A stretch of DNA of 64,000 bases from Papillibacter cinnamivorans DSM 12816 (lineage in GTDB: Bacteria > Bacillota > Clostridia > Oscillospirales > Oscillospiraceae). Positions 1-64,000 of this stretch are shown here, piece by piece; position 1 is the first letter of the stretch, and each line of letters opens with the position of its first letter. The translations under genes and the position numbers were made by a program. Location: assembly GCF_900176335.1 (NCBI RefSeq), contig NZ_FWXW01000005.1, positions 124,001 through 188,000 of the forward strand, read 5' to 3'. The notes under the pieces were generated by a model that saw nothing but the letters and a program-made list of their open reading frames with translations, made no database searches and had not been told where the DNA came from.

Positions 1-65
1 CGCAGCCGCTTTTCGTCGCAGAAGGCCTTGAACACAATCGCCTGTTCTTCGTATACCGATGCCAA
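1..65 (-). CDS. ArsR-family-like transcriptional regulator, N-terminal fragment
   Basis: Reading leftward from a TTG start at 65-63, the product begins MASVYEEQAIVFKAFCDEKR and runs off the window edge. The 'FKAFCDEKRL' segment is the typical first helix of an ArsR/SmtB winged-helix repressor ('xxKALSDxxRLxIL'). TTG is chosen because a GAGGTG ribosome binding site (76-71) lies 5 nt upstream. An AT-rich palindrome just upstream (79-94) suits autoregulation by this family. About 21 residues are visible, so the inducer (metal or other) cannot be inferred. Confidence 0.6.
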   Translation of the reverse strand, partial: MASVYEEQAIVFKAFCDEKRL

Positions 66-78
66 TTCATCACCTCAT

Positions 79-94
79 ATCAAAATTATTTGAT
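79..94. promoter_or_regulatory. Candidate ArsR-type operator
   Basis: Dyad ATCAAA-ATTA-TTTGAT with perfect 6-bp arms sits immediately upstream of the regulator start. It resembles the ATCAAATA..TATTTGA type operators known for ArsR/SmtB repressors. Binding is inferred from position and symmetry only. Confidence 0.45.
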
Positions 95-142
95 GTGTTA
101 TCAGTATATGCTTCCGTTTCTATTTTGTCAATCCTGTTTTAA

Positions 143-1264
143 TCATTTTATGCCGTCCGGAATGCCCGGTGTCAGCGGACGGGGATGCGGAATGTTTTTT
201 ACCGCTATCACCGCCAGCTCTTTCAGGATGTCCAGCAAAACCGCTCTGGTTTCCGGGTCGATGTTTTTCACCGCCGTCAGCATCGCCGGAATGCTCTTTT
301 GCCACTCGGCTCCCAGCTCGGCAAAGGAAGACGCGTCGCCGGAGCTCAAAACCGCATACAGCGTGTCTGCAAACACTTCCCGCTGCTCGTTGGAGAGGGC
401 CGCGATCCAGTCGTTCAGCGTGCGGTTGCGGTACTGGGTGCCGACGGAAAGCTGGCGCAGGATATGAAAATCGTCTCCCGCGACGACCCAGGAAAAGGGG
501 TCGTGCTGCAGCAGCCCGAAGCTTTTGCTTTCCACCACGTAGTAATTTTCCTGGTTTTCCAGAAGCATCCCCACAAGGGAGGACTGGGGAATGGTTTTAT
601 GGATGCTGCCGCTGACGCGCCGGAACTCCTCTGTCTGGAAAACGTCGTCCCGAAACCCCGGGCCGTCGTGGGAATAGACTTTCACGATCCGGTCCTGGAC
701 GGAGCGGGAGCACTTCATAGCGGAATAAACCGCAAGATTTCCGCCCTTGGAATGTCCTCCCACGATAAGTTTCCCGGGCCGGCGGGACGCGACGGTCTCC
801 AGATACCGCACCGCGTCCTCCTGGGAAGGCACGGGGCTTAAAAAGGCCATGTTGAAGTCCTCTTTCCAGCCGGTAAAGGTGGAGTCCGTCCCGCGGAAAG
901 CGATATACACCGTCTCCCTGTCGAGATATACGCTCAGGGCGGAAAACTGTTTTTCAAGCCCGGCATCCACCGTGTCGGTGTGACAGCAGACCCGGAGGTC
1001 CCGGTACCGGGGGCTCGCGGCCATGGCGAAGAGCAGCTTTTTGCTGTTTTCGGGATCGTACAGGCCGTAAAACATGGTGTCAAACTGCTCCGCCTGGAGC
1101 AGATCCCGGATTTTCACGGGCTCCGCCCTGTCCCAGGGCCCCGGGACCATAGTCTTGAAATGCAGATAGGAAAGCTGGGACAGGATGAGGCTGTCCACGG
1201 GGTTAAACGGCTTTGCTTCCAGCCTGTTCATCTCGCTTTCCGCGTAGTCAACTATATTGCGCAT
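143..1264 (-). CDS. DUF2974 (Mbeg1-like) alpha/beta-hydrolase family protein
   Basis: A 373-aa protein with the lipase-type nucleophile elbow GHSKG (Ser about 172), preceded by an 'IAFRGTD' oxyanion-type segment (about 121-127) as in class 3 lipase-like folds. The N-terminus ('NIVDYAESE...FNPVDSLILSQLSYL') matches the family DUF2974. No signal peptide or membrane segment is seen, so a cytoplasmic location is likely. The substrate is unknown; members are annotated only as putative hydrolases. It stands alone between the ArsR-like gene and the acyl-CoA dehydrogenase operon, with no obvious operon partner. Confidence 0.8.
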   Translation of the reverse strand: MRNIVDYAESEMNRLEAKPFNPVDSLILSQLSYLHFKTMVPGPWDRAEPVKIRDLLQAEQFDTMFYGLYDPENSKKLLFAMAASPRYRDLRVCCHTDTVDAGLEKQFSALSVYLDRETVYIAFRGTDSTFTGWKEDFNMAFLSPVPSQEDAVRYLETVASRRPGKLIVGGHSKGGNLAVYSAMKCSRSVQDRIVKVYSHDGPGFRDDVFQTEEFRRVSGSIHKTIPQSSLVGMLLENQENYYVVESKSFGLLQHDPFSWVVAGDDFHILRQLSVGTQYRNRTLNDWIAALSNEQREVFADTLYAVLSSGDASSFAELGAEWQKSIPAMLTAVKNIDPETRAVLLDILKELAVIAVKNIPHPRPLTPGIPDGIK

Positions 1265-1403
1265 ATCTTCTCCCCCGCCGTTTTACCGCATGTCATAACC
1301 GCCGCCGGCATTCGATTCCGCCGGAATCTTCCAATATTAATATACGCACACGCAGGCGGCATTCGTCAAGGGAAACCTTAAAACAAATTTCGCAGACATC
1401 CGA

Positions 1404-1444
1404 AAGAATCCGGCGGCCACTTACCACATGGCCGCCGGATTCTT
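1404..1444 (-). terminator. Hairpin terminator after acyl-CoA dehydrogenase gene
   Basis: Perfect 16-bp inverted repeat (AAGAATCCGGCGGCCA at 1404-1419 and its complement at 1429-1444) lies 20 bp beyond the stop codon of the acyl-CoA dehydrogenase gene. The U-tract after it on the minus strand is weak (CTTTCGG). Confidence 0.6.
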
Positions 1445-1463
1445 ATCCTTAAAACCGCGCTTT

Positions 1464-2603
1464 TTATCGGAAGATTTCGCCGGAGATCACCATTTTCATG
1501 ACCTCGGAGGTACCCTCGTAAATTTCGGTAATCTTGGCGTCACGCATCATGCGCTCAACGGGATATTCCTTGGTGTAGCCATAGCCTCCGTGGAACTGGA
1601 CCGCTTTCGTGGTGACGTACATGGCGGTTTCCGAGGCATAAAGCTTGGCCTGGGCCGCGGCCACGGTGCTTGGCAGACCCTTGTCCCGGCAGTCGGCGGC
1701 CCGGTAAATAAGAAGGCGCGCGCAGTCGATACGGGTCTTCATCTCGGCCATTTCAAAAGCCATGGCCTGGAAAGCGCTCAGGGGCTTATTGAACTGCTTT
1801 CTGGTCTTCATGTAGTTCACCGCCTCTTCGAAGGCTCCCTGGGCGATCCCCAAGGCCTGGGACGCGATGCCGATCCGGCCGAAGTCCAGGGCGGTCATGG
1901 CGATTTTGAAGCCTTTACCCACCTGGCCCAGGAGATTTTCCTTGGGGATTGCGCAGTCCTCAAAGACAAGCTCCGTGGCGCAGGATGCGCGGATGCCCAT
2001 CTTGTCTTCCTTTTTGCCGAAGCTGAAGCCGGGAGTGCCCTTTTCGATGATAAAAGCAGTGATGCCCTTGGTACCCTGGGACTTGTCGCTCATGGCAAAG
2101 ACAACGTATACCTCGGCGATACCGCCGCCGGAGATAAATATCTTCGAGCCGTTGATTTTCCAGTGATCCCCCATGTCCACGGCCACGGTCTGCTGCCCCG
2201 CGGCGTCGGTGCCTGCGTTTGGCTCCGTGAGGCCGAAGGCACCGAGCTTTTTCCCGGACAGCAGGTCGGGCAGATATTTTCTTTTCTGCTCCTCCGTGCC
2301 GTACTCCAGAATGGGCCAGCAGCAGAGAGCGCAGTGGGTCTGGACAATGACGCCGTGGGAGGCGCAGACCCTGGACAGCTCTTCAATGGCGATGGCGTAG
2401 GAAATGTGGTCCATCTCGCCCCCGCCGTACTGGGCGGGGAATGGCATACCCATAAGGCCCATCTCGCCGATCTTTTTCATGGTCTCATAGGGGTAGCGGG
2501 CCTCGGCATCCAGCTGCCTGGCGATGGGTTTGATCTCCGCTTCCGCGAACTTGCGGACCAGGTCCCTGATTTCGTTTTGGGTGTCGTTGAGAACAAAATC
2601 CAT
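1464..2603 (-). CDS. Acyl-CoA dehydrogenase (short-chain / butyryl-CoA dehydrogenase-like)
   Basis: A 379-aa flavoprotein of normal family length that should oxidise an acyl-CoA at the alpha-beta bond (or reduce the enoyl-CoA) with FAD. The sequence shows the FAD/substrate signature 'GAFGLTEPNAGTDA' (about 130-145), the C-terminal arginine/FAD segment 'QFHGGYGYTKEYPVERMMRD' and the catalytic-base motif 'IYEGTSEV' (Glu about 363). The start is set by AAAGGAG upstream of ATG 2603. It lies 24 bp downstream of the DUF169 gene and is probably co-transcribed with it from the sigma-54 promoter at 3465. No etfAB, thiolase or crotonase gene is nearby, so the exact substrate is open. It is not necessarily the central butyrate-pathway enzyme. 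Confidence 0.9.
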   Translation of the reverse strand: MDFVLNDTQNEIRDLVRKFAEAEIKPIARQLDAEARYPYETMKKIGEMGLMGMPFPAQYGGGEMDHISYAIAIEELSRVCASHGVIVQTHCALCCWPILEYGTEEQKRKYLPDLLSGKKLGAFGLTEPNAGTDAAGQQTVAVDMGDHWKINGSKIFISGGGIAEVYVVFAMSDKSQGTKGITAFIIEKGTPGFSFGKKEDKMGIRASCATELVFEDCAIPKENLLGQVGKGFKIAMTALDFGRIGIASQALGIAQGAFEEAVNYMKTRKQFNKPLSAFQAMAFEMAEMKTRIDCARLLIYRAADCRDKGLPSTVAAAQAKLYASETAMYVTTKAVQFHGGYGYTKEYPVERMMRDAKITEIYEGTSEVMKMVISGEIFR

Positions 2604-2627
2604 TTTTTCTAACTCCTTTGGTCCGTT

Positions 2628-3389
2628 TTAAAATTCCAGGTAGTGCGGCGGCAGGCCCTCCAGCATGTCCGTCGTAAGGCTGTAGGACGCGATGGGGTAC
2701 CGCAGGCCGTTCTTCGCCATGGCTTCCACGCCCTCGACGGCCCGGACAAGCCCTTCGGGGGTAAAGGTCACCCGCAGCTCCCACTCGCCCACGCCGGCAA
2801 ATTTCTTGTCCGCAAAGCAGGGCAGCGCAAGGCCGGGTTTTCCCGTGAGGAAGGTGTGGGTCCAGGAGTCGGAACAGGTGGATTCGCCTACGAAGGTGAA
2901 GTCCAGCTTCTCGTATTTCACGTACTGATAACCGGCGAAGAGCATGAAGGCCTGAGAGGAGCTGGTATACAATACGCATACGTCGGGCTCCGCGATCCGC
3001 CCCGCCGCGAGGGGGGAAGCCACCAGGGCCACATACTCCGCGGGAACGCATTCCAGGGCCAGGTTGTGAGCCTTGGCGGCCTCGATGTTTTCGAACCAAA
3101 CGTTGTTGAACATTTCGCCGTTGTACCACTTTTCATCCCGCTGGAACATTCCGTGTATGCCCCTGCAGTAATTGGCATGCACATTCCCGCACCTGCAGGC
3201 CACCGTCCAGCCGAACTGCACCGCCTGGCTCACGACAGTGCAGGGGGAAAACCGCTTTTCGTGGATCCTCACCTTTGGGATCGCCTTGAGGTCTTCTTCC
3301 GTTTTGACCCATTTGATGCCGACGGGCGTCTGCATCAGGCGAAGCGATTTATTGAGCCGGTTTACGATCTCTTCCCAGTTATAGCTCAT
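2628..3389 (-). CDS. DUF169 domain protein
   Basis: A 253-aa protein of the DUF169 family, uncharacterised biochemically. It carries the typical N-terminus 'LNKSLRLMQTPVGIKWVKTE' and a Cys-containing stretch ('RFSPCTVVSQAVQFG', 'CRCGNVHANYCRG') that could bind a metal or cofactor. The ATG at 3389 is preferred to further upstream codons because AAAGGAG precedes it and the sigma-54 promoter lies only about 64 nt upstream. It is the first gene of a two-gene operon with the acyl-CoA dehydrogenase, so a role in the same sigma-54-controlled catabolic or fermentative step is inferred. Confidence 0.8.
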   Translation of the reverse strand: MSYNWEEIVNRLNKSLRLMQTPVGIKWVKTEEDLKAIPKVRIHEKRFSPCTVVSQAVQFGWTVACRCGNVHANYCRGIHGMFQRDEKWYNGEMFNNVWFENIEAAKAHNLALECVPAEYVALVASPLAAGRIAEPDVCVLYTSSSQAFMLFAGYQYVKYEKLDFTFVGESTCSDSWTHTFLTGKPGLALPCFADKKFAGVGEWELRVTFTPEGLVRAVEGVEAMAKNGLRYPIASYSLTTDMLEGLPPHYLEF

Positions 3390-3464
3390 GTTAAGTACTC
3401 CTTTTCGTTTACTGTATTGAATATTGTCATCCGTGAGCGCATGGAACTCCTTTTTAGTCAGGGT

Positions 3465-3479
3465 GCAATCGCCGTGCCA
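3465..3479 (-). promoter_or_regulatory. Sigma-54 (RpoN) -24/-12 promoter
   Basis: On the minus strand the sequence reads TGGCACGGCGATTGCA, a perfect match to the RpoN consensus TGGCAYG-N4-TTGCW. Transcription would start near 3453, about 64 nt before the DUF169 start codon. A sigma-54 activator gene lies immediately upstream at 3715-5229. Confidence 0.9.
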
Positions 3480-3512
3480 GATCGGCAAAAGCCTCAAAAA
3501 GCGCAAAAACAG

Positions 3513-3547
3513 TCCGCAACCGGAGGAAAAACCCCTCCGATTGCGGA
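3513..3547. terminator. Long dyad: activator-gene terminator or enhancer element
   Basis: 14-bp arms (TCCGCAACCGGAGG / CCTCCGATTGCGGA, one mismatch) around a 7-nt loop. Read on the minus strand it is followed by CTGTTTTTGCG, so it can serve as an intrinsic terminator for the activator gene ending at 3715. It also lies 34-68 bp upstream of the sigma-54 promoter, so a role as an activator binding site cannot be excluded. Confidence 0.55.
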
Positions 3548-3612
3548 AATTAATTCGATCTTCTGTTTGCGGTGAAACATTCGCGGACATTTTCCGGGCT
3601 AAAGCATACCGG

Positions 3613-3634
3613 TTTGCACCATTTCCGGCGCAAA
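3613..3634. promoter_or_regulatory. Candidate upstream activator site for the sigma-54 promoter
   Basis: Dyad TTTGCACC-N6-GGCGCAAA (one mismatch) about 135-155 bp upstream of the -24 box, the usual distance for enhancer-binding-protein sites. It shares the TTTGC half with a neighbouring 'TTTGCGG' at 3567-3573. Assignment is positional only. Confidence 0.35.
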
Positions 3635-3714
3635 TCCTGCATATCGGACTTTTTCGCTCCATAAACGGCGCATTCATTGAGCTCTTTCCGCTTTTTTGTC
3701 CCAAATATGGCGCG

Positions 3715-5229
3715 TTATTGCCTGATCCCCATTTTCCGCTCCAGCGTCTTCAGGCGTCTTGCGTAGGTCGTGGGCGGAACCCCAAGGCGGAGCGCGGCCT
3801 TCCGCATGCTTTTGCATTCATCCAGAGCCTGCCTCATATATCGGTACTCCGTCTCGTCCATGACCTGCTCCAGAGTCACGCCCTCGTCCAGGCTGCTCCG
3901 CTCCAGGTCCGGCCGGCCGGGGATTTCGAGATCCCGCCCCGCAATCCTGTCGGATTCGCTCATGATGACGGCTTCCTCCAGGACGTTTTTCAGTTCCCGG
4001 ACGTTTCCCGGCCACAGGTATTCCTTTAAAAGCTTGTACGCGTCGCGGCTGAGGGTTTTTTTCATTTTGTAGCGCCGGTTGAGCTGATCCATGAAATACA
4101 TGGCAAGAGGCAGGATATCGTTGGGACGGTCCCGCAGGGGCGGGATCTCCAGCGTGACCACGCTCAGACGGTAAAACAGATCTTCCCGGAACCGCTTCTC
4201 CTGGATCATCTGCCGCAAATCCCGGTTGGTGGCGGAGATCACCCTGACGTTGACCTTCACCGGCCTGCTGCCGCCCACGCGCAGAATCTCCTGCTCCTGA
4301 AGTACGCGCAGCAGCTTGGCCTGCATGTCGTAGGGAAGCTCCCCGATCTCATCCAAAAAGATCGTCCCGTTGTCCGCCGTTTCGAAGAATCCCTTCTTCC
4401 CGCCGGGATTGGCGCCGGTAAAGGCTCCCTTTTCGTAGCCGAAGAACTCGCTTTCAATGATGCTCTGGGCGATGGCCCCGCAGTTTACCCTCACGAAGGG
4501 CTTTTGCCTGCGGCCGCTGACGCTGTGGATGTACTTTGCGAATTCCTCCTTGCCGGTGCCCGTCTCCCCCGTTATGAGGACGCTGGAGTCCACTCCCCCC
4601 ACCTTCCGGGCCCGGTGCAGGACATCCATCGTGGATTTGTCCTTGGCTATGATATCGGTGGGAGACAGAAGCTCCTCCCTGAGCCGCTCCAGTTCGCTCA
4701 GATATTTTTTCGACTTTCTTTTTTCCCGTTCCAGGCTCGATTTCAGGCTCTCGATCTCGTCGATATCCCAGTTGCTACTGACCACCATTTTCAGATCGTT
4801 TCCCGCGAAAACAGGGACACTGGTGGGAACGCCGATTCTTCCCTTCCGCAGCAATTTCTGCTCCAGAACGGCTTTTTCCTTCGTCTGGATGGCAGCCAGG
4901 GTGGAGGATTGGGACATGAGGACCCCCACCAGGTCCTTCACGTTCCGGCCCAGCAGCTCTCCCCTGTCAAAGCCGCTGATCTTCTCGTAGGCGGCATTCA
5001 CTTTGATGATGCTGCCTTCCCCGTCGGTGGCAAAGAGCGGGTTGCTGGAATATTCGACGATCCTGTTGAGCCGGCGGGCGATGCTTCTGGAGCATGCGAG
5101 CTCTTCCTCCAGCTCCTGCCTGCTCAGCCACTCGGGGCTCTCCTCCGGACCGTCTTCCCAGGCGGAGAGCCAGGAGCACTCCAGGCAGTCGTAACCGGTA
5201 TTCTTATGGCCGCATTCGTTGCATATCAT
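3715..5229 (-). CDS. Sigma-54-dependent transcriptional activator (zinc-ribbon-like / PAS / AAA+ / Fis HTH)
   Basis: 504 aa from ATG 5229 (MICNECGHKN), chosen over an earlier ATG because it sits behind a GGGGGTAAGG site and starts cleanly at a domain. In order: a four-Cys motif CxxC...CxxC (residues 3, 6, 15, 18), a PAS sensor (about 55-155), a coiled linker (160-190), and an AAA+ domain with Walker A GETGTGKE (221-228), the sigma-54-contacting GAFTGA loop (268-273) and Walker B FLDEIGEL (291-298). A Fis-type HTH ends the protein ('MRKAALRLGVPPTTYARRL'). It should activate the RpoN promoter at 3465 for DUF169 and the acyl-CoA dehydrogenase. The signal is unknown; the N-terminal Cys cluster may sense metal or redox state. 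Confidence 0.92.
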   Translation of the reverse strand: MICNECGHKNTGYDCLECSWLSAWEDGPEESPEWLSRQELEEELACSRSIARRLNRIVEYSSNPLFATDGEGSIIKVNAAYEKISGFDRGELLGRNVKDLVGVLMSQSSTLAAIQTKEKAVLEQKLLRKGRIGVPTSVPVFAGNDLKMVVSSNWDIDEIESLKSSLEREKRKSKKYLSELERLREELLSPTDIIAKDKSTMDVLHRARKVGGVDSSVLITGETGTGKEEFAKYIHSVSGRRQKPFVRVNCGAIAQSIIESEFFGYEKGAFTGANPGGKKGFFETADNGTIFLDEIGELPYDMQAKLLRVLQEQEILRVGGSRPVKVNVRVISATNRDLRQMIQEKRFREDLFYRLSVVTLEIPPLRDRPNDILPLAMYFMDQLNRRYKMKKTLSRDAYKLLKEYLWPGNVRELKNVLEEAVIMSESDRIAGRDLEIPGRPDLERSSLDEGVTLEQVMDETEYRYMRQALDECKSMRKAALRLGVPPTTYARRLKTLERKMGIRQ

Positions 5230-5392
5230 GACGTCCTTACCCCCAGCTTCCTTTGAGTTTCGCGTCGCTTTGTTTCCGCCGTCCGTCTCTGCCGGTTTTC
5301 TAAGCAATATGATACCACCCATACGCTATAAATAGCAATTCTCTGCGGAATAATACCGAAAACACGGTGTGACCGGGCCATCCGATCCGTCT

Positions 5393-7540
5393 TTACCGCG
5401 CCGTGCCGGCGATCATTTTCCTTTCCAGCCTCTTTCCCAGCCGGCTGAGGATTTCGTTGGAAATGGTTCCCGCCTGCTCGGCCAGGTCGCAGGCGGTGAT
5501 CACGGAGCTTCGGGACCTGCCGATGATAACGGCGACGCCGCCGGGGCGTACGTCCGGAATCCCCGTCACATCCACCAGCGTCTGGTCCATACAGACAGGA
5601 CCCACGATGGGAGCCTCGCAGCCGTTTATCAGGACCCTTCCGACGCCGCAGGACAGCGCGCGGGGGAGCCCGTCGGCGTAACCGACAGCCAAAACGGCAA
5701 TCTGAGTATCCCGGCGGGCAACAAACCGAAGCCCGTATCCCGCGGACTCCCCTTCGTACAGATCCTTGACCAGGGCTATTCTGGCCTTTACGGAAAGCAC
5801 GGGTCTCAGGGACACGGACGAGCTTTCCGTTCCGGCGCGGGTGCTCATCATGCCGTACAGGGCGATCCCCACCCGGGCATACTCTCCCGACAGCTCCGGA
5901 TAGTTCAAAAGCCCGCTGCTTGCCAGCAGATGCGGCCCCGGACAGGCAAAGCCCCGCTCCTTCAGCTGCGAAACGATATCCCGGAAGGCCTGCCCCTGGG
6001 CCAAGGTAAAGGCTTCGTCTTCCGGGGACCGCGTGTCGTCCGCACAAAGGTGGGTGAAGATCCCTTCGATTTTCAGGTTTTTGCATTGAAATATCCGGAT
6101 GATTTCGTCGAGCCTCTCACAGCGCTCCCCCAGGCGGTGCATTCCCGTGTCGACGGCGACATGCACCCTCGTTTTTTTGCCGCAGCCGTCAAGGATTTGC
6201 GCATAGGCGAAGTCCAGCACGGACTGGGTCAATCGGTACCGGCGCAGGAGGCAAAACTGTTCGGGGCAGGTGTAGCCAAGGATCAGGATCTCCCCTTTGA
6301 TTCCTTTTTTCCGAAGCTCAACCCCCTCCCGGACGGAGGCGACGCAAAAGGCGTCGACGCCCATTTCGCTCAGCTCCCGGGAGATCAAAACCGCTCCGTG
6401 CCCGTAGGCATCGGCTTTCACAGCCGGCATGAGCCGGCAGCCGGGGGGCAGCAAAGAGCGGAGCACCGCGACGTTATGGCGCAGAGCATCCCGGTCCAGC
6501 TCGATCCAGGCCCGCCCGGTTTGAGAGTCTTTTTTGCCCGCGCAGACCGGAAGCTTCGCCACGCATGCGGAAAGGAGAAAAGACAACGAGCAGACCGCGG
6601 CATAATGGACCAGGCTGTTTCCCACCAGCACGTCCGTTAGGCTGGCGAGCTTCGATACGCCCCGCACGGCGACGATGCAGAGGGGATGGAGGATATAGAC
6701 CCATTGGGATACCTTCCGCAGGAAGAAAGACGGCTCCGCCCTCCACGAGAGCACAAGGGGAAACAGAAAAAGCATGCACAGGGGCAGCATGGCGTACATG
6801 CTGTCGTGCCTCTGAAGCCCGAAACGGTGCAGAATCAGTCCTTCGGCCGCCATGAGCGCCATGCAGGCGGAAAAACAGACGGCGGCCGCCTTTTTAGGGA
6901 AAAACCGCGGAGAGCGGCCGAACCCAGCGCCCATGGCAAGGAAAACCGGCGCATAAAAAATCCCGTTGCGCGTATAGGAAAACACCCGGAAGCCCGCGGC
7001 GTACACGGAAGAAATCCCGGGCAGGTTCTCGATCACTCCATAATAGCTGTCGCCGAAGAGGCCGGCGGCGTAAAGGACCAGGGAAACCGCCAGCACCCCG
7101 CCGAAGGGCAGGCGGCGGCTCAGGCCGTACACCAGCAGGATGCCGACAATCAGGGCCGGCAGGTACCACAGGTGGTAAAAGGTCCCATCGAACACGATCC
7201 TGCACAGGATGGACAGGGGGCCGATCCCCGCATACTGCCCCGCGTAAACTCCCACGGGCAGATAGATACCGGCGGCAGCCAGGTAAAGCAGGGCGGCCCT
7301 GCCCAAAAAACGCAGCGGGGCGCGGCTGTCCGCGCTCCGCTCAAATAAATACGCGGGCAAAATGAAAAACCCGGAGACCATGAGGAAAAAAGGCACCGCA
7401 ACCCTGGCGGCCACCCTCGTGAGCAGAAAATCCGCCTCGGGGCTGAAGGAAGCAAGGGGCGAGGTGTGGATCGCCACGACCAGAAACGATGCCAGAAGCT
7501 TAAAGCGATCCAGCCCGCCGTACCGTTTGTCAGGCGTCAT
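5393..7540 (-). CDS. vanT: VanT-like membrane-bound serine/alanine racemase
   Basis: 715-aa fusion. Residues about 1-340 form a multi-helix acyltransferase-3-like membrane domain ('GLDRFKLLASFLVVAIHTSP'). Residues 343-715 form a fold-type III PLP alanine racemase domain, with the PLP lysine in 'AVKADAYGHG' (K375) and a 'VGIALYGM' segment. This architecture is diagnostic of VanT, which makes D-Ser in D-Ala-D-Ser glycopeptide-resistance operons; a soluble Alr lacks the membrane domain. ATG 7540 follows a good GGAGGAAAAAAT site and overlaps the vanXY-like gene by 11 bp. The predicted role is to supply D-Ser to the ligase encoded at 8297. Racemisation of Ala as well is possible. Confidence 0.88.
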   Translation of the reverse strand: MTPDKRYGGLDRFKLLASFLVVAIHTSPLASFSPEADFLLTRVAARVAVPFFLMVSGFFILPAYLFERSADSRAPLRFLGRAALLYLAAAGIYLPVGVYAGQYAGIGPLSILCRIVFDGTFYHLWYLPALIVGILLVYGLSRRLPFGGVLAVSLVLYAAGLFGDSYYGVIENLPGISSVYAAGFRVFSYTRNGIFYAPVFLAMGAGFGRSPRFFPKKAAAVCFSACMALMAAEGLILHRFGLQRHDSMYAMLPLCMLFLFPLVLSWRAEPSFFLRKVSQWVYILHPLCIVAVRGVSKLASLTDVLVGNSLVHYAAVCSLSFLLSACVAKLPVCAGKKDSQTGRAWIELDRDALRHNVAVLRSLLPPGCRLMPAVKADAYGHGAVLISRELSEMGVDAFCVASVREGVELRKKGIKGEILILGYTCPEQFCLLRRYRLTQSVLDFAYAQILDGCGKKTRVHVAVDTGMHRLGERCERLDEIIRIFQCKNLKIEGIFTHLCADDTRSPEDEAFTLAQGQAFRDIVSQLKERGFACPGPHLLASSGLLNYPELSGEYARVGIALYGMMSTRAGTESSSVSLRPVLSVKARIALVKDLYEGESAGYGLRFVARRDTQIAVLAVGYADGLPRALSCGVGRVLINGCEAPIVGPVCMDQTLVDVTGIPDVRPGGVAVIIGRSRSSVITACDLAEQAGTISNEILSRLGKRLERKMIAGTAR

Positions 7541-8300
7541 ATTTTTTCCTCCGGCGGGTGACGACGAAGCCGGCGGCATTGTCGCCGGACACCGAAAGCG
7601 GGTCTTCCCCGTCCAGTTCGACGCGCGTATCCGGGCCATCCTCCGCCCTGATATAGGAAATGTCCGCGCTCAGGCCGTCCTTTTCATACAGAAAGCTTTT
7701 TTGTCCGTACGGATACTGCCTGACAAAATCAATATACTCTTCCAGCGTAAAGCCCCGTTCCGCCATGACGGAGGCATGAGGCGCCCCCACGTAGCGAAAA
7801 TGCCACGGCTCGTGGGCGATGCCGGTAACGGCCTCCTTCCCCGCCGGATAACGCTCCACGAAGCCGTAGAGCGCGGCCTGCCGCCGGAAAGACCAGCAGA
7901 CGCCGGAATACGGAAAGGCCGGGCGGATGGGATCCATCTCCGGCTGTTTCAGCCCCAGGTCGACGGCCAGCCCCGTCTGATGCTCGCTGTGGCCGGGCTT
8001 TGCCACATAGTGATCCGTAAACTCCTGCCCGTTTTCCCTCAGCGATCTGACATAAATGTCCCTCTGTTCCCGCTCCGAGCGCCATCCGCTTACGGCGGCG
8101 ATCCGCTTCCAGCCGTCCAGCCCGTCCATCAGCTGCGTGAGCAGAACCGCCGGGCCGCGTGACAGGAGCACTGCGCCGTTTTCTCCTCCCAAAGATACCA
8201 AGGAAGGCCCCATGCCCTGACGCCGGAACGGAAACGAACCGTTCACAAGAACAAGGGTCCCGGAGTAAACGGTTTCTCTCGGGAAAACCGCCGTTTTCAT
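7530..8300 (-). CDS. VanXY/VanY-like D,D-peptidase (M15 family)
   Basis: A 256-aa zinc peptidase with the M15B metal motif 'SEHQTGLAVD' and the catalytic/Zn 'EPWH' motif, followed by 'FRYVG', as in VanXY and VanY. It would remove D-Ala-D-Ala dipeptide or the terminal D-Ala of pentapeptide so that only modified precursors reach the wall. No signal peptide or membrane anchor is seen, which favours a cytoplasmic VanXY-type enzyme over an anchored VanY. Relative to short VanXY proteins it has a C-terminal extension of about 60 residues of unknown role. Its start overlaps the ligase stop (ATGA) and its end overlaps vanT, implying translational coupling. Confidence 0.85.
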   Translation of the reverse strand: MKTAVFPRETVYSGTLVLVNGSFPFRRQGMGPSLVSLGGENGAVLLSRGPAVLLTQLMDGLDGWKRIAAVSGWRSEREQRDIYVRSLRENGQEFTDHYVAKPGHSEHQTGLAVDLGLKQPEMDPIRPAFPYSGVCWSFRRQAALYGFVERYPAGKEAVTGIAHEPWHFRYVGAPHASVMAERGFTLEEYIDFVRQYPYGQKSFLYEKDGLSADISYIRAEDGPDTRVELDGEDPLSVSGDNAAGFVVTRRRKKYDA

Positions 8301-9346
8301 TTGCCCACCGCCAGTTCAATGGCATCGGAAACAACCTTTTCAAAGGGCACTCCCGCGGCCTTCATCATATTGGGAAAACGGCTGTGGGCGGTGAAGCCGG
8401 GGATGGTGTTGACCTCGTTGAAGACGATTTTCCCCGCGGGCGTCAGGAACATGTCCACCCGGGCAAAGCCCCGGCAGCCCAGCGCCCGGTATATAGTCCG
8501 GGCCGTTTCCTTCACTTTGGCGGCTACGGCGGCGGGAATCCGCGCCGGCACATGGATGGCCGAGGTTATGAGGTTATACTTCTCGTTAAAATTGAAAAAC
8601 CCGCCGGAGAGCTCTATTTCGTCCACTTCGCCCACGGTGAGCTCCGTGTTTCCCATCACGGCGCAGCCCACCTCGAAGCCGGGGATGTTTTCCTCCAGGA
8701 TCGCCTCTTTGTCGTACTCCAGCGCAAGGGCGACGGCGGCGGGGAGGCCGGCGGGAGCCTGGACCCGGGTTATACCGTAGGAAGAGCCGGCCCTGACAGG
8801 CTTTACATACAGCGGATACCCCAGGCTTCCAGCCCGGGCCGAAGCTTCGCTGGCGGGCGTATTCCTGTCCAGCACGAAGGAGGCGGGGACCGAAACCCCG
8901 GCCGCGCGGACAAGGCGGTGCGCCCTGTCCTTGTCCATGCACAGGGCCGAGGCAAGGGTCCCGCAGCCGACCAGAGGGATGCCTGCAAGCTCGAAAAGGC
9001 CCTGCACCGTGCCGTCCTCCCCGTTTTTCCCGTGGAGGACGGGAAACGCCGCGTCGATGGGAACGTCTTCAACCGAGCCGCCGCGGAACACCAGCAGCCT
9101 GCCGGCGGCGCGGTCCGGAGACACCGCTGCCGGCAGGCAGTCGTCTTCGCTGCACCAGACGTCCTTCAGGATCTTCTCCGGATCTCCGCCGAACCGGAAC
9201 CAACCGCCTTCGGGGGAAATGCCCACCAGGACGGGTACATATTTTTCCCTGTCCATGTATTGAATCACCGAGTAAGCAGACTGGAGGGACACGCCGTATT
9301 CGGGAGAGCAGCCGCCGAACAAAACGGCAACATTCCGTTTTTCCAT
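8297..9346 (-). CDS. vanG: VanG/VanC-like D-alanine--D-serine ligase
   Basis: A 349-aa ATP-grasp ligase of the Ddl/Van family: N-terminal 'VAVLFGGCSPEYGVSLQSA' (Ddl usually has GGxSxEHxVS), 'FPVLHGKNGEDGTVQGLFE', 'LYVKPVRAGSSYGI' and C-terminal 'VFNEVNTIPGFT'. The omega-loop motif 'EKYNLITS' is of the type seen in VanC/VanG D-Ala-D-Ser ligases. Linkage to vanT and vanXY homologues makes D-Ser the likely second substrate. The product would replace the D-Ala-D-Ala terminus and lower vancomycin affinity. It is the first gene of the operon, behind GGAAGGAAAAAAAGT. No vanR, vanS, vanU or vanW is present in the window, so control is unknown. Confidence 0.88.
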   Translation of the reverse strand: MEKRNVAVLFGGCSPEYGVSLQSAYSVIQYMDREKYVPVLVGISPEGGWFRFGGDPEKILKDVWCSEDDCLPAAVSPDRAAGRLLVFRGGSVEDVPIDAAFPVLHGKNGEDGTVQGLFELAGIPLVGCGTLASALCMDKDRAHRLVRAAGVSVPASFVLDRNTPASEASARAGSLGYPLYVKPVRAGSSYGITRVQAPAGLPAAVALALEYDKEAILEENIPGFEVGCAVMGNTELTVGEVDEIELSGGFFNFNEKYNLITSAIHVPARIPAAVAAKVKETARTIYRALGCRGFARVDMFLTPAGKIVFNEVNTIPGFTAHSRFPNMMKAAGVPFEKVVSDAIELAVGK

Positions 9347-9398
9347 ACTTTTTTTCCTTCCTTCATTGTCCGTATGCCGCGCCGGAACCTATCCAACA

Positions 9399-9440
9399 GG
9401 CCCGCCGCCCTGCACGAATATCGTAGCAGAGCGGCGGGCC
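9399..9440. promoter_or_regulatory. GC-rich hairpin in the vanG-side leader
   Basis: GGCCCGCCGC (9399-9408) pairs with GCGGCGGGCC (9431-9440), and the loop contains a further complementary CTGC/GCAG pair. It lies about 50-95 bp before the van-type ligase start and would form in its 5' leader. On the plus strand it is followed by GTTGTTTTT, so it could also act as a terminator in that direction, though no plus-strand gene precedes it. The rest of 9347-9547 holds only AT-rich, promoter-like DNA. Confidence 0.5.
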
Positions 9441-9547
9441 CGTTGTTTTTCAAATTCCATATCAAAATACTTATTTTTCCATAAAGAAAATCATACGTTT
9501 TTCTGAAGGCCGCCTCTCAGAAGCTCGGCGTTTCTCGCCGTCTGGAG

Positions 9548-9561
9548 ACCGTTCGAACGGT
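9548..9561. repeat. 14-bp perfect palindrome
   Basis: ACCGTTCGAACGGT, a perfect palindrome in the divergent region between the van-like operon and the Cys-rich gene. Possible operator; no regulator assigned. Confidence 0.4.
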
Positions 9562-9582
9562 ACGCCGGAGCGCCCGCATAGT

Positions 9583-9609
9583 ACCGCTCCGCAGCCGTCG
9601 CATATACTA
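9583..9609 (+). promoter_or_regulatory. Candidate sigma-K-type sporulation promoter
   Basis: AC (9583-9584), 16 bp, then CATATACTA (9601-9609) fits the Firmicute sigma-K pattern AC-N16/17-CATANNNTA. It is placed to transcribe the Cys-rich gene at 9667 from about 9616. Short consensus, so a chance match is possible. Confidence 0.4.
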
Positions 9610-9611
9610 TA

Positions 9612-9631
9612 CTGCGCAGATATCTGCGCAG
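9612..9631. repeat. 20-bp perfect palindrome
   Basis: CTGCGCAGATATCTGCGCAG lies at the predicted transcription start of the Cys-rich gene, 35 bp before its ATG. It could be an operator or form a 5' mRNA hairpin. Confidence 0.5.
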
Positions 9632-9666
9632 CCTCCTGCTATTTTCATGAAAGAAAGAGATGTGAA

Positions 9667-10818
9667 ATGAATCCGAATCAACTGACTTACTCCAATTCCG
9701 TTCCCGACGATATCGACTTCAATATATCCGCCGCCCTTGCGGCGGCACCCGCCGAAGACAGCCCCGTTGCAGCCGTGTTCGGCGCCGCGTTCGACGCAAT
9801 TTCCAATCCGGATTACCCGTATCTGGCCGTAACTTCAAAAATCAGTCTGGATGCGGTTGCTGACTACAGCTATATCGGCTCCGTCACCGACGGGTTCCAA
9901 ACGGTAACCTTCAGCACCAACATGGAAAAGGTGCCGCCGGATGGGATCAACAACTGGGGGGTGCCTCCTTACACGGAAGATCCCAACAAACCGGCAACCC
10001 TGTATTCCGGCTATTCCGCCACCACTACGACCTGGACTCTGTCGCGGCCGGCCCGGACCTTTGGGATCGAGCTCATGCCGAACGCGTTCGGAACCTGGAC
10101 CTATGAGGTGGATTTCTATACCGGAGATCTTCTTGTAGGAAGCATCACCCGGACCATCATCGTGCCGGGACCTCCCCTTGGCCCCTCGTCGCAGGGCGCC
10201 CGGCTGTTCGCCGCGTTTACCAACGATATCGGTTTTGACCGCATTGTTATAAAAAGCCTCAGCGGAAATACCTTAGGTTTTCTGGTGGGCCAGATCCGCT
10301 ATCAGAGCTGCGTAAAACTCTGCAACGCCGTCATCGGAGACACGGCGGAAAAGGGCGCAACCGTCCCCGTGACCTGCTGCGTCAGCGTCCCCGGCTTTGA
10401 AGTGATCTCCGTGTCCAATGACATCAAAGCCACCATTCTTTCCACATGCTGCGAAGTCCAGGAGGGCGTCGTCTGCCCGGTGATCGGTCCTGTCGCCGGC
10501 ATCAAGACGGCAAGCGCCAAGATCTTCGCCCAGCTGCAGATTCCCGTCACGCTCCGTTCCGGGGGCGGCGGCTGTCTGCCCATCGTGATTCCCTATACCT
10601 GCACCACCAGCGCCGTCTTTACCATCGAAAATGTATTTATTTCCGGAGAAATCAAGAACTGCCGCGTGATAGGCGTAACCGACGTTGCGGGGACGGATTT
10701 CCACGTGGTTCCCCCAAAGCCCGACACGCCCAACTGCTGCATCGCGGGGAATGTTTCCCTTTCCGCAAAGGTGTCCGCCTGCGTAATGACCAACTGTATC
10801 GAAGTCAGCAAATGCTGA
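9667..10818 (+). CDS. Cys-rich protein, possible spore-surface component
   Basis: 383 aa, function not recognised. The N-terminal half (1-210) has no Cys and looks like a beta-rich domain ('GFQTVTFSTNMEKVPPDG', 'ARTFGIELMPNAFGTWTYEV'). The last about 170 residues contain 15 Cys, several as CC pairs ('TCC', 'NCC'), which could give a disulfide-crosslinked assembly. No signal peptide is seen, as for many spore coat/exosporium proteins made in the mother cell. A sigma-K-like promoter (9583) supports that reading. ATG 9667 follows AAAGAAAGAGATG. It is monocistronic, with a strong hairpin after the stop. The spore role is inference. Confidence 0.6.
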   Translation: MNPNQLTYSNSVPDDIDFNISAALAAAPAEDSPVAAVFGAAFDAISNPDYPYLAVTSKISLDAVADYSYIGSVTDGFQTVTFSTNMEKVPPDGINNWGVPPYTEDPNKPATLYSGYSATTTTWTLSRPARTFGIELMPNAFGTWTYEVDFYTGDLLVGSITRTIIVPGPPLGPSSQGARLFAAFTNDIGFDRIVIKSLSGNTLGFLVGQIRYQSCVKLCNAVIGDTAEKGATVPVTCCVSVPGFEVISVSNDIKATILSTCCEVQEGVVCPVIGPVAGIKTASAKIFAQLQIPVTLRSGGGGCLPIVIPYTCTTSAVFTIENVFISGEIKNCRVIGVTDVAGTDFHVVPPKPDTPNCCIAGNVSLSAKVSACVMTNCIEVSKC

Positions 10819-10828
10819 ACTCTACCGT

Positions 10829-10866
10829 TAACAGCGGGTCCGGGATAAATCCCGGACCCGCTGTTA
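10829..10866 (+). terminator. Strong hairpin after the Cys-rich gene
   Basis: Near-perfect 18-bp arms (TAACAGCGGGTCCGGGAT and its complement) 11 bp after the stop codon. No T-tract follows on the plus strand, so it may be a transcript-end stabiliser or a rho-independent site of unusual type. Confidence 0.6.
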
Positions 10867-10931
10867 CTGTCGAAAAAGTGCCATACTTTTTAAAATCATT
10901 GTACCGCAACAGAAACATAGTCATTGCAATG

Positions 10932-10961
10932 GAAAGAGCCGCCCTATTTCTAGGACGGCTC
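10932..10961 (-). terminator. Terminator of the tRNA-Ala gene
   Basis: On the minus strand GAGCCGTCCTA-GAAA-TAGGGCGGCTC-TTTCC directly follows the encoded CCA end. Confidence 0.65.
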
Positions 10962-10962
10962 C

Positions 10963-11038
10963 TGGTGGAGATGAGGGGATTCGAACCCCTGGCCTCTTAC
11001 ATGCGAAGCAAGCGCTCTCCCAACTGAGCTACACCCCC
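10963..11038 (-). tRNA. tRNA-Ala (anticodon CGC)
   Basis: A 76-nt cloverleaf with 5' GGGGGTG acceptor pairing to CATCTCC, D-arm 'GCTCAGTTGGGAGAGC', anticodon loop TTCGCAT (anticodon CGC, codon GCG), T-arm 'AGGGGTTCGAATCCCCT' and encoded ACCA. A single gene, with its own promoter (11087-11114) and terminator. Confidence 0.95.
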
Positions 11039-11086
11039 GCGCGGCGGCGGTTAAATATCCATTAAACGCACCGAACAAGCTTTTTT

Positions 11087-11114
11087 ATTATAGCATAAAA
11101 TCGCCGCTTGTAAA
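11087..11114 (-). promoter_or_regulatory. Sigma-A promoter of tRNA-Ala
   Basis: Minus strand TTTACA (11114-11109), 16 bp, TATAAT (11092-11087), about 50 nt before the tRNA 5' end. Confidence 0.75.
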
Positions 11115-11154
11115 GCCCCAACACCCCGGGTGATCAAGAAATTTTTCCCCGATG

Positions 11155-11183
11155 TTGCTAAATTCCCGGAAGTGTAGTAAAAT
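11155..11183 (+). promoter_or_regulatory. Sigma-A promoter of SRP RNA
   Basis: TTGCTA (11155-11160), 17 bp, TAAAAT (11178-11183). Predicted start near 11190, shortly before the paired 5' end of the SRP RNA. Confidence 0.7.
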
Positions 11184-11208
11184 AAAAAAGCCTTTCAGCC
11201 CGCCCTTC

Positions 11209-11503
11209 GGCGCGGAGCAAGGCCGCACTAATCGGGGAGTCAGCGGTGCCCTGTAGCCTGCAACCCGCTACAGCAGGGATGAATCCCGGCCCCCGGATCT
11301 GAGTTGTGCCGTCCGCCCCGGATAAGCGGCGATGAGAAGCCGGTCTTGCGCAACGGAATCCCGCGAACCATGTCAGGCGGGGAACCGAGCAGCATTAAGC
11401 GGATCCTTTCGTGTGCCGCGAGGGTGCCGTCTTCGAGCCGGCTGTCCGGGTAACGGGCATATTTCACGATTCAAAGGCCGGTGTGCGGCCTTGCCCCGCG
11501 CCG
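11209..11503 (+). ncRNA. ffs: Signal recognition particle RNA (4.5S/scRNA, long Firmicute type)
   Basis: RNA scaffold of the SRP that targets nascent membrane proteins with Ffh. It contains the conserved Alu-domain segment 'AGCGGTGCCCTGTAGCCTGC' (about 11253-11272), the S-domain '...CTTGCGCAACGG', 'ACCATGTCAGG' and 'AGCAGCATTAAG' (about 11345-11400). The ends pair over about 20 bp (GGCGCGG.GCAAGGCCGCAC with GTGCGGCCTTGC.CCGCGCC) and a T-run follows at 11505-11509. About 290 nt, the long form with Alu helices usual in spore-forming Firmicutes. It sits directly upstream of dnaX, the classic Firmicute order. Exact mature ends are estimates. Confidence 0.93.
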
Positions 11504-11547
11504 ATTTTTCCATGGGGGCAGACGAAATCACCTAAAAGCAGACCGCG

Positions 11548-11576
11548 GGGCGTATACGGATACGCCCTTTGTTTTT
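11548..11576 (+). terminator. Intrinsic terminator between SRP RNA and dnaX
   Basis: GGGCGTAT-ACGG-ATACGCCC followed by TTTGTTTTT, ending 18 bp before the dnaX start. dnaX expression may depend on read-through or on a promoter overlapping this site. Confidence 0.75.
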
Positions 11577-11594
11577 CAGACGGAGGGAACCGAA

Positions 11595-13238
11595 TTGTAC
11601 CAGGCTCTGTACCGGAAATGGCGCCCGCGCACCTTTGACGAGGTGGCGGGACAGCCTCATATCACGGAGACCCTCAAACGCCAGGTGGAAACCGGGCGGC
11701 TTTCCCACGCGTATCTGTTCACCGGGAGCCGGGGCACCGGTAAAACCACCTGCGCCAAAATCCTGGCCCGGGCGGTGAACTGCGAGAATCCTCAGAACGG
11801 GAATCCCTGCAACCGGTGCCCGTCCTGCCTGGGGATCGAAAACGGCAGCATCCTGGACGTCCTGGAGCTGGACGCGGCCTCCAACAGCGGAGTGGACCAG
11901 GTGCGGGCCCTGCGGGACGAGGCGGTATACACCCCCGCAGCCGTACGCAAGCGGGTGTACATCATCGACGAGGTCCACATGCTCTCCACCGCGGCTTTCA
12001 ACGCTCTTTTAAAAATCATGGAGGAGCCTCCGGCTCATCTGATGTTTATTCTCGCCACTACGGAACTGCACAAGGTCCCGGCCACCATCCTCTCCCGCTG
12101 CCAGAGATTCTCTTTCCGGCGGATCCTGCCCTCCGAAATCGGGGACAGGCTTATGAAGGTTTCGTCCTCCGAGGGGATCGGGCTTACGGAAGACGGGGCC
12201 GCGCTCCTCTCCCGGCTGGCGGACGGCTCCCTTCGGGACGCCCTGTCCCTTTTGGACCAGTGCTCCGGGGCGGGTACGGTCATCGACTCCCAGGAGGTCC
12301 TCGCCTCTTTGGGGCTTGCCGGAAACCTGCGCACTGCGGCGCTTTTCCGGGCCGCCGCCGATCGGGACGCGGGGGAAGCCCTGGCTGTCTTTTCGGAGCT
12401 CTACGCCGCGGGCAAGGACGTGTCGGCGGTGCTGGGGGAGCTTCTGGCACTGGCCCGGGATCTTCTGATTCTGAAAACCGCGCCGCAGGGAGGGATTCCC
12501 CTTCTGGGCGGCGGATATGACAACGCTTCTCTCCGAGAGCTGGACAAAGGGCTTTCCGCCGGGCGGCTCATCTATATGATCGGCGTTCTGCAGGAGGCTT
12601 CCGCCGCTCTTTCCCGGAGCCCAAGCCGCCGCGCCGCCGGGGAGCTTTGCCTCATGCGGCTTTGCGACGAAAGCCTCTCCGGAGATCCGGCGGACGTCCT
12701 GGCCAGGATTTCCCGGCTGGAAGAGCTTCTGGAAAACGCTCCCGAGGGCGCAAGGGCTCACCGGGAACCGGTAAAGCCCAGGCCTTCCTCCCCCCCCCGG
12801 CCCGCCGGCGCTTCTTCCGGGTCCTCCGCAGATATTCCCGGGGAAATCCCCCTTTCAAAAAAAGCGGAGGCAGCCCCCGTCAAGGCGGATACGGATTTCG
12901 CCGCGGGCAGCAATTCAGACGATTTTCGGCCGAAATTCCTTGCATCCGCAAAGGAATCTTTGGGACCCGCGGAGCTTTCCATTCTGGATAATCCGGACAT
13001 GGTTTCCCTGCGCCTTCAAAAAAACACGCTGCTTCTTGAAACAGACGGGGAATTTACCAGGAGCCTTCTGAATAAACAGGAAATAAAGGATGTTCTTCTG
13101 CGTGCGGCGAAACGCTCCGTTTCGGCGGACGTCACATCGGTTCAGATCCTTTTGCGGGAAGCAAAACCCCCGGAGAGGGATAAGCTGGACGATCTGATTC
13201 AGCGGGGGCGGCAGTTCAGCAACATAACGATAAAATAG
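11595..13238 (+). CDS. dnaX: DNA polymerase III gamma/tau subunit
   Basis: A 547-aa clamp-loader ATPase of the replication machinery. It starts at TTG 11595 (MYQALYRKWRP), 7 nt after CGGAGGG; codons further upstream lack family homology. Walker A is 'GSRGTGKTT', the zinc module is 'C..CNRCPSC', Walker B is 'IDEVHML' and the sensor/SRC motif is 'ILSRCQRF'. Domain III runs to about residue 360, followed by a variable Pro/Ser-rich linker and a C-terminal alpha/polC-binding-like region. A run of seven A in frame as A-AAA-AAA (12857-12863, codons 421-423) lies at a position comparable to the frameshift site of E. coli dnaX. ybaB follows 12 bp downstream. Confidence 0.96.
   Translation: MYQALYRKWRPRTFDEVAGQPHITETLKRQVETGRLSHAYLFTGSRGTGKTTCAKILARAVNCENPQNGNPCNRCPSCLGIENGSILDVLELDAASNSGVDQVRALRDEAVYTPAAVRKRVYIIDEVHMLSTAAFNALLKIMEEPPAHLMFILATTELHKVPATILSRCQRFSFRRILPSEIGDRLMKVSSSEGIGLTEDGAALLSRLADGSLRDALSLLDQCSGAGTVIDSQEVLASLGLAGNLRTAALFRAAADRDAGEALAVFSELYAAGKDVSAVLGELLALARDLLILKTAPQGGIPLLGGGYDNASLRELDKGLSAGRLIYMIGVLQEASAALSRSPSRRAAGELCLMRLCDESLSGDPADVLARISRLEELLENAPEGARAHREPVKPRPSSPPRPAGASSGSSADIPGEIPLSKKAEAAPVKADTDFAAGSNSDDFRPKFLASAKESLGPAELSILDNPDMVSLRLQKNTLLLETDGEFTRSLLNKQEIKDVLLRAAKRSVSADVTSVQILLREAKPPERDKLDDLIQRGRQFSNITIK
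12857..12863 (+). other. Possible programmed -1 frameshift (slippery) site in dnaX
   Basis: In-frame heptamer A-AAA-AAA followed by G. A -1 slip would add 42 codons before a stop at 12989-12991, giving a 465-residue gamma-like product lacking the C-terminal domain. No clear stimulatory stem-loop or upstream SD element is evident. Confidence 0.3.
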
Positions 13239-13250
13239 GAGGAAAACCGG

Positions 13251-13592
13251 ATGGCTAAAGGATTCAAGGGCGGTATGCCCATGGGCGGCGGGATGAATAT
13301 GAACATGCTCAAGCAGGCGCAGAAAATGCAGCAGGATCTCATGCGCGAGCAGGCTACACTAAAGGACAAGGAGTTTTCCGCCAGCGTGGGAGGCGGGGCC
13401 GTCACTGCCCGCGTAAACGGCAGCCGCGAGCTTCTGTCCATCGAGCTGAACCCCGAGGCGGTGGACCCTGAAGAGATTGAACTTCTCCAGGACATGATCG
13501 TCTCCGCCGTCAACCAGGCCCTGGGCCAGGCGGAAGAGGCCATGAACAGCTCTATGAAAAAATTTACCGGAGGCATGAATCTGGGATTTTAA
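13251..13592 (+). CDS. ybaB: YbaB/EbfC nucleoid-associated protein
   Basis: A 113-aa small dimeric DNA-binding protein: an N-terminal helix with 'MLKQAQKMQQDLMREQATLKD', then 'VNGSRELLSIELNPEAVDPE' and 'QDMIVSAVNQALGQAEE', all typical of YbaB. The N-terminus carries a Gly/Met-rich stretch. It follows dnaX by 12 bp behind AGGAGG. In related genomes recR normally comes next; here a terminator follows instead. Confidence 0.93.
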   Translation: MAKGFKGGMPMGGGMNMNMLKQAQKMQQDLMREQATLKDKEFSASVGGGAVTARVNGSRELLSIELNPEAVDPEEIELLQDMIVSAVNQALGQAEEAMNSSMKKFTGGMNLGF

Positions 13593-13706
13593 CCCCGGTT
13601 GAACCGTTGTCCGGCAAAGCCCGGAAACGGCAGCTTTATCGGGCCGCCGCGCAATCCATGCGAAAGCGCGGCACCGGCGAAGGGCAGCGTCTGCTGTGCA
13701 AATCAG

Positions 13707-13741
13707 GTTCCGCGGCGAAGAATTCGCCGCGGAACTTTTTT
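13707..13741 (+). terminator. Intrinsic terminator of the dnaX-ybaB operon
   Basis: GTTCCGCGGCGAA-GAA-TTCGCCGCGGAAC followed by TTTTTT. The surrounding stretch 13593-14003 holds no gene; recR is not found in it. Confidence 0.85.
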
Positions 13742-13875
13742 CTTGTCCGTACGTCTTAATTTAATCGGACATCCCCGGGGAAATCACTCCGCTTTTTCCG
13801 CCGGGATGTTTCCCTGTAACGGGGAGCAAAATTTTTCGTTTACATTACGTTCTAGCGCAACCATTTGTAATCTAT

Positions 13876-13904
13876 TTGTGATTTATTCGGGAAAACGATA
13901 TAGT
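13876..13904 (+). promoter_or_regulatory. Sigma-A promoter of the deacetylase gene
   Basis: TTGTGA (13876-13881), 17 bp, TATAGT (13899-13904), about 100 nt before the start codon. Confidence 0.55.
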
Positions 13905-14003
13905 ATACTATTTGTCGAAAGACGGCCTTTTTTGCCTCATCCAAGGTATCGCGATCCAAACCCTTTTTCGGCCGTTCGGAAAAATCGATCCGGGAGGTAC
14001 CAC

Positions 14004-15179
14004 ATGCGCAAACCATCCAAGAAAGCAATCGCCGGCCTTCTCCTTCTGCCCCTGCTGCTGTCTCTCTTCTCCGGCTGCACCGGTCTTGCCGGGGGAACCG
14101 TCACTGCTACGCCCGAGCCCACGGCTGCGGTCACGCCGGAACCCACGCCCGAGCCCACGCCGGAACCCACGCCCACGCCTAATCTTGTGGAGTACACAGG
14201 GGCTGTGGAGCACCTCTTCTTCCACCCCCTGGTTACATACCCGGAGCTGGCCTTTGACGGAGACAAAATGTCCGACGGGTTTGACGACTGGTTCGTCACG
14301 GTGGACGAATACAAGAAGATCCTCCAGAGCCTGTACGACAACGGCTATATCCTGGTGGACATCAACTCCATCTATTCAGAGGTCACCAACTCCGCCGGAC
14401 AGACGGTGATGCAGCGCAACACGCTGATGCTGCCGGAAGGGAAAAAGCCTCTCATCATCTCCTTCGACGACGTGAACTACTACGACTACATGCGGGAAAA
14501 CGGCGTTGTCTGGAAGCTGGTTCTGGACGAGGACGGCAATATCGCGAGCCTTTCCTACGATGCCGACAGCAATGAGGTCATCTCCCGGGACAACGACATC
14601 GTGGCATACCTGGACCTTTTCGTGGAGGAGCACCCGGACTTTTCCTTTGACGGAGCCAAGGGCTGCATCGGCCTGACAGGCTACGAGGGTATCCTGGGCT
14701 ACCGGACCCAGGCGGACTCCCCCAACCGTGATAGCGAAATCGAAGCGGTGAAGCCCATCATCGCCAGGCTTAAGGAGACGGGATGGACCTTCGCAAGCCA
14801 CACCTGGGGCCATATCAACATGACCAACTCCAGCCTGGAGCGCATCAAGACCGACATGGGCAAATGGATCGACCAGGTCCAGTCTTTGGTGGGAGAGACC
14901 CAGGTGCTGCTCTACCCCTACGGCGCCCGGGTGGACGAAAAGAACGGCGCGGCCTTCAAATATCTCCAGAGCTGCGGCTTCACCATCTTCTGCTCGGTGG
15001 GGACCGAGCCCTATGTAAACATCCACACCGACAGCGCCGCCGTGTGCTGCGACAGGATGCACCCCGACGGAACCACCCTGCGCCACGGAAGGAAACGCTA
15101 TCTGCGCTTCTACGACGCCGAGGAGGTTATCAACCTGCAGGTCCGGCCCGACCGGCCCTATGACTTCAGCCTTGATTGA
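14004..15179 (+). CDS. Polysaccharide deacetylase (NodB-like) lipoprotein
   Basis: 391 aa from ATG 14004, behind GGGAGGT. A lipoprotein signal ends in 'SLFSGC' (Cys about 26), then a Thr-Pro-Glu repeat linker (about 38-58) spans the wall. The catalytic domain shows NodB motif 1 'IISFDD', motif 2 'SHTWGH' and a motif-3-like 'LLYPYGARVD'. It would remove N- or O-acetyl groups from peptidoglycan or another surface glycan at the outer face of the membrane. The substrate is not decidable. It is monocistronic, with its own promoter and a terminator at 15191. Confidence 0.88.
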   Translation: MRKPSKKAIAGLLLLPLLLSLFSGCTGLAGGTVTATPEPTAAVTPEPTPEPTPEPTPTPNLVEYTGAVEHLFFHPLVTYPELAFDGDKMSDGFDDWFVTVDEYKKILQSLYDNGYILVDINSIYSEVTNSAGQTVMQRNTLMLPEGKKPLIISFDDVNYYDYMRENGVVWKLVLDEDGNIASLSYDADSNEVISRDNDIVAYLDLFVEEHPDFSFDGAKGCIGLTGYEGILGYRTQADSPNRDSEIEAVKPIIARLKETGWTFASHTWGHINMTNSSLERIKTDMGKWIDQVQSLVGETQVLLYPYGARVDEKNGAAFKYLQSCGFTIFCSVGTEPYVNIHTDSAAVCCDRMHPDGTTLRHGRKRYLRFYDAEEVINLQVRPDRPYDFSLD

Positions 15180-15190
15180 TTCGTTTCGGA

Positions 15191-15224
15191 AAAAGCGCGG
15201 GATTTTTCCCGCGCTTTTCTTTTC
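15191..15224 (+). terminator. Terminator after the deacetylase gene
   Basis: AAAAGCGCGGGA-TTT-TTCCCGCGCTTTT followed by CTTTTCC, 12 bp after the stop codon. Confidence 0.85.
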
Positions 15225-15461
15225 CTGAAATTCAGGGTTTTTTGCTCCTCCGGGGAACAAATGCGTGTGAAACCGGCCAAATTATGGTACAATACCTGCT
15301 AGGCAGTCATTGCGGCGTGCTTTGCGGCGCAGCCGCCATGCCCGGGGGAACCGGCCACGATCCCGGTTCTGCGGAGAAATTGTTAAATTTTTTCTTCCCT
15401 ATTGCATCGGCAGGCGGCAGCGGATATCATCATACTGGCAGTATGAAGGAGGCTTACACGG

Positions 15462-16406
15462 ATGAGCGCTTTATTTTCCGTAGTCATCCCGGCCTATAAC
15501 GAGGAGGAGGTCATCGAAGAGAGCCACAAGCGGCTTTCGGCGGTGATGGAGCAGAGCGGCGGGGACTATGAGCTGATTTTTGTAAACGACGGTTCCGCGG
15601 ATAAAACCCCGGAGCTTTTAAGGGAGATCTGCAGCCGGGACAAGCACAGCAAAATGGTGAGCTTCTCCCGGAACTTTGGCCACCAGACGGCCATCACGGC
15701 GGGAATGGAATACGCCACCGGGGAGGCGGTCATCGTGATCGACGCCGATCTGCAGGACCCCCCTGAGGTGATTTTGCAGATGATCGCCAAGTGGAAGGAA
15801 GGCTTCGACGTGGTCTACGGAAAGCGTCTGAAGCGGAAGGGCGAGACCGCCTTCAAAAAGGTGACGGCCAGGCTCTTTTACAGGACGCTGAACCTTCTCA
15901 CCGACGTGAAGATCCCCGCCGACGTGGGGGATTTCCGCCTTATCGACCGGAAGGTGTGCAACGCTCTCAAGAGCCTTCCCGAGAGAAACCGCTATGTGCG
16001 GGGCCTGGTGAGCTGGGTGGGCTTCAAGCAGACCGCGGTGGAATACGTGCGTGAGGAGCGCTTCGCCGGGGAAACCAAATATCCCCTCCGGAAAATGGTG
16101 AAATTCGCTTCCGACGGGATCACTTCCTTTTCCCATAAGCCCCTGAAAATATCTATTTACGTGGGCGGCTTTCTCTCCCTCTTCAGCTTTATTTACATGA
16201 TCGTGGTCATCTGCCAGAGGCTCTTCGGGCACTCGGCCATTTCCGGCTGGGCTTCCTCCATGGCGGTGAGCCTGTTCTTCAACGGCGTGACCCTCATCAT
16301 GCTGGGCATCATCGGGGAATACATCGGGCGGATCTACGACGAGGCCAAGGGCCGCCCCCTCTATATCGTGGGCGAAACGGCGGGATTTAACGATGACAAG
16401 CATTAA
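15462..16406 (+). CDS. GT2 family polyprenyl-phosphate glycosyltransferase (GtrB/DPM1-like)
   Basis: 314 aa. GT-A domain with 'SVVIPAYNEEEVI' at the N-terminus, the nucleotide/metal motif 'VIVIDADLQDPPEV' (about 88-101) and 'FRLIDRKV'. Two C-terminal membrane helices (about 228-300) are typical of transferases that charge undecaprenyl phosphate with a sugar on the cytoplasmic face. It is followed by an overlapping gtrA-type flippase gene, the usual pair for lipid-linked sugars used to decorate wall polymers. The start follows AAGGAGG. Confidence 0.92.
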   Translation: MSALFSVVIPAYNEEEVIEESHKRLSAVMEQSGGDYELIFVNDGSADKTPELLREICSRDKHSKMVSFSRNFGHQTAITAGMEYATGEAVIVIDADLQDPPEVILQMIAKWKEGFDVVYGKRLKRKGETAFKKVTARLFYRTLNLLTDVKIPADVGDFRLIDRKVCNALKSLPERNRYVRGLVSWVGFKQTAVEYVREERFAGETKYPLRKMVKFASDGITSFSHKPLKISIYVGGFLSLFSFIYMIVVICQRLFGHSAISGWASSMAVSLFFNGVTLIMLGIIGEYIGRIYDEAKGRPLYIVGETAGFNDDKH

Positions 16407-16824
16407 AGAGCTGGTTTCCCGGTACAGACGGGTCGTCGTTTTCGGCCTCATCGGCGTCATGAACACGGCGGTGGACTTCGCAGTCTACAGCCTGCTGATT
16501 GCCTTCAGTCCCCTGGGTCTGGCTCTGAGCCAGGCGGCCGGGTACTCCGCGGGTCTAATCAACAGCTTTATCATGAACCGGTGCTTCACCTTCCGAAATG
16601 GTGCCACCACCTCCCTGAAGGCGCAGGTCCCACGGTTTCTCATCGTGAACGGCATCACCCTGGCCATCAGCATCCTCTGCCTTTCCTTCCTGGTGAACCG
16701 GCTGGGGATGAACCAGTATCTCGCCAAGGTCCCGGTGACCGTGCTGGTGATGATCGTCAATTACCTGGGATACAAACTCTTTGTCTTCGGAATCCGGGAA
16801 GGAGGAGAACATCATGACGGATGA
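16393..16824 (+). CDS. GtrA-family membrane protein
   Basis: 143 aa, four predicted membrane helices. Family signatures 'VVVFGLIGVMNTAVDF' and 'INSFIMNRCFTFR' are visible. It probably flips or helps present the polyprenyl-linked sugar made by the upstream glycosyltransferase. It overlaps that gene by 14 bp and the following cdd gene by 11 bp, so the three are likely one translationally coupled transcript. Confidence 0.9.
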   Translation: MTSIKELVSRYRRVVVFGLIGVMNTAVDFAVYSLLIAFSPLGLALSQAAGYSAGLINSFIMNRCFTFRNGATTSLKAQVPRFLIVNGITLAISILCLSFLVNRLGMNQYLAKVPVTVLVMIVNYLGYKLFVFGIREGGEHHDG

Positions 16825-17209
16825 GAAACTGGTGGAGCTTGCTTTTTCCATGCTGGAGCGCTCCTATTCCCCCTATTCCCGCTTTGCCGTGGGCGCAGCC
16901 CTACTGTGCACAGACGGGGCGGTTTTCACAGGATGCAACATTGAAAACGCGGCCTACGGCGCCACCATCTGCGCCGAGCGCTCGGCGGTCGCCGCGGCGG
17001 TGAGCGCCGGGAACCGGGAGTTTTCCAAGATCGCTATCGCAGCCCGCAGCCGGGATTACTGCGTCCCCTGCGGCACCTGCCGGCAGGTGCTTCACGAATT
17101 TGCTCCGGAGCTCATCTACCTCTGCGCCCGGAAGGACGGCCAGTACCGCGTTTTCCGGACGGAGGAGCTTCTGCCCAACGGGTTCGGAAAAGAGGATATG
17201 GAAAAATAA
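16814..17209 (+). CDS. cdd: Cytidine deaminase
   Basis: 131 aa, normal for the tetrameric single-Zn form. The catalytic motif is 'CAERSAV' (Cys ligand and proton-shuttling Glu) and the second Zn motif is 'PCGTCRQVL'. It converts cytidine/deoxycytidine to uridine/deoxyuridine in pyrimidine salvage. ATG 16814 has GGAGGAG upstream. Overlap with gtrA suggests co-transcription. Confidence 0.95.
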   Translation: MTDEKLVELAFSMLERSYSPYSRFAVGAALLCTDGAVFTGCNIENAAYGATICAERSAVAAAVSAGNREFSKIAIAARSRDYCVPCGTCRQVLHEFAPELIYLCARKDGQYRVFRTEELLPNGFGKEDMEK

Positions 17210-17213
17210 TATT

Positions 17214-17535
17214 CTAAGGGGGATGCTGTCCCCCTTAGATACGAATCAGGGCTAAAGCCCTGATTCGATATCCCCCTCGCCTTCGCACAGCGAAGGCGGC
17301 TGCGGCCCGGCTGCCGCAGGCATCGGTGTGCTTCCCAGGCGCATGTCCTGGTACGCACAAATTTTATTTTCGCCTCGGGCGGACAAGGCGTTTTATGACT
17401 TTTTCTACAGGCTATGAAGCGGCAGGCTTATGCCTGCCGCTTCGATTATTTCATACTGGACTTCAATAAAATGTTGATACAACAAGCAGGACGTATGGCT
17501 GTCCCCTTGCCTCCGGCAAGGGGACAGCCATACGT
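17214..17535. repeat. Array of six hairpins between convergent genes
   Basis: The gene-free stretch 17210-17565 holds successive inverted repeats: 17214-17238 (CTAAGGGGG arms), 17242-17267 (CGAATCAGGGCT arms), 17278-17298 (CGCCTTCGC arms), 17300-17319, 17416-17443 (GAAGCGGCAGGC arms) and 17491-17535 (perfect 21-bp arms, 3-nt loop). The outer ones can terminate cdd and the convergent CGGC-protein transcript; six in a row is more than termination needs. Confidence 0.8.
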
Positions 17536-17565
17536 CTTGTCTAATCCTTATATTGGATCATAGTA

Positions 17566-18006
17566 TTAGTTATACTCGGTCATGGTTTCGGGGGATTCGC
17601 TGAACAGGGCCGGAGCAATCTGCTCCATGCTTTTTCCCCAGAACGACATGTTTTTATGATCGGCATAATACTTCATGGGGATGGGATGGGTCCCCACGAC
17701 GACGGGGATCTTGTAGTGCTTTTCAATAAACTCCTTGAAAGACCGGATCCTGGGGCACGGAGGATACCCCACCACCAGCCCGGTGGCAAGGTGAATCGCC
17801 TGAGCGCCGTTCTTGATCATTTCCTCGGGGACATATTCCACGTTGCCGCCGGGGCAGCCCCCGCACTGGGAATACCCCACCACCTGGATTTCCTCCCCGG
17901 GGGGATAGACGGAAAAGCCTCCTTTATGCTCTCTAACCGCCCGGAGGCACTTTCCTCCTCCGCAGCTAGAGTATCTGCCGCAAATGATGATTCCTACCTT
18001 CGTCAT
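17566..18006 (-). CDS. CGGC-domain putative metal-binding protein
   Basis: 146 aa from ATG 18006 (AGAGAGGT upstream). Cys-rich signatures 'CGRYSSCGGGKC' at the N-terminus and 'YSQCGGCPGGN' in the middle define the CGGC domain, predicted to bind metal. 'THPIPMKYY' lies near the C-terminus. No membrane segment. It is the last gene of the minus-strand hydantoin region, 46 bp after the M20 hydrolase gene. A DUF1847 gene, also Cys-rich, borders the other end of the region. Function unknown; metal supply to the metallo-hydrolases is a guess. Confidence 0.8.
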   Translation of the reverse strand: MTKVGIIICGRYSSCGGGKCLRAVREHKGGFSVYPPGEEIQVVGYSQCGGCPGGNVEYVPEEMIKNGAQAIHLATGLVVGYPPCPRIRSFKEFIEKHYKIPVVVGTHPIPMKYYADHKNMSFWGKSMEQIAPALFSESPETMTEYN

Positions 18007-18052
18007 GGTTTCCCGACCTCTCTTATTAATTTGGAACCGTCCGGAATATTCT

Positions 18053-19297
18053 TCAACGGTTTGCAAGCTCCGCCAGGGTCTCCGCCAGCACGTCGGTCCC
18101 CGCCGCGATTTCGGCAAAATCCGTCCATTCCTCCGGGCTGTGGCTGATCCCGTTCCGGCTGGGCACGAAGATCATTCCCACCGGTGCAAAGCGCCCCACA
18201 AACATGGAGTCGTGATACGGCCCGCTGATCATCTTTTCATAGGGCAGCCCCGCCGTTTTCACATACTTTTCAATGATACCGGAGATCTCTTCGCTGCATC
18301 GGAGAGGGATGTCCTGGTTGTGCATCACATGGGAAACCGAAACGCCGCGTCTTAGCTCCACCGCCGCGCATTCGGACAGAAAACGCTCCGTCAGCTTCCG
18401 CTTGCTTTCAAAATCCACGTCCCGGATATCCACGGAAAACTCGCACCGGCCGGGGATGGCGTTCACCGAACCGGGGGACACCTTCACCCGGCCCACCGTG
18501 GCCGTGGTATATTCGCTCTCCGTGTTTTCCCGGGCCAGTTTTTCAAGGATCAGTGCCAGTTCGCAGGCGGCCATATACGCGTCGCGGCGGGCTTCCATGG
18601 AGGTGCCCCCCGCGTGGCTCTGCACCCCGGTGACGATCACGTCGAAATTCGTGGGAGCGCAGATGGCCTTCACGATCCCTATTTTTCTGCCGTCGTCCTC
18701 CAGGCGGCGGTTCTGCTCCACGTGAAGCTCCACCGCGGCGTAAACAGAGCCCGGTCCGCGTTTAATCTCCCCGAACCGCCCCATATCGTATCCCAGGCGG
18801 CACAAAACGTCGTAAAGAGTATTGCCGTCCTTATCGGATATGCCCTTCGTATCCTCCAGCGTCAGGTCCCCCGCCATTGCCCTGCTCCCCAGGCAGCTCA
18901 CCTGAAACCGGGTGGGTTCCTCGGAGGTATAGACAACCGCCGAAATATCCCGTTTATGCTTGATTCCGCTTTCCCGGATGAGGCGCAGGGCTTCTATCCC
19001 GCCGAAAACGCCCGCCATTCCGTCGAACATTCCGCCGCAGAGCACCGTATCGATGTGAGAGCCGGTCCACACCGGCGCGAGGGAGGGGTCGCTTCCGGGC
19101 AGGGTCGCGAAAACATTGCCGATGCTGTCCTCTTTTACCGCAAGGCCGGTTCCCCTCATTATGCCCTTTACATATTCCCTGCCTTTCAGCTCCACGTCGG
19201 TGAACACCACTCTTGTAGTGCCGCATTCCGGCGTCGAGTTAAAGGCGTTTAATTCTTTCAGATGCTTTTCGATCCGTCCGGGATCCGCTTTTTTCAT
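18053..19297 (-). CDS. M20-family amidohydrolase (carbamoylase / allantoate amidohydrolase type)
   Basis: 414 aa. Zn motifs 'WTGSHIDTV' (His ligand) and 'TSEEPTRFQ' (acidic pair), plus 'ELHVEQNRRLE' and 'HDSMFVGRFAPVGMIFVPS', match the M20 subfamily of N-carbamoyl-L-amino-acid hydrolases, ureidoglycolate and allantoate hydrolases. It is a second paralogue beside 23535-24770, about 5 kb away. It may therefore act on another N-carbamoyl substrate, for example a beta-amino acid or D-form. GAGGGCGAAGGGGT precedes the ATG. Confidence 0.88.
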   Translation of the reverse strand: MKKADPGRIEKHLKELNAFNSTPECGTTRVVFTDVELKGREYVKGIMRGTGLAVKEDSIGNVFATLPGSDPSLAPVWTGSHIDTVLCGGMFDGMAGVFGGIEALRLIRESGIKHKRDISAVVYTSEEPTRFQVSCLGSRAMAGDLTLEDTKGISDKDGNTLYDVLCRLGYDMGRFGEIKRGPGSVYAAVELHVEQNRRLEDDGRKIGIVKAICAPTNFDVIVTGVQSHAGGTSMEARRDAYMAACELALILEKLARENTESEYTTATVGRVKVSPGSVNAIPGRCEFSVDIRDVDFESKRKLTERFLSECAAVELRRGVSVSHVMHNQDIPLRCSEEISGIIEKYVKTAGLPYEKMISGPYHDSMFVGRFAPVGMIFVPSRNGISHSPEEWTDFAEIAAGTDVLAETLAELANR

Positions 19298-19315
19298 ACC
19301 CCTTCGCCCTCCGGT

Positions 19316-20257
19316 TTACATAACATTAATCGGCCTGCCGTCCAAAAAGGCGGCAACATTGGCAAACACCATTTTTTCCCGCGCTTCCAGAGCTTCTTCG
19401 GTGGCAAAGGCGACATGGGGCGTCGCTATCACATGGGGGCTCGTAAGCAGAGGATGGTCCGCCGGGATGGGAGGCTCGGTCTCAAAAACATCGATGCAGG
19501 CTCCGGCGATATCTTCTGCCTTCAGGGCCTTCGCAAGGGCGATGCTGTCCACCACGGGGCCCCGGGCCGTATTGACCAGCACGGCGTTTTTCTTCATAAG
19601 GGAGAGCTTTTTTTCGTCAATGAGTCCCCTTGTCTCCGCCGTCAGGGGCACGTGGAGGGAGACGATGTCGCACCGGGAAAGCAGTTCGTCCAGCTCCACA
19701 TACTGGATCCCCTCCACTTCCTTCCGGGTACGAGACCAGGCGAGGATGTCGCAGCCGAAGGCGCGGGCGATGGCCGCCGTTCTGAGGCCTATGGCTCCCG
19801 TGCCGATAATGCCGAATTTTTTCCCGAAGAGCTCGTTTCCCACCAGTCCGTTCTTCGTCCCCTCCCGGCGCACGGCCTCGTTGCATGGAATAATGTTCCG
19901 GTACATAGAAATGAGCATCCCGAAGACAAGCTCCGAAACGGCTCTGGTGGAATAGCCGGCGCAGTTGCTCACCGTGATGCCGCGTGTTCTGCAGTAGTCC
20001 ATGGGGATGTGATCCACCCCTGTAAAGGCGACGCTGATGAACTTCAGCACTTCGCAGCGGGACAGGACTCTCTCAGACAGAGGAAGATTGGAAACGACAA
20101 TGATGTCGGCGTCCTTTCCTCTTCGGATCAGCTCGTCCTCATCGGTGGACCGGATATTGTAATAGACAAGCTCCGCTTTATCCCCCAGGCTTTCTTTTGC
20201 CGACAGCATCAGCTTTTCATCTGAAATTCCCAAGGGTTCAATGATTACCACTTTCAT
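19316..20257 (-). CDS. D-isomer-specific 2-hydroxyacid dehydrogenase
   Basis: 313 aa with a Rossmann NAD motif 'GIIGTGAIGLRTAAIA' (GxGxxG, about 148-163), the catalytic Arg region 'VNTARGPVVD', an acidic residue in 'DVFETEPP' and His in 'VIATPHVAF'. It would interconvert a 2-oxoacid and a D-2-hydroxyacid, possibly acting on deaminated products of the hydantoin pathway. GAGGTG precedes ATG. The M20 gene starts 18 bp downstream, so the two are probably co-transcribed. Confidence 0.9.
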   Translation of the reverse strand: MKVVIIEPLGISDEKLMLSAKESLGDKAELVYYNIRSTDEDELIRRGKDADIIVVSNLPLSERVLSRCEVLKFISVAFTGVDHIPMDYCRTRGITVSNCAGYSTRAVSELVFGMLISMYRNIIPCNEAVRREGTKNGLVGNELFGKKFGIIGTGAIGLRTAAIARAFGCDILAWSRTRKEVEGIQYVELDELLSRCDIVSLHVPLTAETRGLIDEKKLSLMKKNAVLVNTARGPVVDSIALAKALKAEDIAGACIDVFETEPPIPADHPLLTSPHVIATPHVAFATEEALEAREKMVFANVAAFLDGRPINVM

Positions 20258-20350
20258 ACGTTTTCACCTCATAACCCGATTCCCCGGCAGCGGCTCCCGG
20301 AGTAAATGCCCGGAAACCGTTTTGTGCCTGTTTCTTTCAAGGCTCCGGCG

Positions 20351-20764
20351 TCAGACCGGGACGTTGGGATGGCGGCAGCCTTTCAGCAGGGCCGCGATCT
20401 CTTCTCTTGTCACAAAATACTGCTGCTCCTCCGTACCGTCGGCCTCGTGGAAGATCATCAAAAATCTCTCCATGTCCCACTGGTTGAGCAGGATTACCAG
20501 CTCGTTTCCGTCCTTGTCCTTTTCGTTGGACATGCCTGAGAGCCTGCCGCTTTTACTGACAAAACCGTATATGTACTTGCTGTCTTTATAAATCCCAGGG
20601 ACAAAATCTGCGTTTTTGTATTTCGCTTCCTTTCCCAGCTCGATGACCACCGGGATTTCGGGAAACCCGTGAGGAGTATCTTTATCTGCTTCCATCACGG
20701 TCCGAAATTTCGCGGACGGAATATAATCGCTTAAAGGAACTTCCTGAATCTGGGCAAATTTCAC
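20351..20764 (-). CDS. Hypothetical protein
   Basis: 137 aa, not recognised. A soluble acidic protein without Cys clusters or membrane segments ('FAQIQEVPLSDYIPSAKF', 'IYGFVSKSGRLSGMSNEK'). GTG 20764 follows GGAGTGAATACCT. It sits between the Lrp-type regulator (38 bp) and the dehydrogenase (93 bp) on the same strand, so it belongs to the catabolic cluster by position only. Confidence 0.65.
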   Translation of the reverse strand: MKFAQIQEVPLSDYIPSAKFRTVMEADKDTPHGFPEIPVVIELGKEAKYKNADFVPGIYKDSKYIYGFVSKSGRLSGMSNEKDKDGNELVILLNQWDMERFLMIFHEADGTEEQQYFVTREEIAALLKGCRHPNVPV

Positions 20765-20802
20765 AGGTATTCACTCCTTGTAATTGGAATTCCGCCCGCA
20801 CA

Positions 20803-21270
20803 TCAATGGTCGAAATTCAAAAACGAATCCTCGGGGATTTGAACGTCGTCCTTGCAATTGCTGAGAACGAAGAACGTTTTGATGGACAGAACGCCCTTGA
20901 TTTTCATAATCTCGTGATGGATCTTCTCCAGCTCTTCCGTGGCGGTGGCCATCACCTTCAGGATAAAATCAAATTCACCCGTGACATAGTTGCAGAACAG
21001 AACCGATGACATCTCCCTTGTAACCTGAATAAAGTTATCGTAATAAATCGGCAGCTCCAGGGTCACTCCCACAAATGCGGTGAGATCGTACCCCAATCTT
21101 TTATGGTCCACCTTAATCGTATATTTCTGGAGGATCCCCTCCCGCTCCATCTTGCGGATCCGCTCAATCACGGCGGAAACGGACAGGTTGACTTCAGGCG
21201 AAATGGCGGACGCCTTTTGCCTTGAGTTTTTCTGCAGAATATTCAGGATTTTATAGTCAATCGAGTCCAT
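20803..21270 (-). CDS. Lrp/AsnC-family transcriptional regulator
   Basis: 155 aa. N-terminal HTH ('MDSIDYKILNILQKNSRQKA...VNLSVSAVIERIRKMEREGIL', 1-50), then a RAM/ACT-like effector domain ('LTAFVGVTLELP', 'VTGEFDFILKVMA'). The family senses amino acids. Lying inside the hydantoin/carbamoyl-amino-acid region, it is the best candidate for its local regulator. AGGATG precedes ATG. Confidence 0.92.
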   Translation of the reverse strand: MDSIDYKILNILQKNSRQKASAISPEVNLSVSAVIERIRKMEREGILQKYTIKVDHKRLGYDLTAFVGVTLELPIYYDNFIQVTREMSSVLFCNYVTGEFDFILKVMATATEELEKIHHEIMKIKGVLSIKTFFVLSNCKDDVQIPEDSFLNFDH

Positions 21271-21333
21271 AGGGCATCCTCACATATAAATGATTGTGTC
21301 CCAAAGCTGCGCTTTCTTCATCGTCGGAGACCA

Positions 21334-22074
21334 TCATTTCGGGGAGATGATTTCCGGGCAGTTCGTGTATTCCTTGATGTTGGGATAGTTGTAATACAGA
21401 TTCTTGCTCGTTTTCTTGTTCAGACGCACCAGCGCCTCGGCGACAACCACCGCGGCCGTCACGCCGTCAAAGACGGGAACGCCGAGCTTTTCCTGCAGGT
21501 CGGCGGCAAAGTCCACCATGCCGGCGCAGCCCAGACAGATTGCCTCGGCCTCGTCTTCCCGGATGGCGCGCAGGCTCATGTCATACAGTTCCCGGGCACC
21601 CTTTTCCGGATCCCGCTCGAACTCCAGAACCTCCATGGGCGTACAGCGGACGGAGGCGCAGCGCTCCTTAAGGCCATACCGCCCGATGACCTCCTCCATG
21701 ACCATCTTCCAGCGGGGAAGGATGGTCACCACGGAGAATTTATACCCCACGAAGGTGGCAAGGTGCATGGAGGCCTCCGCAATGCCCACCACGGGCTTGT
21801 CGGTCACCTCCCGGGCTGGATTGAGTCCGGGGTCCCCGTAGCAGGCGGTGATGTACGCATCAAAGCCGCCTTCCAGCTCCTCGCCCCGGTGCACCTCTTC
21901 CACGACACCCGCCGCGGCAAAGACCTCGTCGTGCCAGCTTTCGATGCTGACGGGTCCGCACCGGGGGCTCACCGCCACGATTTCGGTATCGGGCGACGCT
22001 GCCGACAGCGCCGCCCGGTATATACCGTCCGTCATGGCCTGTGTCGTGTTGGGGTTAATGATCTTAATTCTCAC
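21334..22074 (-). CDS. hyuE: Asp/Glu/hydantoin racemase family protein (hydantoin racemase)
   Basis: 246 aa from GTG 22074, which has AGAGGTGAGG at usable spacing; GTG 22083 does not. The two catalytic Cys of the family lie in 'YITACYGDPGL' and 'ICLGCAGM', and the start 'IKIINPNTTQAMT' is typical of hydantoin racemases. It would racemise 5-substituted hydantoins so that both enantiomers feed the hydantoinase encoded directly upstream (gap about 12 bp). Another substrate such as allantoin remains possible. Confidence 0.88.
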   Translation of the reverse strand: MRIKIINPNTTQAMTDGIYRAALSAASPDTEIVAVSPRCGPVSIESWHDEVFAAAGVVEEVHRGEELEGGFDAYITACYGDPGLNPAREVTDKPVVGIAEASMHLATFVGYKFSVVTILPRWKMVMEEVIGRYGLKERCASVRCTPMEVLEFERDPEKGARELYDMSLRAIREDEAEAICLGCAGMVDFAADLQEKLGVPVFDGVTAAVVVAEALVRLNKKTSKNLYYNYPNIKEYTNCPEIISPK

Positions 22075-22086
22075 AGGCCTCACCTC

Positions 22087-23502
22087 TTATTTCTGATAAG
22101 CCAGGCCGTAGGGCTTGCCGGGGACAAATTCGCCTTCGCCCTCCGTTCCCAGGTACCGGCTGTTTTCCACCACCAGCTTGCCCCTTAAATAGACCTGTGC
22201 CGGGCGGCCCTTCACAGCCCTGCCCTCAAAAGGCTCGTAATCGGTCTTATGGTGGCTTGTGGCCTTGGTGATGGTGTAATCCCCCGCGGGGTCGTAAATG
22301 AGGATATCTGCGTCGGAGCCGGGAGCGAGGGTTCCCTTCTGGGGATAGATGCCGTTTATCTTGGCGGGATTGGTGCAGCAGAGTTCCACAAACTGCTGCT
22401 TGGAAATCTTGCCGGTCTCCACGCCGTAGGTCCAGACCATCTGCATCCTGTTTTCCACGCCGGCGCAGCCGTTGGGGATCTTCCGGAAATCGCCCAGGCC
22501 CCTTTTCTTATGGGTTTCGAAGTTAAAGGCGCAGTGATCGGAGGAAACGGCGTTGAGCCATCCCTTTTTCACAGCCTCCCACAAAGCGTCCAGATGTTCC
22601 TGGGAACGCAGCGCGGGGGAGCAGACGTACTTGGCTCCTTCAAATTCGCCGTTTTCCGGGGAAGTGGACTTGAGCACGTCGGTGGTGACGGTGAGATAAT
22701 GGGTGCAGGTTTCGCCGAAGATCCTCACTCCCTTGGCGTAGGAATCGCGGATGGCCTCCATGGCGCCCTTGGCCGTCACATGGACGATATAGATGGGGGC
22801 GTCGGCAAGTTCGGCGAGATAAGCGGCCCGCTTCACCGCCTCCTCCTCCACGATGGGAGGTCTTGAAACGGCGTGCCCGTAAGGTCCCGTAATCCCGGCG
22901 TCCATGGTCTGCTGCTGAAGGGTGGCGATCATCTCGGCGCTCTCCGCGTGGACCATGATGGTGACGCCGACCTTCTTGGCCTCCTGCAGGGCCTTGAGAA
23001 CCGCGCCGTCCTCCATGTGATAGGGCTGGCCTTTGTACGCCATGAACAGCTTCATGGTGGGGATTCCGTAATCGGGGTCTCCCAGATGCCTGATCTCTTC
23101 GAACAGCTCCGGCGTGGGATCATAGACCACCGTATGGAAGGCGTAGTCACAGCAGGCCTGGTCTCCGATCTCGTCCCGGACATAGTTGTCCACGGACTGC
23201 TTGAGACTTTTGCCGATCTCCTGGTTGACGAAGTCGACGATGGTAGTGGTTCCGCCGCAGACCGCCGCGGAGGAGCTTTCCCAGCCTACGCAGCGGGAAT
23301 CGTCCATGCGGAACAGAAAGTGGGTGTGCTGGTCGACGCCGCCGGGCATGACGTACTTTCCGGAAGCGTCCACAACGGTATCCGCCTTCACGTCCAGGTT
23401 CCGCCCGATCATGGAAATTTTTCCGTCCTCAATGAGGATATCGCCCACATACTCGTCGCTGGCCGTCACTACGGTTCCGTTTTTAATCAACGTGCTTTTC
23501 AT
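22087..23502 (-). CDS. hydA: D-hydantoinase / dihydropyrimidinase
   Basis: 471 aa from ATG 23502, behind AAAGGGACGG. Binuclear Zn cyclic amidohydrolase: 'DQHTH' (His59, His61), carbamylated Lys in 'MKLFMAYKG' (K151), 'VHAES', 'CTHYLT' and 'SSDHC'. It opens hydantoins or dihydropyrimidines to N-carbamoyl amino acids. Neighbouring hydantoin racemase and carbamoylase genes argue for hydantoin use; a dihydropyrimidinase role in pyrimidine breakdown is the alternative. The upstream carbamoylase gene ends 33 bp before. Confidence 0.93.
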   Translation of the reverse strand: MKSTLIKNGTVVTASDEYVGDILIEDGKISMIGRNLDVKADTVVDASGKYVMPGGVDQHTHFLFRMDDSRCVGWESSSAAVCGGTTTIVDFVNQEIGKSLKQSVDNYVRDEIGDQACCDYAFHTVVYDPTPELFEEIRHLGDPDYGIPTMKLFMAYKGQPYHMEDGAVLKALQEAKKVGVTIMVHAESAEMIATLQQQTMDAGITGPYGHAVSRPPIVEEEAVKRAAYLAELADAPIYIVHVTAKGAMEAIRDSYAKGVRIFGETCTHYLTVTTDVLKSTSPENGEFEGAKYVCSPALRSQEHLDALWEAVKKGWLNAVSSDHCAFNFETHKKRGLGDFRKIPNGCAGVENRMQMVWTYGVETGKISKQQFVELCCTNPAKINGIYPQKGTLAPGSDADILIYDPAGDYTITKATSHHKTDYEPFEGRAVKGRPAQVYLRGKLVVENSRYLGTEGEGEFVPGKPYGLAYQK

Positions 23503-23534
23503 GATTTTCCGTCCCTTTCCTGTCAAAGAATTAT

Positions 23535-24770
23535 TTATTCGGCTGTAAGCCTGAGAATCGTATTGAGGAGCAGGTCCGCGCCCAGCTTCACGTGACTGAA
23601 GTCCGTCTTCTCCTCGGGAACGTGGCTTCTTCCGTCGATGCTGGGAACAAAGATCATCCCCACGTCGGTGACTTCGGCCATGTAATTGGAGTCGTGCACG
23701 GCGCCGCTGGGCATGAAAATGTAGTCCAGACCCAGCTGCTTTGCCTCCTGTTCCATCACCCGCATCATGTAGGGCATGATTTCAATCGCCCTGGAGGAAG
23801 CCCCCAGTTCACACGTCACGCCGCAGCCGTTTTCCTCCGCCGCCTTATTTGCCTCTGCGAGAAGCTTTTCGGCAATTTCGTCCATGGCGCCGTTTTTTAT
23901 ATCCCGGATATCCACCGTAAAGGAAACCTCAGCGGGGATGGCGTTGGGAATATTGGGAAGCGCCTTGATATAGCCGACGGTGGCGACGGCGGTCCTGGAC
24001 GTTTCCTTTGCCATATATTTCACTTTGGAAATACATTCGGAAGCCGCGCACATAGGATCCTGGCGCAGATGCATGGGGGTCGCCCCGGCGTGGTTCTGCT
24101 TGCCCCGGAAGGTCACTTTATACCACTGGCAGCCCGCGATGCCTTCCACGATTCCGATGGTGTGCCCCTCCAGGTCCAGGCGCACGCTCTGCTCGATATG
24201 AAGCTCCAGGCTCGCCTTATAATCGCCTTTTTTTAAAACGCAGTTGGGGATATCGTCCGGATTGAAGGCAGCGCGCTTAATCAAGCTGTAGGCGCTCTCC
24301 CCCTCCTGATTTTTCAGGGATTTCAGATCGTCAAGACCCAGCTTCCCCACCAGGACTTTGCTTCCCATGACGGGGACCTGGAAGTTCGAGCCTTCCTCTT
24401 CCGCGAAAAAAACGATCTCCAGGGGCCGCATGGGGACGTAATTGTTTTCCTTCATCACCCGGGCGCATTCCAACGCGCCCACGCTGCCCACAATCCCGTC
24501 GAACATCCCGCCGCTTTTCACGGAATCGATGTGGGAGCCCGACAAAACGGGAACGAGAGAAGGATTCTGGCCCTCGTACCTGGAAAATATGTTCCCCACC
24601 GCGTCGATCCGGACGGTAAGCCCAAGCTCCTTGCAGATGTCGGTGAGATACTTCCGCGCCTTCAGGTCGTCCCTGCTGTATGAAAATCGGGAAATCCCTG
24701 GCCCGTCCTCCGATCTGAAATTCGACATGGCCTCAATGGTGGATTTTAATCGGTTCAGATTTGTTTCCAA
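23535..24770 (-). CDS. hyuC: N-carbamoyl-L-amino-acid hydrolase (M20 family)
   Basis: 411 aa starting at TTG 24770, with AGGAGG 7 nt upstream. Zn-binding 'SGSHIDSV', 'FFAEEEGSNFQ' and 'ELHIEQSVRLD', plus 'GKQNHAGATPM' and 'AVHDSNYMAEVTDVGMIFVPS', are hallmarks of the carbamoylase subfamily. It cleaves the carbamoyl group (CO2 + NH3) to release free amino acid, the last step after hydantoinase. It is placed between the ABC permease gene and hydA in one run of same-strand genes. Confidence 0.92.
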   Translation of the reverse strand: METNLNRLKSTIEAMSNFRSEDGPGISRFSYSRDDLKARKYLTDICKELGLTVRIDAVGNIFSRYEGQNPSLVPVLSGSHIDSVKSGGMFDGIVGSVGALECARVMKENNYVPMRPLEIVFFAEEEGSNFQVPVMGSKVLVGKLGLDDLKSLKNQEGESAYSLIKRAAFNPDDIPNCVLKKGDYKASLELHIEQSVRLDLEGHTIGIVEGIAGCQWYKVTFRGKQNHAGATPMHLRQDPMCAASECISKVKYMAKETSRTAVATVGYIKALPNIPNAIPAEVSFTVDIRDIKNGAMDEIAEKLLAEANKAAEENGCGVTCELGASSRAIEIMPYMMRVMEQEAKQLGLDYIFMPSGAVHDSNYMAEVTDVGMIFVPSIDGRSHVPEEKTDFSHVKLGADLLLNTILRLTAE

Positions 24771-24805
24771 CTGGATTCCTCCTGTCCGCAGAATATTCGT
24801 CGGCC

Positions 24806-25885
24806 TTATGCTTTATCCGGGACGTTCTCCCCCTGGGAGCACGCATCGTCAGCAGCAAGGGCCGCAATTTTTTTTGCTTTATCCGCTTTGAGGGAGCGCT
24901 TTTTCATAATTGCCGACAGCGCGACGGCGAGAACCAGCGCGGCACCGTAAAACAGATTCTGGACATAGGTGGAAAAGCCGAGGAGAGAAAGCCCGCGGAT
25001 GCCCGTTTCCAGGAAATAGACCGCGATGAAGGTACCCACCGGGTTGAAGCGACCGGGCTTTATGAAAGTGGAGCCGAGAAACGCGGCCGCAAAGGCGGGC
25101 ATCATAAAGTCGTTGCAGGAACCGGACCTGGCGCTGCCCGTCACGCCCGAATACATGACTCCGGCAAAGGCCGATAGAGTGGAGGAAGCCATAAGGCAGA
25201 TCCACCTCACCTTGCCCACCTTGATACCGGACAGGCGCGCTACCTCTTTCCCGTGCCCGATGAAGAGTATCTTTTTTCCCGCAGACGTATGTTCAAAGAT
25301 GTACCACAGGATCAGCATCAGGATAAAGCAGTAGAAGAAGATATATTGGATGTTGAAAAGCTTCCCGATGCTCACATGCTGGAGCGGAGCAAGCTCGGTG
25401 CCAGATAGGGTTTTATTGGAGATCCAAAGGGTGACGCCTGCCAGAAACGTTCCGACACCCATGGTCACAATGAAAGGATCGATGCCGATTTTCACCACGA
25501 ATATTCCGTTGACGGCACCCACCAGCAAACCGACCAGAATAGCAATGATCGCACTCTGCCAGACATTCCATCCCATCTCCACCGCCAAAAAGACCGTTAT
25601 CATATTGGCAAGGGTCATAGTGAAGCCTGACGACATGTCGTAGTCCCCGGCGGTGAGGGGAATCATGATGGCCAGAGCCAGTATGACGACCACAGAGCGC
25701 GTCCCCGTTATCAAAGACAGGGTGTTAAAATTAAAAAACAGATCTCCGCTGCCGATGGTAAAAGCTGCAATCACCACCACCCACGCAATGATGACCGAAT
25801 ACTTCTGAATGAAAGAGCCAGCGCCGCCGACCGACGTTTTCAATCTTGGACTTTTATTTTTATTCACGTCTATTTCCTCTTTCAT
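24806..25885 (-). CDS. ABC transporter permease (RbsC/BPD_transp_2 family)
   Basis: About 359 aa with around ten membrane helices and the family motifs 'LALAIMIPLTAGDYDMSSG' and 'GVMYSGVTGSARSG'. Start uncertain: ATG 25885 lies 2 bp after the ATPase stop, but GTG 25867 has a better site (AGAGGAAATAGAC). It forms the membrane channel with the ATPase at 25888 and binding protein at 27642. Although the family is best known for sugars, the locus points to hydantoins, pyrimidines or their ureido derivatives as cargo. Confidence 0.9.
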   Translation of the reverse strand: MKEEIDVNKNKSPRLKTSVGGAGSFIQKYSVIIAWVVVIAAFTIGSGDLFFNFNTLSLITGTRSVVVILALAIMIPLTAGDYDMSSGFTMTLANMITVFLAVEMGWNVWQSAIIAILVGLLVGAVNGIFVVKIGIDPFIVTMGVGTFLAGVTLWISNKTLSGTELAPLQHVSIGKLFNIQYIFFYCFILMLILWYIFEHTSAGKKILFIGHGKEVARLSGIKVGKVRWICLMASSTLSAFAGVMYSGVTGSARSGSCNDFMMPAFAAAFLGSTFIKPGRFNPVGTFIAVYFLETGIRGLSLLGFSTYVQNLFYGAALVLAVALSAIMKKRSLKADKAKKIAALAADDACSQGENVPDKA

Positions 25886-25887
25886 TT

Positions 25888-27456
25888 TTACTGCTGCACG
25901 GCCGCACTGTTGTAGCACAGCTGGACAATTCGTTCTTTGGTGATTTCAGGGCCGCTCAGCGTATCGACAATCCGCCCTCTGGAAAAGATGATGACTCTGT
26001 CGCAGATCTGTACCAGCTGCTCGTAATCGGAACTTGCGCAGAGAACCGCCGCGCCTCTCTTTACAATCTGGTCGATATGTTTGTAGATCTGCTGCCTGGC
26101 GCCCACATCGACGCCCTGGGTCGGCTCATGGAGGATCAAAAGAACCGGCGGCTCCTGAAGCCATTTCGCAAGGATCACCTTCTGCTGATTTCCTCCGGAA
26201 AGCTGGCTGAAATTCAGCCGCACATCGTTGGGTGTCACCGAGTACTGGACATTGAGCTCCTCGGCTTTTTCCCTCATTTTCCCGGACTGCAGCATCAGGG
26301 GATGATAGAATTTGTGGACCTGCATCATAACGTTTTCCTCCACCCGAAGGGTCTGTATTCCACCCTGATTGGGTCTGTCGGCGGGAATGAGGGCGATGTT
26401 GTCCTCAATCGCCTGTTTCATATCGTATTTCCCCAAGTCTACGGTTTTGTGGCTTATCACCATTTTCCCGTCCTGCAGCTCGTTTTCACCGCAGATGACA
26501 TAGGGGATCTCGCCGAAGCCGGAACCCTCCAGGCCCGTCACCCCTACAATCTCACCCGGATTGACGGAAAAATCGACTCCCCGCAACACTTCGCCCTTGA
26601 TGTTTTTAAAGTAAATGGCGTCCGGGTGGACGGCGTACCTGTAATTGGACGAATCCCTTTCAAAAGCAGTCAGTTTCTGCCCGAGGATCATTTCAATCAC
26701 ACCGTCTTTGGACGTTTCCGATGTCACGGCCTCCCCGCAGTTCACCCCGTCGCGCAGGACCGTTACGATGTCCGTGATGGTCATCACCTCGTCCAGGTCG
26801 TGGGATACAAACAGCACGCCGATACCGCCGGCGGCAATCTCCCGGACCAGCCGGAAGAGCATGTTCACCTCGTCCAGTGCCAGAAACACCGTCGGTTCGT
26901 CCAGAACCAGAAGGCCCTTCCCGTCGTTTCTGCTCAATATGCTTTCCACTGCCCGGACAATGGATATCATGGCTTTGTCCACCTGATTGAGGGTTTCGAT
27001 ATTGTCGTCTATGTTCACGTCTATTCCATATTTTTCCAATATGGCCTTTGCTTCGGCGCGTTCTTTCTTCCAATTGATTTTGGCACCGCTTTGAAACAGA
27101 TGCTCCATTCGGAGATTCTCGAGAACGGAAAGGGAGGAGACAAGCCCGAGATCCTGGTGGACGAAGCTCAGGCCGTATTTGGAAATCATATCGGGATCCA
27201 GGGGAAGCTTGATTTTATTGCCGTTTATGTAAAGCTTGCTTCCGCTGTCGGGATGATTGAACCCCGACAGGATCTTGATCAAAGTGGACTTTCCGCAGCC
27301 GTTCTGTCCGAGAAGTCCGTGTATTTCGCCGGGCATGATCGCAAGGTCAACACTGTCGAGAGCTTTGTTATGCCCGAACGTCATCGATACGTTTTTCAAA
27401 AACACGGTGGCGTTTTTTCTTTTATACTCGTCATCCATGTCTTTATAGTTGTACAT
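25888..27456 (-). CDS. ABC transporter ATP-binding protein, double NBD (RbsA type)
   Basis: 522 aa with two nucleotide-binding domains. NBD1 has Walker A 'GQNGCGKST' (50-58) and Walker B 'LLVLDEPT', but its signature is 'LNQVDKAMISI', far from LSGGQ. NBD2 has a degenerate Walker A 'GLEGSGFGE' but an intact signature 'LSGGNQQKV' and Walker B 'LLILHEPTQGVD' (His in place of the usual Asp). Such asymmetry is normal for RbsA-like subunits. It energises the permease encoded 2 bp downstream. Confidence 0.92.
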   Translation of the reverse strand: MYNYKDMDDEYKRKNATVFLKNVSMTFGHNKALDSVDLAIMPGEIHGLLGQNGCGKSTLIKILSGFNHPDSGSKLYINGNKIKLPLDPDMISKYGLSFVHQDLGLVSSLSVLENLRMEHLFQSGAKINWKKERAEAKAILEKYGIDVNIDDNIETLNQVDKAMISIVRAVESILSRNDGKGLLVLDEPTVFLALDEVNMLFRLVREIAAGGIGVLFVSHDLDEVMTITDIVTVLRDGVNCGEAVTSETSKDGVIEMILGQKLTAFERDSSNYRYAVHPDAIYFKNIKGEVLRGVDFSVNPGEIVGVTGLEGSGFGEIPYVICGENELQDGKMVISHKTVDLGKYDMKQAIEDNIALIPADRPNQGGIQTLRVEENVMMQVHKFYHPLMLQSGKMREKAEELNVQYSVTPNDVRLNFSQLSGGNQQKVILAKWLQEPPVLLILHEPTQGVDVGARQQIYKHIDQIVKRGAAVLCASSDYEQLVQICDRVIIFSRGRIVDTLSGPEITKERIVQLCYNSAAVQQ

Positions 27457-27511
27457 ATTCGCGCTTCACTTCCTTCTCCGGAACTTATGAAAATCAAAAA
27501 AGTATACCGCT

Positions 27512-27555
27512 GCCGGGGTTGCCGGACGCCTGAAGGCGTCCGGCGGCCCCGACGG
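27512..27555 (-). terminator. Hairpin between binding-protein and ATPase genes
   Basis: GCCGGACGCC-TGAA-GGCGTCCGGC with outer GGGG/CCCC pairing, followed on the minus strand by GCGGTATACTTTTTT. Such a stem after the binding-protein gene can stabilise that part of the mRNA or partly terminate, giving excess binding protein over ATPase/permease. Confidence 0.65.
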
Positions 27556-27641
27556 CTAGGTACCGCTGTTTCATCCGATTCGCCGGTGGGCTTACCGGAG
27601 CGTCGCTCATGGGTTTATCGGTATATTGGGGTCTAACCTGT

Positions 27642-28811
27642 TTATTTGAGTCCCCAGAGAGTTTCATATGCTTCCTGGGCGGAGGTGCCGTAACCGATGC
27701 CGTATTCGCACTTGCCCTGTGCGTTGAGCGCTTCGGAAATATTGTCCTTGGTCCAAACGCGGATCAGCGTGGGTTCTTCCACCTGTTCCATATCGAGAGC
27801 GGTCCTCATCTCATAGTCGACGGTGGCATAGGCGATGGTGAGGAGATCTTCGCCGATGATCATTTCGATGTCGCCGCTGGCCACATAGTCCATTGCAAAG
27901 GGCGTTCCGTTGTACGCGATGATCTTCGCCTTGGAACCGGTGGACTTGACCGCAGGTACGATATACTGGTTCATGGAGTCATAGATGGCTATAACGTAGT
28001 CGGTGTCGGGATGCGCGGACAGATAGTTTTCGGTTTCGCTCTGGCATTTCGTACCCCAGTCTACGATGGCGACGTTTACAAAGTCGAAGCTCACATCGGG
28101 AGCGTATTTGGCAAACTCATCCTTGATACCGTTCATCATGGAAGTCGTCGAGGTGATCTCTTCGGATACGACAACGAGGACCTTTGCGTCCATACCGGCA
28201 TTCACGATGACCCAGTCTGCCAGAAGGGCCGCGATGTTGTAGTAGTCCGCACCCATGTTGCCGGAGATGGGAGAGACCGACTGCTCATACCCGGTGAGGT
28301 GGGAGGTGACAACTTTAATGCCCTGATCCATGCACTCCTGTATCTGTGCGCCCAAGGTTTCCGGGGTGGGACCCGCCTGGAGGTCCACGAGGGAATAGCC
28401 TTTCTGTTTTGCGCTGTTCAGGCCCGCTATATGTTCTTCCGCGGCGCCCTGGTTTTCCAGAAGGTCGCACTGGAACCCAACTTTGGATGCAACCTCACAG
28501 ATGGCTTCGCAAATGGTTTCATTGAACGGGTTGGCGCTGGTGCCGGGGATTGTAAGCCACTTCTGGCCGGCCATTTCCGTCTTGGCATCAAAGGCCGTGC
28601 CTTTGAAAGAGTCCATATCGAATTCGGGAACGCCTCTCAATGCGTCGATCTTTGCCTGAAGCTCCGTAATGACTGCCGAGTTGTCCGCACTCGCCGCTTC
28701 GGTGGCGGTAGGTGCCGGCGTCGCGGTGGATGAAGATCCGCTGCTGCATCCTGCAGCCAAGCTGCAGAAAAGTGCTCCGACCAGTGCAAGCGCCAGAAAT
28801 TTCTTTTTCAT
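27642..28811 (-). CDS. ABC transporter substrate-binding lipoprotein
   Basis: 389 aa from ATG 28811 (AAAGGGAGAGCTGAAA upstream). Lipoprotein signal with lipobox 'SLAAGC' (Cys22), Ser/Thr/Ala linker, then a type-1 periplasmic-binding-protein fold ('GLNSAKQKGYSLVDLQAGP', 'VTSHLTGYEQSVSPISGNMGADY' segments). It captures the substrate outside the membrane for the RbsA/RbsC-type transporter. First gene of the operon, preceded by a strong promoter and a 165-nt structured leader. Confidence 0.92.
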   Translation of the reverse strand: MKKKFLALALVGALFCSLAAGCSSGSSSTATPAPTATEAASADNSAVITELQAKIDALRGVPEFDMDSFKGTAFDAKTEMAGQKWLTIPGTSANPFNETICEAICEVASKVGFQCDLLENQGAAEEHIAGLNSAKQKGYSLVDLQAGPTPETLGAQIQECMDQGIKVVTSHLTGYEQSVSPISGNMGADYYNIAALLADWVIVNAGMDAKVLVVVSEEITSTTSMMNGIKDEFAKYAPDVSFDFVNVAIVDWGTKCQSETENYLSAHPDTDYVIAIYDSMNQYIVPAVKSTGSKAKIIAYNGTPFAMDYVASGDIEMIIGEDLLTIAYATVDYEMRTALDMEQVEEPTLIRVWTKDNISEALNAQGKCEYGIGYGTSAQEAYETLWGLK

Positions 28812-28870
28812 TTTCAGCTCTCCCTTTTGATTGAAATGACTTCCGTTACAGTTTAAAAGCCCCCTGGAAA

Positions 28871-28920
28871 ATAGCAAAAGGCGCTGTTTCCCATGTAAGG
28901 AAACACAGCGCCTTTGCTAT
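28871..28920 (-). promoter_or_regulatory. Attenuator-like hairpin in the transporter leader
   Basis: About 21-bp stem (ATAGCAAAGGCGCTGTGTTTCC with GGAAACAGCGCCTTTTGCTAT, one bulge) followed on the minus strand by TTTTCC. It lies between the promoter and the binding-protein gene. Flanking 7-mers GTTACAG (28948-28942 region) and CTGTAAC (28852-28846 region) are also complementary. Possible transcription attenuator; no known riboswitch recognised. Confidence 0.45.
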
Positions 28921-28982
28921 CTTTATTCTTTTAATCCCTGTAACTGTCCTCGGAACTAACGATCGTTTCATTCATAGCAATC

Positions 28983-29010
28983 ATTTTATCGAAAAATGAA
29001 GGAAAGTCAA
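28983..29010 (-). promoter_or_regulatory. Sigma-A promoter of the hydantoin-region transporter
   Basis: Minus strand TTGACT (29010-29005), 16 bp, TAAAAT (28988-28983). Predicted start near 28976, giving a leader of about 165 nt. Confidence 0.7.
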
Positions 29011-29163
29011 TACGATAATTCAAAAAAAAGAAGAACCGCTCGTAATTTCGATTATCAGCTTAATTTTTTCGGTTTTTTATCCGATTTTGCAAATATATTT
29101 CGGCTTGGCGGAGTTTTGCCTCCGTTTGGGAATACAATATTTTGCAATTCCTTTATACCGTGC

Positions 29164-29192
29164 TTGCTTTTTTAAATATCGCATGCTACACT
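29164..29192 (+). promoter_or_regulatory. Sigma-A promoter of the DUF1847 gene
   Basis: TTGCTT (29164-29169), 17 bp, TACACT (29187-29192). Divergent from the transporter promoter. The rest of 28922-29270 is AT-rich without further recognised sites. Confidence 0.5.
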
Positions 29193-29270
29193 ATCAAAAA
29201 TTCAAAGCAGTTTCAAATCCTGGTTTTCCCGGCTCTCATGAGAATAATAATAAAAAGGGAATGAATCGAT

Positions 29271-29876
29271 ATGGTATTTTGTGCAGTTTGTAAAGCTCAT
29301 TCCTGCAACAATCCCAAAGTTGCGCCGCCGCCCCAGTGTCCCACGAAAAACGTGGATTTTTCCGAAGCCGCCGCCGAATACCAGAAGGAGGAGAACTTCA
29401 CGATCGCAAAGGTCTCCGGGATTCTTTCCACCGATTACTCCAATACGAGAATCGAGGAAACCATGAAGTTTGCCCGCGCATGCGGGTATAAAAAGCTGGG
29501 AATCGCCTTTTGCGTATCCATGGACAAAGAGGCGGAGATCATCGACAAAATATTCCGATACAACGGCTTTGAAACCGTCTCGGTGATCTGCAAGGTGGGT
29601 TCGCTCCGGAAGGACGAGATCCTGGGCATCGAGTGCAAAGAGGCGCCTTTTATCTGCAATCCCATTGGTCAGGCCCAGATGCTCAACCGGGAAAAGACGG
29701 ATCTGAATATCCTCGTGGGTCTCTGCGTGGGGCACGACACCCTGTTTTTCAAATATTCCGAAGCGCCGGTTTCGGTCCTTGCCGTTAAGGACAGGGTGCT
29801 GGCGCACAATCCTCTGGGCGCAGTCTACATGAGCGACAATTTCATGAAGAAAAAGCTCTTTCCGGAGAAGGAATAA
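29271..29876 (+). CDS. DUF1847 putative metal-binding protein
   Basis: 201 aa. N-terminal Cys cluster 'CAVCKAHSC' plus 'CPTKN', then 'RIEETMKFARACGYKKLGIAFC' and repeated single Cys through the protein ('ICKVGS', 'GIECKEAPFICNP', 'VGLCVGHD'), matching the DUF1847 family predicted to bind metal. The start follows AAAGGGAATGAATCGAT. It is transcribed divergently from the transporter operon and so faces the CGGC protein at the far end of the region. Function unknown. Confidence 0.85.
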   Translation: MVFCAVCKAHSCNNPKVAPPPQCPTKNVDFSEAAAEYQKEENFTIAKVSGILSTDYSNTRIEETMKFARACGYKKLGIAFCVSMDKEAEIIDKIFRYNGFETVSVICKVGSLRKDEILGIECKEAPFICNPIGQAQMLNREKTDLNILVGLCVGHDTLFFKYSEAPVSVLAVKDRVLAHNPLGAVYMSDNFMKKKLFPEKE

Positions 29877-30009
29877 AAAGGATTCAACCGGCGGCAGGTC
29901 TATCCCCAGCATGGGAGCACTTTTTTCCGATCATATCTTTCGTAATCAATCTTTATTAATCTTTTCTGTTAAAAAGCTTATTTAAATTACGGGTATTACG
30001 CGCCTCCGG

Positions 30010-30315
30010 CGGGGGTTCCTTTTTCCACTCGCCGGGAAAAAGGAACTAAAAAGCGGCGTCAAGAGGCCCGGCCCCTTGGATTCCCATAAGAGGGCTCTGC
30101 GGCAGGCGCGCCTCCGGAAGGACCCGGCCATTAACAGGAAGAACCGCACAGACAGCTCAAAAAACAGGAACTCCACTTTTCAGCCCGCGACCGGCCCTCT
30201 AAAAACCGGTCTTAGCGGCTCAGGAAGTCTGCTAAAACCAGCTTCCTGCGACGTTGGAGAAGAACTGCAAATCAAACTCTGTTGCAGAATAGTTAACATA
30301 ATGCTTTGAGAAGTA
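30010..30315 (+). repeat. Dispersed intergenic repeat, copy A (diverged)
   Basis: Begins with hairpin GGTTCCTTTTTCC..GGAAAAAGGAAC (30014-30046). It shares blocks 'GGCC.CTTGGA', 'CAC.GACAGCTC', 'TTTTCAGCCCGCGA' and 'CGACGTT' in the same order with copies B and C. Confidence 0.6.
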
Positions 30316-30359
30316 TCTAAGGGCAATGGAATCCCGAAATGTCCCTGAACCGGAAAAGC

Positions 30360-30648
30360 CGGAAAAAAGCTAATCCTCTAAAACGCCGCACAAGGAATGT
30401 TTTTGCAGACCCATTGAGCCCCACAATCCAAAACCCGGAAAGCCCCGATTGCGGGCTGAAAAGCAGTCCCTTGCCGCAGAGCTGTCCGTGCGTTCGAAAC
30501 TACCGATAGTCAATCGCCCATTAAGAGCGCTCAAAGGAGCACCCCCCATGGAGATCCAAGAGGCCGGAGCCTCTTGGCATCCTTTTGGTGACTTTTCCTA
30601 TGCGGGAAAAGTCACCCCCAGCGGGGAGCGCGCAGCTCCTGTCCAAAT
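30360..30648 (-). repeat. Dispersed intergenic repeat, copy B
   Basis: On the minus strand it reads GGAGCTGCGCGCTCC, then hairpin GGTGACTTTTCCCGC..GGAAAAGTCACC, then GGAGCCTCTTGG-type, ATTAAGAGCGC-type and GCCCGCAATCG-type blocks. It is very close to copy C at 37073-37370. Confidence 0.75.
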
Positions 30649-30784
30649 TTTTCGCAACCAATCTTTTCATACCACGACCGAAAGGAACCGCACGAACCAG
30701 CCAAAAAGAGGAACTGAGTATAAATCTATACAACTCAAGGGTCGGACATACTGTCCGGCCCTTTTTCAGAGTCCTGAATCAGTT

Positions 30785-31837
30785 TCAGGCGGGAAGGTTT
30801 CCAAGGATATCTTCGTAGAAGGCAACGAACCGCTCCATAAGGGTCTCGTCTACGGCGGCGCGGAGGACGCGGTTTTCATCCGTTATCGGCTTCAGCAGCT
30901 CTTCCGGCACCGGTGCCGGGGCGTACTGCTCCTCCAGAGCCTTTTTCTGTTTGTAAAGCGCTTTCAGGCGGGCGTTCACTTCCGGGGGCGTCACCAGATT
31001 GTGGCCCCGGCCATCCATGGGAATGAAGGTGAACCGCGGATCATGGCCGAACCTCTGCATGTATTTCTCGAAATGGTAGTATTTCACGGCATTGTCGTCC
31101 TTGCTGTGAAGCATGAGCATCTTCGCCCGGGTGCGGGCGAGGCCGCGGCAGCCGGTGTTGAACATCTTGACCCCGAAGCTGAGGAAGAGATGGATTTCCA
31201 CCACCGGCATCGTGATATTCGCCAGATTTCCCACAACGCGCTGCGCCCGCTCCCGGGTCACGTCCAGGGGGCTGTTGAACCCGGAAACGGAAACGATGCC
31301 GCGGATGGGAAAGCTGCCGTAATTGGAAACGGCGTTGACGGCAAATCCGCCCCAGGAATGGCCGTAGAGAAACAGCGGATACTGGTTTAAGTCCGGGCGG
31401 CTTTCCTTGTAGAGAAGGGCATACTTCAGGTCGATGGGAGACTGGGGCAGCCCCACGAGATCCTTGCCGTCGCTGCGCCCGGTGCCCGTGCTGTCATAGC
31501 TCATGACCAGAAAACCCCGGCGGCAGAAATACTCGATTTCCGGCATGTAATGATCCATACTGGTATCCATTCCGTGGACCACGACCAGAAGCCCCCGGTA
31601 CGCGGGAAGCTCGTAGGAGAAAAGAAATCCCCTGAGGATCTGAGCCTTGTCGGAGGGAAAGGAGATGGGCTCCCGCTTCCAGCCCGGCCTCAGGCCGCTT
31701 AAATAGAGATAGTAATCCTCGTCCGTTTCAAAGCGGGAACCGAAATACTCGTTATACCGATTGATGATATAGCGGTACCAGAGAGCCGCGGCCACCAAGG
31801 CGGCAGCCACAATCATCCATACGATGCCTTTCGGCAT
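30785..31837 (-). CDS. Membrane-anchored alpha/beta hydrolase
   Basis: 350 aa from ATG 31837 (AAAGGATG upstream). An N-terminal membrane helix (about 5-22) leads to an alpha/beta-hydrolase fold: 'VVVHGMDTSMDHY' (oxyanion loop), nucleophile elbow 'LYGHSWGG' (GHSWG), 'LMLHSKDDNAV' (Asp region) and 'DGRGHNLV' (catalytic His). Resembles serine aminopeptidase S33 / lysophospholipase-type proteins. The substrate is unknown. It is anchored on one membrane face, orientation not certain. It stands 55 bp before the Gx transporter stop, on the same strand. Confidence 0.85.
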   Translation of the reverse strand: MPKGIVWMIVAAALVAAALWYRYIINRYNEYFGSRFETDEDYYLYLSGLRPGWKREPISFPSDKAQILRGFLFSYELPAYRGLLVVVHGMDTSMDHYMPEIEYFCRRGFLVMSYDSTGTGRSDGKDLVGLPQSPIDLKYALLYKESRPDLNQYPLFLYGHSWGGFAVNAVSNYGSFPIRGIVSVSGFNSPLDVTRERAQRVVGNLANITMPVVEIHLFLSFGVKMFNTGCRGLARTRAKMLMLHSKDDNAVKYYHFEKYMQRFGHDPRFTFIPMDGRGHNLVTPPEVNARLKALYKQKKALEEQYAPAPVPEELLKPITDENRVLRAAVDETLMERFVAFYEDILGNLPA

Positions 31838-31892
31838 ACAGACACATCCTTTATCAGCAAAGTCTACCCGGCGCAATGAATGGCCCGTTGTG

Positions 31893-32411
31893 TCAAACGG
31901 GAGAAAACAGGCGCTCGGCGGGGGCAAAACGAAACAGCGCGGCGGAAACCGACCCTGTAAGCGCACCGGTCAGGACCGAAAGGGCCAGGAGCGGGGGGAG
32001 GTACGCGAGGGGCGCCCATCCGCCCAGCACCAGGAGGGCGGCGGCAATCTGCCCCACATTGTGCCCTGCCGCTCCGGCGATGCTCACGCCGTATACGGAG
32101 AGCCTCCGGTTCCGGTACAGAAGCGTCATAACGGCCATGGCGACCGCTCCCCCCGAAAAAGAAAAAATCAGGGCCGTCAGATTCCCGGCGAGAAGCGCAC
32201 CCAGCAGGCACCGTGCCGTCAGAACGGACCAGGCGGAGCGCCTGCCCAGAAAATACAGAGCAAAAAGGGTTACGATATTGGCAAGCCCCAGCCGGAACCC
32301 GGGGATCGGGATAAAAAGAGTCAGGGGAATCAGGCTCTCCGCCCAGGAAAGAGCCAGAGCCAGAGCGGTGAGACAGGCGCCAAGGGCAATTTTTCTTGTC
32401 ACGCCGGACAT
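31893..32411 (-). CDS. Gx transporter family membrane protein (HepS1-like, PF07456)
   Basis: 172 aa, about five membrane helices. 'GFRLGLANIVTLFALYFLG' and 'SFSGGAVAMAVM' are typical of the family annotated as Gx transporter or heptaprenyl diphosphate synthase component I. ATG 32411 follows AGGAGGAGG with 8-nt spacing, preferred to GTG 32432. It forms a conserved Clostridia-type trio with the NusG_II protein and ApbE upstream. Transport of a small hydrophobic or quinone-related compound is conjecture. Confidence 0.83.
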   Translation of the reverse strand: MSGVTRKIALGACLTALALALSWAESLIPLTLFIPIPGFRLGLANIVTLFALYFLGRRSAWSVLTARCLLGALLAGNLTALIFSFSGGAVAMAVMTLLYRNRRLSVYGVSIAGAAGHNVGQIAAALLVLGGWAPLAYLPPLLALSVLTGALTGSVSAALFRFAPAERLFSPV

Positions 32412-32477
32412 GGGCACTGTCCTCCTCCTCACGGTGACGGGCCGCCCCGAGCCGGGGCCGGCAGCCCCCGCAAGGCG

Positions 32478-32882
32478 TCAGCCCGAGACAGCATCCACTC
32501 CGGAAGAAGAACTTCCCTCGATGGTGACCGTCACATGGTTCGGCAGGCAGATCAAATGCTGTCCGGGCCGCGAAATCCAGCCCTGATGCACGCAGTCCCG
32601 CCCCGGGCAGGTACTGTCTATGATACAGACACGGCCGCGCTCGGCCCGAATGATATTGGTGTACTCCCCTTCCACGGAAAGCTCCATGGGTTCCTCCAGC
32701 TCGTCCAGAGGGATCCGGGCAATCTCCTCCCCGTTCCGGGTCACCACCGCGGTAAGGCTCTCGGATTTTCCGGTGTTTCCGTAGAGAAGATATCCCGTCA
32801 CGGCAGCCGCCAATAGGATCGCTGCCGCCAGGACCACATCCCACCGGGTGGGCCGGAGCGCGCTACCGGCTGGCGATTTCAT
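32478..32882 (-). CDS. NusG domain II-containing exported protein
   Basis: 134 aa from ATG 32882. An N-terminal membrane anchor (about 15-34) is followed by a small beta-domain with Cys residues in 'CIIDSTCPGRDCVHQGW', typical of the NusG_II family. The product is probably extracytoplasmic. Its start overlaps the apbE stop by 20 bp, indicating coupled translation. Role unknown; it usually travels with ApbE and Gx transporter genes. Confidence 0.85.
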   Translation of the reverse strand: MKSPAGSALRPTRWDVVLAAAILLAAAVTGYLLYGNTGKSESLTAVVTRNGEEIARIPLDELEEPMELSVEGEYTNIIRAERGRVCIIDSTCPGRDCVHQGWISRPGQHLICLPNHVTVTIEGSSSSGVDAVSG

Positions 32883-33897
32883 AAGCGTATCCGCCGGACT
32901 GCCCGGTAAATTCGAACCGGTCCGCAATTCCTTCCGTCACAACCACCCTGTCGTCCTGTGTGACAAAAACAGCCTCAAAATCCTTCGATGCCCGCCACAG
33001 GGCGAGAGCCTTATCCATCCCCATTACAAAAAGCCCGGTGGAAAGGGCGTCCGCAGTGGTTCCGCTTTGGGATATCACGGTGACCGACGTCAGATCGCTG
33101 TCCGCAGGAACGCCGGTTTTTGGATCAATGATATGGTGATACCGCTTGCCGCCGGACTCAAAATAGCGCTCATAGCCGCCGGAGGTGGCCACGGTGAGAT
33201 CGGAGACCGACAGGATGCCGACGTAAGCGGAACCGTCCCGGGGATCCCTCACCGCCACGCGCCAGGGGTCGCCCCCCGGTTTGGTTCCCACGGCGGAGAT
33301 ATTTCCGGCCAGGGCGAGCAGTGCGGAGGAAACACCTCTGTCCTTCATCATTTCCACCAGCACATCGGAGGCGTATCCCTTTGCGATTCCCCCCAGGTCG
33401 ATGGACATTCCGGTTTTTTCAAGCTCCACCGTCTTTGCGCCCGGATCCAGCCGTATCAGGCCGCTGCCCACCAGGGGAAGAATCTCGTCCAGGGCCTCTT
33501 TGTCGGGGACGGTATATTCCCCCGTATAAAAACCCCAGGCCTGCACCAGGGGCGCCACGGTGATGTCGAAAGCCCCGTCCGTCCGCTGGGAAATGGCCAC
33601 AGCGGTGGACACAAGGTCCATTACTTCCACGGGAACCTCCACCGCGCCGCCCGCGCCGCGGTTGATCGCCGATACCTGGCTGTCGCTGCGGGTATAGGAT
33701 AGCAGTCCATCCAGGCGGTAGATCTCCTCCTGCGCGGCGGAAAGCGCCTCCTCCGCGTTCGTTGCGTAAATGGTCAGATCCATGACGGTATCCATGGCAT
33801 ACAGCTCCGCCTCGGCCTTTTTCTTCTCCCCCGAAGCGCAGCCGGCCAGAAGAAGAAAAGCCGCGGCGCATGCGAAAATCCGGACAATCCTTTTCAT
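32863..33897 (-). CDS. apbE: FAD:protein FMN transferase (ApbE lipoprotein)
   Basis: 344 aa from ATG 33897. Lipobox 'LLLAGC' (Cys20). ApbE motifs: 'AMDTVMDLTIYA', 'DIGGIAKGYASD'-type ('DLGGIAKGYASD'), 'ALAGNISAVG', 'YHHIIDPKTGVPA' and 'TTADALSTGLFVMG'. It covalently attaches FMN to Thr of flavoproteins such as Rnf/Nqr subunits on the outer side of the membrane. No Rnf genes lie in this window. It leads an operon with the NusG_II and Gx transporter genes. Confidence 0.93.
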   Translation of the reverse strand: MKRIVRIFACAAAFLLLAGCASGEKKKAEAELYAMDTVMDLTIYATNAEEALSAAQEEIYRLDGLLSYTRSDSQVSAINRGAGGAVEVPVEVMDLVSTAVAISQRTDGAFDITVAPLVQAWGFYTGEYTVPDKEALDEILPLVGSGLIRLDPGAKTVELEKTGMSIDLGGIAKGYASDVLVEMMKDRGVSSALLALAGNISAVGTKPGGDPWRVAVRDPRDGSAYVGILSVSDLTVATSGGYERYFESGGKRYHHIIDPKTGVPADSDLTSVTVISQSGTTADALSTGLFVMGMDKALALWRASKDFEAVFVTQDDRVVVTEGIADRFEFTGQSGGYAYEIASR

Positions 33898-34224
33898 ACC
33901 GTTCTGCTTCCAATCCAATGAGATAAATCACCGATACTGAATCATACCACATCGTTTTTCCAAAGGCAACTCGGATTCGTCAAATTCCCGTCCGTTTTCC
34001 ATATGAGGAGGATTCTTCTCCATATGCAATTTCGTCATCTTTTTAATGCGTTTTTCTCATCCCATCATTGCAATGGCTTATGCCTTGTGATATTTTATTG
34101 TACTGTAAGCGATGTCTGACAGATCGGATCTTCCATTCATACCGTAAGAATTCCCGTGTGTTCTTCCATTTTTTATGTCTTTTCCGTTCGCCGGATATCG
34201 AAAAAATTTGAGAGGGAGTTTGTG

Positions 34225-35787
34225 ATGGGCAATTCAATGCTGACACTCCTGTCCATGGTGCTCTACATGATCGTGATGATCGTGATCGGAGTGTTTTTCG
34301 CGAAATTTGCCAACGAAGATTCCGAGCATTTCTTTATCGGCGGGAGAAGGCTGGGCCCTTGGGTCGCCGCCATGAGCGCCGAAGCGTCGGACATGAGCGG
34401 ATGGCTGCTGATGGGTCTTCCCGGGGTGGCCTACTGGTGCGGCCTGGCGGACGCCGCTTGGACGGCAATCGGGCTTGCCATCGGTACATACCTCAATTGG
34501 CTCCTGGTCTCCAAGCGGCTTCGCAGATACTCCATCGCGGCGGGCAACGCCATCACCATTCCGGAGTTTTTCAGCAACCGGTTCAAGGAAAACCGTAAGG
34601 TCATCATGACCATCGCCGCCCTCTTCATCCTTATCTTCTTCGCCGTCTATACCGGAAGCTGCTTTGTCACCTGCGGAAAGCTCTTCAATCAGCTCTTCGG
34701 TCTCAACTATCAGATGATGATGCTCATCGGCGCCGCGTTCGTTCTGACCTACACCTTCCTGGGCGGGTTTCTGGCCGAAAGCACAACGGATTTTGTACAG
34801 GGCATCGTCATGATCTTCGCCCTGATCGCCGTGCTGGCATCCGGCACCGCGGCGGCCGGAGGGCTCGGAGCGGTGGTGGAAAACGCCAGGAGCATGCCGG
34901 GTTTTCTTGAATTCTTCGGGATCGCGAGTCCTTCCGTGGACGCTTCCGGGGTTCAGCAGCTGTCCGCCTCCGGTGCGCCGCTGTTCGGCGCCGCCGGGGC
35001 CTACGGTCCGCTTACCATCGTATCCACCATGGCGTGGGGTCTGGGTTATTTCGGCATGCCCCAGGTTCTGCTCCGCTTTATGGGCATACGCTCCACCAGA
35101 GAGCTTACCAAGTCCCGCCGGATCGCCATGATCTGGGTCCTCATCTCCCTGGCCGCCGCCGTGTGCATCGGGATTGTGGGGCGCGCCCTGTTCCCGTCGG
35201 CACTTCTTACCTCCGCGGCTTCGGAGGACATCTTTATCGTCATCTCCTCCTCCCTCATGCATCCCCTGGTGGCGGGCGTCATGATGGCGGGGATCCTGGC
35301 CGCCACCATGAGCTCCTCCGACTCGTACCTTCTCATCGCCGCTTCTGCTTTCGCCCGGAACATCTATCAGGGCGTTATCAAAAAGAACGCAGGCGACAAA
35401 GAGATCATGACGGTCAGCCGGATCACTCTTCTACTCGTGGCCGTTATCGGAATCGTCATTGCGCTGGATGAAAACAGCATCATCTTCAAGGTCGTGAGCT
35501 TTGCCTGGGCCGGTTTCGGCGCCACCTTCGGGCCCATTATGCTCTTCTCCCTGTTCTGGAAGCGCACAAACCGCGCGGGCGCCATCGCCGGGATGCTGGG
35601 CGGCGGCGGCATGGTATTTTTGTGGAAGCTCGTCATTCGGCCCATGGGCGGCGTCTTCGGCATCTACGAACTTCTTCCCGCCTTCATTTTCTCCTGCATC
35701 ATGATCGTCGTCGTCTCCCTGCTTACCGAAAAGCCCTCCCGGGAAATCGAGGAAGAGTTCGAAGCCGTCAGGGCAATGCGGGATTGA
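34225..35787 (+). CDS. putP: Sodium/proline symporter
   Basis: A 520-aa SSS-family transporter with about 13 membrane helices: 'DSEHFFIGGRRLGPWVAAMSAEASDMSGWLLMG' region, 'RRYSIAAGNAITIPEFF', and the Na+-site 'AATMSSSDSYLL'. These are PutP signatures, so Na+-coupled L-proline uptake is likely, although other substrates exist in the family. ATG 34225 follows GAGAGGGAG. Divergent from apbE across about 330 bp holding both promoters. A terminator follows at 35832. Confidence 0.92.
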   Translation: MGNSMLTLLSMVLYMIVMIVIGVFFAKFANEDSEHFFIGGRRLGPWVAAMSAEASDMSGWLLMGLPGVAYWCGLADAAWTAIGLAIGTYLNWLLVSKRLRRYSIAAGNAITIPEFFSNRFKENRKVIMTIAALFILIFFAVYTGSCFVTCGKLFNQLFGLNYQMMMLIGAAFVLTYTFLGGFLAESTTDFVQGIVMIFALIAVLASGTAAAGGLGAVVENARSMPGFLEFFGIASPSVDASGVQQLSASGAPLFGAAGAYGPLTIVSTMAWGLGYFGMPQVLLRFMGIRSTRELTKSRRIAMIWVLISLAAAVCIGIVGRALFPSALLTSAASEDIFIVISSSLMHPLVAGVMMAGILAATMSSSDSYLLIAASAFARNIYQGVIKKNAGDKEIMTVSRITLLLVAVIGIVIALDENSIIFKVVSFAWAGFGATFGPIMLFSLFWKRTNRAGAIAGMLGGGGMVFLWKLVIRPMGGVFGIYELLPAFIFSCIMIVVVSLLTEKPSREIEEEFEAVRAMRD

Positions 35788-35831
35788 TACCATACTTTCG
35801 CCGGCAATCACAAAACTGAAGCGTTATTTTT

Positions 35832-35869
35832 AAAGTGCCGGTTCCGCAAAATGCGGAGCCGGCGCTTTC
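35832..35869 (+). terminator. putP terminator
   Basis: AAAGTGCCGGTTCCGC-AAAAT-GCGGAGCCGGCGCTTT, then CTC. Strong 16-bp stem with a short T-run included in the arm. Confidence 0.75.
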
Positions 35870-36019
35870 TCAATTCCATATACCGCGCACATTATACGCC
35901 ATTTTAGTCTCCTATGGAAGAACTTGCATTTGACTTTCCCTCGCCGCGCTTGTTACCCTGTAATCAGTCTCAGCTGTTAATGTGAGGCTTTAATTACAGG
36001 ATATAGGAGGTGTCTCGAT

Positions 36020-36931
36020 ATGAGACGGATGATCAAAATTCTGTCGGGCACCATTCTCGCCGCAGCTTTCATTCTCCTCTTTCCGGGCGTTCTGCCCGAG
36101 GCCCAGGCGGCCTACTCCACTTCGGCGGCGGGAATCGTGACCGTCAGCAGCGGCTCTTTGAACGTCAGAGCATCGGCCAGTTCCAGCGGAACCCGGCTCA
36201 CATCCCTTTCCAAGGGTACATATGTGACTCTGATCTCCAAGAGCGGCAGCTGGTGGAAAGTCGAATACGCGTCCGGTTCCTACGGATATGTGTCCGCGGG
36301 TTACATCACAGTCACCGAAAGCTCCGCTTCAGCCGTTACGGCCGGCTCCCTCAACGTGCGCACAGGCGCGGGGACAAGTTATTCCGTAAAGGGAACCCTT
36401 TCCTACGGGAAAACCGTTCTCGTTTTGTCCGCATCCGGAAACTGGAGCAAGATTCTCTACAACGGAAGCCAGGTGGGCTATGTCAGCTCCACGTATCTCA
36501 AGACACTGATGACCTGGCCGGTTCCGGTGAGCGGAAGCATTAACCAGAGCTTTGTAAGCGGAAGCCATCTGGGCATCGACATCGCCCCCGCATCCCAGGG
36601 TATGGCCGGCGACAGCGTAATCGCCGCTTACAGCGGCACGGTGGTTTATTCCGGATACCTAAACGGATACGGCTATGTGGTATACGTCAATTCCTACTGC
36701 AACGGGAAGTATATCCAGACCCGGTACGCCCATCTGAAGAGTGCGTCCAGCCTTTCTTACGGAGATACGGTGGCCACCTCGCAGTACATCGGTGCCATGG
36801 GCAGCACGGGAACCTCTTCCGGAGTGCATCTTCACTTTGAGGTGCGCATCCGCGCTTCCAGCGGCGACTGCATCTCCAATTCCGAAAGCACCGCCGTCAA
36901 TCCCCTGGGCTATGTCACATACGGAGCGTAA
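36020..36931 (+). CDS. Secreted SH3b-SH3b-M23 (LytM) endopeptidase
   Basis: 303 aa. Signal peptide to about residue 30 ('LPEAQA'), two bacterial SH3 repeats ('GSLNVRASASSSGTRL', about 38-98; 'GSLNVRTGAGTSYSVKG', about 105-160), then an M23 metallopeptidase domain with the Zn motifs 'SHLGIDI' (HxxxD) and 'GVHLHFE' (HxH). It would bind and cut peptidoglycan cross-bridges. GGAGGTG precedes ATG. It is monocistronic with a strong terminator at 36970. Confidence 0.93.
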   Translation: MRRMIKILSGTILAAAFILLFPGVLPEAQAAYSTSAAGIVTVSSGSLNVRASASSSGTRLTSLSKGTYVTLISKSGSWWKVEYASGSYGYVSAGYITVTESSASAVTAGSLNVRTGAGTSYSVKGTLSYGKTVLVLSASGNWSKILYNGSQVGYVSSTYLKTLMTWPVPVSGSINQSFVSGSHLGIDIAPASQGMAGDSVIAAYSGTVVYSGYLNGYGYVVYVNSYCNGKYIQTRYAHLKSASSLSYGDTVATSQYIGAMGSTGTSSGVHLHFEVRIRASSGDCISNSESTAVNPLGYVTYGA

Positions 36932-36969
36932 ACGGACTTTTTAGGTCTGAATCCCGGCAACAACGAAAG

Positions 36970-37004
36970 AGAGAAGCGGCCATACAGCCGCTTCTCTTTT
37001 TTTT
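36970..37004 (+). terminator. Terminator of the SH3/M23 gene
   Basis: AGAGAAGCGGC-CATACA-GCCGCTTCTCT followed by eight T. Confidence 0.9.
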
Positions 37005-37072
37005 ACTTGGTTTTTGACGAAAGAAGCGCGCTCCCCGCCGAAGGTGACGTTTATTCCGGAATTGTTTTACGA

Positions 37073-37370
37073 GGTTTGGACGGGAGCTGCGCGCTCCGCT
37101 GGGGGTAACTTTTTGTTTCTGCAAAAAGTTACCAAAAACAGACCAAAAGGCTCCGGCCTCTTGGAACTCCATCAGGGGATACTCCTGTGGGCGCTCTTAA
37201 TGGCAGATTGACCATTGGCAGTTTCGAACGCACGGACAGCTCTGTGGCAAGAGGCCTCTTTTTCAGCCCGCGATCGAGGCTCTCCGTATCCTGGGTTGCG
37301 GGTCGTAATGAGTCTTTAAAAACCCGCTCTGCTCGACGTTATAATAGACGGTAGTTTAAGGTATCAGAAG
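37073..37370 (+). repeat. Dispersed intergenic repeat, copy C
   Basis: Inverted relative to copy B at 30360-30648. It has GGAGCTGCGCGCTCC, hairpin GGTAACTTTTT-N8-AAAAAGTTACC (37105-37134), then the common blocks 'GGCTCCGGCCTCTTGGA', 'GCGCTCTTAATGG', 'GAACGCACGGACAGCTC' and 'TTTTTCAGCCCGCGATCG'. A partial extra copy of the first block lies at 37027-37056. It fills the 36932-37466 gap before thyA. Confidence 0.75.
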
Positions 37371-37466
37371 ATGCTCCAACTGCGGGATGTGCTTTACCGG
37401 TTTTTTCTTGTATCCCCTTCCGCTTTATGTTACGATAATCCAAACGAAGCAGACGGAGGGAACCTC

Positions 37467-38297
37467 ATGAGCAAGGCGGACCGGATCTTTATCGACAACT
37501 GCAGGGAGATTCTGACGAAAGGCGTCTGGGATACCGATCTGCCGGTGCGTCCCCGATGGGAGGACGGAACCCCCGCCCACACGGCGAAGCGTTTCGGCAT
37601 CATCAACCGGTATGATCTGCGGGAGGAATTTCCCATCCTCACCCTGCGGAAGACCCAGTTTGTCAACGCGGTGGACGAGCTTCTGTGGATCTGGCAGAAG
37701 AAATCCAATAACGTGAAAGACCTGAAAAGCCACATCTGGGATGCCTGGGCGGACGGGGAAGGCTCCATCGGCAAGGCTTACGGATATCAGCTGGGGGTCG
37801 AGCACCGGTATGCGGAGGGCCTGTTCGACCAGGTGGACCGGGTACTCTATGATCTGAAGAACAACCCCGCCAGCCGCCGCATCATGACCAACCTGTACAA
37901 CCACCACGATCTTATGGACATGCACCTGTACCCCTGCGCCTACAGCATGACCTTCAACGTCAGCGGCGGTACCCTCAACGCGATATTGAACCAGCGGTCC
38001 CAGGATATGCTCACGGCCAACAACTGGAACGTATGCCAGTACTCCGTACTTATGCACATGATGGCGCAGGTGAGCGGCCTCGAGGCCGGAGAGCTGGTCC
38101 ACGTGATCGCAGACGCTCACATCTACGACCGGCACGTTCCCATCGTGGAGGAGCTCATTACCCGGGAGCCCCTACCGGCGCCGGTTCTGGAAATCGACCC
38201 CGCCGTCACGGATTTCTATGCGTTTACCCCCGAGAGCTTCACGCTCCATGATTATCGGTGGCACCCGCTGAAGGAAAAGGTGCCGGTCGCCATATAG
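37467..38297 (+). CDS. thyA: Thymidylate synthase
   Basis: 276 aa from ATG 37467 (GGAGGG upstream). It methylates dUMP to dTMP with methylene-tetrahydrofolate. Visible: N-terminal 'RPRWEDGTPAHTAKRFG' with the phosphate-binding Arg region, catalytic Cys in 'LYPCAYSMTF', 'NQRSQDM' and the C-terminal 'DAHIYDRHVP'. The residue after the catalytic Cys is Ala rather than the common His, and the usual G-x-P-F-N segment reads ANNWN. This resembles an alternative ThyA subgroup. It is followed 10 bp later by dihydrofolate reductase, its natural partner. Confidence 0.93.
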   Translation: MSKADRIFIDNCREILTKGVWDTDLPVRPRWEDGTPAHTAKRFGIINRYDLREEFPILTLRKTQFVNAVDELLWIWQKKSNNVKDLKSHIWDAWADGEGSIGKAYGYQLGVEHRYAEGLFDQVDRVLYDLKNNPASRRIMTNLYNHHDLMDMHLYPCAYSMTFNVSGGTLNAILNQRSQDMLTANNWNVCQYSVLMHMMAQVSGLEAGELVHVIADAHIYDRHVPIVEELITREPLPAPVLEIDPAVTDFYAFTPESFTLHDYRWHPLKEKVPVAI

Positions 38298-38307
38298 GAG
38301 GAAGGCT

Positions 38308-38799
38308 ATGAACGCCATTGTCAACGTCAGCTGCTCCTGGGGCATCGGCCGGGGAAACGACCTTCTGGTGCGGATCCCGGAGGATTTAAAGCATTTCCGG
38401 CATATAACCCTGGGCAAAACGGTGATCCTGGGCAGGGCCACTTTGGCGGGTTTTCCCGGCGGCGCGCCCCTTCCCGGCCGCCGGAACATCGTTTTATCCC
38501 GGGACCCGGACTTTCGCGCCGGGGACGCTGTCGTCTGCCGGAACAAGGACGAGGTCCTGAAGGCGGTCTCCGGCCTAAACCCGGACGAGGTCTTCGTCAT
38601 CGGCGGAGAGTCGGTCTACCGGGAGTTTCTCCCCTTCTGCCGCCGGATCTACGTCACCCGGACGGAGACCGGTGAAACGGCGGACCGCTTTTTTCCCGAT
38701 CTGGACCAAATGGGCTGGCGGCGGGAGGAGGAGTCCCCCCTTATGGAATCCGGAGGGCTTTTCTACCGGTATATTACGTATGTAAACCCGAATCTCTGA
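38308..38799 (+). CDS. folA: Dihydrofolate reductase
   Basis: 163 aa. 'NAIVNVSCSWGIGRGNDLLVRIPEDLKHFRHIT' gives the N-terminal strand, Met20-type loop and catalytic acid region, followed by 'KTVILGRATLAGFP', 'NIVLSRDPDF' and 'VFVIGGESVYREFLP'. It regenerates tetrahydrofolate consumed by ThyA. The catalytic acid appears as Glu in 'IPEDL'. GGAGGAAGGCT precedes ATG; operon with thyA. Confidence 0.94.
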   Translation: MNAIVNVSCSWGIGRGNDLLVRIPEDLKHFRHITLGKTVILGRATLAGFPGGAPLPGRRNIVLSRDPDFRAGDAVVCRNKDEVLKAVSGLNPDEVFVIGGESVYREFLPFCRRIYVTRTETGETADRFFPDLDQMGWRREEESPLMESGGLFYRYITYVNPNL

Positions 38800-38851
38800 T
38801 TTTTCCAGGGCCTGTTACAGTATTAAAACCCTTTCGCCAGGGAGGTGCCCC

Positions 38852-40909
38852 ATGACGCCGCTCACGCAGGACATCCGCTATATCAAGGGGATCGGCGAGG
38901 CCAGGGCCAAGCTTTTAGGAAAGCTCGGAGTTTCCACCCTGGAAGATCTCATCTCCTATTTTCCCCGGGACTACGAGGACCGCACTGCGGTGCGCCCCGT
39001 CGCGGAGCTTGCGGACGGGGAAGCCGCCTGCGTTTTGGCAACGGTCGTCTCCCCCGTTCGCAGAGCTCGGATCCGGAAGGGACTGGACCTTACCAAGACC
39101 CGCGTCGCGGACGCCTCGGGGGCCATGGACCTCACTTTCTTCAATCAGAACTATGTGAAGGATTCCCTCCTTCCGGGGGAAACTTATTACTTTTTCGGCC
39201 GGGCGGAGGTCCGCAATTCCCACCGGAGCATGGCGAATCCCGTCTTCGAGCGGGAGGGAGCTCCCCGGTTTTCCACCGGGCGGATCGTCCCGGTTTACCG
39301 GCTTACGGCGGGGCTTTCCTCGCTCATCATCGCACGGGCGGTGGACCGGGGGCTGGAAGCCTGCGGGGATATCCTGCCCGATCCCCTGCCCGACGCTCTG
39401 CGGGAACGTCACGGCCTCGCCCACGCGCGCTTTGCCTATGAGACCATCCACTTCCCTCCCTCCTTCGAGGCTCTGAAAACGGCCCGGCACCGCCTCATCT
39501 TTGAGGAATTCTTTATTCTCTCCCTGGGCCTGGGACTCCTGCGGGGGCGCCGGGGCAGGGAGGACGGGCTCCGGCTTCACCCCGCGGACCCGGGGGATTT
39601 TTTCCGCCGGCTGCCCTTTTCCCCCACCGGGGCCCAAAAGCGGGCGGTGGACGACGCGGTTTCGGACATGCTCTCGGGGGTTCCCATGAACCGGCTGATT
39701 CAGGGGGACGTGGGCTCCGGAAAGACCGTGTGCGCCGCGGCCTGCGCCTGGTTTGCCGCTCAGAGCGGCTATCAGTCCGCCCTTATGGTGCCCACGGAGA
39801 TCCTGGCGGAGCAGCACTGCAGGACGCTCACGCCTCTGATGGCGCAGTGCGGGCTGCGCACCGGGCTTCTCACGGGCGCCCTCACCGCCAAAGAGCGGCG
39901 GGAGGTTCTCTATAAGCTGGCCTCCGGCGAAACGGATCTCATCGTGGGCACTCACGCCCTCATCTCCGAGGGGGTGGAATATGCAAAGCTGGGGCTTGTC
40001 ATCACCGACGAGCAGCACCGGTTCGGCGTAACCCAGCGGGCGGCCATCGCCGCCAAGGGGAACCGGCCTCACGTCCTGGTCATGTCCGCCACTCCCATCC
40101 CCCGGACCCTTGCCCTCATCCTGTACGGAGAGCTGGACGTGTCTGTGATCGACGAGCTGCCTCCCGGACGGCAGCGGGTGGACACCTTCGCGGTGGGCGA
40201 GGAGATGCGTCCAAGGATCCACAAATTCATCCGCCGCCTGGTTTCCGAAGGCCGGCAGGTCTTTATCGTCTGTCCCCTGGTGGAGGAGGGTGACGCGCCG
40301 CCGGACGACCGCCGGGCGGTGACGGAATACGCCGAAGGGCTCCAGCGGGAGATTTTCCCGGAGCTACGGGTCTCGTATATCCACGGGCGGATGAAGGACA
40401 AAGAAAAAGACAGGATCATGGCTGCCTTCGCCGCGGGAGAGAGCGACATTCTTGTATCCACCACGGTGATCGAGGTGGGAGTGGACGTTCCCAACGCGGC
40501 CCTGATGATCGTGGAAAACGCGGAGCGCTTCGGCCTGTCCCAGCTGCATCAGCTGCGGGGCCGCGTGGGCCGGGGCGAGCACAAATCCTACTGCATTCTC
40601 TTTTCCTCCTCCAAAAGCGCGGAGACCCGGGAACGGCTGAACGTCATGCAGAAGACCTCGGACGGTTTTGTCATCGCGGAGGAGGACCTGCGTCTGCGGG
40701 GACCCGGAGACTTTTTCGGTTCCCGGCAGCACGGTCTGCCGGAGATGAAAATCGCGGACTTCGCCACCGACATGGAAACCCTCCGGGAAGCCCAGCGGGA
40801 GGCCGGGGCACTCCTGCGGGAGGACGCCGATTTGTCTCTTCCGGTGCACCTGCCGCTCCGGGAGAAGATTGCACGGCTCTTCGATCCGGCTTCCGGGGCA
40901 TTTAACTGA
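38852..40909 (+). CDS. recG: ATP-dependent DNA helicase RecG
   Basis: A 685-aa SF2 branch-migration helicase that remodels stalled forks and recombination intermediates. N-terminal wedge/OB domain ('IKGIGEARAKLLGKLG'), Walker A 'GDVGSGKTVCA', the 'DEQHRFGV' DExH box, 'MSATPIPRTLAL', 'TTVIEVGVDVPNA' and the C-terminal 'LRGRVGRG' and 'GPGDFFGSRQHGLPE' motifs. Length is normal. GGAGGTGCCCC precedes ATG. It follows folA by about 50 bp. Confidence 0.97.
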   Translation: MTPLTQDIRYIKGIGEARAKLLGKLGVSTLEDLISYFPRDYEDRTAVRPVAELADGEAACVLATVVSPVRRARIRKGLDLTKTRVADASGAMDLTFFNQNYVKDSLLPGETYYFFGRAEVRNSHRSMANPVFEREGAPRFSTGRIVPVYRLTAGLSSLIIARAVDRGLEACGDILPDPLPDALRERHGLAHARFAYETIHFPPSFEALKTARHRLIFEEFFILSLGLGLLRGRRGREDGLRLHPADPGDFFRRLPFSPTGAQKRAVDDAVSDMLSGVPMNRLIQGDVGSGKTVCAAACAWFAAQSGYQSALMVPTEILAEQHCRTLTPLMAQCGLRTGLLTGALTAKERREVLYKLASGETDLIVGTHALISEGVEYAKLGLVITDEQHRFGVTQRAAIAAKGNRPHVLVMSATPIPRTLALILYGELDVSVIDELPPGRQRVDTFAVGEEMRPRIHKFIRRLVSEGRQVFIVCPLVEEGDAPPDDRRAVTEYAEGLQREIFPELRVSYIHGRMKDKEKDRIMAAFAAGESDILVSTTVIEVGVDVPNAALMIVENAERFGLSQLHQLRGRVGRGEHKSYCILFSSSKSAETRERLNVMQKTSDGFVIAEEDLRLRGPGDFFGSRQHGLPEMKIADFATDMETLREAQREAGALLREDADLSLPVHLPLREKIARLFDPASGAFN

Positions 40910-40939
40910 TCATTTGGGGACCATCACCGACTGAAATTC

Positions 40940-40966
40940 AACCGGCCGGGTCCGTCCGGCCGGTTT
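40940..40966 (+). terminator. Hairpin after recG
   Basis: AACCGGCCGG / CCGGCCGGTT stem, 30 bp past the recG stop; only a short T-run (TTT). Confidence 0.5.
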
Positions 40967-41024
40967 CGCCATTGGCGGAAATCGGGGAGGAGCCTTCCGG
41001 CACAAACTGCAAAGGACTGATACC

Positions 41025-41957
41025 ATGCAAACCATCCTTACCGTCGCCCAGCAGGTGCTGATCATCTTTCTTCTCATCGGGGTGGGCATCACGGTGCGGA
41101 AGACGAACCTCGTCACCGCGGAGGCCTCCCGGATCTTCAGCAACCTGCTGATCACCGTCATCATGCCGGCCATGCTCATTGACGCCTGTATCCGTCCCTT
41201 CCGCCGGGAGGACCTTCAGGCCCTGGGCTTTGCCTTTCTGCTGGCCCTGGTGTTTCACATTCTCAATATTATTCTGGCGACGGTGCTGATCCGAAAGCGG
41301 GAGGATCCGGACTACCGGGTGGAGCGGATGGGAGCGATATACTCCAACTGCGGCTTCATGACCTTCCCCATCCTCCAGGCCACTTTGGGGGACATCGGCG
41401 TTTTTTACGGCATTGCCTATGTGGCCGTTTCCGGCATCTTTTCCTGGACCCACGGCTGGCACAATCTCACGGGGGAAAAACTGAACGTGCGGAAGGTCTT
41501 CCTCAATCCGGGCATGCTGGCCGTCCTCATCGGCCTTCCCATTTACTTTCTCCAGATTCCCCTGCCGGGCGTCGTCACCGAAACGATTTCCATGATGGGC
41601 GATGTCAACACGCCCCTGGCTATGATCATCACCGGAATCTTTCTGGCAGAGGTGGATCTGAAGAGTCTGTTTACCGATTTTGCGGTTCTTCTTGCCGCCG
41701 CGGTGCGGCTTCTCATCGCACCGGGCGCCATGCTGCTGATCCTGTTTCTCACGCGGGCTTCCGGCCTCTTCCCCGCCGCCGGGGACGTGATTTTCGCACA
41801 CATCGTGCCGGCGGCCTGCCCCTCGGCGGCCTTCACCATCCTGCTGGTCTCCCGGCTCCGGCTCAACAGCGGCCGCAGCGCCGGGATCATCGCGGTGAGC
41901 ACGCTGTTTTCAGTGATCACGGTACCTCTCTTCGCTTATCTCGCAAGCCTTTTATAA
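41025..41957 (+). CDS. AEC (auxin efflux carrier) family transporter
   Basis: 310 aa with about ten membrane helices in two inverted halves: 'VGITVRKTNLVTAEASRIFSNLLI', 'GAIYSNCGFMTFPILQATLG' and 'MLAVLIGLPIYF'. The conserved Asn-Cys-Gly segment is typical of AEC permeases that move organic acids such as malate or amino-acid-like anions. Substrate unknown. Monocistronic, convergent with the surface-protein gene. Confidence 0.9.
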   Translation: MQTILTVAQQVLIIFLLIGVGITVRKTNLVTAEASRIFSNLLITVIMPAMLIDACIRPFRREDLQALGFAFLLALVFHILNIILATVLIRKREDPDYRVERMGAIYSNCGFMTFPILQATLGDIGVFYGIAYVAVSGIFSWTHGWHNLTGEKLNVRKVFLNPGMLAVLIGLPIYFLQIPLPGVVTETISMMGDVNTPLAMIITGIFLAEVDLKSLFTDFAVLLAAAVRLLIAPGAMLLILFLTRASGLFPAAGDVIFAHIVPAACPSAAFTILLVSRLRLNSGRSAGIIAVSTLFSVITVPLFAYLASLL

Positions 41958-42014
41958 TCGCGGTATCCATTCTGGATTTCTGCCGTTTCGATATCATGGA
42001 GAATACATATAATA

Positions 42015-42049
42015 AAACTGCCCCTCCGGGAGACTCGGAGGGGCAGTTT
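42015..42049. terminator. Bidirectional terminator between AEC transporter and surface protein
   Basis: AAACTGCCCCTCCG-N7-CGGAGGGGCAGTTT between convergent genes; A/T-rich flanks on both sides. Confidence 0.8.
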
Positions 42050-42069
42050 ACAGTTTATCCGGTTTTCAG

Positions 42070-44955
42070 TTATTCGTCGTTTTCCTTTTTCTTTTTGAAG
42101 CCCAGGACGGCGCCGGTTCCGGTCATCATCATGCCGAGAATCGCCAGGGCTGAAGCTGTGGAAATCCCGTCGGTCTTCGGCAGAGTATCCGTATCGCCGG
42201 CGACGCCGCTTTTATCGTCCGTTGCGCCCAGGACTCCGGTGCTGGGAGACGGAGCGGGAGGCGGAGAAGAGGGCGGCGGTGTCGTAATCTCCTTCGTGTT
42301 GGTGAAGGTCACCTCTTTGTCTCCGTTCATATAGCCCGAAGCGTTCGCTCCCGCGACAGTCACGCCCGCGCTCGCCGCAATGCTGAGGGTATAATCCTTG
42401 GAATCCGTCTCCGTTGCGGAGAAGCCCGTTCCTTCCAGAATGTTCTGGAAGACCACCGCGTCGCCGCCTCTCAGCGTAAGGGAAGTCGTCCCGGAGGTCA
42501 CGGCGACCGGCGTACCCTCGTTCACGGCATAGGACACGCCGTAGTAATTGGCAAGGGTTACGCTGAAGGAGAAGGTATCCGCCGTAGAAGCACCCGTTCC
42601 TTCGATTGCCTTGGCAACCGTCAGATCATAATATCCGGGAGGAGGCGGCGGGTTCGACGTATAGGTGTTGGTAAAGGCAACCGTTTTGTCCGCCACGTAG
42701 TAGATGCCGTCGCCCTGCAGTGCCGTGAAGGTTCCGGACGTGGGATCGCCGCTGGTGGAGGTGCCGGCGGCTCCCTGAGCGTTGGTCTCCGTCACGGTAT
42801 AAGCGGTGCCGGCCTGGATATTGTAAAACTCGATCCATTCACCGTTGCTCAGGCTAAAGGTGAAGGTCACTCCCGATTCGTCCGCGTCGTCGGTATATCC
42901 GAGATTCAGGACATTGGAGTTGGATTCGTAGGAGTAGTCCGTATTCATGCCCTTATCAAAGGTCACTCTGAACACGAACGGGCTGCCGTTCCACAGGGAC
43001 GTGGTCCCCGCCACCGTCTTGCTGACGGTCAGCGTGCCGGGGGTGGGCGGGATTACCGTATAGGTATTGGTCACCACAACAACGGGGTGCTGCGTGATTG
43101 CTGTCACCGCTCCCTGATAGTTGCTGGAAAAAGCGGGTGTGCCCCACCCTGCGCCCGTCACGGATTCCGAAACCACATATGCAGTGTCCGCCGGGATATT
43201 GGAGAAGATCACGGACGCGCCGCCCGCCAGGTAGAATTCATATACGCCAGATCCCTCTGCGGTTTCGGTAAAGCTCTTGTCATTGGTAATATCCTTCAGG
43301 CCCGTTCCTGTGAAGGTCACCTTGATCAGATAGCCGCCGGCGGGAACCGTTGCCGCATTGGTGTTTACCACCTTGTTTACCGTCAATCCATAGACAGGAG
43401 GAGGCGGAACCACCGTATAGGCGTTCGTCACCGTCACCGTCGGATTCAGGTTGTCCGCCGCGATGCTTCCCGTGTGCGAAGTACTGTTGTCAATGATGCT
43501 GACCTTACTCCATCCGGTGCCCGTCACGGATTCCTCTACCGTATATGTGGTGCCCTGCGGGATGTTGGAGAAGGTCACCGACTCATCCTTCGCCAGATAA
43601 AATTCATATACGCCCGGCATGGCCACAGAATCGACGGTTTTAACGGTCAGGCCCTTATTGTTGGTGATGCCCTCCACCGTTTCGGGGAAGGTCACCGTGA
43701 TCAGATAACCGCCGGCGGGAACCGTCGTTTCGCTTGTGTTCACCGCCTTGGTCACCGTCAGCGTACCTTTGGACGGCTGCTGCGGATCGTATAAGTTGGT
43801 TATCGTCACCACCGGGTTCAGGTTCTCTGCCGTTATGCTGCCGCTGCTGTTGCTTGAAATACCCGTCATGCTCCAGCCGGCGTCTGTTACGGACTCCTCC
43901 ACTTTGTATGCGGTACCCTGCGGGATATTGGAGAAGATCACCGATGCGCCGCCCGCCAGATAGAACTCATATACGCCCGAGCCGGTGGTTGTTTCGGTAA
44001 AGCCCTTATCGTTGGTAATGCCCGTGACAGTCCCGGGGAAGGTCACCGTGATCTGATAGCCGCCGGCGGGAACCGTTGTCCCCTCGCTGGCGTTCACCGT
44101 TTTCGTCACCGTCAGCGTACCGGGGGTGGGGGGCGGAACCACCGTATAAGCGTTGGTCACCGTCACCGTCGGACTCAGGTTCAGCGCCGTGACGGTTCCC
44201 GCATTGACGGTGCTGTTGTCAGCAATGCTCACCTTGCTCCAGCCGGTGCCTGTCACCGATTCGTCCACCGTATACATGGTACCCAGCGGAATGCTGGAGA
44301 ATTTCACCGACGTGCCGCCGGCCAGGTAAAATTCATATACACCGGAGCCGGGGCTCGTTTCAGAAAAGCTTTGGTCGTTGGTAATGCCCGTGACGGTCCC
44401 GGTGAAGGTCACCGTGATCCGATAGCCGCCGGCGGGAACCGTCGTCCCCTCGCTGGCGTTCACCGTTTTGGTCACCGTCAGTGAACCTGTGGGTACCATC
44501 GGCATATACAGCCCGACATGACTCACGTCTTTACCGCCGATCGTATAGCTGCCTTTTGGAAATTCCGTCGTGGGCGTCTGGTTGATCGTCACCGTAAACT
44601 CGTACTGGGAATCGCCCGGCATATACGTTGCACCGCTGAATGAGTCCGCTCTGATAATGAATATCTCACCATCAAGATAGTTTTTAACGCTGTCGTCGGA
44701 CGCGCGGATCCTTGCTTTTATGGTTGCGTCCGAGTCCGTAATCGCGCCGGACACCCAAACGAAAGCTCTCGTCGCCTGCTTGAATAATACGATATTCGCA
44801 AATTCCAAAGAATGCGTTCCTGTTGAAGGATCGCCGACACCGGTGCCTGCGGAAGTATACGGAGCAACTACTGCGGTGGCCACCCCTCCCAGATACGCGG
44901 ACAGCATAAGTGCCGTCAGGAGCAGCGCCAGATACGATTTCAGTTTCTTTTTCAT
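42070..44955 (-). CDS. LPXTG-type wall-anchored repeat protein (DUF5979-like repeats)
   Basis: 961 aa. Signal peptide (1-36), N-terminal globular part (to about 140), then six tandem modules of about 95-110 residues. Each opens with a variant of 'LTVTKTVN', contains 'VPAGGY.ITVTF' in the first four, and ends near 'VTVTNAYTVVPPP'. The C-terminus has a sortase motif LPKTD (925-929), a hydrophobic helix and a KKKKENDE tail. It is a likely surface adhesin or stalk covalently attached to peptidoglycan. The Asp at motif position 5 departs from LPXTG, suggesting a non-housekeeping sortase, none of which is in the window. Its leader contains a c-di-GMP riboswitch. Confidence 0.92.
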   Translation of the reverse strand: MKKKLKSYLALLLTALMLSAYLGGVATAVVAPYTSAGTGVGDPSTGTHSLEFANIVLFKQATRAFVWVSGAITDSDATIKARIRASDDSVKNYLDGEIFIIRADSFSGATYMPGDSQYEFTVTINQTPTTEFPKGSYTIGGKDVSHVGLYMPMVPTGSLTVTKTVNASEGTTVPAGGYRITVTFTGTVTGITNDQSFSETSPGSGVYEFYLAGGTSVKFSSIPLGTMYTVDESVTGTGWSKVSIADNSTVNAGTVTALNLSPTVTVTNAYTVVPPPTPGTLTVTKTVNASEGTTVPAGGYQITVTFPGTVTGITNDKGFTETTTGSGVYEFYLAGGASVIFSNIPQGTAYKVEESVTDAGWSMTGISSNSSGSITAENLNPVVTITNLYDPQQPSKGTLTVTKAVNTSETTVPAGGYLITVTFPETVEGITNNKGLTVKTVDSVAMPGVYEFYLAKDESVTFSNIPQGTTYTVEESVTGTGWSKVSIIDNSTSHTGSIAADNLNPTVTVTNAYTVVPPPPVYGLTVNKVVNTNAATVPAGGYLIKVTFTGTGLKDITNDKSFTETAEGSGVYEFYLAGGASVIFSNIPADTAYVVSESVTGAGWGTPAFSSNYQGAVTAITQHPVVVVTNTYTVIPPTPGTLTVSKTVAGTTSLWNGSPFVFRVTFDKGMNTDYSYESNSNVLNLGYTDDADESGVTFTFSLSNGEWIEFYNIQAGTAYTVTETNAQGAAGTSTSGDPTSGTFTALQGDGIYYVADKTVAFTNTYTSNPPPPPGYYDLTVAKAIEGTGASTADTFSFSVTLANYYGVSYAVNEGTPVAVTSGTTSLTLRGGDAVVFQNILEGTGFSATETDSKDYTLSIAASAGVTVAGANASGYMNGDKEVTFTNTKEITTPPPSSPPPAPSPSTGVLGATDDKSGVAGDTDTLPKTDGISTASALAILGMMMTGTGAVLGFKKKKENDE

Positions 44956-45020
44956 ATGTCTCCCCTCCTAATGATAACGTCCAATGTCCTTGGTTTCCAA
45001 TTTCTTATCCTTTTTGAAAC

Positions 45021-45066
45021 AAAAAACCGCATAAAATCGTGAGAGAATGCTCACGCTTTCATGCGG
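45021..45066 (-). terminator. Riboswitch expression-platform terminator
   Basis: Minus strand CCGCAT..CGTGAG-CATTCT-CTCACG..ATGCGG followed by TTTTTTG, directly after the aptamer and about 65 nt before the surface-protein start. Its 5' arm abuts the aptamer's 3' end, so ligand binding can switch it. Confidence 0.8.
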
Positions 45067-45067
45067 C

Positions 45068-45160
45068 CGGACTGTCTTTCACCTGCGGATTGACCGCAGT
45101 ATGAATCAGACTCCTAAGCTTTGCGTCCCTGCCTTTCGGCAGGTTTGCCTATTCGTATGT
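45068..45160 (-). ncRNA. c-di-GMP-I (GEMM-I) riboswitch aptamer
   Basis: On the minus strand the core reads GGCAAACC-TGCC-GAAA-GGCA-GGGACGCAAAGC, the diagnostic GEMM-I pattern with GAAA tetraloop on P2, followed by a TAGGAGTCTGA joining segment and a second arm with stem TGCGG/CCGCA. It senses the second messenger c-di-GMP and controls the terminator at 45021. The 3' boundary is approximate because the P3 arm is less canonical. The remainder of 44956-45379 is AT-rich leader and promoter DNA. Confidence 0.85.
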
Positions 45161-45379
45161 AATCCCATTGGGTTATTTTCCCGGTTTTGTGGACAATACC
45201 AAAATTCGGCTGATTATTACATTTTCACCAATTATTTATGTATTTTGTGGATATTTTTAGATGTATTGTACAATTATAATATCATACATCCCGAATCCTG
45301 TCTACTCTCTTCTTTAATTTTCCCTGAAATAGCAAGGCGTCCGGTCCCTGAAGGAGCCGGACACCTCTGCTTATTCTGT

Positions 45380-46504
45380 TTATTCCACCGGAGAGGATAC
45401 GCAGGCGGGGTACTGCTCCCTGTCCCACTTGTAGCTGTTTTCCATCTCATCGTCGGACCGCATCAGGAACCATTCGCTCCCCTGCAGGTCCCCCATGGCT
45501 GTGTCCACATGATAATACCGCCCGTCCAGCTCCACGATGTTCCAGAAGTGCTCTGCTCCCTTGACCGTCCCCTGCACCACCTGACAATCGATCCCCGCGG
45601 CGGAGCACAAAAGCCGGAAAGCCAGGGCATAACCCTCGGAAAGGGCCTTCCCCTCCACCAGTGCGCCGTAAGCGTTATAGGCGTTGTTCTTGACGAAACC
45701 GGGCTGGGCGGAAGCCTTTTCCGTCCCGGTATCGTATTCCGTCGCGGCAATCAGGATGTCATAGAGGTCGCCGACCTTCTTCTCATCCGTCATGGGGGAA
45801 AGCCGCGATACCATTTCCCAGGCCTCCGCCGCTGTCTGTTCCTTCATCTTTTCCAGCACGTCCGCATCCAGGGGATAGGTCAGCCGGATCTCCACCACCC
45901 GCTGGGTTCCGCTGTCGGGATACAGACTCACGGTGACTTCCGGCATGCCGAAGGCCGCCTGGGGGGAATCGTAATACGCGCTTTTCACCAGGGCCTGAAT
46001 GTAAGACTCGTCCTCGGTAAAATAGGTAATGCGCAGGGCCAGCTCAGGGCCGAATTTAAGAAGGACAGTCTGGATCTCCTCCCGGATGGCGCTGCTGCCC
46101 GTGGCATTCTTTACCGCGCGGATCTGCTGGGCGTCCCGCCGGTAGCTGATTTTCACGGAGACCTCGTAATAGGACATGATCCGGTCATACTCGCTGGTCA
46201 TATAATCCACGGCATAGGCCCCCAGGGGATCGTCCCGGGTGACCTCCAGGCAGGCGGCCGCAACATCCGCGTCCACATCCCCCTGGTAGTCGTACAGCCG
46301 GATCTTCCCCTCTTCGGAGGCCTCCGAAACCAGATATAATATGGCGTTGACCAGCTCCTGATAATTGCCGGCCCGGAGAACGGAGGACTCCTCCACATAC
46401 TGCTCGGCATGAGGCTCCACGGACAAGGTGTTCCGGTCCAGCAGCGAGCATCCGGAAAGGGGAACGGCAAGGAGCAAAACCAGGCAAAAGACCCGCTTTT
46501 TCAC
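45380..46504 (-). CDS. Transglutaminase-like lipoprotein with Ser at the usual Cys position
   Basis: 374 aa from GTG 46504 (AAGGGGGAAACAG upstream). Lipobox 'PLSGC' (Cys19). The C-terminal transglutaminase-core fold is clear: 'KALSEGYALAFRLLCSAAGI', 'EHFWNIVELDGRYYHVD'. His319 and Asp334 of the triad are present, but the position normally held by Cys (usually GxCxGYA) is Ser289 (codon 45640-45638, TCC). The protein may thus be a binding or scaffold protein, or a Ser-nucleophile hydrolase. The N-terminal 200 residues are unassigned. Extracellular, membrane-tethered. Confidence 0.82.
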   Translation of the reverse strand: MKKRVFCLVLLLAVPLSGCSLLDRNTLSVEPHAEQYVEESSVLRAGNYQELVNAILYLVSEASEEGKIRLYDYQGDVDADVAAACLEVTRDDPLGAYAVDYMTSEYDRIMSYYEVSVKISYRRDAQQIRAVKNATGSSAIREEIQTVLLKFGPELALRITYFTEDESYIQALVKSAYYDSPQAAFGMPEVTVSLYPDSGTQRVVEIRLTYPLDADVLEKMKEQTAAEAWEMVSRLSPMTDEKKVGDLYDILIAATEYDTGTEKASAQPGFVKNNAYNAYGALVEGKALSEGYALAFRLLCSAAGIDCQVVQGTVKGAEHFWNIVELDGRYYHVDTAMGDLQGSEWFLMRSDDEMENSYKWDREQYPACVSSPVE

Positions 46505-46593
46505 CTGTTTCCCCCTTTCCCGCGGAAAGCGCCCGCCCTCCGCGCCGTTTCGTATGTACCTTATTTTTGGAAAACTGTGAGTCCCTTTCGGAA

Positions 46594-47190
46594 TCAGAAG
46601 CCCAGGTTTTCCCGGATAAGCACGACCTCCATAAGCTGGGTTTTGCTCATCCTCTTCCATAAAACCGACATCCCGTTGCAGATCCTGCCGGAGCTCTGGC
46701 AGTCGTAGCATTTGTCTGCCTTGACGGTGCAGGGCGTTCCCGTATTCAGCCGCCGGGCGTTGAGAGGAGCGGCAACGTTTTTTGCCCGCCAGACGGCGCT
46801 GTCGTAATCCGGGGTGATCTTATTCATCCCCACGATGAAGAAAATCCGCTTATGTCCATAGAGCATGGAGGCAATCCGGTTGCCCGCCCCGTCGATGTTC
46901 ACGATCTCCCCGGTCTCGGCTATGGCGTTGGCCGAGGTGAGAAAGACCTCCGAAACCTGCGCCTCGGGAGGAACTGCAAAATTGGGCTGTTTCCAGTGCC
47001 AATACACCTTGTTGTGGGTCACCAGCCTGTCGTAAAGGCCCATGTCCCGGATGGTGACGGAGCCGCCGATGCCCACGTCGGTCCCGTCTATGGCCTTGTC
47101 CAGATAATCCATAGCCTCCGCCGCACTGCTGAATTCCCGATAGGAGAATCCGTTTTTCGTCAGGTTCTTCTGTAATTTTTCCAGATCCAT
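46594..47190 (-). CDS. LUD-domain (LutC/YkgG-like) protein
   Basis: 198 aa. 'VGIGGSVTIRDMGLYDRL', 'VFLTSANAIAETGEIVNIDGAGNR' and 'IFFIVGMNKIT' are hallmarks of the LUD (DUF162) family related to lactate-utilisation LutB/LutC. A C-terminal 'CYDCQSSGRIC' could ligate metal. Standalone versions like this are common in Clostridia, with unknown role. The start follows CTGGAAAAA-type sequence. It lies 89 bp upstream of the lipoprotein gene on the same strand. Confidence 0.85.
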   Translation of the reverse strand: MDLEKLQKNLTKNGFSYREFSSAAEAMDYLDKAIDGTDVGIGGSVTIRDMGLYDRLVTHNKVYWHWKQPNFAVPPEAQVSEVFLTSANAIAETGEIVNIDGAGNRIASMLYGHKRIFFIVGMNKITPDYDSAVWRAKNVAAPLNARRLNTGTPCTVKADKCYDCQSSGRICNGMSVLWKRMSKTQLMEVVLIRENLGF

Positions 47191-47231
47191 GTTTTACTCC
47201 TTTCCCCGCGCGGGCGGTGTCAAGCCGCACG

Positions 47232-48101
47232 CTACATCTTGTCATAACTGCCGAACCCCGAGCCGAGCACCTCGTGGGCCTCGCACACGATCATGAAGGC
47301 GTCCGGGTCGATGGATTTGATGAGATTTTTCAGGTCCACGATCTGTCTGCGCTTGAAGGCGCAGAGAATCACATTTTTGCTGGCGCCGGTATAGGTTCCC
47401 TTGCCGTAGAGAATCGTGGCCCCCCGGTCCAGGTCATCCCGGATTGCGGCGGAGAGCGCCTCGGACTTATCGCTGATGATATAGGCCACCTTGGCGTAGT
47501 CCATGCCGTAGAGCACCGTGTCCAGCACCATGGAGCTGATGTACAGGGCGATGATTCCGTAAAGGGCGCTGTTCACCTTCTGAAAGACCAGGGCAGCCGC
47601 CGTAATGACCACGATGTCCAGGATAAGCATCAGCCGCCCCATGGGAAGATAGGCAAATTTCAGCCGCAGCAGCCGGGCGACGATGTCGCTGCCTCCGGTG
47701 GTTGCCCCGTTTGCAAAGATTACTCCCAAAGACAGGCCCAGAAAAACGCCGCCGTATATGGACGCAAGAAGCGGTTCCATGGGCTGGAAGGTATATGCGG
47801 AAGCGATGAGGTCAATGAGGACGGAGCTGAGGGCCATGGTGAACAGAGAGCTTATGAGAAACCTTCCGCCGATGATTCGCCAGCTCACGATAAACAGGGG
47901 GATATTGAGAATAATGATTAATACGCCCACGGGCGGAACACCCAGCAGAGCGTTGACAATCATGGAAATACCGGTCACGCCGCCATAGGCGATGCCGTTG
48001 GGCACAAAAAACCAGTCGAAGGCCACGGCGTAGAGCGCCGACGCGGCAATGAGCCAAACCGCCGTTACCGCCAGTTTTCGCGGGTTATTGAGGCGTTTCA
48101 T
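47232..48101 (-). CDS. YitT-family (DUF161/DUF2179) membrane protein
   Basis: 289 aa from ATG 48101 (GAGGGATACGTC upstream). Five to six membrane helices with 'GGVTGISMIVNALLGVPPVG' and 'GATTGGSDIVARLLR', then a cytosolic DUF2179 domain ('GATILYGKGTYTGASKNVILCAFKRRQIVDLKNLI', about 215-250). Function unproved. The LUD gene starts 41 bp downstream. Confidence 0.9.
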   Translation of the reverse strand: MKRLNNPRKLAVTAVWLIAASALYAVAFDWFFVPNGIAYGGVTGISMIVNALLGVPPVGVLIIILNIPLFIVSWRIIGGRFLISSLFTMALSSVLIDLIASAYTFQPMEPLLASIYGGVFLGLSLGVIFANGATTGGSDIVARLLRLKFAYLPMGRLMLILDIVVITAAALVFQKVNSALYGIIALYISSMVLDTVLYGMDYAKVAYIISDKSEALSAAIRDDLDRGATILYGKGTYTGASKNVILCAFKRRQIVDLKNLIKSIDPDAFMIVCEAHEVLGSGFGSYDKM

Positions 48102-48190
48102 GACGTATCCCTCGGTTCCTTCCTCCGCCGGGCGCTCCGGAAAACCCGGGCTCCCATCATCTATACCGGCGGCGCAAAGGACCGCCGGAC

Positions 48191-50431
48191 TCATTCAAAG
48201 AGATCCAACTGTTTGTCCCCGCTGTCCTGCTCCTTCAGCAGAGCGCCCGCGGCGGGAAGGCTGCGGACCCGGTAGCGGGCAATGTTCACGATACCGGAAG
48301 ACTCCGCCGGAAGCACCTTGTCCAGCGAATACTTGGGTTTCAGGGTCATAACGCCCACCCCCAGGGTGGTACGGGTGGTCTTGGGAGCCAGGGCGGCGGT
48401 GCTGAAAATGAGAGCTCTCGGTTCGGTGGAATACACCGCCAGCTCCGTGTCCTCCGCAAGCTTCAGAATGCATACCAAGGGGCTCTTGTCGGAATAGGCC
48501 CCGGTGAGCCTTCGGCGGTTGGAGACGGTCCTGTATTCCGCAAGGGCGATCCTTGCCGCCTTCCCGTTTTTGAAGAAGAAAAGAAGGCTTCCCGAATAGT
48601 CCCCGGACGGGCAGAGGAAGGCCACGCTCTCCCCCTCGTCCATTCCCAGCTTGGAGGGCAGGTAATCTCCCAAAACGGAGGCCTTGGAATCTTCAAACTC
48701 GTTCAGCCGCGCCTTGTAAACCTGCTGCCGGTCGGTGAAGACCAGGATCTCCTCCCGGTTGGTGCACTCGTAGGAGAGGCGGGGGCCGTCGTCCTGCTTG
48801 TATTTCTGTTCCCCGCTCATCCGGAGGGACAGGGGGGTGATTTTTTTGAAGTACCCTTCCCGGGACAGGAAAAGGTGAACGGGATAGTCGGGCGTCTCCT
48901 CCTCCGCGGCCGCCGCGGGCTCGTGATCGTATACGATCTCCGTTCTGCGGGGTACGGCGTATTTTTTCATTACGTTCTGGAGCTCGTCCACAATGATCTT
49001 TTTCACCCGCTGGGGTTTTTCAAGGATATCCTCCAGCTCGGCGATTTCGCCCTCCAGGGCGGCGGTCTCCTCCACCCGTTTGAGGATGTACTCCCGGTTG
49101 ATATTGCGCAGTTTGATCTCGGCCACATACTCCGCCTGGACCTCGTCGATACCGAAGCCGATCATCAGGTTCGGCACCACCTCGGCCTCTTCCTCGGTCT
49201 GGCGGATGATCTGGATCGCCCTGTCGATGTCCAGGAGGATCTTTTTCAGGCCCTTTAACAGATGGAGTTTTTCCTTCTTCTTTCCCAGTTCATAGTATAC
49301 TCTTCTGCGGACACAATCAATCCTCCAGGCGGTCCATTCCTCGAGAATTTCCTTCACTCCCATGACCCGGGGCGTCCCGGCGATGAGAATGTTGAAATTG
49401 CAGGAGACGTTGTCCATAAGGGGGGTCTTCTGCATCAGCTTCTGCATGAGCTTTTCCGGGTCGGTTCCGCGCTTCAAGTCGACGGTGAGCTTGAGCCCGC
49501 TTAAATCGGTCTCATCCCGCATATCCGCGATCTCCCGGATCTTTCCCTGTTTAATGAGCTCGGCGACCTTGTCCATCACGGCCTCCACCGTGGTGGAATA
49601 GGGAATCTCGTAGATCTCGATCATATTTTCCGTCTTCAGGTACCGCCAGCGGGAACGGAGGCGGATGGAGCCCCGGCCGGTGCGGTACAGCTCCGCCAGG
49701 GCTGCGTGATCGTATAAAAGCTCCCCGCCCGTAGGAAAATCCGGCGCTTTGAGGGTGGCGAACAGATCGTGTTCCGGATTTCTGAGGTACTCGATCTCGG
49801 TTTGGCAGACCTCCCCCAGGCTGAAGCCGCACATGGAGCTGGCCATGCCCACGGCAATCCCCTGGTTGGCGCTCACCAGAACATTGGGAAAAGCGGTGGG
49901 CAGAAGGGTCGGCTCCTTCATGGAGTTGTCGTAGTTGTCGGCAAAGTCCACGGTATCCTTGTCGATATCGCGGAAAAATTCCCCGCAGATGGAGTCCAGC
50001 CGGACCTCGGTGTACCGGGAAGCGGCATAGGCCATGTCCCGGGAATAGACCTTGCCGAAGTTGCCCTTGGAATCCACCAGGGGATGAAGCAGAGCCCCAT
50101 ATCCGCGGGACAGGCGTACCATAGTCTCATAGATGGCGGCGTCCCCGTGGGGGTTTAATTTCATGGTCTGGCCCACCACGTTTGCCGATTTTGTGCGGTT
50201 TCCCCCCAGAAGGTTCATCTTGTACATGGTGTACAGGAGCTTCCGATGGGAGGGCTTGAGCCCGTCAATCTCGGGGATGGCCCGGGAAACGATGACGCTC
50301 ATGGCGTAGGGCATGTAATTGACTTCCAGAGTCTCGGTGATGGGCTGTTCCATCACCCGGGCGGAAAGCCCTTCCACGCCGGGCATGGAGCGCTTCGGCT
50401 CCGCCCGGGAATCGCTTTTCTTTTTCGCCAT
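48191..50431 (-). CDS. parC: Type IIA DNA topoisomerase subunit A (ParC/GyrA family)
   Basis: 746 aa from ATG 50431; the ATG 9 nt earlier overlaps the GAGG site. Breakage-reunion domain: 'MPYAMSVIVSRAIPEIDGLKPSHRKLLYTMY', active-site Tyr in 'ASRYTEVRL', 'SANQGIAVGMAS'. The C-terminal beta-pinwheel is short and lacks a clear GyrA box, favouring a topoisomerase IV-like enzyme. Pairs with the ATPase subunit gene 33 bp upstream. Confidence 0.88.
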   Translation of the reverse strand: MAKKKSDSRAEPKRSMPGVEGLSARVMEQPITETLEVNYMPYAMSVIVSRAIPEIDGLKPSHRKLLYTMYKMNLLGGNRTKSANVVGQTMKLNPHGDAAIYETMVRLSRGYGALLHPLVDSKGNFGKVYSRDMAYAASRYTEVRLDSICGEFFRDIDKDTVDFADNYDNSMKEPTLLPTAFPNVLVSANQGIAVGMASSMCGFSLGEVCQTEIEYLRNPEHDLFATLKAPDFPTGGELLYDHAALAELYRTGRGSIRLRSRWRYLKTENMIEIYEIPYSTTVEAVMDKVAELIKQGKIREIADMRDETDLSGLKLTVDLKRGTDPEKLMQKLMQKTPLMDNVSCNFNILIAGTPRVMGVKEILEEWTAWRIDCVRRRVYYELGKKKEKLHLLKGLKKILLDIDRAIQIIRQTEEEAEVVPNLMIGFGIDEVQAEYVAEIKLRNINREYILKRVEETAALEGEIAELEDILEKPQRVKKIIVDELQNVMKKYAVPRRTEIVYDHEPAAAAEEETPDYPVHLFLSREGYFKKITPLSLRMSGEQKYKQDDGPRLSYECTNREEILVFTDRQQVYKARLNEFEDSKASVLGDYLPSKLGMDEGESVAFLCPSGDYSGSLLFFFKNGKAARIALAEYRTVSNRRRLTGAYSDKSPLVCILKLAEDTELAVYSTEPRALIFSTAALAPKTTRTTLGVGVMTLKPKYSLDKVLPAESSGIVNIARYRVRSLPAAGALLKEQDSGDKQLDLFE

Positions 50432-50464
50432 ATCATCCATCCTCGCAAATTGAATCTGAGTACA

Positions 50465-52462
50465 TCAGGAGATGTCCGCCAGCTCCAGGTATTTATAGCC
50501 GTTTTCGGCGATATGCTCCTTGCGCCCCGCGAGATTGTCCCCCAAAAGAAGGTCGAAATACCGGGCGGTTGCCTCCGTCCCGGCGGGCATCACCTTGATG
50601 AGCCTGCGGCTTTCGGGATTCATGGTGGTCATCCACATCATTTCCGGCTCATTTTCCCCCAGCCCCTTGGAACGGGAGACGGTGTACTTCGCGTTCCCCA
50701 GCTTCTGGAGAATATCCGTCTTCTCCCGGTCGGTGTAGGCAAAATAGGTCCTGTCCTTCGCCGTTATCTCAAAGAGGGGCGACTCGGCGATGTATACGTA
50801 CCCCTCCCGGATGAGAGCCGGGGCCAGACGGAACAGCATGGTGAGAATCAGGGTGCGGATCTGGAAGCCGTCCACGTCGGCGTCGGTGCAGATGATGATC
50901 TTGTTCCAGCGCAAGCTCCCCAAATCGAAGGAGGAAAGCTCCTTCCCGTGCTTCCCCGGGACCTCCACGCCGCAGCCCAGGACCTTGATGAGGTCGGTGA
51001 TGATCTCGCTTTTGAAGATCTTGCCATAGTCGGCCTTCAGGCAGTTGAGGATTTTGCCACGGACGGGCATGATGCCCTGAAATTCCGCGTCCCGGCTTAA
51101 TTTGCAGGCCCCCAGGGCGGAATCTCCCTCCACCACGTAGAGCTCCCGGCGGTTTACGTCCCGGGTGCGGCAGTCCACGAATTTTTCCACCCGGTTGGCA
51201 ATGTCCAGGCCCCCGGAGAGCTTCTTCTTGACATTCAGCCGGGCCTTCTCCGCCGTTTCGCGGCTTCTTTTGTTGATGAGCACCTGTTCGGCCACCTTGT
51301 CCGCCTCGGCGGGGTTCTCTATGAAATAGACCTCCAACTGGGAGCGGAAAAAATCCGTCATGGCCTCCTGAATGAACTTGTTCGTGATGGCCTTCTTGGT
51401 CTGATTTTCATAGGAGGTCTGGGTGGAAAAACAGTTGGTGATCAGAATAAGGCAGTCCTGAATGTCGCCGAAGGTGATTTTGCTCTCGTTTTTCTGATAT
51501 TTTCCGCCCTGGCGCAGAAGGGCGTCCACCGCGGAAACAAAGCCGCTCCTGGCGGCTTTTTCCGGGGCTCCCCCGTGCTCCAGCCAAGAGGAGTTGTGAT
51601 AATACTCGATGCAGTTTATGGAATTGGAAAAGCAGAAGGCCGCCGAGAGCTTCACCTTGTATTCGGGCTTGTCCTCCCGGTCCCGGCCCCGGCGCTCGGT
51701 CTGGCAGAAATAGGGCTGAGTGAACGCGGTCTCCCCCGCCAGCTCCTTCACGTAATCCACGATGCCGTTTTCATATCTAAATTCCGTGGTCTCGAACTTC
51801 CCATTCACCTGGCTGCGGAAGACGAAGCTCACCCCGGCGTTCACCACCGCCTGGCGGCGGAGCATATCCGTAAAATACTCCGGGGGCACGTCTATATCGG
51901 TGAATACCTCCCGGTCCGGCTTCCAGCGGATGAGGGAGCCGGTCTTCTTCCTGGTTGTGGGCTCCTTCTGAAGCCCTCCCACGTTTTCTCCCTTTTCAAA
52001 GTGCAGCCTGTACTGGAATCCGTCCCGCCAGACGGTTACGTCCATGTACTCCGAGGCATACTGGGTGGCGCAGGAACCCAGGCCGTTGAGGCCCAGAGAG
52101 TATTCGTAGCTCTCCCCCGCCTCATTGTCGTATTTTCCGCCGGCGTATAGCTCGCAGAAAACCAGCTCCCAGTTGTACCTCTCCTCCGCGGGATTGTAAT
52201 CCACCGGGCAGCCACGGCCGAAATCCTCCACCTCGAAGGAGCCGTCCGAATACCTGGTGACGTTGATGACGCTGCCGTACCCCTCCCGAGCCTCGTCGAT
52301 GGAGTTGGACACGATCTCAAAGACCGCGTGCTCGCAGCCCTCCAACCCATCGGAGCCGAAGATCACCCCGGGGCGTTTGCGCACCCGGTCGGCTCCCTTC
52401 AGAGAGGAGATGCTCTCGTTTCCGTAACTTTTTCCGGCTTTTTTCATACGGCCTATCTTCAT
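50465..52462 (-). CDS. parE: Type IIA DNA topoisomerase subunit B (ParE/GyrB family)
   Basis: About 665 aa; start uncertain among ATG 52471, 52462 and 52447. GHKL ATPase: 'KRPGVIFG', 'EIVSNSIDEA' (Glu/Asn), 'GRGCPVDYNP', 'LGLNGLGSCATQYAS'. Toprim: 'YVVEGDSALGACK' and 'IICTDADVDGFQIRTL'. The Toprim segment departs from the usual EGDSAGGSAK, and the protein seems to belong to a divergent clade seen next to a ParC-like gene in Clostridia. Forms an A2B2 enzyme with the downstream gene product; decatenation is the likely job. Confidence 0.87.
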   Translation of the reverse strand: MKIGRMKKAGKSYGNESISSLKGADRVRKRPGVIFGSDGLEGCEHAVFEIVSNSIDEAREGYGSVINVTRYSDGSFEVEDFGRGCPVDYNPAEERYNWELVFCELYAGGKYDNEAGESYEYSLGLNGLGSCATQYASEYMDVTVWRDGFQYRLHFEKGENVGGLQKEPTTRKKTGSLIRWKPDREVFTDIDVPPEYFTDMLRRQAVVNAGVSFVFRSQVNGKFETTEFRYENGIVDYVKELAGETAFTQPYFCQTERRGRDREDKPEYKVKLSAAFCFSNSINCIEYYHNSSWLEHGGAPEKAARSGFVSAVDALLRQGGKYQKNESKITFGDIQDCLILITNCFSTQTSYENQTKKAITNKFIQEAMTDFFRSQLEVYFIENPAEADKVAEQVLINKRSRETAEKARLNVKKKLSGGLDIANRVEKFVDCRTRDVNRRELYVVEGDSALGACKLSRDAEFQGIMPVRGKILNCLKADYGKIFKSEIITDLIKVLGCGVEVPGKHGKELSSFDLGSLRWNKIIICTDADVDGFQIRTLILTMLFRLAPALIREGYVYIAESPLFEITAKDRTYFAYTDREKTDILQKLGNAKYTVSRSKGLGENEPEMMWMTTMNPESRRLIKVMPAGTEATARYFDLLLGDNLAGRKEHIAENGYKYLELADIS

Positions 52463-53231
52463 CCTTCCCATCCCGCGGGCCTGTCCTCTCCCGGGGGCGC
52501 ATTTCCTGCGTATATCCGATAAAACGGCCGGCATCTTCCTATTCCGCCGGATTCCGAGCCGCTTTTGCTTCCATTTGATCTAAATATTGTGCACCAGGCC
52601 TTTTACGGCCACCGTATGTATTTATCATACACAATTTTCCTCTCTCCTGTCAAGGTGGAGAGGACCGATTCGGGTGATGCCGGCCGGACCGAAGCTCCCG
52701 GGCTCCGGACAAAAAGAAATCGCGGGAGGATGGAATCCATACCGAGAGCGCCGCAGTCATCCTCCAACCGAAGGACATACCCGCAAGGGCCTGCATATCG
52801 CGCTATTCCGGTTTCTCCACACACTCCCGCGATCCTTTTTTATCGAATCCGCCTTTTCAAATCACTTTGAGAACGGATTACATCGAACACACGACCATCC
52901 TTCTCTCCGTCTTCCGACAAAGAAAATCGTGATCCAGCCGGTCCGCGCCAACCTCCTGAAAGTTCTCGGGGGGCCGGCCGTTTCGACCTTTTTTTGTGTC
53001 CGAGCATAGTATGTTCGGCTTTTCGGCGGGTATGCTTTGAAATTTCTGACTTTCGCGGAAAGAAGCGGTTTATCACAGCCATGCCGGAATCTAAACGGAA
53101 GGCCGGCCAAAATAAGATACCTCATTTTTCGGTGATACTGTATAATTATTTTTTATAAAGCAAATCAAAAAGTCCCGCCGGGGAATCTAATAGATGAACC
53201 TGCAGGTTCAAACCGGGAAGGAGCGGCGCGA
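52463..53231. other. Gene-free region upstream of the ECF sigma gene
   Basis: No credible coding sequence on either strand. An extended -10-like TATAAT at 53141-53146 lies 86 bp before the ECF sigma start, and a perfect palindrome lies at 53195-53210. The 52600-53100 part has nothing recognisable. Confidence 0.5.
53195..53210. promoter_or_regulatory. 16-bp perfect palindrome before the ECF sigma gene
   Basis: TGAACCTGCAGGTTCA, ending 21 bp before the start codon and downstream of a TATAAT box. Candidate operator; no regulator known. Confidence 0.5.
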
Positions 53232-53696
53232 ATGGATATAAACGAGTTTACCGCTCGTACGGAAGGTCTGAAAACTCGTCTTTACCGCACGGCAGTCTTA
53301 TATCTGGGCAGTGAAAGCCTGGCTCTGGAGGCTGTGGACGAAACCGTCTTCCGGGGACTGCGTGCTTTGAAGCAGCTGCACCGGCCGGAGTATTTCGAAA
53401 CGTGGATGACGCGGATTTTGATCAACGAATGCAAAAAAGAGCTGCGGCACAGGAAACGGGAACAGCCCCTGGAAGCGCTTGCCGAAACGCCGGCGGAAGC
53501 GTTTGACGCTCTGCCGCTGAAAACGGCGATTCTTAGTCTGCCGCAGGAGCTGAAGGAGGTCGTCATCCTCCGGTATTTTTCAGGCTGCACCCTCGCCGAA
53601 ACGGCGCAGTGCCTTGAAATACCGCAGGGAACGGCAGCCACCAGGCAGCGGCGCGCGCTCCGCCTGCTGAAACTGGAACTTTCGGAGGAGGAATAG
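53232..53696 (+). CDS. ECF-type sigma-70 family factor
   Basis: 154 aa. Region 2 'RLYRTAVLYLGSESLALEAVDETVFRGLRALKQL...FETWMTRILINECKKELR' and region 4 'LPQELKEVVILRYFSGCTLAETAQCLEIPQGTAATRQRRALRLL' are clear. It would redirect RNA polymerase in response to an extracytoplasmic cue. GAAGGAGCGGCGCGA precedes ATG. The DUF4179 gene starts 3 bp after its stop, a typical sigma/anti-sigma arrangement. Confidence 0.93.
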   Translation: MDINEFTARTEGLKTRLYRTAVLYLGSESLALEAVDETVFRGLRALKQLHRPEYFETWMTRILINECKKELRHRKREQPLEALAETPAEAFDALPLKTAILSLPQELKEVVILRYFSGCTLAETAQCLEIPQGTAATRQRRALRLLKLELSEEE

Positions 53697-53699
53697 CCT

Positions 53700-55094
53700 G
53701 TGAACAGAAAAGAGGAATATTGGAACCTTCTCAAAGAGCTTGATACCGCTCCGCCCGCCCTTGAGCACACCATCACGCGGGCAAAGGCAAGGGTAAAAAG
53801 AACCAATCGGATACGCCGTTTTTTTACGATACCCGTAAGCAGCATCGCGGCCTTTCTCATTGCGTTTATAACGATCGTAAACGTATCCACGACCTTCGCG
53901 ATGGCCTGCGGTCAGATCCCCCTGCTGCGCGAGCTCGCCGCCGCCGTGGCGTTTTCGCCCTCCCTCAAAGCGGCTGTGGAAAACGAGTACGTGCAGCCCA
54001 TGGGGTTCGAGCAGAGTGAAAACGGCATCACCATGCGGGTCGAGTACGTGATCGTCGATCAAAAGCAGCTGAACATCTTCTATTCCCTCCAGTCTCAGAT
54101 TTACTCCCATATGGACGCAGCCCCCGACATCGAAAGTCCCGACGGCACGCCCATGGAAGGCTACAGTATCATAAGCGGCAGCTTCGGCAGCGAAAACGGC
54201 GATCTTCGCCGCATCACAGTGGATTTTACCGACGGAGATATGCCGGGCAGCCTGCTGCTTACCTGCAGGGTGCACGATAACGGAAGCGATGTTACCGCCG
54301 TCCCCGTACCGGATGATCCCGGCAATACGGAAGCATACGCAGAACCCGAACCGATCTCCACCTTTGCCTTCCCCCTTACCTTCGACCCGACTTACACGGG
54401 GAAGGGCGAGGTCATAACCCTGAATCAGATCTTCGAGCTGAACGGGCAGCAGCTCACGGCGACCACCGTCGAAATCTATCCCACCCATATCCGCCTGAAT
54501 CTCGCCGACAGCAAGGACAATACGGCATGGCTTCAATCCCTCACGTTTTACCTGGAAAACGAAAAGGGCGAGAAATTCGAGGCCATCACCAACGGGATTA
54601 CCGCCACGGGTTCCGTCGATTCCCCTTTCATGGCGTCCCACCGCCTGGAAAGCTCTTTTTTCTCAGGCAGCCGGCATCTGACGCTGTATATCACGGACGC
54701 TGTCTGGCTGGACAAAGACATGGAGCGCGTAAAGATCGATCTGGCCGGCGGGACGGCCGAGACGCTGCCCGAGGGCGTGGAGCTGATACAGGCCGTGCGC
54801 GGCGGCGACGGCTGGCAGCTGATGTTCGCCGGCGTCGAGCGCACGGAAAACGCTTCGTACCAGCTGTTCGGAACCACGTATTACGACGAGGCGGGCAGCA
54901 AATACGAATACGACAGCTGGTCGACGGAGACCGGCGGCTACTATGACGAGGCGACCGAAAGGCATGTGGAAGCGCCGGGCGGATTTCTGGTCCGGTTTGC
55001 GCTGAAAGACTACCCTTACGATACCGTCTTCCTCTCGCCGTGCTTCTCGCGGACGGTCCATCTGGAAACGCCCGTGGAAATCCAAGTGAAGTAA
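53700..55094 (+). CDS. DUF4179 membrane protein, probable anti-sigma factor
   Basis: 464 aa from GTG 53700, with GGAGGAGG immediately upstream. A short cytosolic N-terminus (1-40, possible sigma-binding region), one membrane helix (about 43-65) and a large external domain start in DUF4179 ('LLRELAAAVAFSPSLKAAVE') and continue to the end. This layout matches anti-sigma factors cognate to ECF sigma genes in Clostridia. The external signal is unknown. Confidence 0.88.
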   Translation: MNRKEEYWNLLKELDTAPPALEHTITRAKARVKRTNRIRRFFTIPVSSIAAFLIAFITIVNVSTTFAMACGQIPLLRELAAAVAFSPSLKAAVENEYVQPMGFEQSENGITMRVEYVIVDQKQLNIFYSLQSQIYSHMDAAPDIESPDGTPMEGYSIISGSFGSENGDLRRITVDFTDGDMPGSLLLTCRVHDNGSDVTAVPVPDDPGNTEAYAEPEPISTFAFPLTFDPTYTGKGEVITLNQIFELNGQQLTATTVEIYPTHIRLNLADSKDNTAWLQSLTFYLENEKGEKFEAITNGITATGSVDSPFMASHRLESSFFSGSRHLTLYITDAVWLDKDMERVKIDLAGGTAETLPEGVELIQAVRGGDGWQLMFAGVERTENASYQLFGTTYYDEAGSKYEYDSWSTETGGYYDEATERHVEAPGGFLVRFALKDYPYDTVFLSPCFSRTVHLETPVEIQVK

Positions 55095-55266
55095 CGCAGC
55101 AGAACAAGCGACTTTAGAGGCGTCCCTGCGTGCCGTCGGCACCTGGGGACGCCTCTTATTTTTAGAAATCCGCAGGAGGCTACGGGAGGTTTTTGCTCCG
55201 GAAATGAATAAGCTCTGGAATATTTGTCCAAAATTTTGATATACATGAACAGAGGGGGAATCGCCC

Positions 55267-55551
55267 ATGTCGGATACAGCCAAGGTCTTTCCTTTTCGGA
55301 AACGCCAGGAAACGGAAGAAGAGACGGAGCGCCGGGAGCTGCTCCTGTCGCTGAAGGACACTCAGAGGCTCATCCGCCAGGCTTACCTGGAATTCAACAC
55401 CGCAAAGGACCCGGAGCTCATCGAAGCGTGCGTCTACGAGATCAATTCCCTGCAGGCCCGGTACGCCTATCTCCTGCGCCGGATCAAGGAGTGCGGCGGC
55501 GCCGCCCCGGAGCTTCTGGGAAGCTGGGGCCGGCCCCGGGAAGAAGATTAG
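55267..55551 (+). CDS. DUF2508 (YaaL-like) protein
   Basis: A 94-aa charged, helical cytoplasmic protein: 'ELLLSLKDTQRLIRQAYLEFNTAKDPELIEACVYEINSLQARYAYLLRRIKE' is the DUF2508 pattern. In Bacillus yaaL lies between recR and bofA. Here bofA follows at 55629 but recR is absent and dnaX-ybaB is about 42 kb away. Function unknown. Confidence 0.87.
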   Translation: MSDTAKVFPFRKRQETEEETERRELLLSLKDTQRLIRQAYLEFNTAKDPELIEACVYEINSLQARYAYLLRRIKECGGAAPELLGSWGRPREED

Positions 55552-55628
55552 AAACCTGAGGCCGCCGCCTTACCACCCCGTCATATCAACCGGGCTCCGG
55601 CGGGGCCGGAGCCCCAAAGCGAGGTTTC

Positions 55629-55904
55629 GTGAAAATGGAGATCCTTCAGAAAGCGCTGCTGTTTCTCTTTGTCGTGCTGGCGGTCGTCGGGGTGGTCCGC
55701 CTCTTCCGGACGCCGCTTCGGATCGCGGCCAAGATCATATTGAACACCATCCTGGGTTTTGCGGGCCTTATCCTTCTGAATCTTGCCGCGCCCTTCACCG
55801 GTATCGCCCTGGGGGTCAACCTGTTCAACGCCGTGGTGATCGGGGTGCTGGGGCTCCCTGGCTTCGCGCTGCTGCTGCTGGTGCGGTGGATTCTGCTTAC
55901 ATAA
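55629..55904 (+). CDS. bofA: Pro-sigma-K processing inhibitor BofA family protein
   Basis: A 91-aa protein of mainly two to three hydrophobic helices: 'PLRIAAKIILNTILGFAGLILLNL' and 'GVNLFNAVVIGVLGLPGFALLLLVRW' are the BofA signature. In sporulating relatives BofA holds the SpoIVFB protease inactive until sigma-K is needed. GTG 55629 follows GAGGTTTC. Its presence supports a spore-forming host. Confidence 0.9.
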   Translation: MKMEILQKALLFLFVVLAVVGVVRLFRTPLRIAAKIILNTILGFAGLILLNLAAPFTGIALGVNLFNAVVIGVLGLPGFALLLLVRWILLT

Positions 55905-56096
55905 ATCCAATCTGGCCAATTAGGAAAACCAGGCGGGCTCCGTCCGCCTTTAAAGGATGGCGCGATGAACGCGCCGTCCTTTTGGCTTTGAATTGTCCTG
56001 CGCTAAGTCATAGAGCCTGAGATTCCGGCAGATATCATCAGCGCCGCGGCGGGACAATCCCGCCGCGGCGCTTTCCATGAGATCTATGTATAAAAA

Positions 56097-56972
56097 CTAA
56101 GCCTTTACTCCGATGAGCCGGGCGAAGGTCCCGCCCAGGAGCTTTTGCTGCACCTCTTTGTCGGGAAACAGGCGCTCCAGGCGGCGTTTGATGAAGCCGA
56201 TGTCGAAGGTGCCGTCGGGGCGATGGATTCCGAAAGGTCCGTCGGTACCGAACATGCATTTGTCGGGGCCCAGGGCTTTCACTACGCTGACGGTCATCGC
56301 CTCTCCCAGATAGGCGTCGGAGGACAGGTCGACGTACATATTGGGGACCTTGGCAAGACTCTCCCAGCAGTTGAAGAAATCCGGGAAGGCGGCGTGGGCC
56401 AAAATCACCGGCATATCGGGATGAGCCAGGGCTATTTTCCGGATGTTTTCAAACTGATCGTATGCCAGATGGAGGATCATGGGCTTTTTCAGCTCTTGCA
56501 GCCGCCGGGCCACCGGCTCCAGCGCCTCCACGGCGTAATGATGGTAGAAGGGATGGGCTTTGACTCCGATAAAAGCGGGGTGCTTTTCCCACCGTTTCAG
56601 CTCTTCCACCGGATTTATCTTTCCTTTCGGGCAGACCAGAACCCAGCCATAGAGCAGATCGGGGGCTTTGTCACAGGCGGCGAACACTCCCTCGTTGTCA
56701 GGTTCGAAGAAAATCGGATATTCCACGCCTCCCATGCGGATTCCCTTTTCGGTAAAATCGGCGATCACCCCCTTGAGCATGGGCTCGTATTCCTTATGAC
56801 CCAGCGCCGCCTGGAGCTGGGCCAGGACCTCTTCCCCCAGTTCCGCCGAGAAGAACGGATTGATCTGTCCCATCAGGGCGATTTTATCGATGCCCTCCCG
56901 TTTCATTTCCGCCCGTTTTCTCATCAAATCAAACTCGTCCGGATAATAGTGATAATGACAATCGATGACCAT
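56097..56972 (-). CDS. Amidohydrolase (amidohydro_2, TIM-barrel metal-dependent hydrolase)
   Basis: 291 aa from ATG 56972, 6 nt after GAGGAGG. N-terminal metal motif 'IDCHYHYY' (HxH), 'GVKAHPFYHHYA', 'ILHLAY', 'VILAHAAFP' and C-terminal 'MFGTDGPFG' Asp define the amidohydro_2 family (decarboxylase/hydrolase type). Substrate unknown. It is unlinked to the hydantoin locus and of a different family from the hydantoinase. Confidence 0.85.
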   Translation of the reverse strand: MVIDCHYHYYPDEFDLMRKRAEMKREGIDKIALMGQINPFFSAELGEEVLAQLQAALGHKEYEPMLKGVIADFTEKGIRMGGVEYPIFFEPDNEGVFAACDKAPDLLYGWVLVCPKGKINPVEELKRWEKHPAFIGVKAHPFYHHYAVEALEPVARRLQELKKPMILHLAYDQFENIRKIALAHPDMPVILAHAAFPDFFNCWESLAKVPNMYVDLSSDAYLGEAMTVSVVKALGPDKCMFGTDGPFGIHRPDGTFDIGFIKRRLERLFPDKEVQQKLLGGTFARLIGVKA

Positions 56973-57126
56973 AAGATACCTCCTCACCGTATTTTGTTCT
57001 TCCTGGGTGATTTGGGTATATTATATCATATATCTCCATTCCAAACAAATTATTCCGGCTTTCGCTGGGCTCGCCCGGAGCCGCGGAGCGCGCTTTCACC
57101 AGCGTCCGAGAACCCTTCTGGCGCAA

Positions 57127-57921
57127 TCAGCTGCGTCCGTCCTGAAACCGGAAAAAGTCTCCCCGCCTCCTTCCTTCCGGCTCTTCCGGAAGGGGACGGC
57201 GGCGGGATTCTTTAGGTTCCCAATGATCCAGAGGGAGGCGCTGCATGGCCCGGAAGATTTTTTCCTTGAGGCCGGGATATTCTTTTTCCAGCCGGGCGGT
57301 GAGCTCCTTCACTTCCTGGCGCTTGGTGTCCCCGTTTGCCGGGCAGGCATTGTGCACCACGGGGAGGCCATAGCGCCGTGTAAGGGAGAGGGCGGTCCCC
57401 TCCCCCGCGTAGAGCATGGGCCGGATCTGGGTGACGCCGGTGCGGTCCAAATATGTCACGGGCTGAAAACAGGAGATCCGCCCTTCGAAAAGGAGCGACA
57501 GAAGGAAGGTCTCCACGGCGTCGTTGTGGTTGTGGGCCAGGGCGACCTTTTTGCAGCCTCTGGCCAGAGCGGCCGTATTCAAAGCCCCCCGGCGCATTTT
57601 GGCGCAGAGGGAACAGGGATTGGTCTCCTTCCGCTCCTCGAATATGACCTGATACATCCGGGTGGGTATCAGGGTGTACGGCACCTCAAGTCGGGAGCAA
57701 AGCTCCCGGACGCCGGAAAAGTCCATACCCGGCACTCCCATGTCCAGGGTAATCGCCTCCAGCTCATAGGGGACCGGATAGTATTTGCGAAGACCCGTCA
57801 GGGCGCACAGAAGGGATATGGAGTCCTTTCCCCCGGAAAGGCCCACGGCGATTCGGTCTCCCGGGGAGATCATATCATAGTCTTCGATACAGCGGCGCAC
57901 CAGCCCCATGAGATACTGCAC
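57127..57921 (-). CDS. TtcA/TilS-type tRNA thiolation family ATP-pyrophosphatase
   Basis: 264 aa from GTG 57921, directly behind AAAGGAGG. PP-loop 'GLSGGKDSISLLCAL', a CxxC pair in 'NPCSLCAKMRRGAL', 'AHNHNDAVETFLLSLLFEG' and 'VVHNACPANGD' are typical of the TtcA family. It adenylates and thiolates C32 of tRNA, using a [4Fe-4S] cluster bound by Cys. A related PP-loop role cannot be excluded. Confidence 0.87.
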   Translation of the reverse strand: MQYLMGLVRRCIEDYDMISPGDRIAVGLSGGKDSISLLCALTGLRKYYPVPYELEAITLDMGVPGMDFSGVRELCSRLEVPYTLIPTRMYQVIFEERKETNPCSLCAKMRRGALNTAALARGCKKVALAHNHNDAVETFLLSLLFEGRISCFQPVTYLDRTGVTQIRPMLYAGEGTALSLTRRYGLPVVHNACPANGDTKRQEVKELTARLEKEYPGLKEKIFRAMQRLPLDHWEPKESRRRPLPEEPEGRRRGDFFRFQDGRS

Positions 57922-58049
57922 GTCAAGTCCTCCTTTACAAGGCAAACGCGAAAAATTGAATTCCATATGCAACAACAGGGAGTATCCGAGAGATAAACAG
58001 AGAAAACCGGAGTTTCCCGGGATGTAAATTTAATTTCTCTCTTTTTCTG

Positions 58050-58078
58050 TTGACAGCATTTTTGTTCTGTGTTATAGT
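58050..58078 (+). promoter_or_regulatory. Sigma-A promoter of rplM-rpsI
   Basis: TTGACA (58050-58055), 17 bp, TATAGT (58073-58078): near-consensus. The leader of about 137 nt to the rplM start is GC-rich and could hold a ribosomal-protein regulatory structure, but no known motif was recognised with confidence. Confidence 0.8.
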
Positions 58079-58221
58079 ATGTCGGTGGCCGAATCCGGAC
58101 AGGTTCCCGCAGTTAAACTGCAGCCGCGGTTTCGGCAGAGCCATTGTATCCCGGCACCCGCCGTTCTGTAAAGAACCATTTTATTTTATTGATCTGAAAA
58201 GGACACATTGGAGGTTTCAGA

Positions 58222-58668
58222 ATGTCCACGACATTTATGGCAAACAAGGGCAATACCGTGCGCAAATGGTATGTCCTGGACGCGGCGGGAAAGCCCCTGG
58301 GCAAGACCGCGACCACCGCTGCGACGATCCTTCGGGGCAAGCACAAGCCCGAATTCACACCTCACTCCGACTGCGGCGACTACGTCGTCATTATCAATGC
58401 GGAAAAAGCGGTCCTCACCGGCAAAAAGCTGGAACAGAAGATGTACCGCACCCATTCCGGCTACGCGGGACACCTGAAGGAAGTCAAGTACCGCCTTCTC
58501 ATGGAGACCAAGCCCGAGCTTGCCATGCACCTTGCCGTCCGGGGAATGCTTCCCAGGAACACGGTAACCAAGGCGTCTCTCGTCCGCCTTAAGATTTTCA
58601 AGGGAAGCGAACACGAGCACGCCGCGCAGAAGCCCGAACCGTGGGCAGCGGAAACAGCGGGGAGGTAA
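58222..58668 (+). CDS. rplM: 50S ribosomal protein L13
   Basis: 148 aa. 'RKWYVLDAAGKPLGKTATTAATILRGKHKPEFTPHSDCGDYVVIINAEK' and 'AVRGMLPRNT' are L13 signatures. Early assembly protein of the large subunit binding 23S rRNA. GGAGG precedes ATG. rpsI starts 6 bp after its stop, the universal rplM-rpsI operon. Confidence 0.97.
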   Translation: MSTTFMANKGNTVRKWYVLDAAGKPLGKTATTAATILRGKHKPEFTPHSDCGDYVVIINAEKAVLTGKKLEQKMYRTHSGYAGHLKEVKYRLLMETKPELAMHLAVRGMLPRNTVTKASLVRLKIFKGSEHEHAAQKPEPWAAETAGR

Positions 58669-58674
58669 CCGGGA

Positions 58675-59079
58675 ATGTATAAAAGCAAGAAGCCGTATCT
58701 GTACGGCACAGGAAGAAGAAAATCCTCCGTGGCCCGGGTGCATCTTTTCCAGGGCGGCACGGGTTCCATCACCATCAACGGCCGGGACATCGACGAGTAT
58801 TTTGGGCTTGAGACCCTGAAGCTCATCACCCGGCAGCCCCTGGCAGCCACCGGCACTTTGGGCCGCGTGGACATCGAAGCCACCGTCCTGGGCGGCGGCG
58901 TCACCGGTCAGGCCGGCGCCCTGCGGCACGGCATCGCCAGAGCTCTCCTCCAGGTCAGCGAGGAATACAAACCTATCCTTAAGAAGGCCGGGTTCCTCAC
59001 CCGCGACCCGAGAATGAAAGAGCGCAAGAAATACGGCCTCAAAGCCGCGAGGCGCGCTCCCCAGTTCTCCAAGAGATAG
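58675..59079 (+). CDS. rpsI: 30S ribosomal protein S9
   Basis: 134 aa. '[34 protein letters not shown]', '[23 protein letters not shown]', '[29 protein letters not shown]': the full S9 pattern, including the C-terminal tail that reaches the P-site tRNA. The last codons and stop (59067-59080) resemble two downstream repeats and may be an integration target. Confidence 0.97.
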
Positions 59080-59080
59080 T
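59067..59080 (+). repeat. att-like repeat 1 (rpsI 3' end)
   Basis: CTCCAAGAGATAGT. Similar sequences recur at 60090 (12-13 of 14 positions, then GTTTTA-type extension) and 61709. See the finding on the AT-rich region. Confidence 0.35.
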
Positions 59081-59131
59081 CTGTACAATATTCAACGATA
59101 TCGGACGATATCAAACAATATTCAATCATAC

Positions 59132-59172
59132 AAACAAGGCTCGACGCTGTATATCGGCGTCGGGTCTTGTTT
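59132..59172 (+). terminator. rplM-rpsI terminator
   Basis: AAACAAGGCTCGACGC-N8-GCGTCGGGTCTTGTTT stem, about 52 bp after rpsI. Confidence 0.75.
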
Positions 59173-59271
59173 GGTATAGTGATGGACATGTTTTGCTTAT
59201 TAAGTGGACTAGGTAATTTTTATATGATATTCTTATTATGAACTGTTGAAGTGAAGCACGGAGAAATGTTT

Positions 59272-59922
59272 ATGAGCTATGATTACGTACTGTTTGACCT
59301 TGACGGTACATTGACAGATCCCGGCATAGGCATAACAAACTCTGTTATATATGCACTCAAAAAATATAATATCGAGGTTAATGATAGAAGCGAGCTGTAT
59401 AAATTTATCGGGCCACCGTTGAGGGACTCTTTTGAAAAGTATTACGGGTTTTCAAAAGAGAAAGCAAAAATGGCTGTAGAATACTATCGAGAATATTATA
59501 AAGATAAGGGCCTATTTGAGAACTCAGTATATGCCGGAGTTGATGATTTGCTGAAAGAGTTGAAAGACAATGGCAAAACAATGATTGTAGCAACATCAAA
59601 ACCAGAAGTATTTGCAAAACAAATATTAAAACATTTTGATCTTGCAAAATATTTCGCTTTCATAGCAGGCAGTCATCTCGATGGGACAAGAGTAAATAAG
59701 GATGAGGTAATTAAGTATGCCCTTGAAAGATGCAACATTATAGATGTAACAAAAGCAATCATGATTGGCGATAGAGCGCATGATATTTGGGGTGCGAAAA
59801 AGATAGGCATATCTTCAATTGGCGTTTTATTCGGATACGGAAATAGACTCGAACTTGAAAATGCGGGAGCAGATATTATTGTTGATGCGGTTGCAGATGT
59901 TGGAAGGGTTTTGTTGGCATAG
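59272..59922 (+). CDS. HAD-family phosphatase (phosphoglycolate-phosphatase-like)
   Basis: 216 aa from ATG 59272 (GGAG 8 nt upstream). HAD motif I 'FDLDGTLTD' (nucleophile Asp9), motif II 'IVATSKPE', motif III Lys in 'NKDEVIKYA', motif IV 'MIGDRAHDI'. The helical cap suggests a Gph/PpaX-like phosphatase, substrate open. Codon use is strongly A/T-ending, unlike the GC-rich ribosomal genes just upstream, which suggests acquisition from another genome. Confidence 0.9.
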   Translation: MSYDYVLFDLDGTLTDPGIGITNSVIYALKKYNIEVNDRSELYKFIGPPLRDSFEKYYGFSKEKAKMAVEYYREYYKDKGLFENSVYAGVDDLLKELKDNGKTMIVATSKPEVFAKQILKHFDLAKYFAFIAGSHLDGTRVNKDEVIKYALERCNIIDVTKAIMIGDRAHDIWGAKKIGISSIGVLFGYGNRLELENAGADIIVDAVADVGRVLLA

Positions 59923-60089
59923 CGATAATGATATGTAGTCAAATCTTGTCGCAAATCTGTCGCAACACGGTATAAAAGTCTTTGCTCATTGTTTAAGATA
60001 ATAGACGATATTCAATGCAAGGTAAAAGATATTTAACGCTTTTAGATGCTTTTGATATGTACCGAAGCAATTCCAAGATGGCATGAAAC

Positions 60090-60103
60090 CTCCAGGAGAT
60101 AGT
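60090..60103 (+). repeat. att-like repeat 2
   Basis: CTCCAGGAGATAGT followed by TTTAAC; one mismatch to the rpsI-end sequence at 59067-59080. Confidence 0.35.
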
Positions 60104-60121
60104 TTTAACATTTCAGCTTAC

Positions 60122-60154
60122 AAAGGCCCGGCGCTATACAGCGCCGGGCCTTTT
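60122..60154 (+). terminator. Intrinsic terminator
   Basis: AAAGGCCCGGCGCT-ATAC-AGCGCCGGGCCTTTT then GATTTAT. Strong stem; it follows the HAD gene by about 200 bp. Confidence 0.8.
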
Positions 60155-60232
60155 GATTTATATCGCCGTGGTTAAATATGGATTTAACTCCAAATATATG
60201 TTATCATGCTTGTATAAGCAGGTTAAGTCCAT

Positions 60233-60850
60233 GTGTTGAATATGGGGGCATCCTATTTGAAAGATCTCAAAAAAACCTGTTTGATCTTGCACGGACAAAG
60301 ACCACTAATTTTAATATCTGTAATTCTTGTTCTGCTTTTATCAATGGGATGGAAAGTACTTGTTTGCATTCTTAAGAGCAACGGCAAATACCTGTTCCTG
60401 AACAGAATGGTTTATTACGATGAACATGGCGTCTTCAACACGATAATTGTCGGTGCGATCGGCGTGATCTTATTTTTTATATTTCATAACAAAAAAGCAA
60501 GAGTTTTGATTTCCGTTCTCTGCATATCCGCATTGTTACTGTCCATTTCCGTCTCCAATGCTTTCTGGCCTCCCGACAGAGAATACTTTTCTTTTGTTTC
60601 TCCCGATAAACGAACTACTTTGATCATTGAAGAATGCTCCTGGCTTTTGGGCGGATGGAGCAACTGCTATGTTGAGATTAAACCATATTTATTGGAAAAG
60701 CTGGATTCCGATATTACAACAGACGATGGATACCGGCCTTTTTCCGCCGGCGATTATACAATTGACTGGGAAGATAATTTTGTTTTAATAACTTATGGTT
60801 TCGGAAATGCCGGAATACAAAAGGAATCTGTACTAAATCTAAGCGAATAG
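60233..60850 (+). CDS. Hypothetical membrane protein
   Basis: About 205 aa (GTG 60233; an in-frame ATG at 60242 is the alternative, and neither has a clear ribosome binding site). Three hydrophobic helices (about 25-43, 70-86, 90-108) precede a soluble C-terminal domain of about 95 residues ('DKRTTLIIEECSWLLGGWSN'). Not recognised. AT-rich codons match the neighbouring HAD gene rather than the rest of the window, pointing to foreign origin. Confidence 0.6.
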   Translation: MLNMGASYLKDLKKTCLILHGQRPLILISVILVLLLSMGWKVLVCILKSNGKYLFLNRMVYYDEHGVFNTIIVGAIGVILFFIFHNKKARVLISVLCISALLLSISVSNAFWPPDREYFSFVSPDKRTTLIIEECSWLLGGWSNCYVEIKPYLLEKLDSDITTDDGYRPFSAGDYTIDWEDNFVLITYGFGNAGIQKESVLNLSE

Positions 60851-61071
60851 AAGATCCTCGTCTTTGCAGATTCGTCACAGCTACATACAGACCACGTGAA
60901 ATGTTATTTCATACGCCGGCCAAAAATATTCGACTCCATATCAGGCCGGATAGGCCCGAACACGACAATAAAAATCCGAAATTCTATTATACTTGCGACG
61001 CTTGCGGATGATATCCGGACAAGGGGTATCTCTGTACGCCCTGGTAAATACAGCTGCAACGGAGGGTTTAT

Positions 61072-61629
61072 ATGACAAGACCTCATAGAATTCCTGTCCC
61101 GCTTATCGCGCTGCTTATCCTGCAATATCTGCATGCCATTACCGTATTGATCGTCACCTTTACCATCGGCCTCACCGGCGACGCCACCGGAGTTCTGTTT
61201 TATATCTACTGCGGTCTGTTCGTATTTGTCTACATTCCGAATTCGATTTACGCTTTTCTCCGGGCGCGACGCGGGGAACGCTCCTCGGTATTGCTGTTTT
61301 GGAACATGCTCATAAAACTTCTGTTCGTTCCGATCTACATAGGAGTCTTTCTGTTGAGCATTCTTGTCGGAGCGGCCGGTCCTTTCGCCCTTGCGTTTTG
61401 GGCCGTATTCCTGATCTACGACTACATGATGCTGCTCACAACTTCCATGTACGGCCTGGCCGGGATCCGCCGGGCAAGGCGCGAGGGAATCATCACCAGG
61501 AAAGCAGCCGTGGTTCACAGCATTCTGCACTTCTTTTTCTGCGCGGATGTTATCAGCTCCGTTCTCATTTACTTAAAAGTGAAAACAGCGCAGTTTTCCC
61601 GTCAGGCTTCGCCTGACGCCGCCCTTTAA
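61072..61629 (+). CDS. Hypothetical four-helix membrane protein
   Basis: 185 aa with about four membrane helices ('LIALLILQYLHAITVLIVTF', 'VLFYIYCGLFVFVYIPNSIY', 'LLFVPIYIGVFLLSILVGAAG', 'ALAFWAVFLIYDYMMLL'). Good GGAGGG site before ATG. No family recognised. Its composition is nearer to the host average than the flanking AT-rich genes. Confidence 0.65.
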   Translation: MTRPHRIPVPLIALLILQYLHAITVLIVTFTIGLTGDATGVLFYIYCGLFVFVYIPNSIYAFLRARRGERSSVLLFWNMLIKLLFVPIYIGVFLLSILVGAAGPFALAFWAVFLIYDYMMLLTTSMYGLAGIRRARREGIITRKAAVVHSILHFFFCADVISSVLIYLKVKTAQFSRQASPDAAL

Positions 61630-61630
61630 C

Positions 61631-61699
61631 AAGCCTGGCGCTGCAAAAACATCAGCTTTACATGACGATATTTTCCTATGTCAAAACAGCGCCAGGCTT
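61631..61699. repeat. 13-bp inverted repeat pair
   Basis: AAGCCTGGCGCTG (61631-61643) and its exact complement CAGCGCCAGGCTT (61687-61699), 43 bp apart and just past the membrane-protein stop. Could be a large terminator-like stem or element ends. Confidence 0.5.
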
Positions 61700-61708
61700 T
61701 CACAAAGC

Positions 61709-61722
61709 CTCCGAGAGATCGT
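61709..61722 (+). repeat. att-like repeat 3
   Basis: CTCCGAGAGATCGT followed by TTTATC; two mismatches to the rpsI 3' end and similar extension to repeat 2. Confidence 0.3.
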
Positions 61723-61732
61723 TTTATCAATT

Positions 61733-61766
61733 AAAAACACTGTAACCATGAGGTTACAGTGTTTTT
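61733..61766. terminator. Bidirectional terminator
   Basis: AAAAACACTGTAACC-ATGA-GGTTACAGTGTTTTT: perfect 15-bp arms with A/T tracts on both sides, between convergent genes. Confidence 0.9.
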
Positions 61767-61874
61767 AATCTCATTTGACGCAAGGCTGCCGTAAAGTCAG
61801 GTAAAGTAATCGGATGATCTTAAACGAGGTTTGAAAATGCAGATCTTTCCGAACCTTTTTATTGGGAGTGCCGG

Positions 61875-62795
61875 CTACCGTACTCCGTTATGTTCATCGG
61901 CTTTCCTTTTGGATTTCAGTAAGTATGCCCCCAAGCCGATTTGGCATGCGAGTATGATAAATTTTATCATATCCAGAGTGATGCTTGAAACTGCGTACAC
62001 CGTGCTGGTAATATTGCTGTTCAGCAGCCATATTATATTGACAACGGAATTTACAAGGACCGATATATCAACAATACCGTTGATAATCATCAGAATCCCT
62101 GCTGATTTTCTGGCCGTATCGTCATGAATAACAGAAGAAAGGCCCTGGTGCCGCTTTTTGTTAAGTGCGTACAGAACAAGTATGATAGCCGCAATGCACC
62201 CAATCCACCAAAAGAAATACTGATTATATGAATTGCGCAAAAAAATGATTTGCGCCAATTTAGTCAGCAAAGAATAAGCAGCGGTAAGCACTGTATAAAA
62301 AAGAGCAATGCCTAAAACGGTTCCGGCATTGTATTGTCCACATGCACTTCCTTTGCACCGCAATAAAAATAGTCCCACAGCGATCTGGAACAGGATAAGA
62401 ATAACGGTAACAATCGTAGGAACGGTGCTTAGATCCGAGTTTCTGTTTACCAGCGAAGAAAAAGCATATATAATTTGAGGTAAGTAAACAGACAGGCCTG
62501 TCAGGCCGGTGATTATGATTAATGCGCCCGCCGCCTTTCTGACGGTGGAGTCTTGAAATATGGTGCGGAAGCGCTGGTTCTGCTTTCTATTTCGCACATA
62601 TACGATAAACCAGATGGCCGCAAAGGTGCAAAACTGCAGCAAGAACGCCTTTACAGCATATTTATCAACTGCGGAATAAAAGAATATCATAAGACATGAC
62701 GCTATCGAAAATGCAGCGGTTATCATCGCATAAAGGTAAGCGATACCCAGGGGTCTTCCCTTCTCGTCCATATGCGGTACCTCTGTGTTACTCAT
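61875..62795 (-). CDS. Hypothetical polytopic membrane protein
   Basis: 306 aa with about eight hydrophobic helices in two similar halves: 'SAVDKYAVKAFLLQFCTFAAIWFIVYVRNRKQNQRF' resembles the later 'YFFWWIGCIAAIILVLYALNKKRHQG'. 'DSTVRKAAGALIIITGLTGLS' also resembles 'DDTARKSAGILMIINGIVDIS', so an internal duplication is likely. Not assigned to a known family. AT-rich codon use. ATG 62795 lacks a strong ribosome binding site. Confidence 0.7.
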   Translation of the reverse strand: MSNTEVPHMDEKGRPLGIAYLYAMITAAFSIASCLMIFFYSAVDKYAVKAFLLQFCTFAAIWFIVYVRNRKQNQRFRTIFQDSTVRKAAGALIIITGLTGLSVYLPQIIYAFSSLVNRNSDLSTVPTIVTVILILFQIAVGLFLLRCKGSACGQYNAGTVLGIALFYTVLTAAYSLLTKLAQIIFLRNSYNQYFFWWIGCIAAIILVLYALNKKRHQGLSSVIHDDTARKSAGILMIINGIVDISVLVNSVVNIIWLLNSNITSTVYAVSSITLDMIKFIILACQIGLGAYLLKSKRKADEHNGVR

Positions 62796-62902
62796 AAATT
62801 TTATATGCGGCTAAAATTTACCATACCGCATTACGGCGCGGAAGTCAATTTGTTGCCCAATATGGAACAAATTGTCTGTATTACATGCCGGGAGATGATC
62901 CA

Positions 62903-63499
62903 ATGCTGACAAACAGGACAATCCATCTGCGGTTTTTCCCCCACGCGGCAATCAAGTTCCTGCTTTTTGCCGCCGCCGTCACCCTGTGCGTGAACCTCTT
63001 TGATCTGGCGGCTTTTACCGGTTCCCTGCGGGGTCTTCCGTCTCTTCGGACGCTTTTCGAAGTCCTGGCGCTGTCGGTTTTACTCACGGGAATCCAGGTG
63101 CTGTTTCTCACCGGGCGCGTGATCCCTTCCCTGCCGTTTCTGCTGCGCTTTCTGCTGGCCGCCATTTTCTCCGAGGCGCTCATCGCCGCTCTGGGGATTT
63201 TCTTCGGCTGGTTCCCCTTTCAGCCGGAAGCGCTTGCGATTTTCATTTCCCTCTTTTCCGCCGTATATTCCCTCAGCATCCTGTTTTTTCTCCGCCTGCA
63301 GGCCGAAGGGGCAACAGGCTCCGGCAGGATCCTGCGGACGGTTTCCCTCCGGGTGAAAAAAACAGCGTTTGCGTATCTATCCGCGTTTATCATCGGAATG
63401 TGCGCGGGATACCGCGGCTCCGGGGAGCTGTACAGGCCCTGGCAAATGCCGGAGACAAAAGTCACGGAGATGGACGACGGCGACGACGCACAAGACTAA
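62903..63499 (+). CDS. Hypothetical membrane protein
   Basis: 198 aa from ATG 62903 (GGGAG 8 nt upstream; an in-frame ATG at 62885 is less likely). Four to five hydrophobic helices ('AAIKFLLFAAAVTLCVNLF', 'LFEVLALSVLLTGIQVLFL', 'LLRFLLAAIFSEALIAALGIFFGWF', 'ALAIFISLFSAVYSLSILFFL') and an acidic C-terminus. GC-rich codons return here, so it belongs to the host-like background. No family recognised. Confidence 0.65.
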   Translation: MLTNRTIHLRFFPHAAIKFLLFAAAVTLCVNLFDLAAFTGSLRGLPSLRTLFEVLALSVLLTGIQVLFLTGRVIPSLPFLLRFLLAAIFSEALIAALGIFFGWFPFQPEALAIFISLFSAVYSLSILFFLRLQAEGATGSGRILRTVSLRVKKTAFAYLSAFIIGMCAGYRGSGELYRPWQMPETKVTEMDDGDDAQD

Positions 63500-63843
63500 C
63501 GGTTTCATGAACAGAGCGTTATCAAGGCCCGGGCGCGCCGGAAACGGCGGAGAAGTTATACTAAAGCGGCAGCCGATACCTTTACCGCCTGCCGGGGTAA
63601 ATCGCGCCTGTCCGTACACAGCGGCAGTTTTCAGTGAAAGAAAGACGACACCGGAGCCGGAACGTATAAAAGTGCCGCCGGGCGGTGATCCGCTTGTGAA
63701 TTCATAGGATCTGATCCTCGCTTCCGCAAACCGGGACAGCAGGTCCGATTTTTTGCCGTCCGGCCCTTTTCTCCGGCCGTCAAGCTGATAACGGCCTATG
63801 TAATGCGCCGGCCGAACCGGCACATTTATAGGCAGCTTTCGCC
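63500..63843. other. Gene-free stretch
   Basis: Between convergent genes. Short GC-rich inverted repeats only; nothing assignable. Confidence 0.4.
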
Positions 63844-64000
63844 TATAGGACCTCGACATAGTCGATGTTCAGGATGTTGTAGAACTTGAGCGAACCGGTG
63901 TTTTCTCCCAGAATGTTGATTGCCCGAACGAAGTTCTGATCCGCGCTGATGAGCATGACCGTTTCCACGGACCCGTTGGCAAAGATTCTGACTCTTTGAT
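63844..64000 (-). CDS. C-terminal fragment of an unidentified protein
   Basis: Open frame entering from the right edge and ending at TAG 63846-63844. The visible about 51 residues include 'VRIFANGSVETVMLISADQN', 'FVRAINILGENTG' and the C-terminal 'NIDYVEVL'. The segment has a beta-rich look and no membrane helix. Too short to identify. Confidence 0.55.

Follow-up and report, generated by a model that had tools for sequence, protein, structure and literature searches.

The 64,000-nucleotide stretch of Papillibacter cinnamivorans DSM 12816 analyzed here (hereafter, the window) carries a gene for a sortase-type surface protein preceded by a structured leader. Does this leader contain an RNA sensor of c-di-GMP, and would the ligand raise or lower production of the protein encoded behind it? 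A preliminary description of the locus had answered the first part with a c-di-GMP-I riboswitch controlling a giant, LPKTD-anchored repeat protein, and had proposed that an ON or OFF switch could be distinguished by folding.

The aptamer, its ligand and the surface protein gene

On the minus strand, the core GGCAAACC..GAAA..GGGACGCAAAGC is located at positions 45159-45059, where a covariance-model search with RF01051 (c-di-GMP-I, or GEMM-I) covered the full model (positions 1-87 of 87) at 55.0 bits, against a gathering threshold of 35 (E 5.2e-8). The family-model search that had been named as a check thus bears out the aptamer. RF01051 is the best match within its clan, in which one other match scored lower; in this clan comparison RF03167 (c-di-GMP-I-GGC) was not better. 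The RF01051 alignment retains the GAAA loop, the GC/GC pairs, the first G of GGCAAACC and the C at model position 83, the last two of which we take to be ligand-contact positions. The C aligned to position 83, C45063 on the minus strand, is presumably the ligand-pairing base called “C92” in Vc2 numbering. The window aptamer is more than a chance match because two similar copies precede another LPXTG gene; score, anatomy and these two paralogous copies together uphold the proposal of a c-di-GMP-I riboswitch leading a sortase-type repeat protein.

The gene behind the aptamer encodes the LPXTG-type surface protein P0001 (961 aa; positions 44955-42070, minus strand), in which Pfam recognizes six DUF7601 stretches, a DUF5979 domain and a Gram-positive anchor. 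Its start resembles a signal peptide by eye, and its tail consists of the cell-wall sorting motif LPKTDG (42183-42166, minus strand), a hydrophobic stretch and KKKKENDE. The predicted LPXTD-type anchor is supported by sequence and profiles alike, with 21.6 to 28.3 bits for TIGR01167 (cut-off 15.9) and 20.5 for PF00746 (cut-off 20), and P0001 would be attached to the wall and may act in adhesion; the D at the fifth position of LPKTD may make for poorer anchoring. Evidence for CnaB-type repeats, which MSCRAMM-like adhesins carry beneath an adhesive head, comes from the six DUF7601 stretches and from one PDB match, that of the last repeat (residues 773-893) to the C-terminal domain of pilus ancillary protein 1 (PDB 2xi9/4bug, E 2.4e-4). 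The adjective “giant” does not suit a protein of 961 aa and would better fit an LPQTG paralog of 2230 aa that is encoded at another locus of the genome. The description of P0001 as a different protein family holds in part only, since its apparent plan of signal peptide, presumed head, CnaB-like stalk and LPXTG anchor is the one given for Cap/CbpA in the consulted part of PMC7423583. A pattern scan of genome contigs found no relatives of P0001, and matches occur in 3 of 40 genomes, its own included, those in the other two being weak and incomplete (2.1e-8 and 8.7e-5).

The riboswitch has a transglutaminase-core gene immediately upstream of it (45380-46711, minus strand; Pfam). Enrichment in Bacillota has been described for tandem c-di-GMP-I aptamers that precede transglutaminase-like genes (PMC12452182, in part); unlike in that arrangement, the transglutaminase gene lies here upstream and not downstream. 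The window also holds a large bacterial SRP RNA (11223-11488, plus strand, 206 bits) with a tRNA nearby (11038-10966, minus strand).

GEMM-I aptamers do not all share one ligand: excerpts of PMC8835794 report that 12 of 17 such riboswitches of Geobacter sulfurreducens bind cGAMP. Three of the nine copies in the host genome have an A for the first G of GGCAAACC, so that recognition of another cyclic dinucleotide, such as 3′,3′-cGAMP, had to be weighed. This first G is presumably the ligand-selectivity position; cGAMP-sensing (GEMM-Ib) systems are marked by an A in its place and by a Hypr GGDEF protein in the genome. The window copy has G at this position. All nine GGDEF domains of the genome keep the D of c-di-GMP synthases in the GxxxGD motif (eight as GHxxGD, one as GFENGD), at what we take to be the Hypr position, and the Ser of Hypr enzymes occurs in none of the nine. 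The cGAMP reading of the window copy was rejected on these two grounds, and a ligand other than c-di-GMP is given only a very slim chance.

A terminator that shares the 3′ strand of the aptamer

Upstream of the aptamer, at a distance of 117 nt, lies a candidate sigma-70-like promoter (TAGACA-17-TATTAT with TG; 45304-45276, minus strand), which was called by consensus only (10 of 12 matches) in a region, 44900-45500, where promoter-like sites number 5 on both strands against 0.7 expected from shuffles. Downstream of the aptamer, the ribosome binding site AGGAGGGG (44969-44962, minus strand) stands 6 nt ahead of the ATG at 44955. Between aptamer and ribosome binding site stands an intrinsic terminator (45068-45025, minus strand), the expression platform within this 5′ leader, with a hairpin of 12 + 6 pairs (stem 45068-45050 / 45043-45025) and a U-tract of 6 T (45026-45021). 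The segment 45070-45017 folds at −24.6 kcal/mol (z −6.0), a stability equalled by none of 200 shuffles. The terminator postulated after the aptamer is thus present, but the earlier statement that the aptamer's 3′ side merely abuts the terminator arm falls short: the aptamer's own 3′ strand is the 5′ arm. In the pair list, this arm (45068-45050) begins inside the aptamer, overlaps its 3′ strand and includes C45063, which pairs with G45030 in the terminator.

Folding gives a polarity, as had been anticipated. The minimum free energy of the window leader is −60.5 kcal/mol with the terminator, vs. −45.4 kcal/mol when the aptamer piece and the rest are folded apart. The same comparison yields −64.2 vs. 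−47.3 and −64.0 vs. −51.2 kcal/mol for the two leaders at C12_123541 and C12_123734, and smaller gaps (1.5, 9.0, 0.1, and 3.9 kcal/mol) for four copies with detached terminators. Since the terminator is built in part from the aptamer's 3′ strand, it and the bound aptamer are mutually exclusive, and an ON switch is therefore predicted. The opposite possibility, that c-di-GMP, once bound, promotes formation of the terminator and so represses the surface protein, draws on the class I switches of C. difficile, which mostly turn genes off (PMC6200980, in part), and on family genomes, where terminators are detached in 48 of the 99 surveyed copies listed, overlapping in 9 and absent from 42 under the stricter of our home-made rules. 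In the window, however, aptamer and terminator share a strand and cannot form together; an OFF reading of this copy was rejected on that account and is considered quite unlikely. We hold it very probable, from this structural model, that the window element is a transcriptional c-di-GMP ON switch for an LPXTG-type surface protein.

In the proposed mechanism, RNA polymerase would transcribe the aptamer before the terminator. An aptamer bound to c-di-GMP would retain its 3′ strand (..GGCCGCAUGA), in which the ligand-pairing C lies, leaving the downstream half of the terminator without a partner and allowing read-through into the gene; without ligand, the strand would enter the 12 + 6 bp hairpin, which with its six U would stop transcription ahead of the gene. 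The product would be a signal-peptide-bearing, CnaB-like repeat protein attached to the wall by the one sortase detected. All three copies that precede LPXTG genes have a poor outer helix, P1 (−3.3 kcal/mol in the window, −3.2 and −6.3 in the others), and folding found no convincing P1 in any of these ON-type copies. How strongly the bound aptamer grips its own 3′ strand is therefore uncertain, and with a P1 of −3.3 kcal/mol the block of the terminator would depend on the core and the ligand.

The arrangement is that of pilM, a GEMM-I ON switch whose terminator sequesters the ligand-pairing C75, whereas Cd1 is an OFF switch (PMC9262584, in part); C45063 is taken as the ligand-pairing base by analogy with this C75. 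Unlike pilM, which senses cGAMP in Geobacter metallireducens, the window copy has a G at the selectivity position and its genome has no Hypr-type GGDEF.

Riboswitch copies and putative sortase substrates in the host genome

The host assembly (99% complete, 20 contigs) contains nine c-di-GMP-I copies by RF01051, with scores from the 55 of the window copy, the lowest, to 88.1, and no class II c-di-GMP riboswitch over the cut-off. Convincing LPXTG anchors number two by TIGR01167, a count of profile-detected proteins that unusual anchors could escape: P0001 (28.3 bits) and the 2230-aa protein (31.7 bits), whose domains are VWA, DUF7601 and DUF11. A third match (15.7 bits; 16.6 with neighbours, just above the cut-off) covers profile positions 13-32 only and does not take in the motif. 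Upstream of each LPXTG gene, the terminator overlaps the conserved C of the aptamer, with a single aptamer for P0001 and a tandem pair for the 2230-aa protein. The members of the pair are 89% identical to each other over 65 nt and 83% over 54 nt, and the mean column identity of the three aligned copies is 83%. Since this module stands before both detected LPXTG genes, c-di-GMP would switch on both detected sortase substrates.

This joint conservation of aptamer and terminator in three copies before two LPXTG genes also bears on whether the window aptamer is decaying or non-responsive, its leader now serving mainly as a constitutive attenuator. Its weak P1 and its score, the lowest of the nine, would fit such a loss, as would the degraded look of a copy at C10:411965 (L013:7966-8048, minus strand), which has a substitution at the conserved 3′ C (GTTGTATTT); that copy precedes an ORF, SLH-like by eye, with a stop after 46 codons, and switch and gene are possibly decaying together. 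Against decay in the window, the core, the GAAA loop and the terminator are conserved across the three copies and the score is well over the threshold, which leaves this alternative highly improbable and a working ON switch the preferred reading.

One sortase gene (PF04203) was detected. It scores 103 bits for class E and 90 for class C, both below the curated 160, and its relative in one Oscillospiraceae MAG (38% identity) has no Rfam match nearby. The gene is situated between the cluster of the 2230-aa LPQTG protein and tandem aptamers that precede a CAP-domain gene. The idea that the sortase gene is itself under riboswitch control was rejected, as its leader has no c-di-GMP-I aptamer at the gathering threshold. 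The tandem aptamers before the CAP-domain (YkwD-like) gene (L010:2363-2607, plus strand) have A in the first and G in the second at the selectivity position, and CAP-like genes also stand behind aptamers in relatives (L083 by Pfam; L084, L089, L111, L129, and L136 by eye). A further canonical c-di-GMP-I copy with a terminator (C12:125475, or L010:976-1061, minus strand) is an orphan switch: the 1.6 kb up to the next aptamer contain no convincing coding sequence, and this stretch includes degenerate direct repeats of 44-68 bp.

Two other copies precede flgC- and fliF-type genes (Pfam), the first sitting between flgB and flgC. Their terminators are detached from the aptamer, as in OFF switches, and they are tentatively read as probable OFF switches for flagellar genes. 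A test of antiterminator pairing placed only 6 of 47 detached-terminator cases above 95% of shuffles; at C9_58394 the chosen antiterminator hairpin came out at 0.865, and another hairpin at this locus contains the sequence GGTAAC, which is complementary to GTTGCC of the aptamer.

Family genomes and known systems

The survey of the family comprised 250 genomes, at least 71 of which have a c-di-GMP-I match; the 80 regions fetched are the best-scoring part of a longer match list, so that weaker copies are missing. In these best 80 regions (one place being fetched twice), cmscan recognized the 99 distinct copies, with RF01051 the top model for 86 and RF03167 for 13, and terminators and LPXTG signals were called by home-made rules. 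The 93 family entries among the listed matches divide into 25 LPXTG, 6 open-ended, 7 without a gene and 55 other, the last with 36 detached, 8 overlapping, 1 mixed and 10 no terminators. By our reading of the regions, the 25 aptamer-gene pairs ending in an LPXTG-type signal represent 24 genes in 14 genomes, the L127 gene being counted for two aptamers. Examples of adhesin-like products are those of L160, with nine Cna_B stretches and a SpaA domain, and L133, with a thioester domain. None of the 25 has a terminator by the stricter rule; a looser first rule flags five (L140, L134, L133:6001, L133:11904, and L155), which were set aside for a poor U-tract or a hairpin spanning the aptamer. The start codon follows 29-50 nt past the aptamer in 24 pairs; for the outer L127 aptamer, the start as called overlaps with the second aptamer. 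Among relatives, overlapping terminators are strongest in L115, L149, and L130, where they precede non-LPXTG genes; the one in L115 (aptamer at 151-237, plus strand) is of the ON type and stands before a gene with a VTC domain, presumably of the polyphosphate polymerase type. In L087, L108, and L122, c-di-GMP-I aptamers precede short ORFs of the transposase helix-turn-helix type (HTH_Tnp_1).

Thirty-two leaders with no terminator and a long ORF nearby, 24 of them from the LPXTG list, were analyzed uncorrected for kinship. In these, the strand past the conserved C can pair either with the 5′ flank, forming P1, or with the Shine-Dalgarno (SD) region. Pairing within a leader was stronger than between leaders both for P1 (−6.62 vs. 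−5.53; 3 of 2000 shuffles as low) and for the SD hairpin (−6.49 vs. −4.99; 0 of 2000), and the control pairing of 5′ flank with SD region gave no signal in the same leaders (1891 of 2000 shuffles). Of the 32 leaders, only 1 (P1) and 6 (SD) paired best with their own partner, because many of them share a motif. For the structure alignment, 30 leaders were retained, leaving out L100 as not LPXTG-like and L116 as truncated on its 5′ side; in the MAFFT alignment the 5′ flank is out of register. Over these 30, 71.5% of cells in the SD helix are paired, whereas slid registers give 44-54% (1 of 500 shuffles is as high); covariation is 0.271, against at most 0.145 in slid registers (3 of 500). Pairs changed on both sides show no excess (473 of 500 shuffles as high), nor do further pair types (226 of 500), and a slide of +2 gives more both-side cell changes than the helix in register (24 vs. 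21). P1 and the SD helix overlap by at least 3 nt in 28 of 32 leaders, a count that is no evidence since exchanged partners come close (mean 24.9; 16 of 200 reach 28), and some of the longest pairing runs in this overlap analysis are not the SD helix. The pairing test is supportive, not conclusive, and a translational ON platform in the family genomes is suggested by the modelled helices.

Taken jointly, these observations lead to a reading to which we assign even chances: class I aptamers alone would let c-di-GMP gate the sortase-anchored surface, through transcriptional ON switches in the host genome (both LPXTG genes, one sortase) and through translational ON switches in other family genomes, where one strand would choose between P1 and an SD-masking hairpin, with the flagellar genes of the host turned OFF via detached terminators.

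The kind of switch is already known. According to the accessible portions of PMC4933901 and PMC7423583, Bc2 before cap in B. thuringiensis is a class I ON switch for an LPXTG collagen adhesin, and Bc2-cap/cbpA of Bacillus thuringiensis and B. cereus shares with the present element the class I aptamer and the terminator-based ON mode, acting by a terminator and anti-terminator; the LPXTG protein encoded behind Bc2 has a head on Cna_B-type stalk repeats, a plan that P0001 seems to share. Unlike Bc2-cap, the present module belongs to another lineage and another protein and stands, single or in tandem, before both detected LPXTG genes. Bc2-cap is a closer precedent (PMC4933901) than the C. difficile adhesins invoked in the preliminary description: in the part of PMC6200980 consulted, the sortase substrates CD2831 and CD3246 lie behind class II ON switches. 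As in that C. difficile regulon, flagellar genes stand behind class I copies and c-di-GMP would raise sortase-dependent surface proteins; unlike C. difficile, which uses class II for its ON genes, the host genome lacks any class II copy above the cut-off, and one class would therefore serve both polarities. Vc1-gbpA of Vibrio cholerae is likewise a class I element raising a colonisation factor; unlike Vc1, for which the available text of PMC4744006 describes no apparent terminator or anti-SD, the window element has a terminator and the family genomes a candidate SD-masking hairpin. A search of mainly open literature found no published title that deals with LPXTG proteins and c-di-GMP riboswitches in this group. 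The apparently complete regulon of the host genome and the candidate translational platform in its relatives seem to be new.

It thus appears that this bacterium would use a c-di-GMP RNA sensor to turn on a wall-anchored, adhesin-like surface protein. The family genomes offer a candidate for how class I ON switches could act at the level of translation; for Vc1, the available part of PMC4744006 reports the mechanism as unclear. The host genome offers a testable case of one riboswitch class with opposite polarities in one cell, anchored proteins ON and flagella probably OFF, in contrast to C. difficile, which splits the polarities between two riboswitch classes (PMC6200980, in part). The locus suggests that wall-anchored, adhesin-like proteins may be wired directly to c-di-GMP in a little-studied bacterial group.
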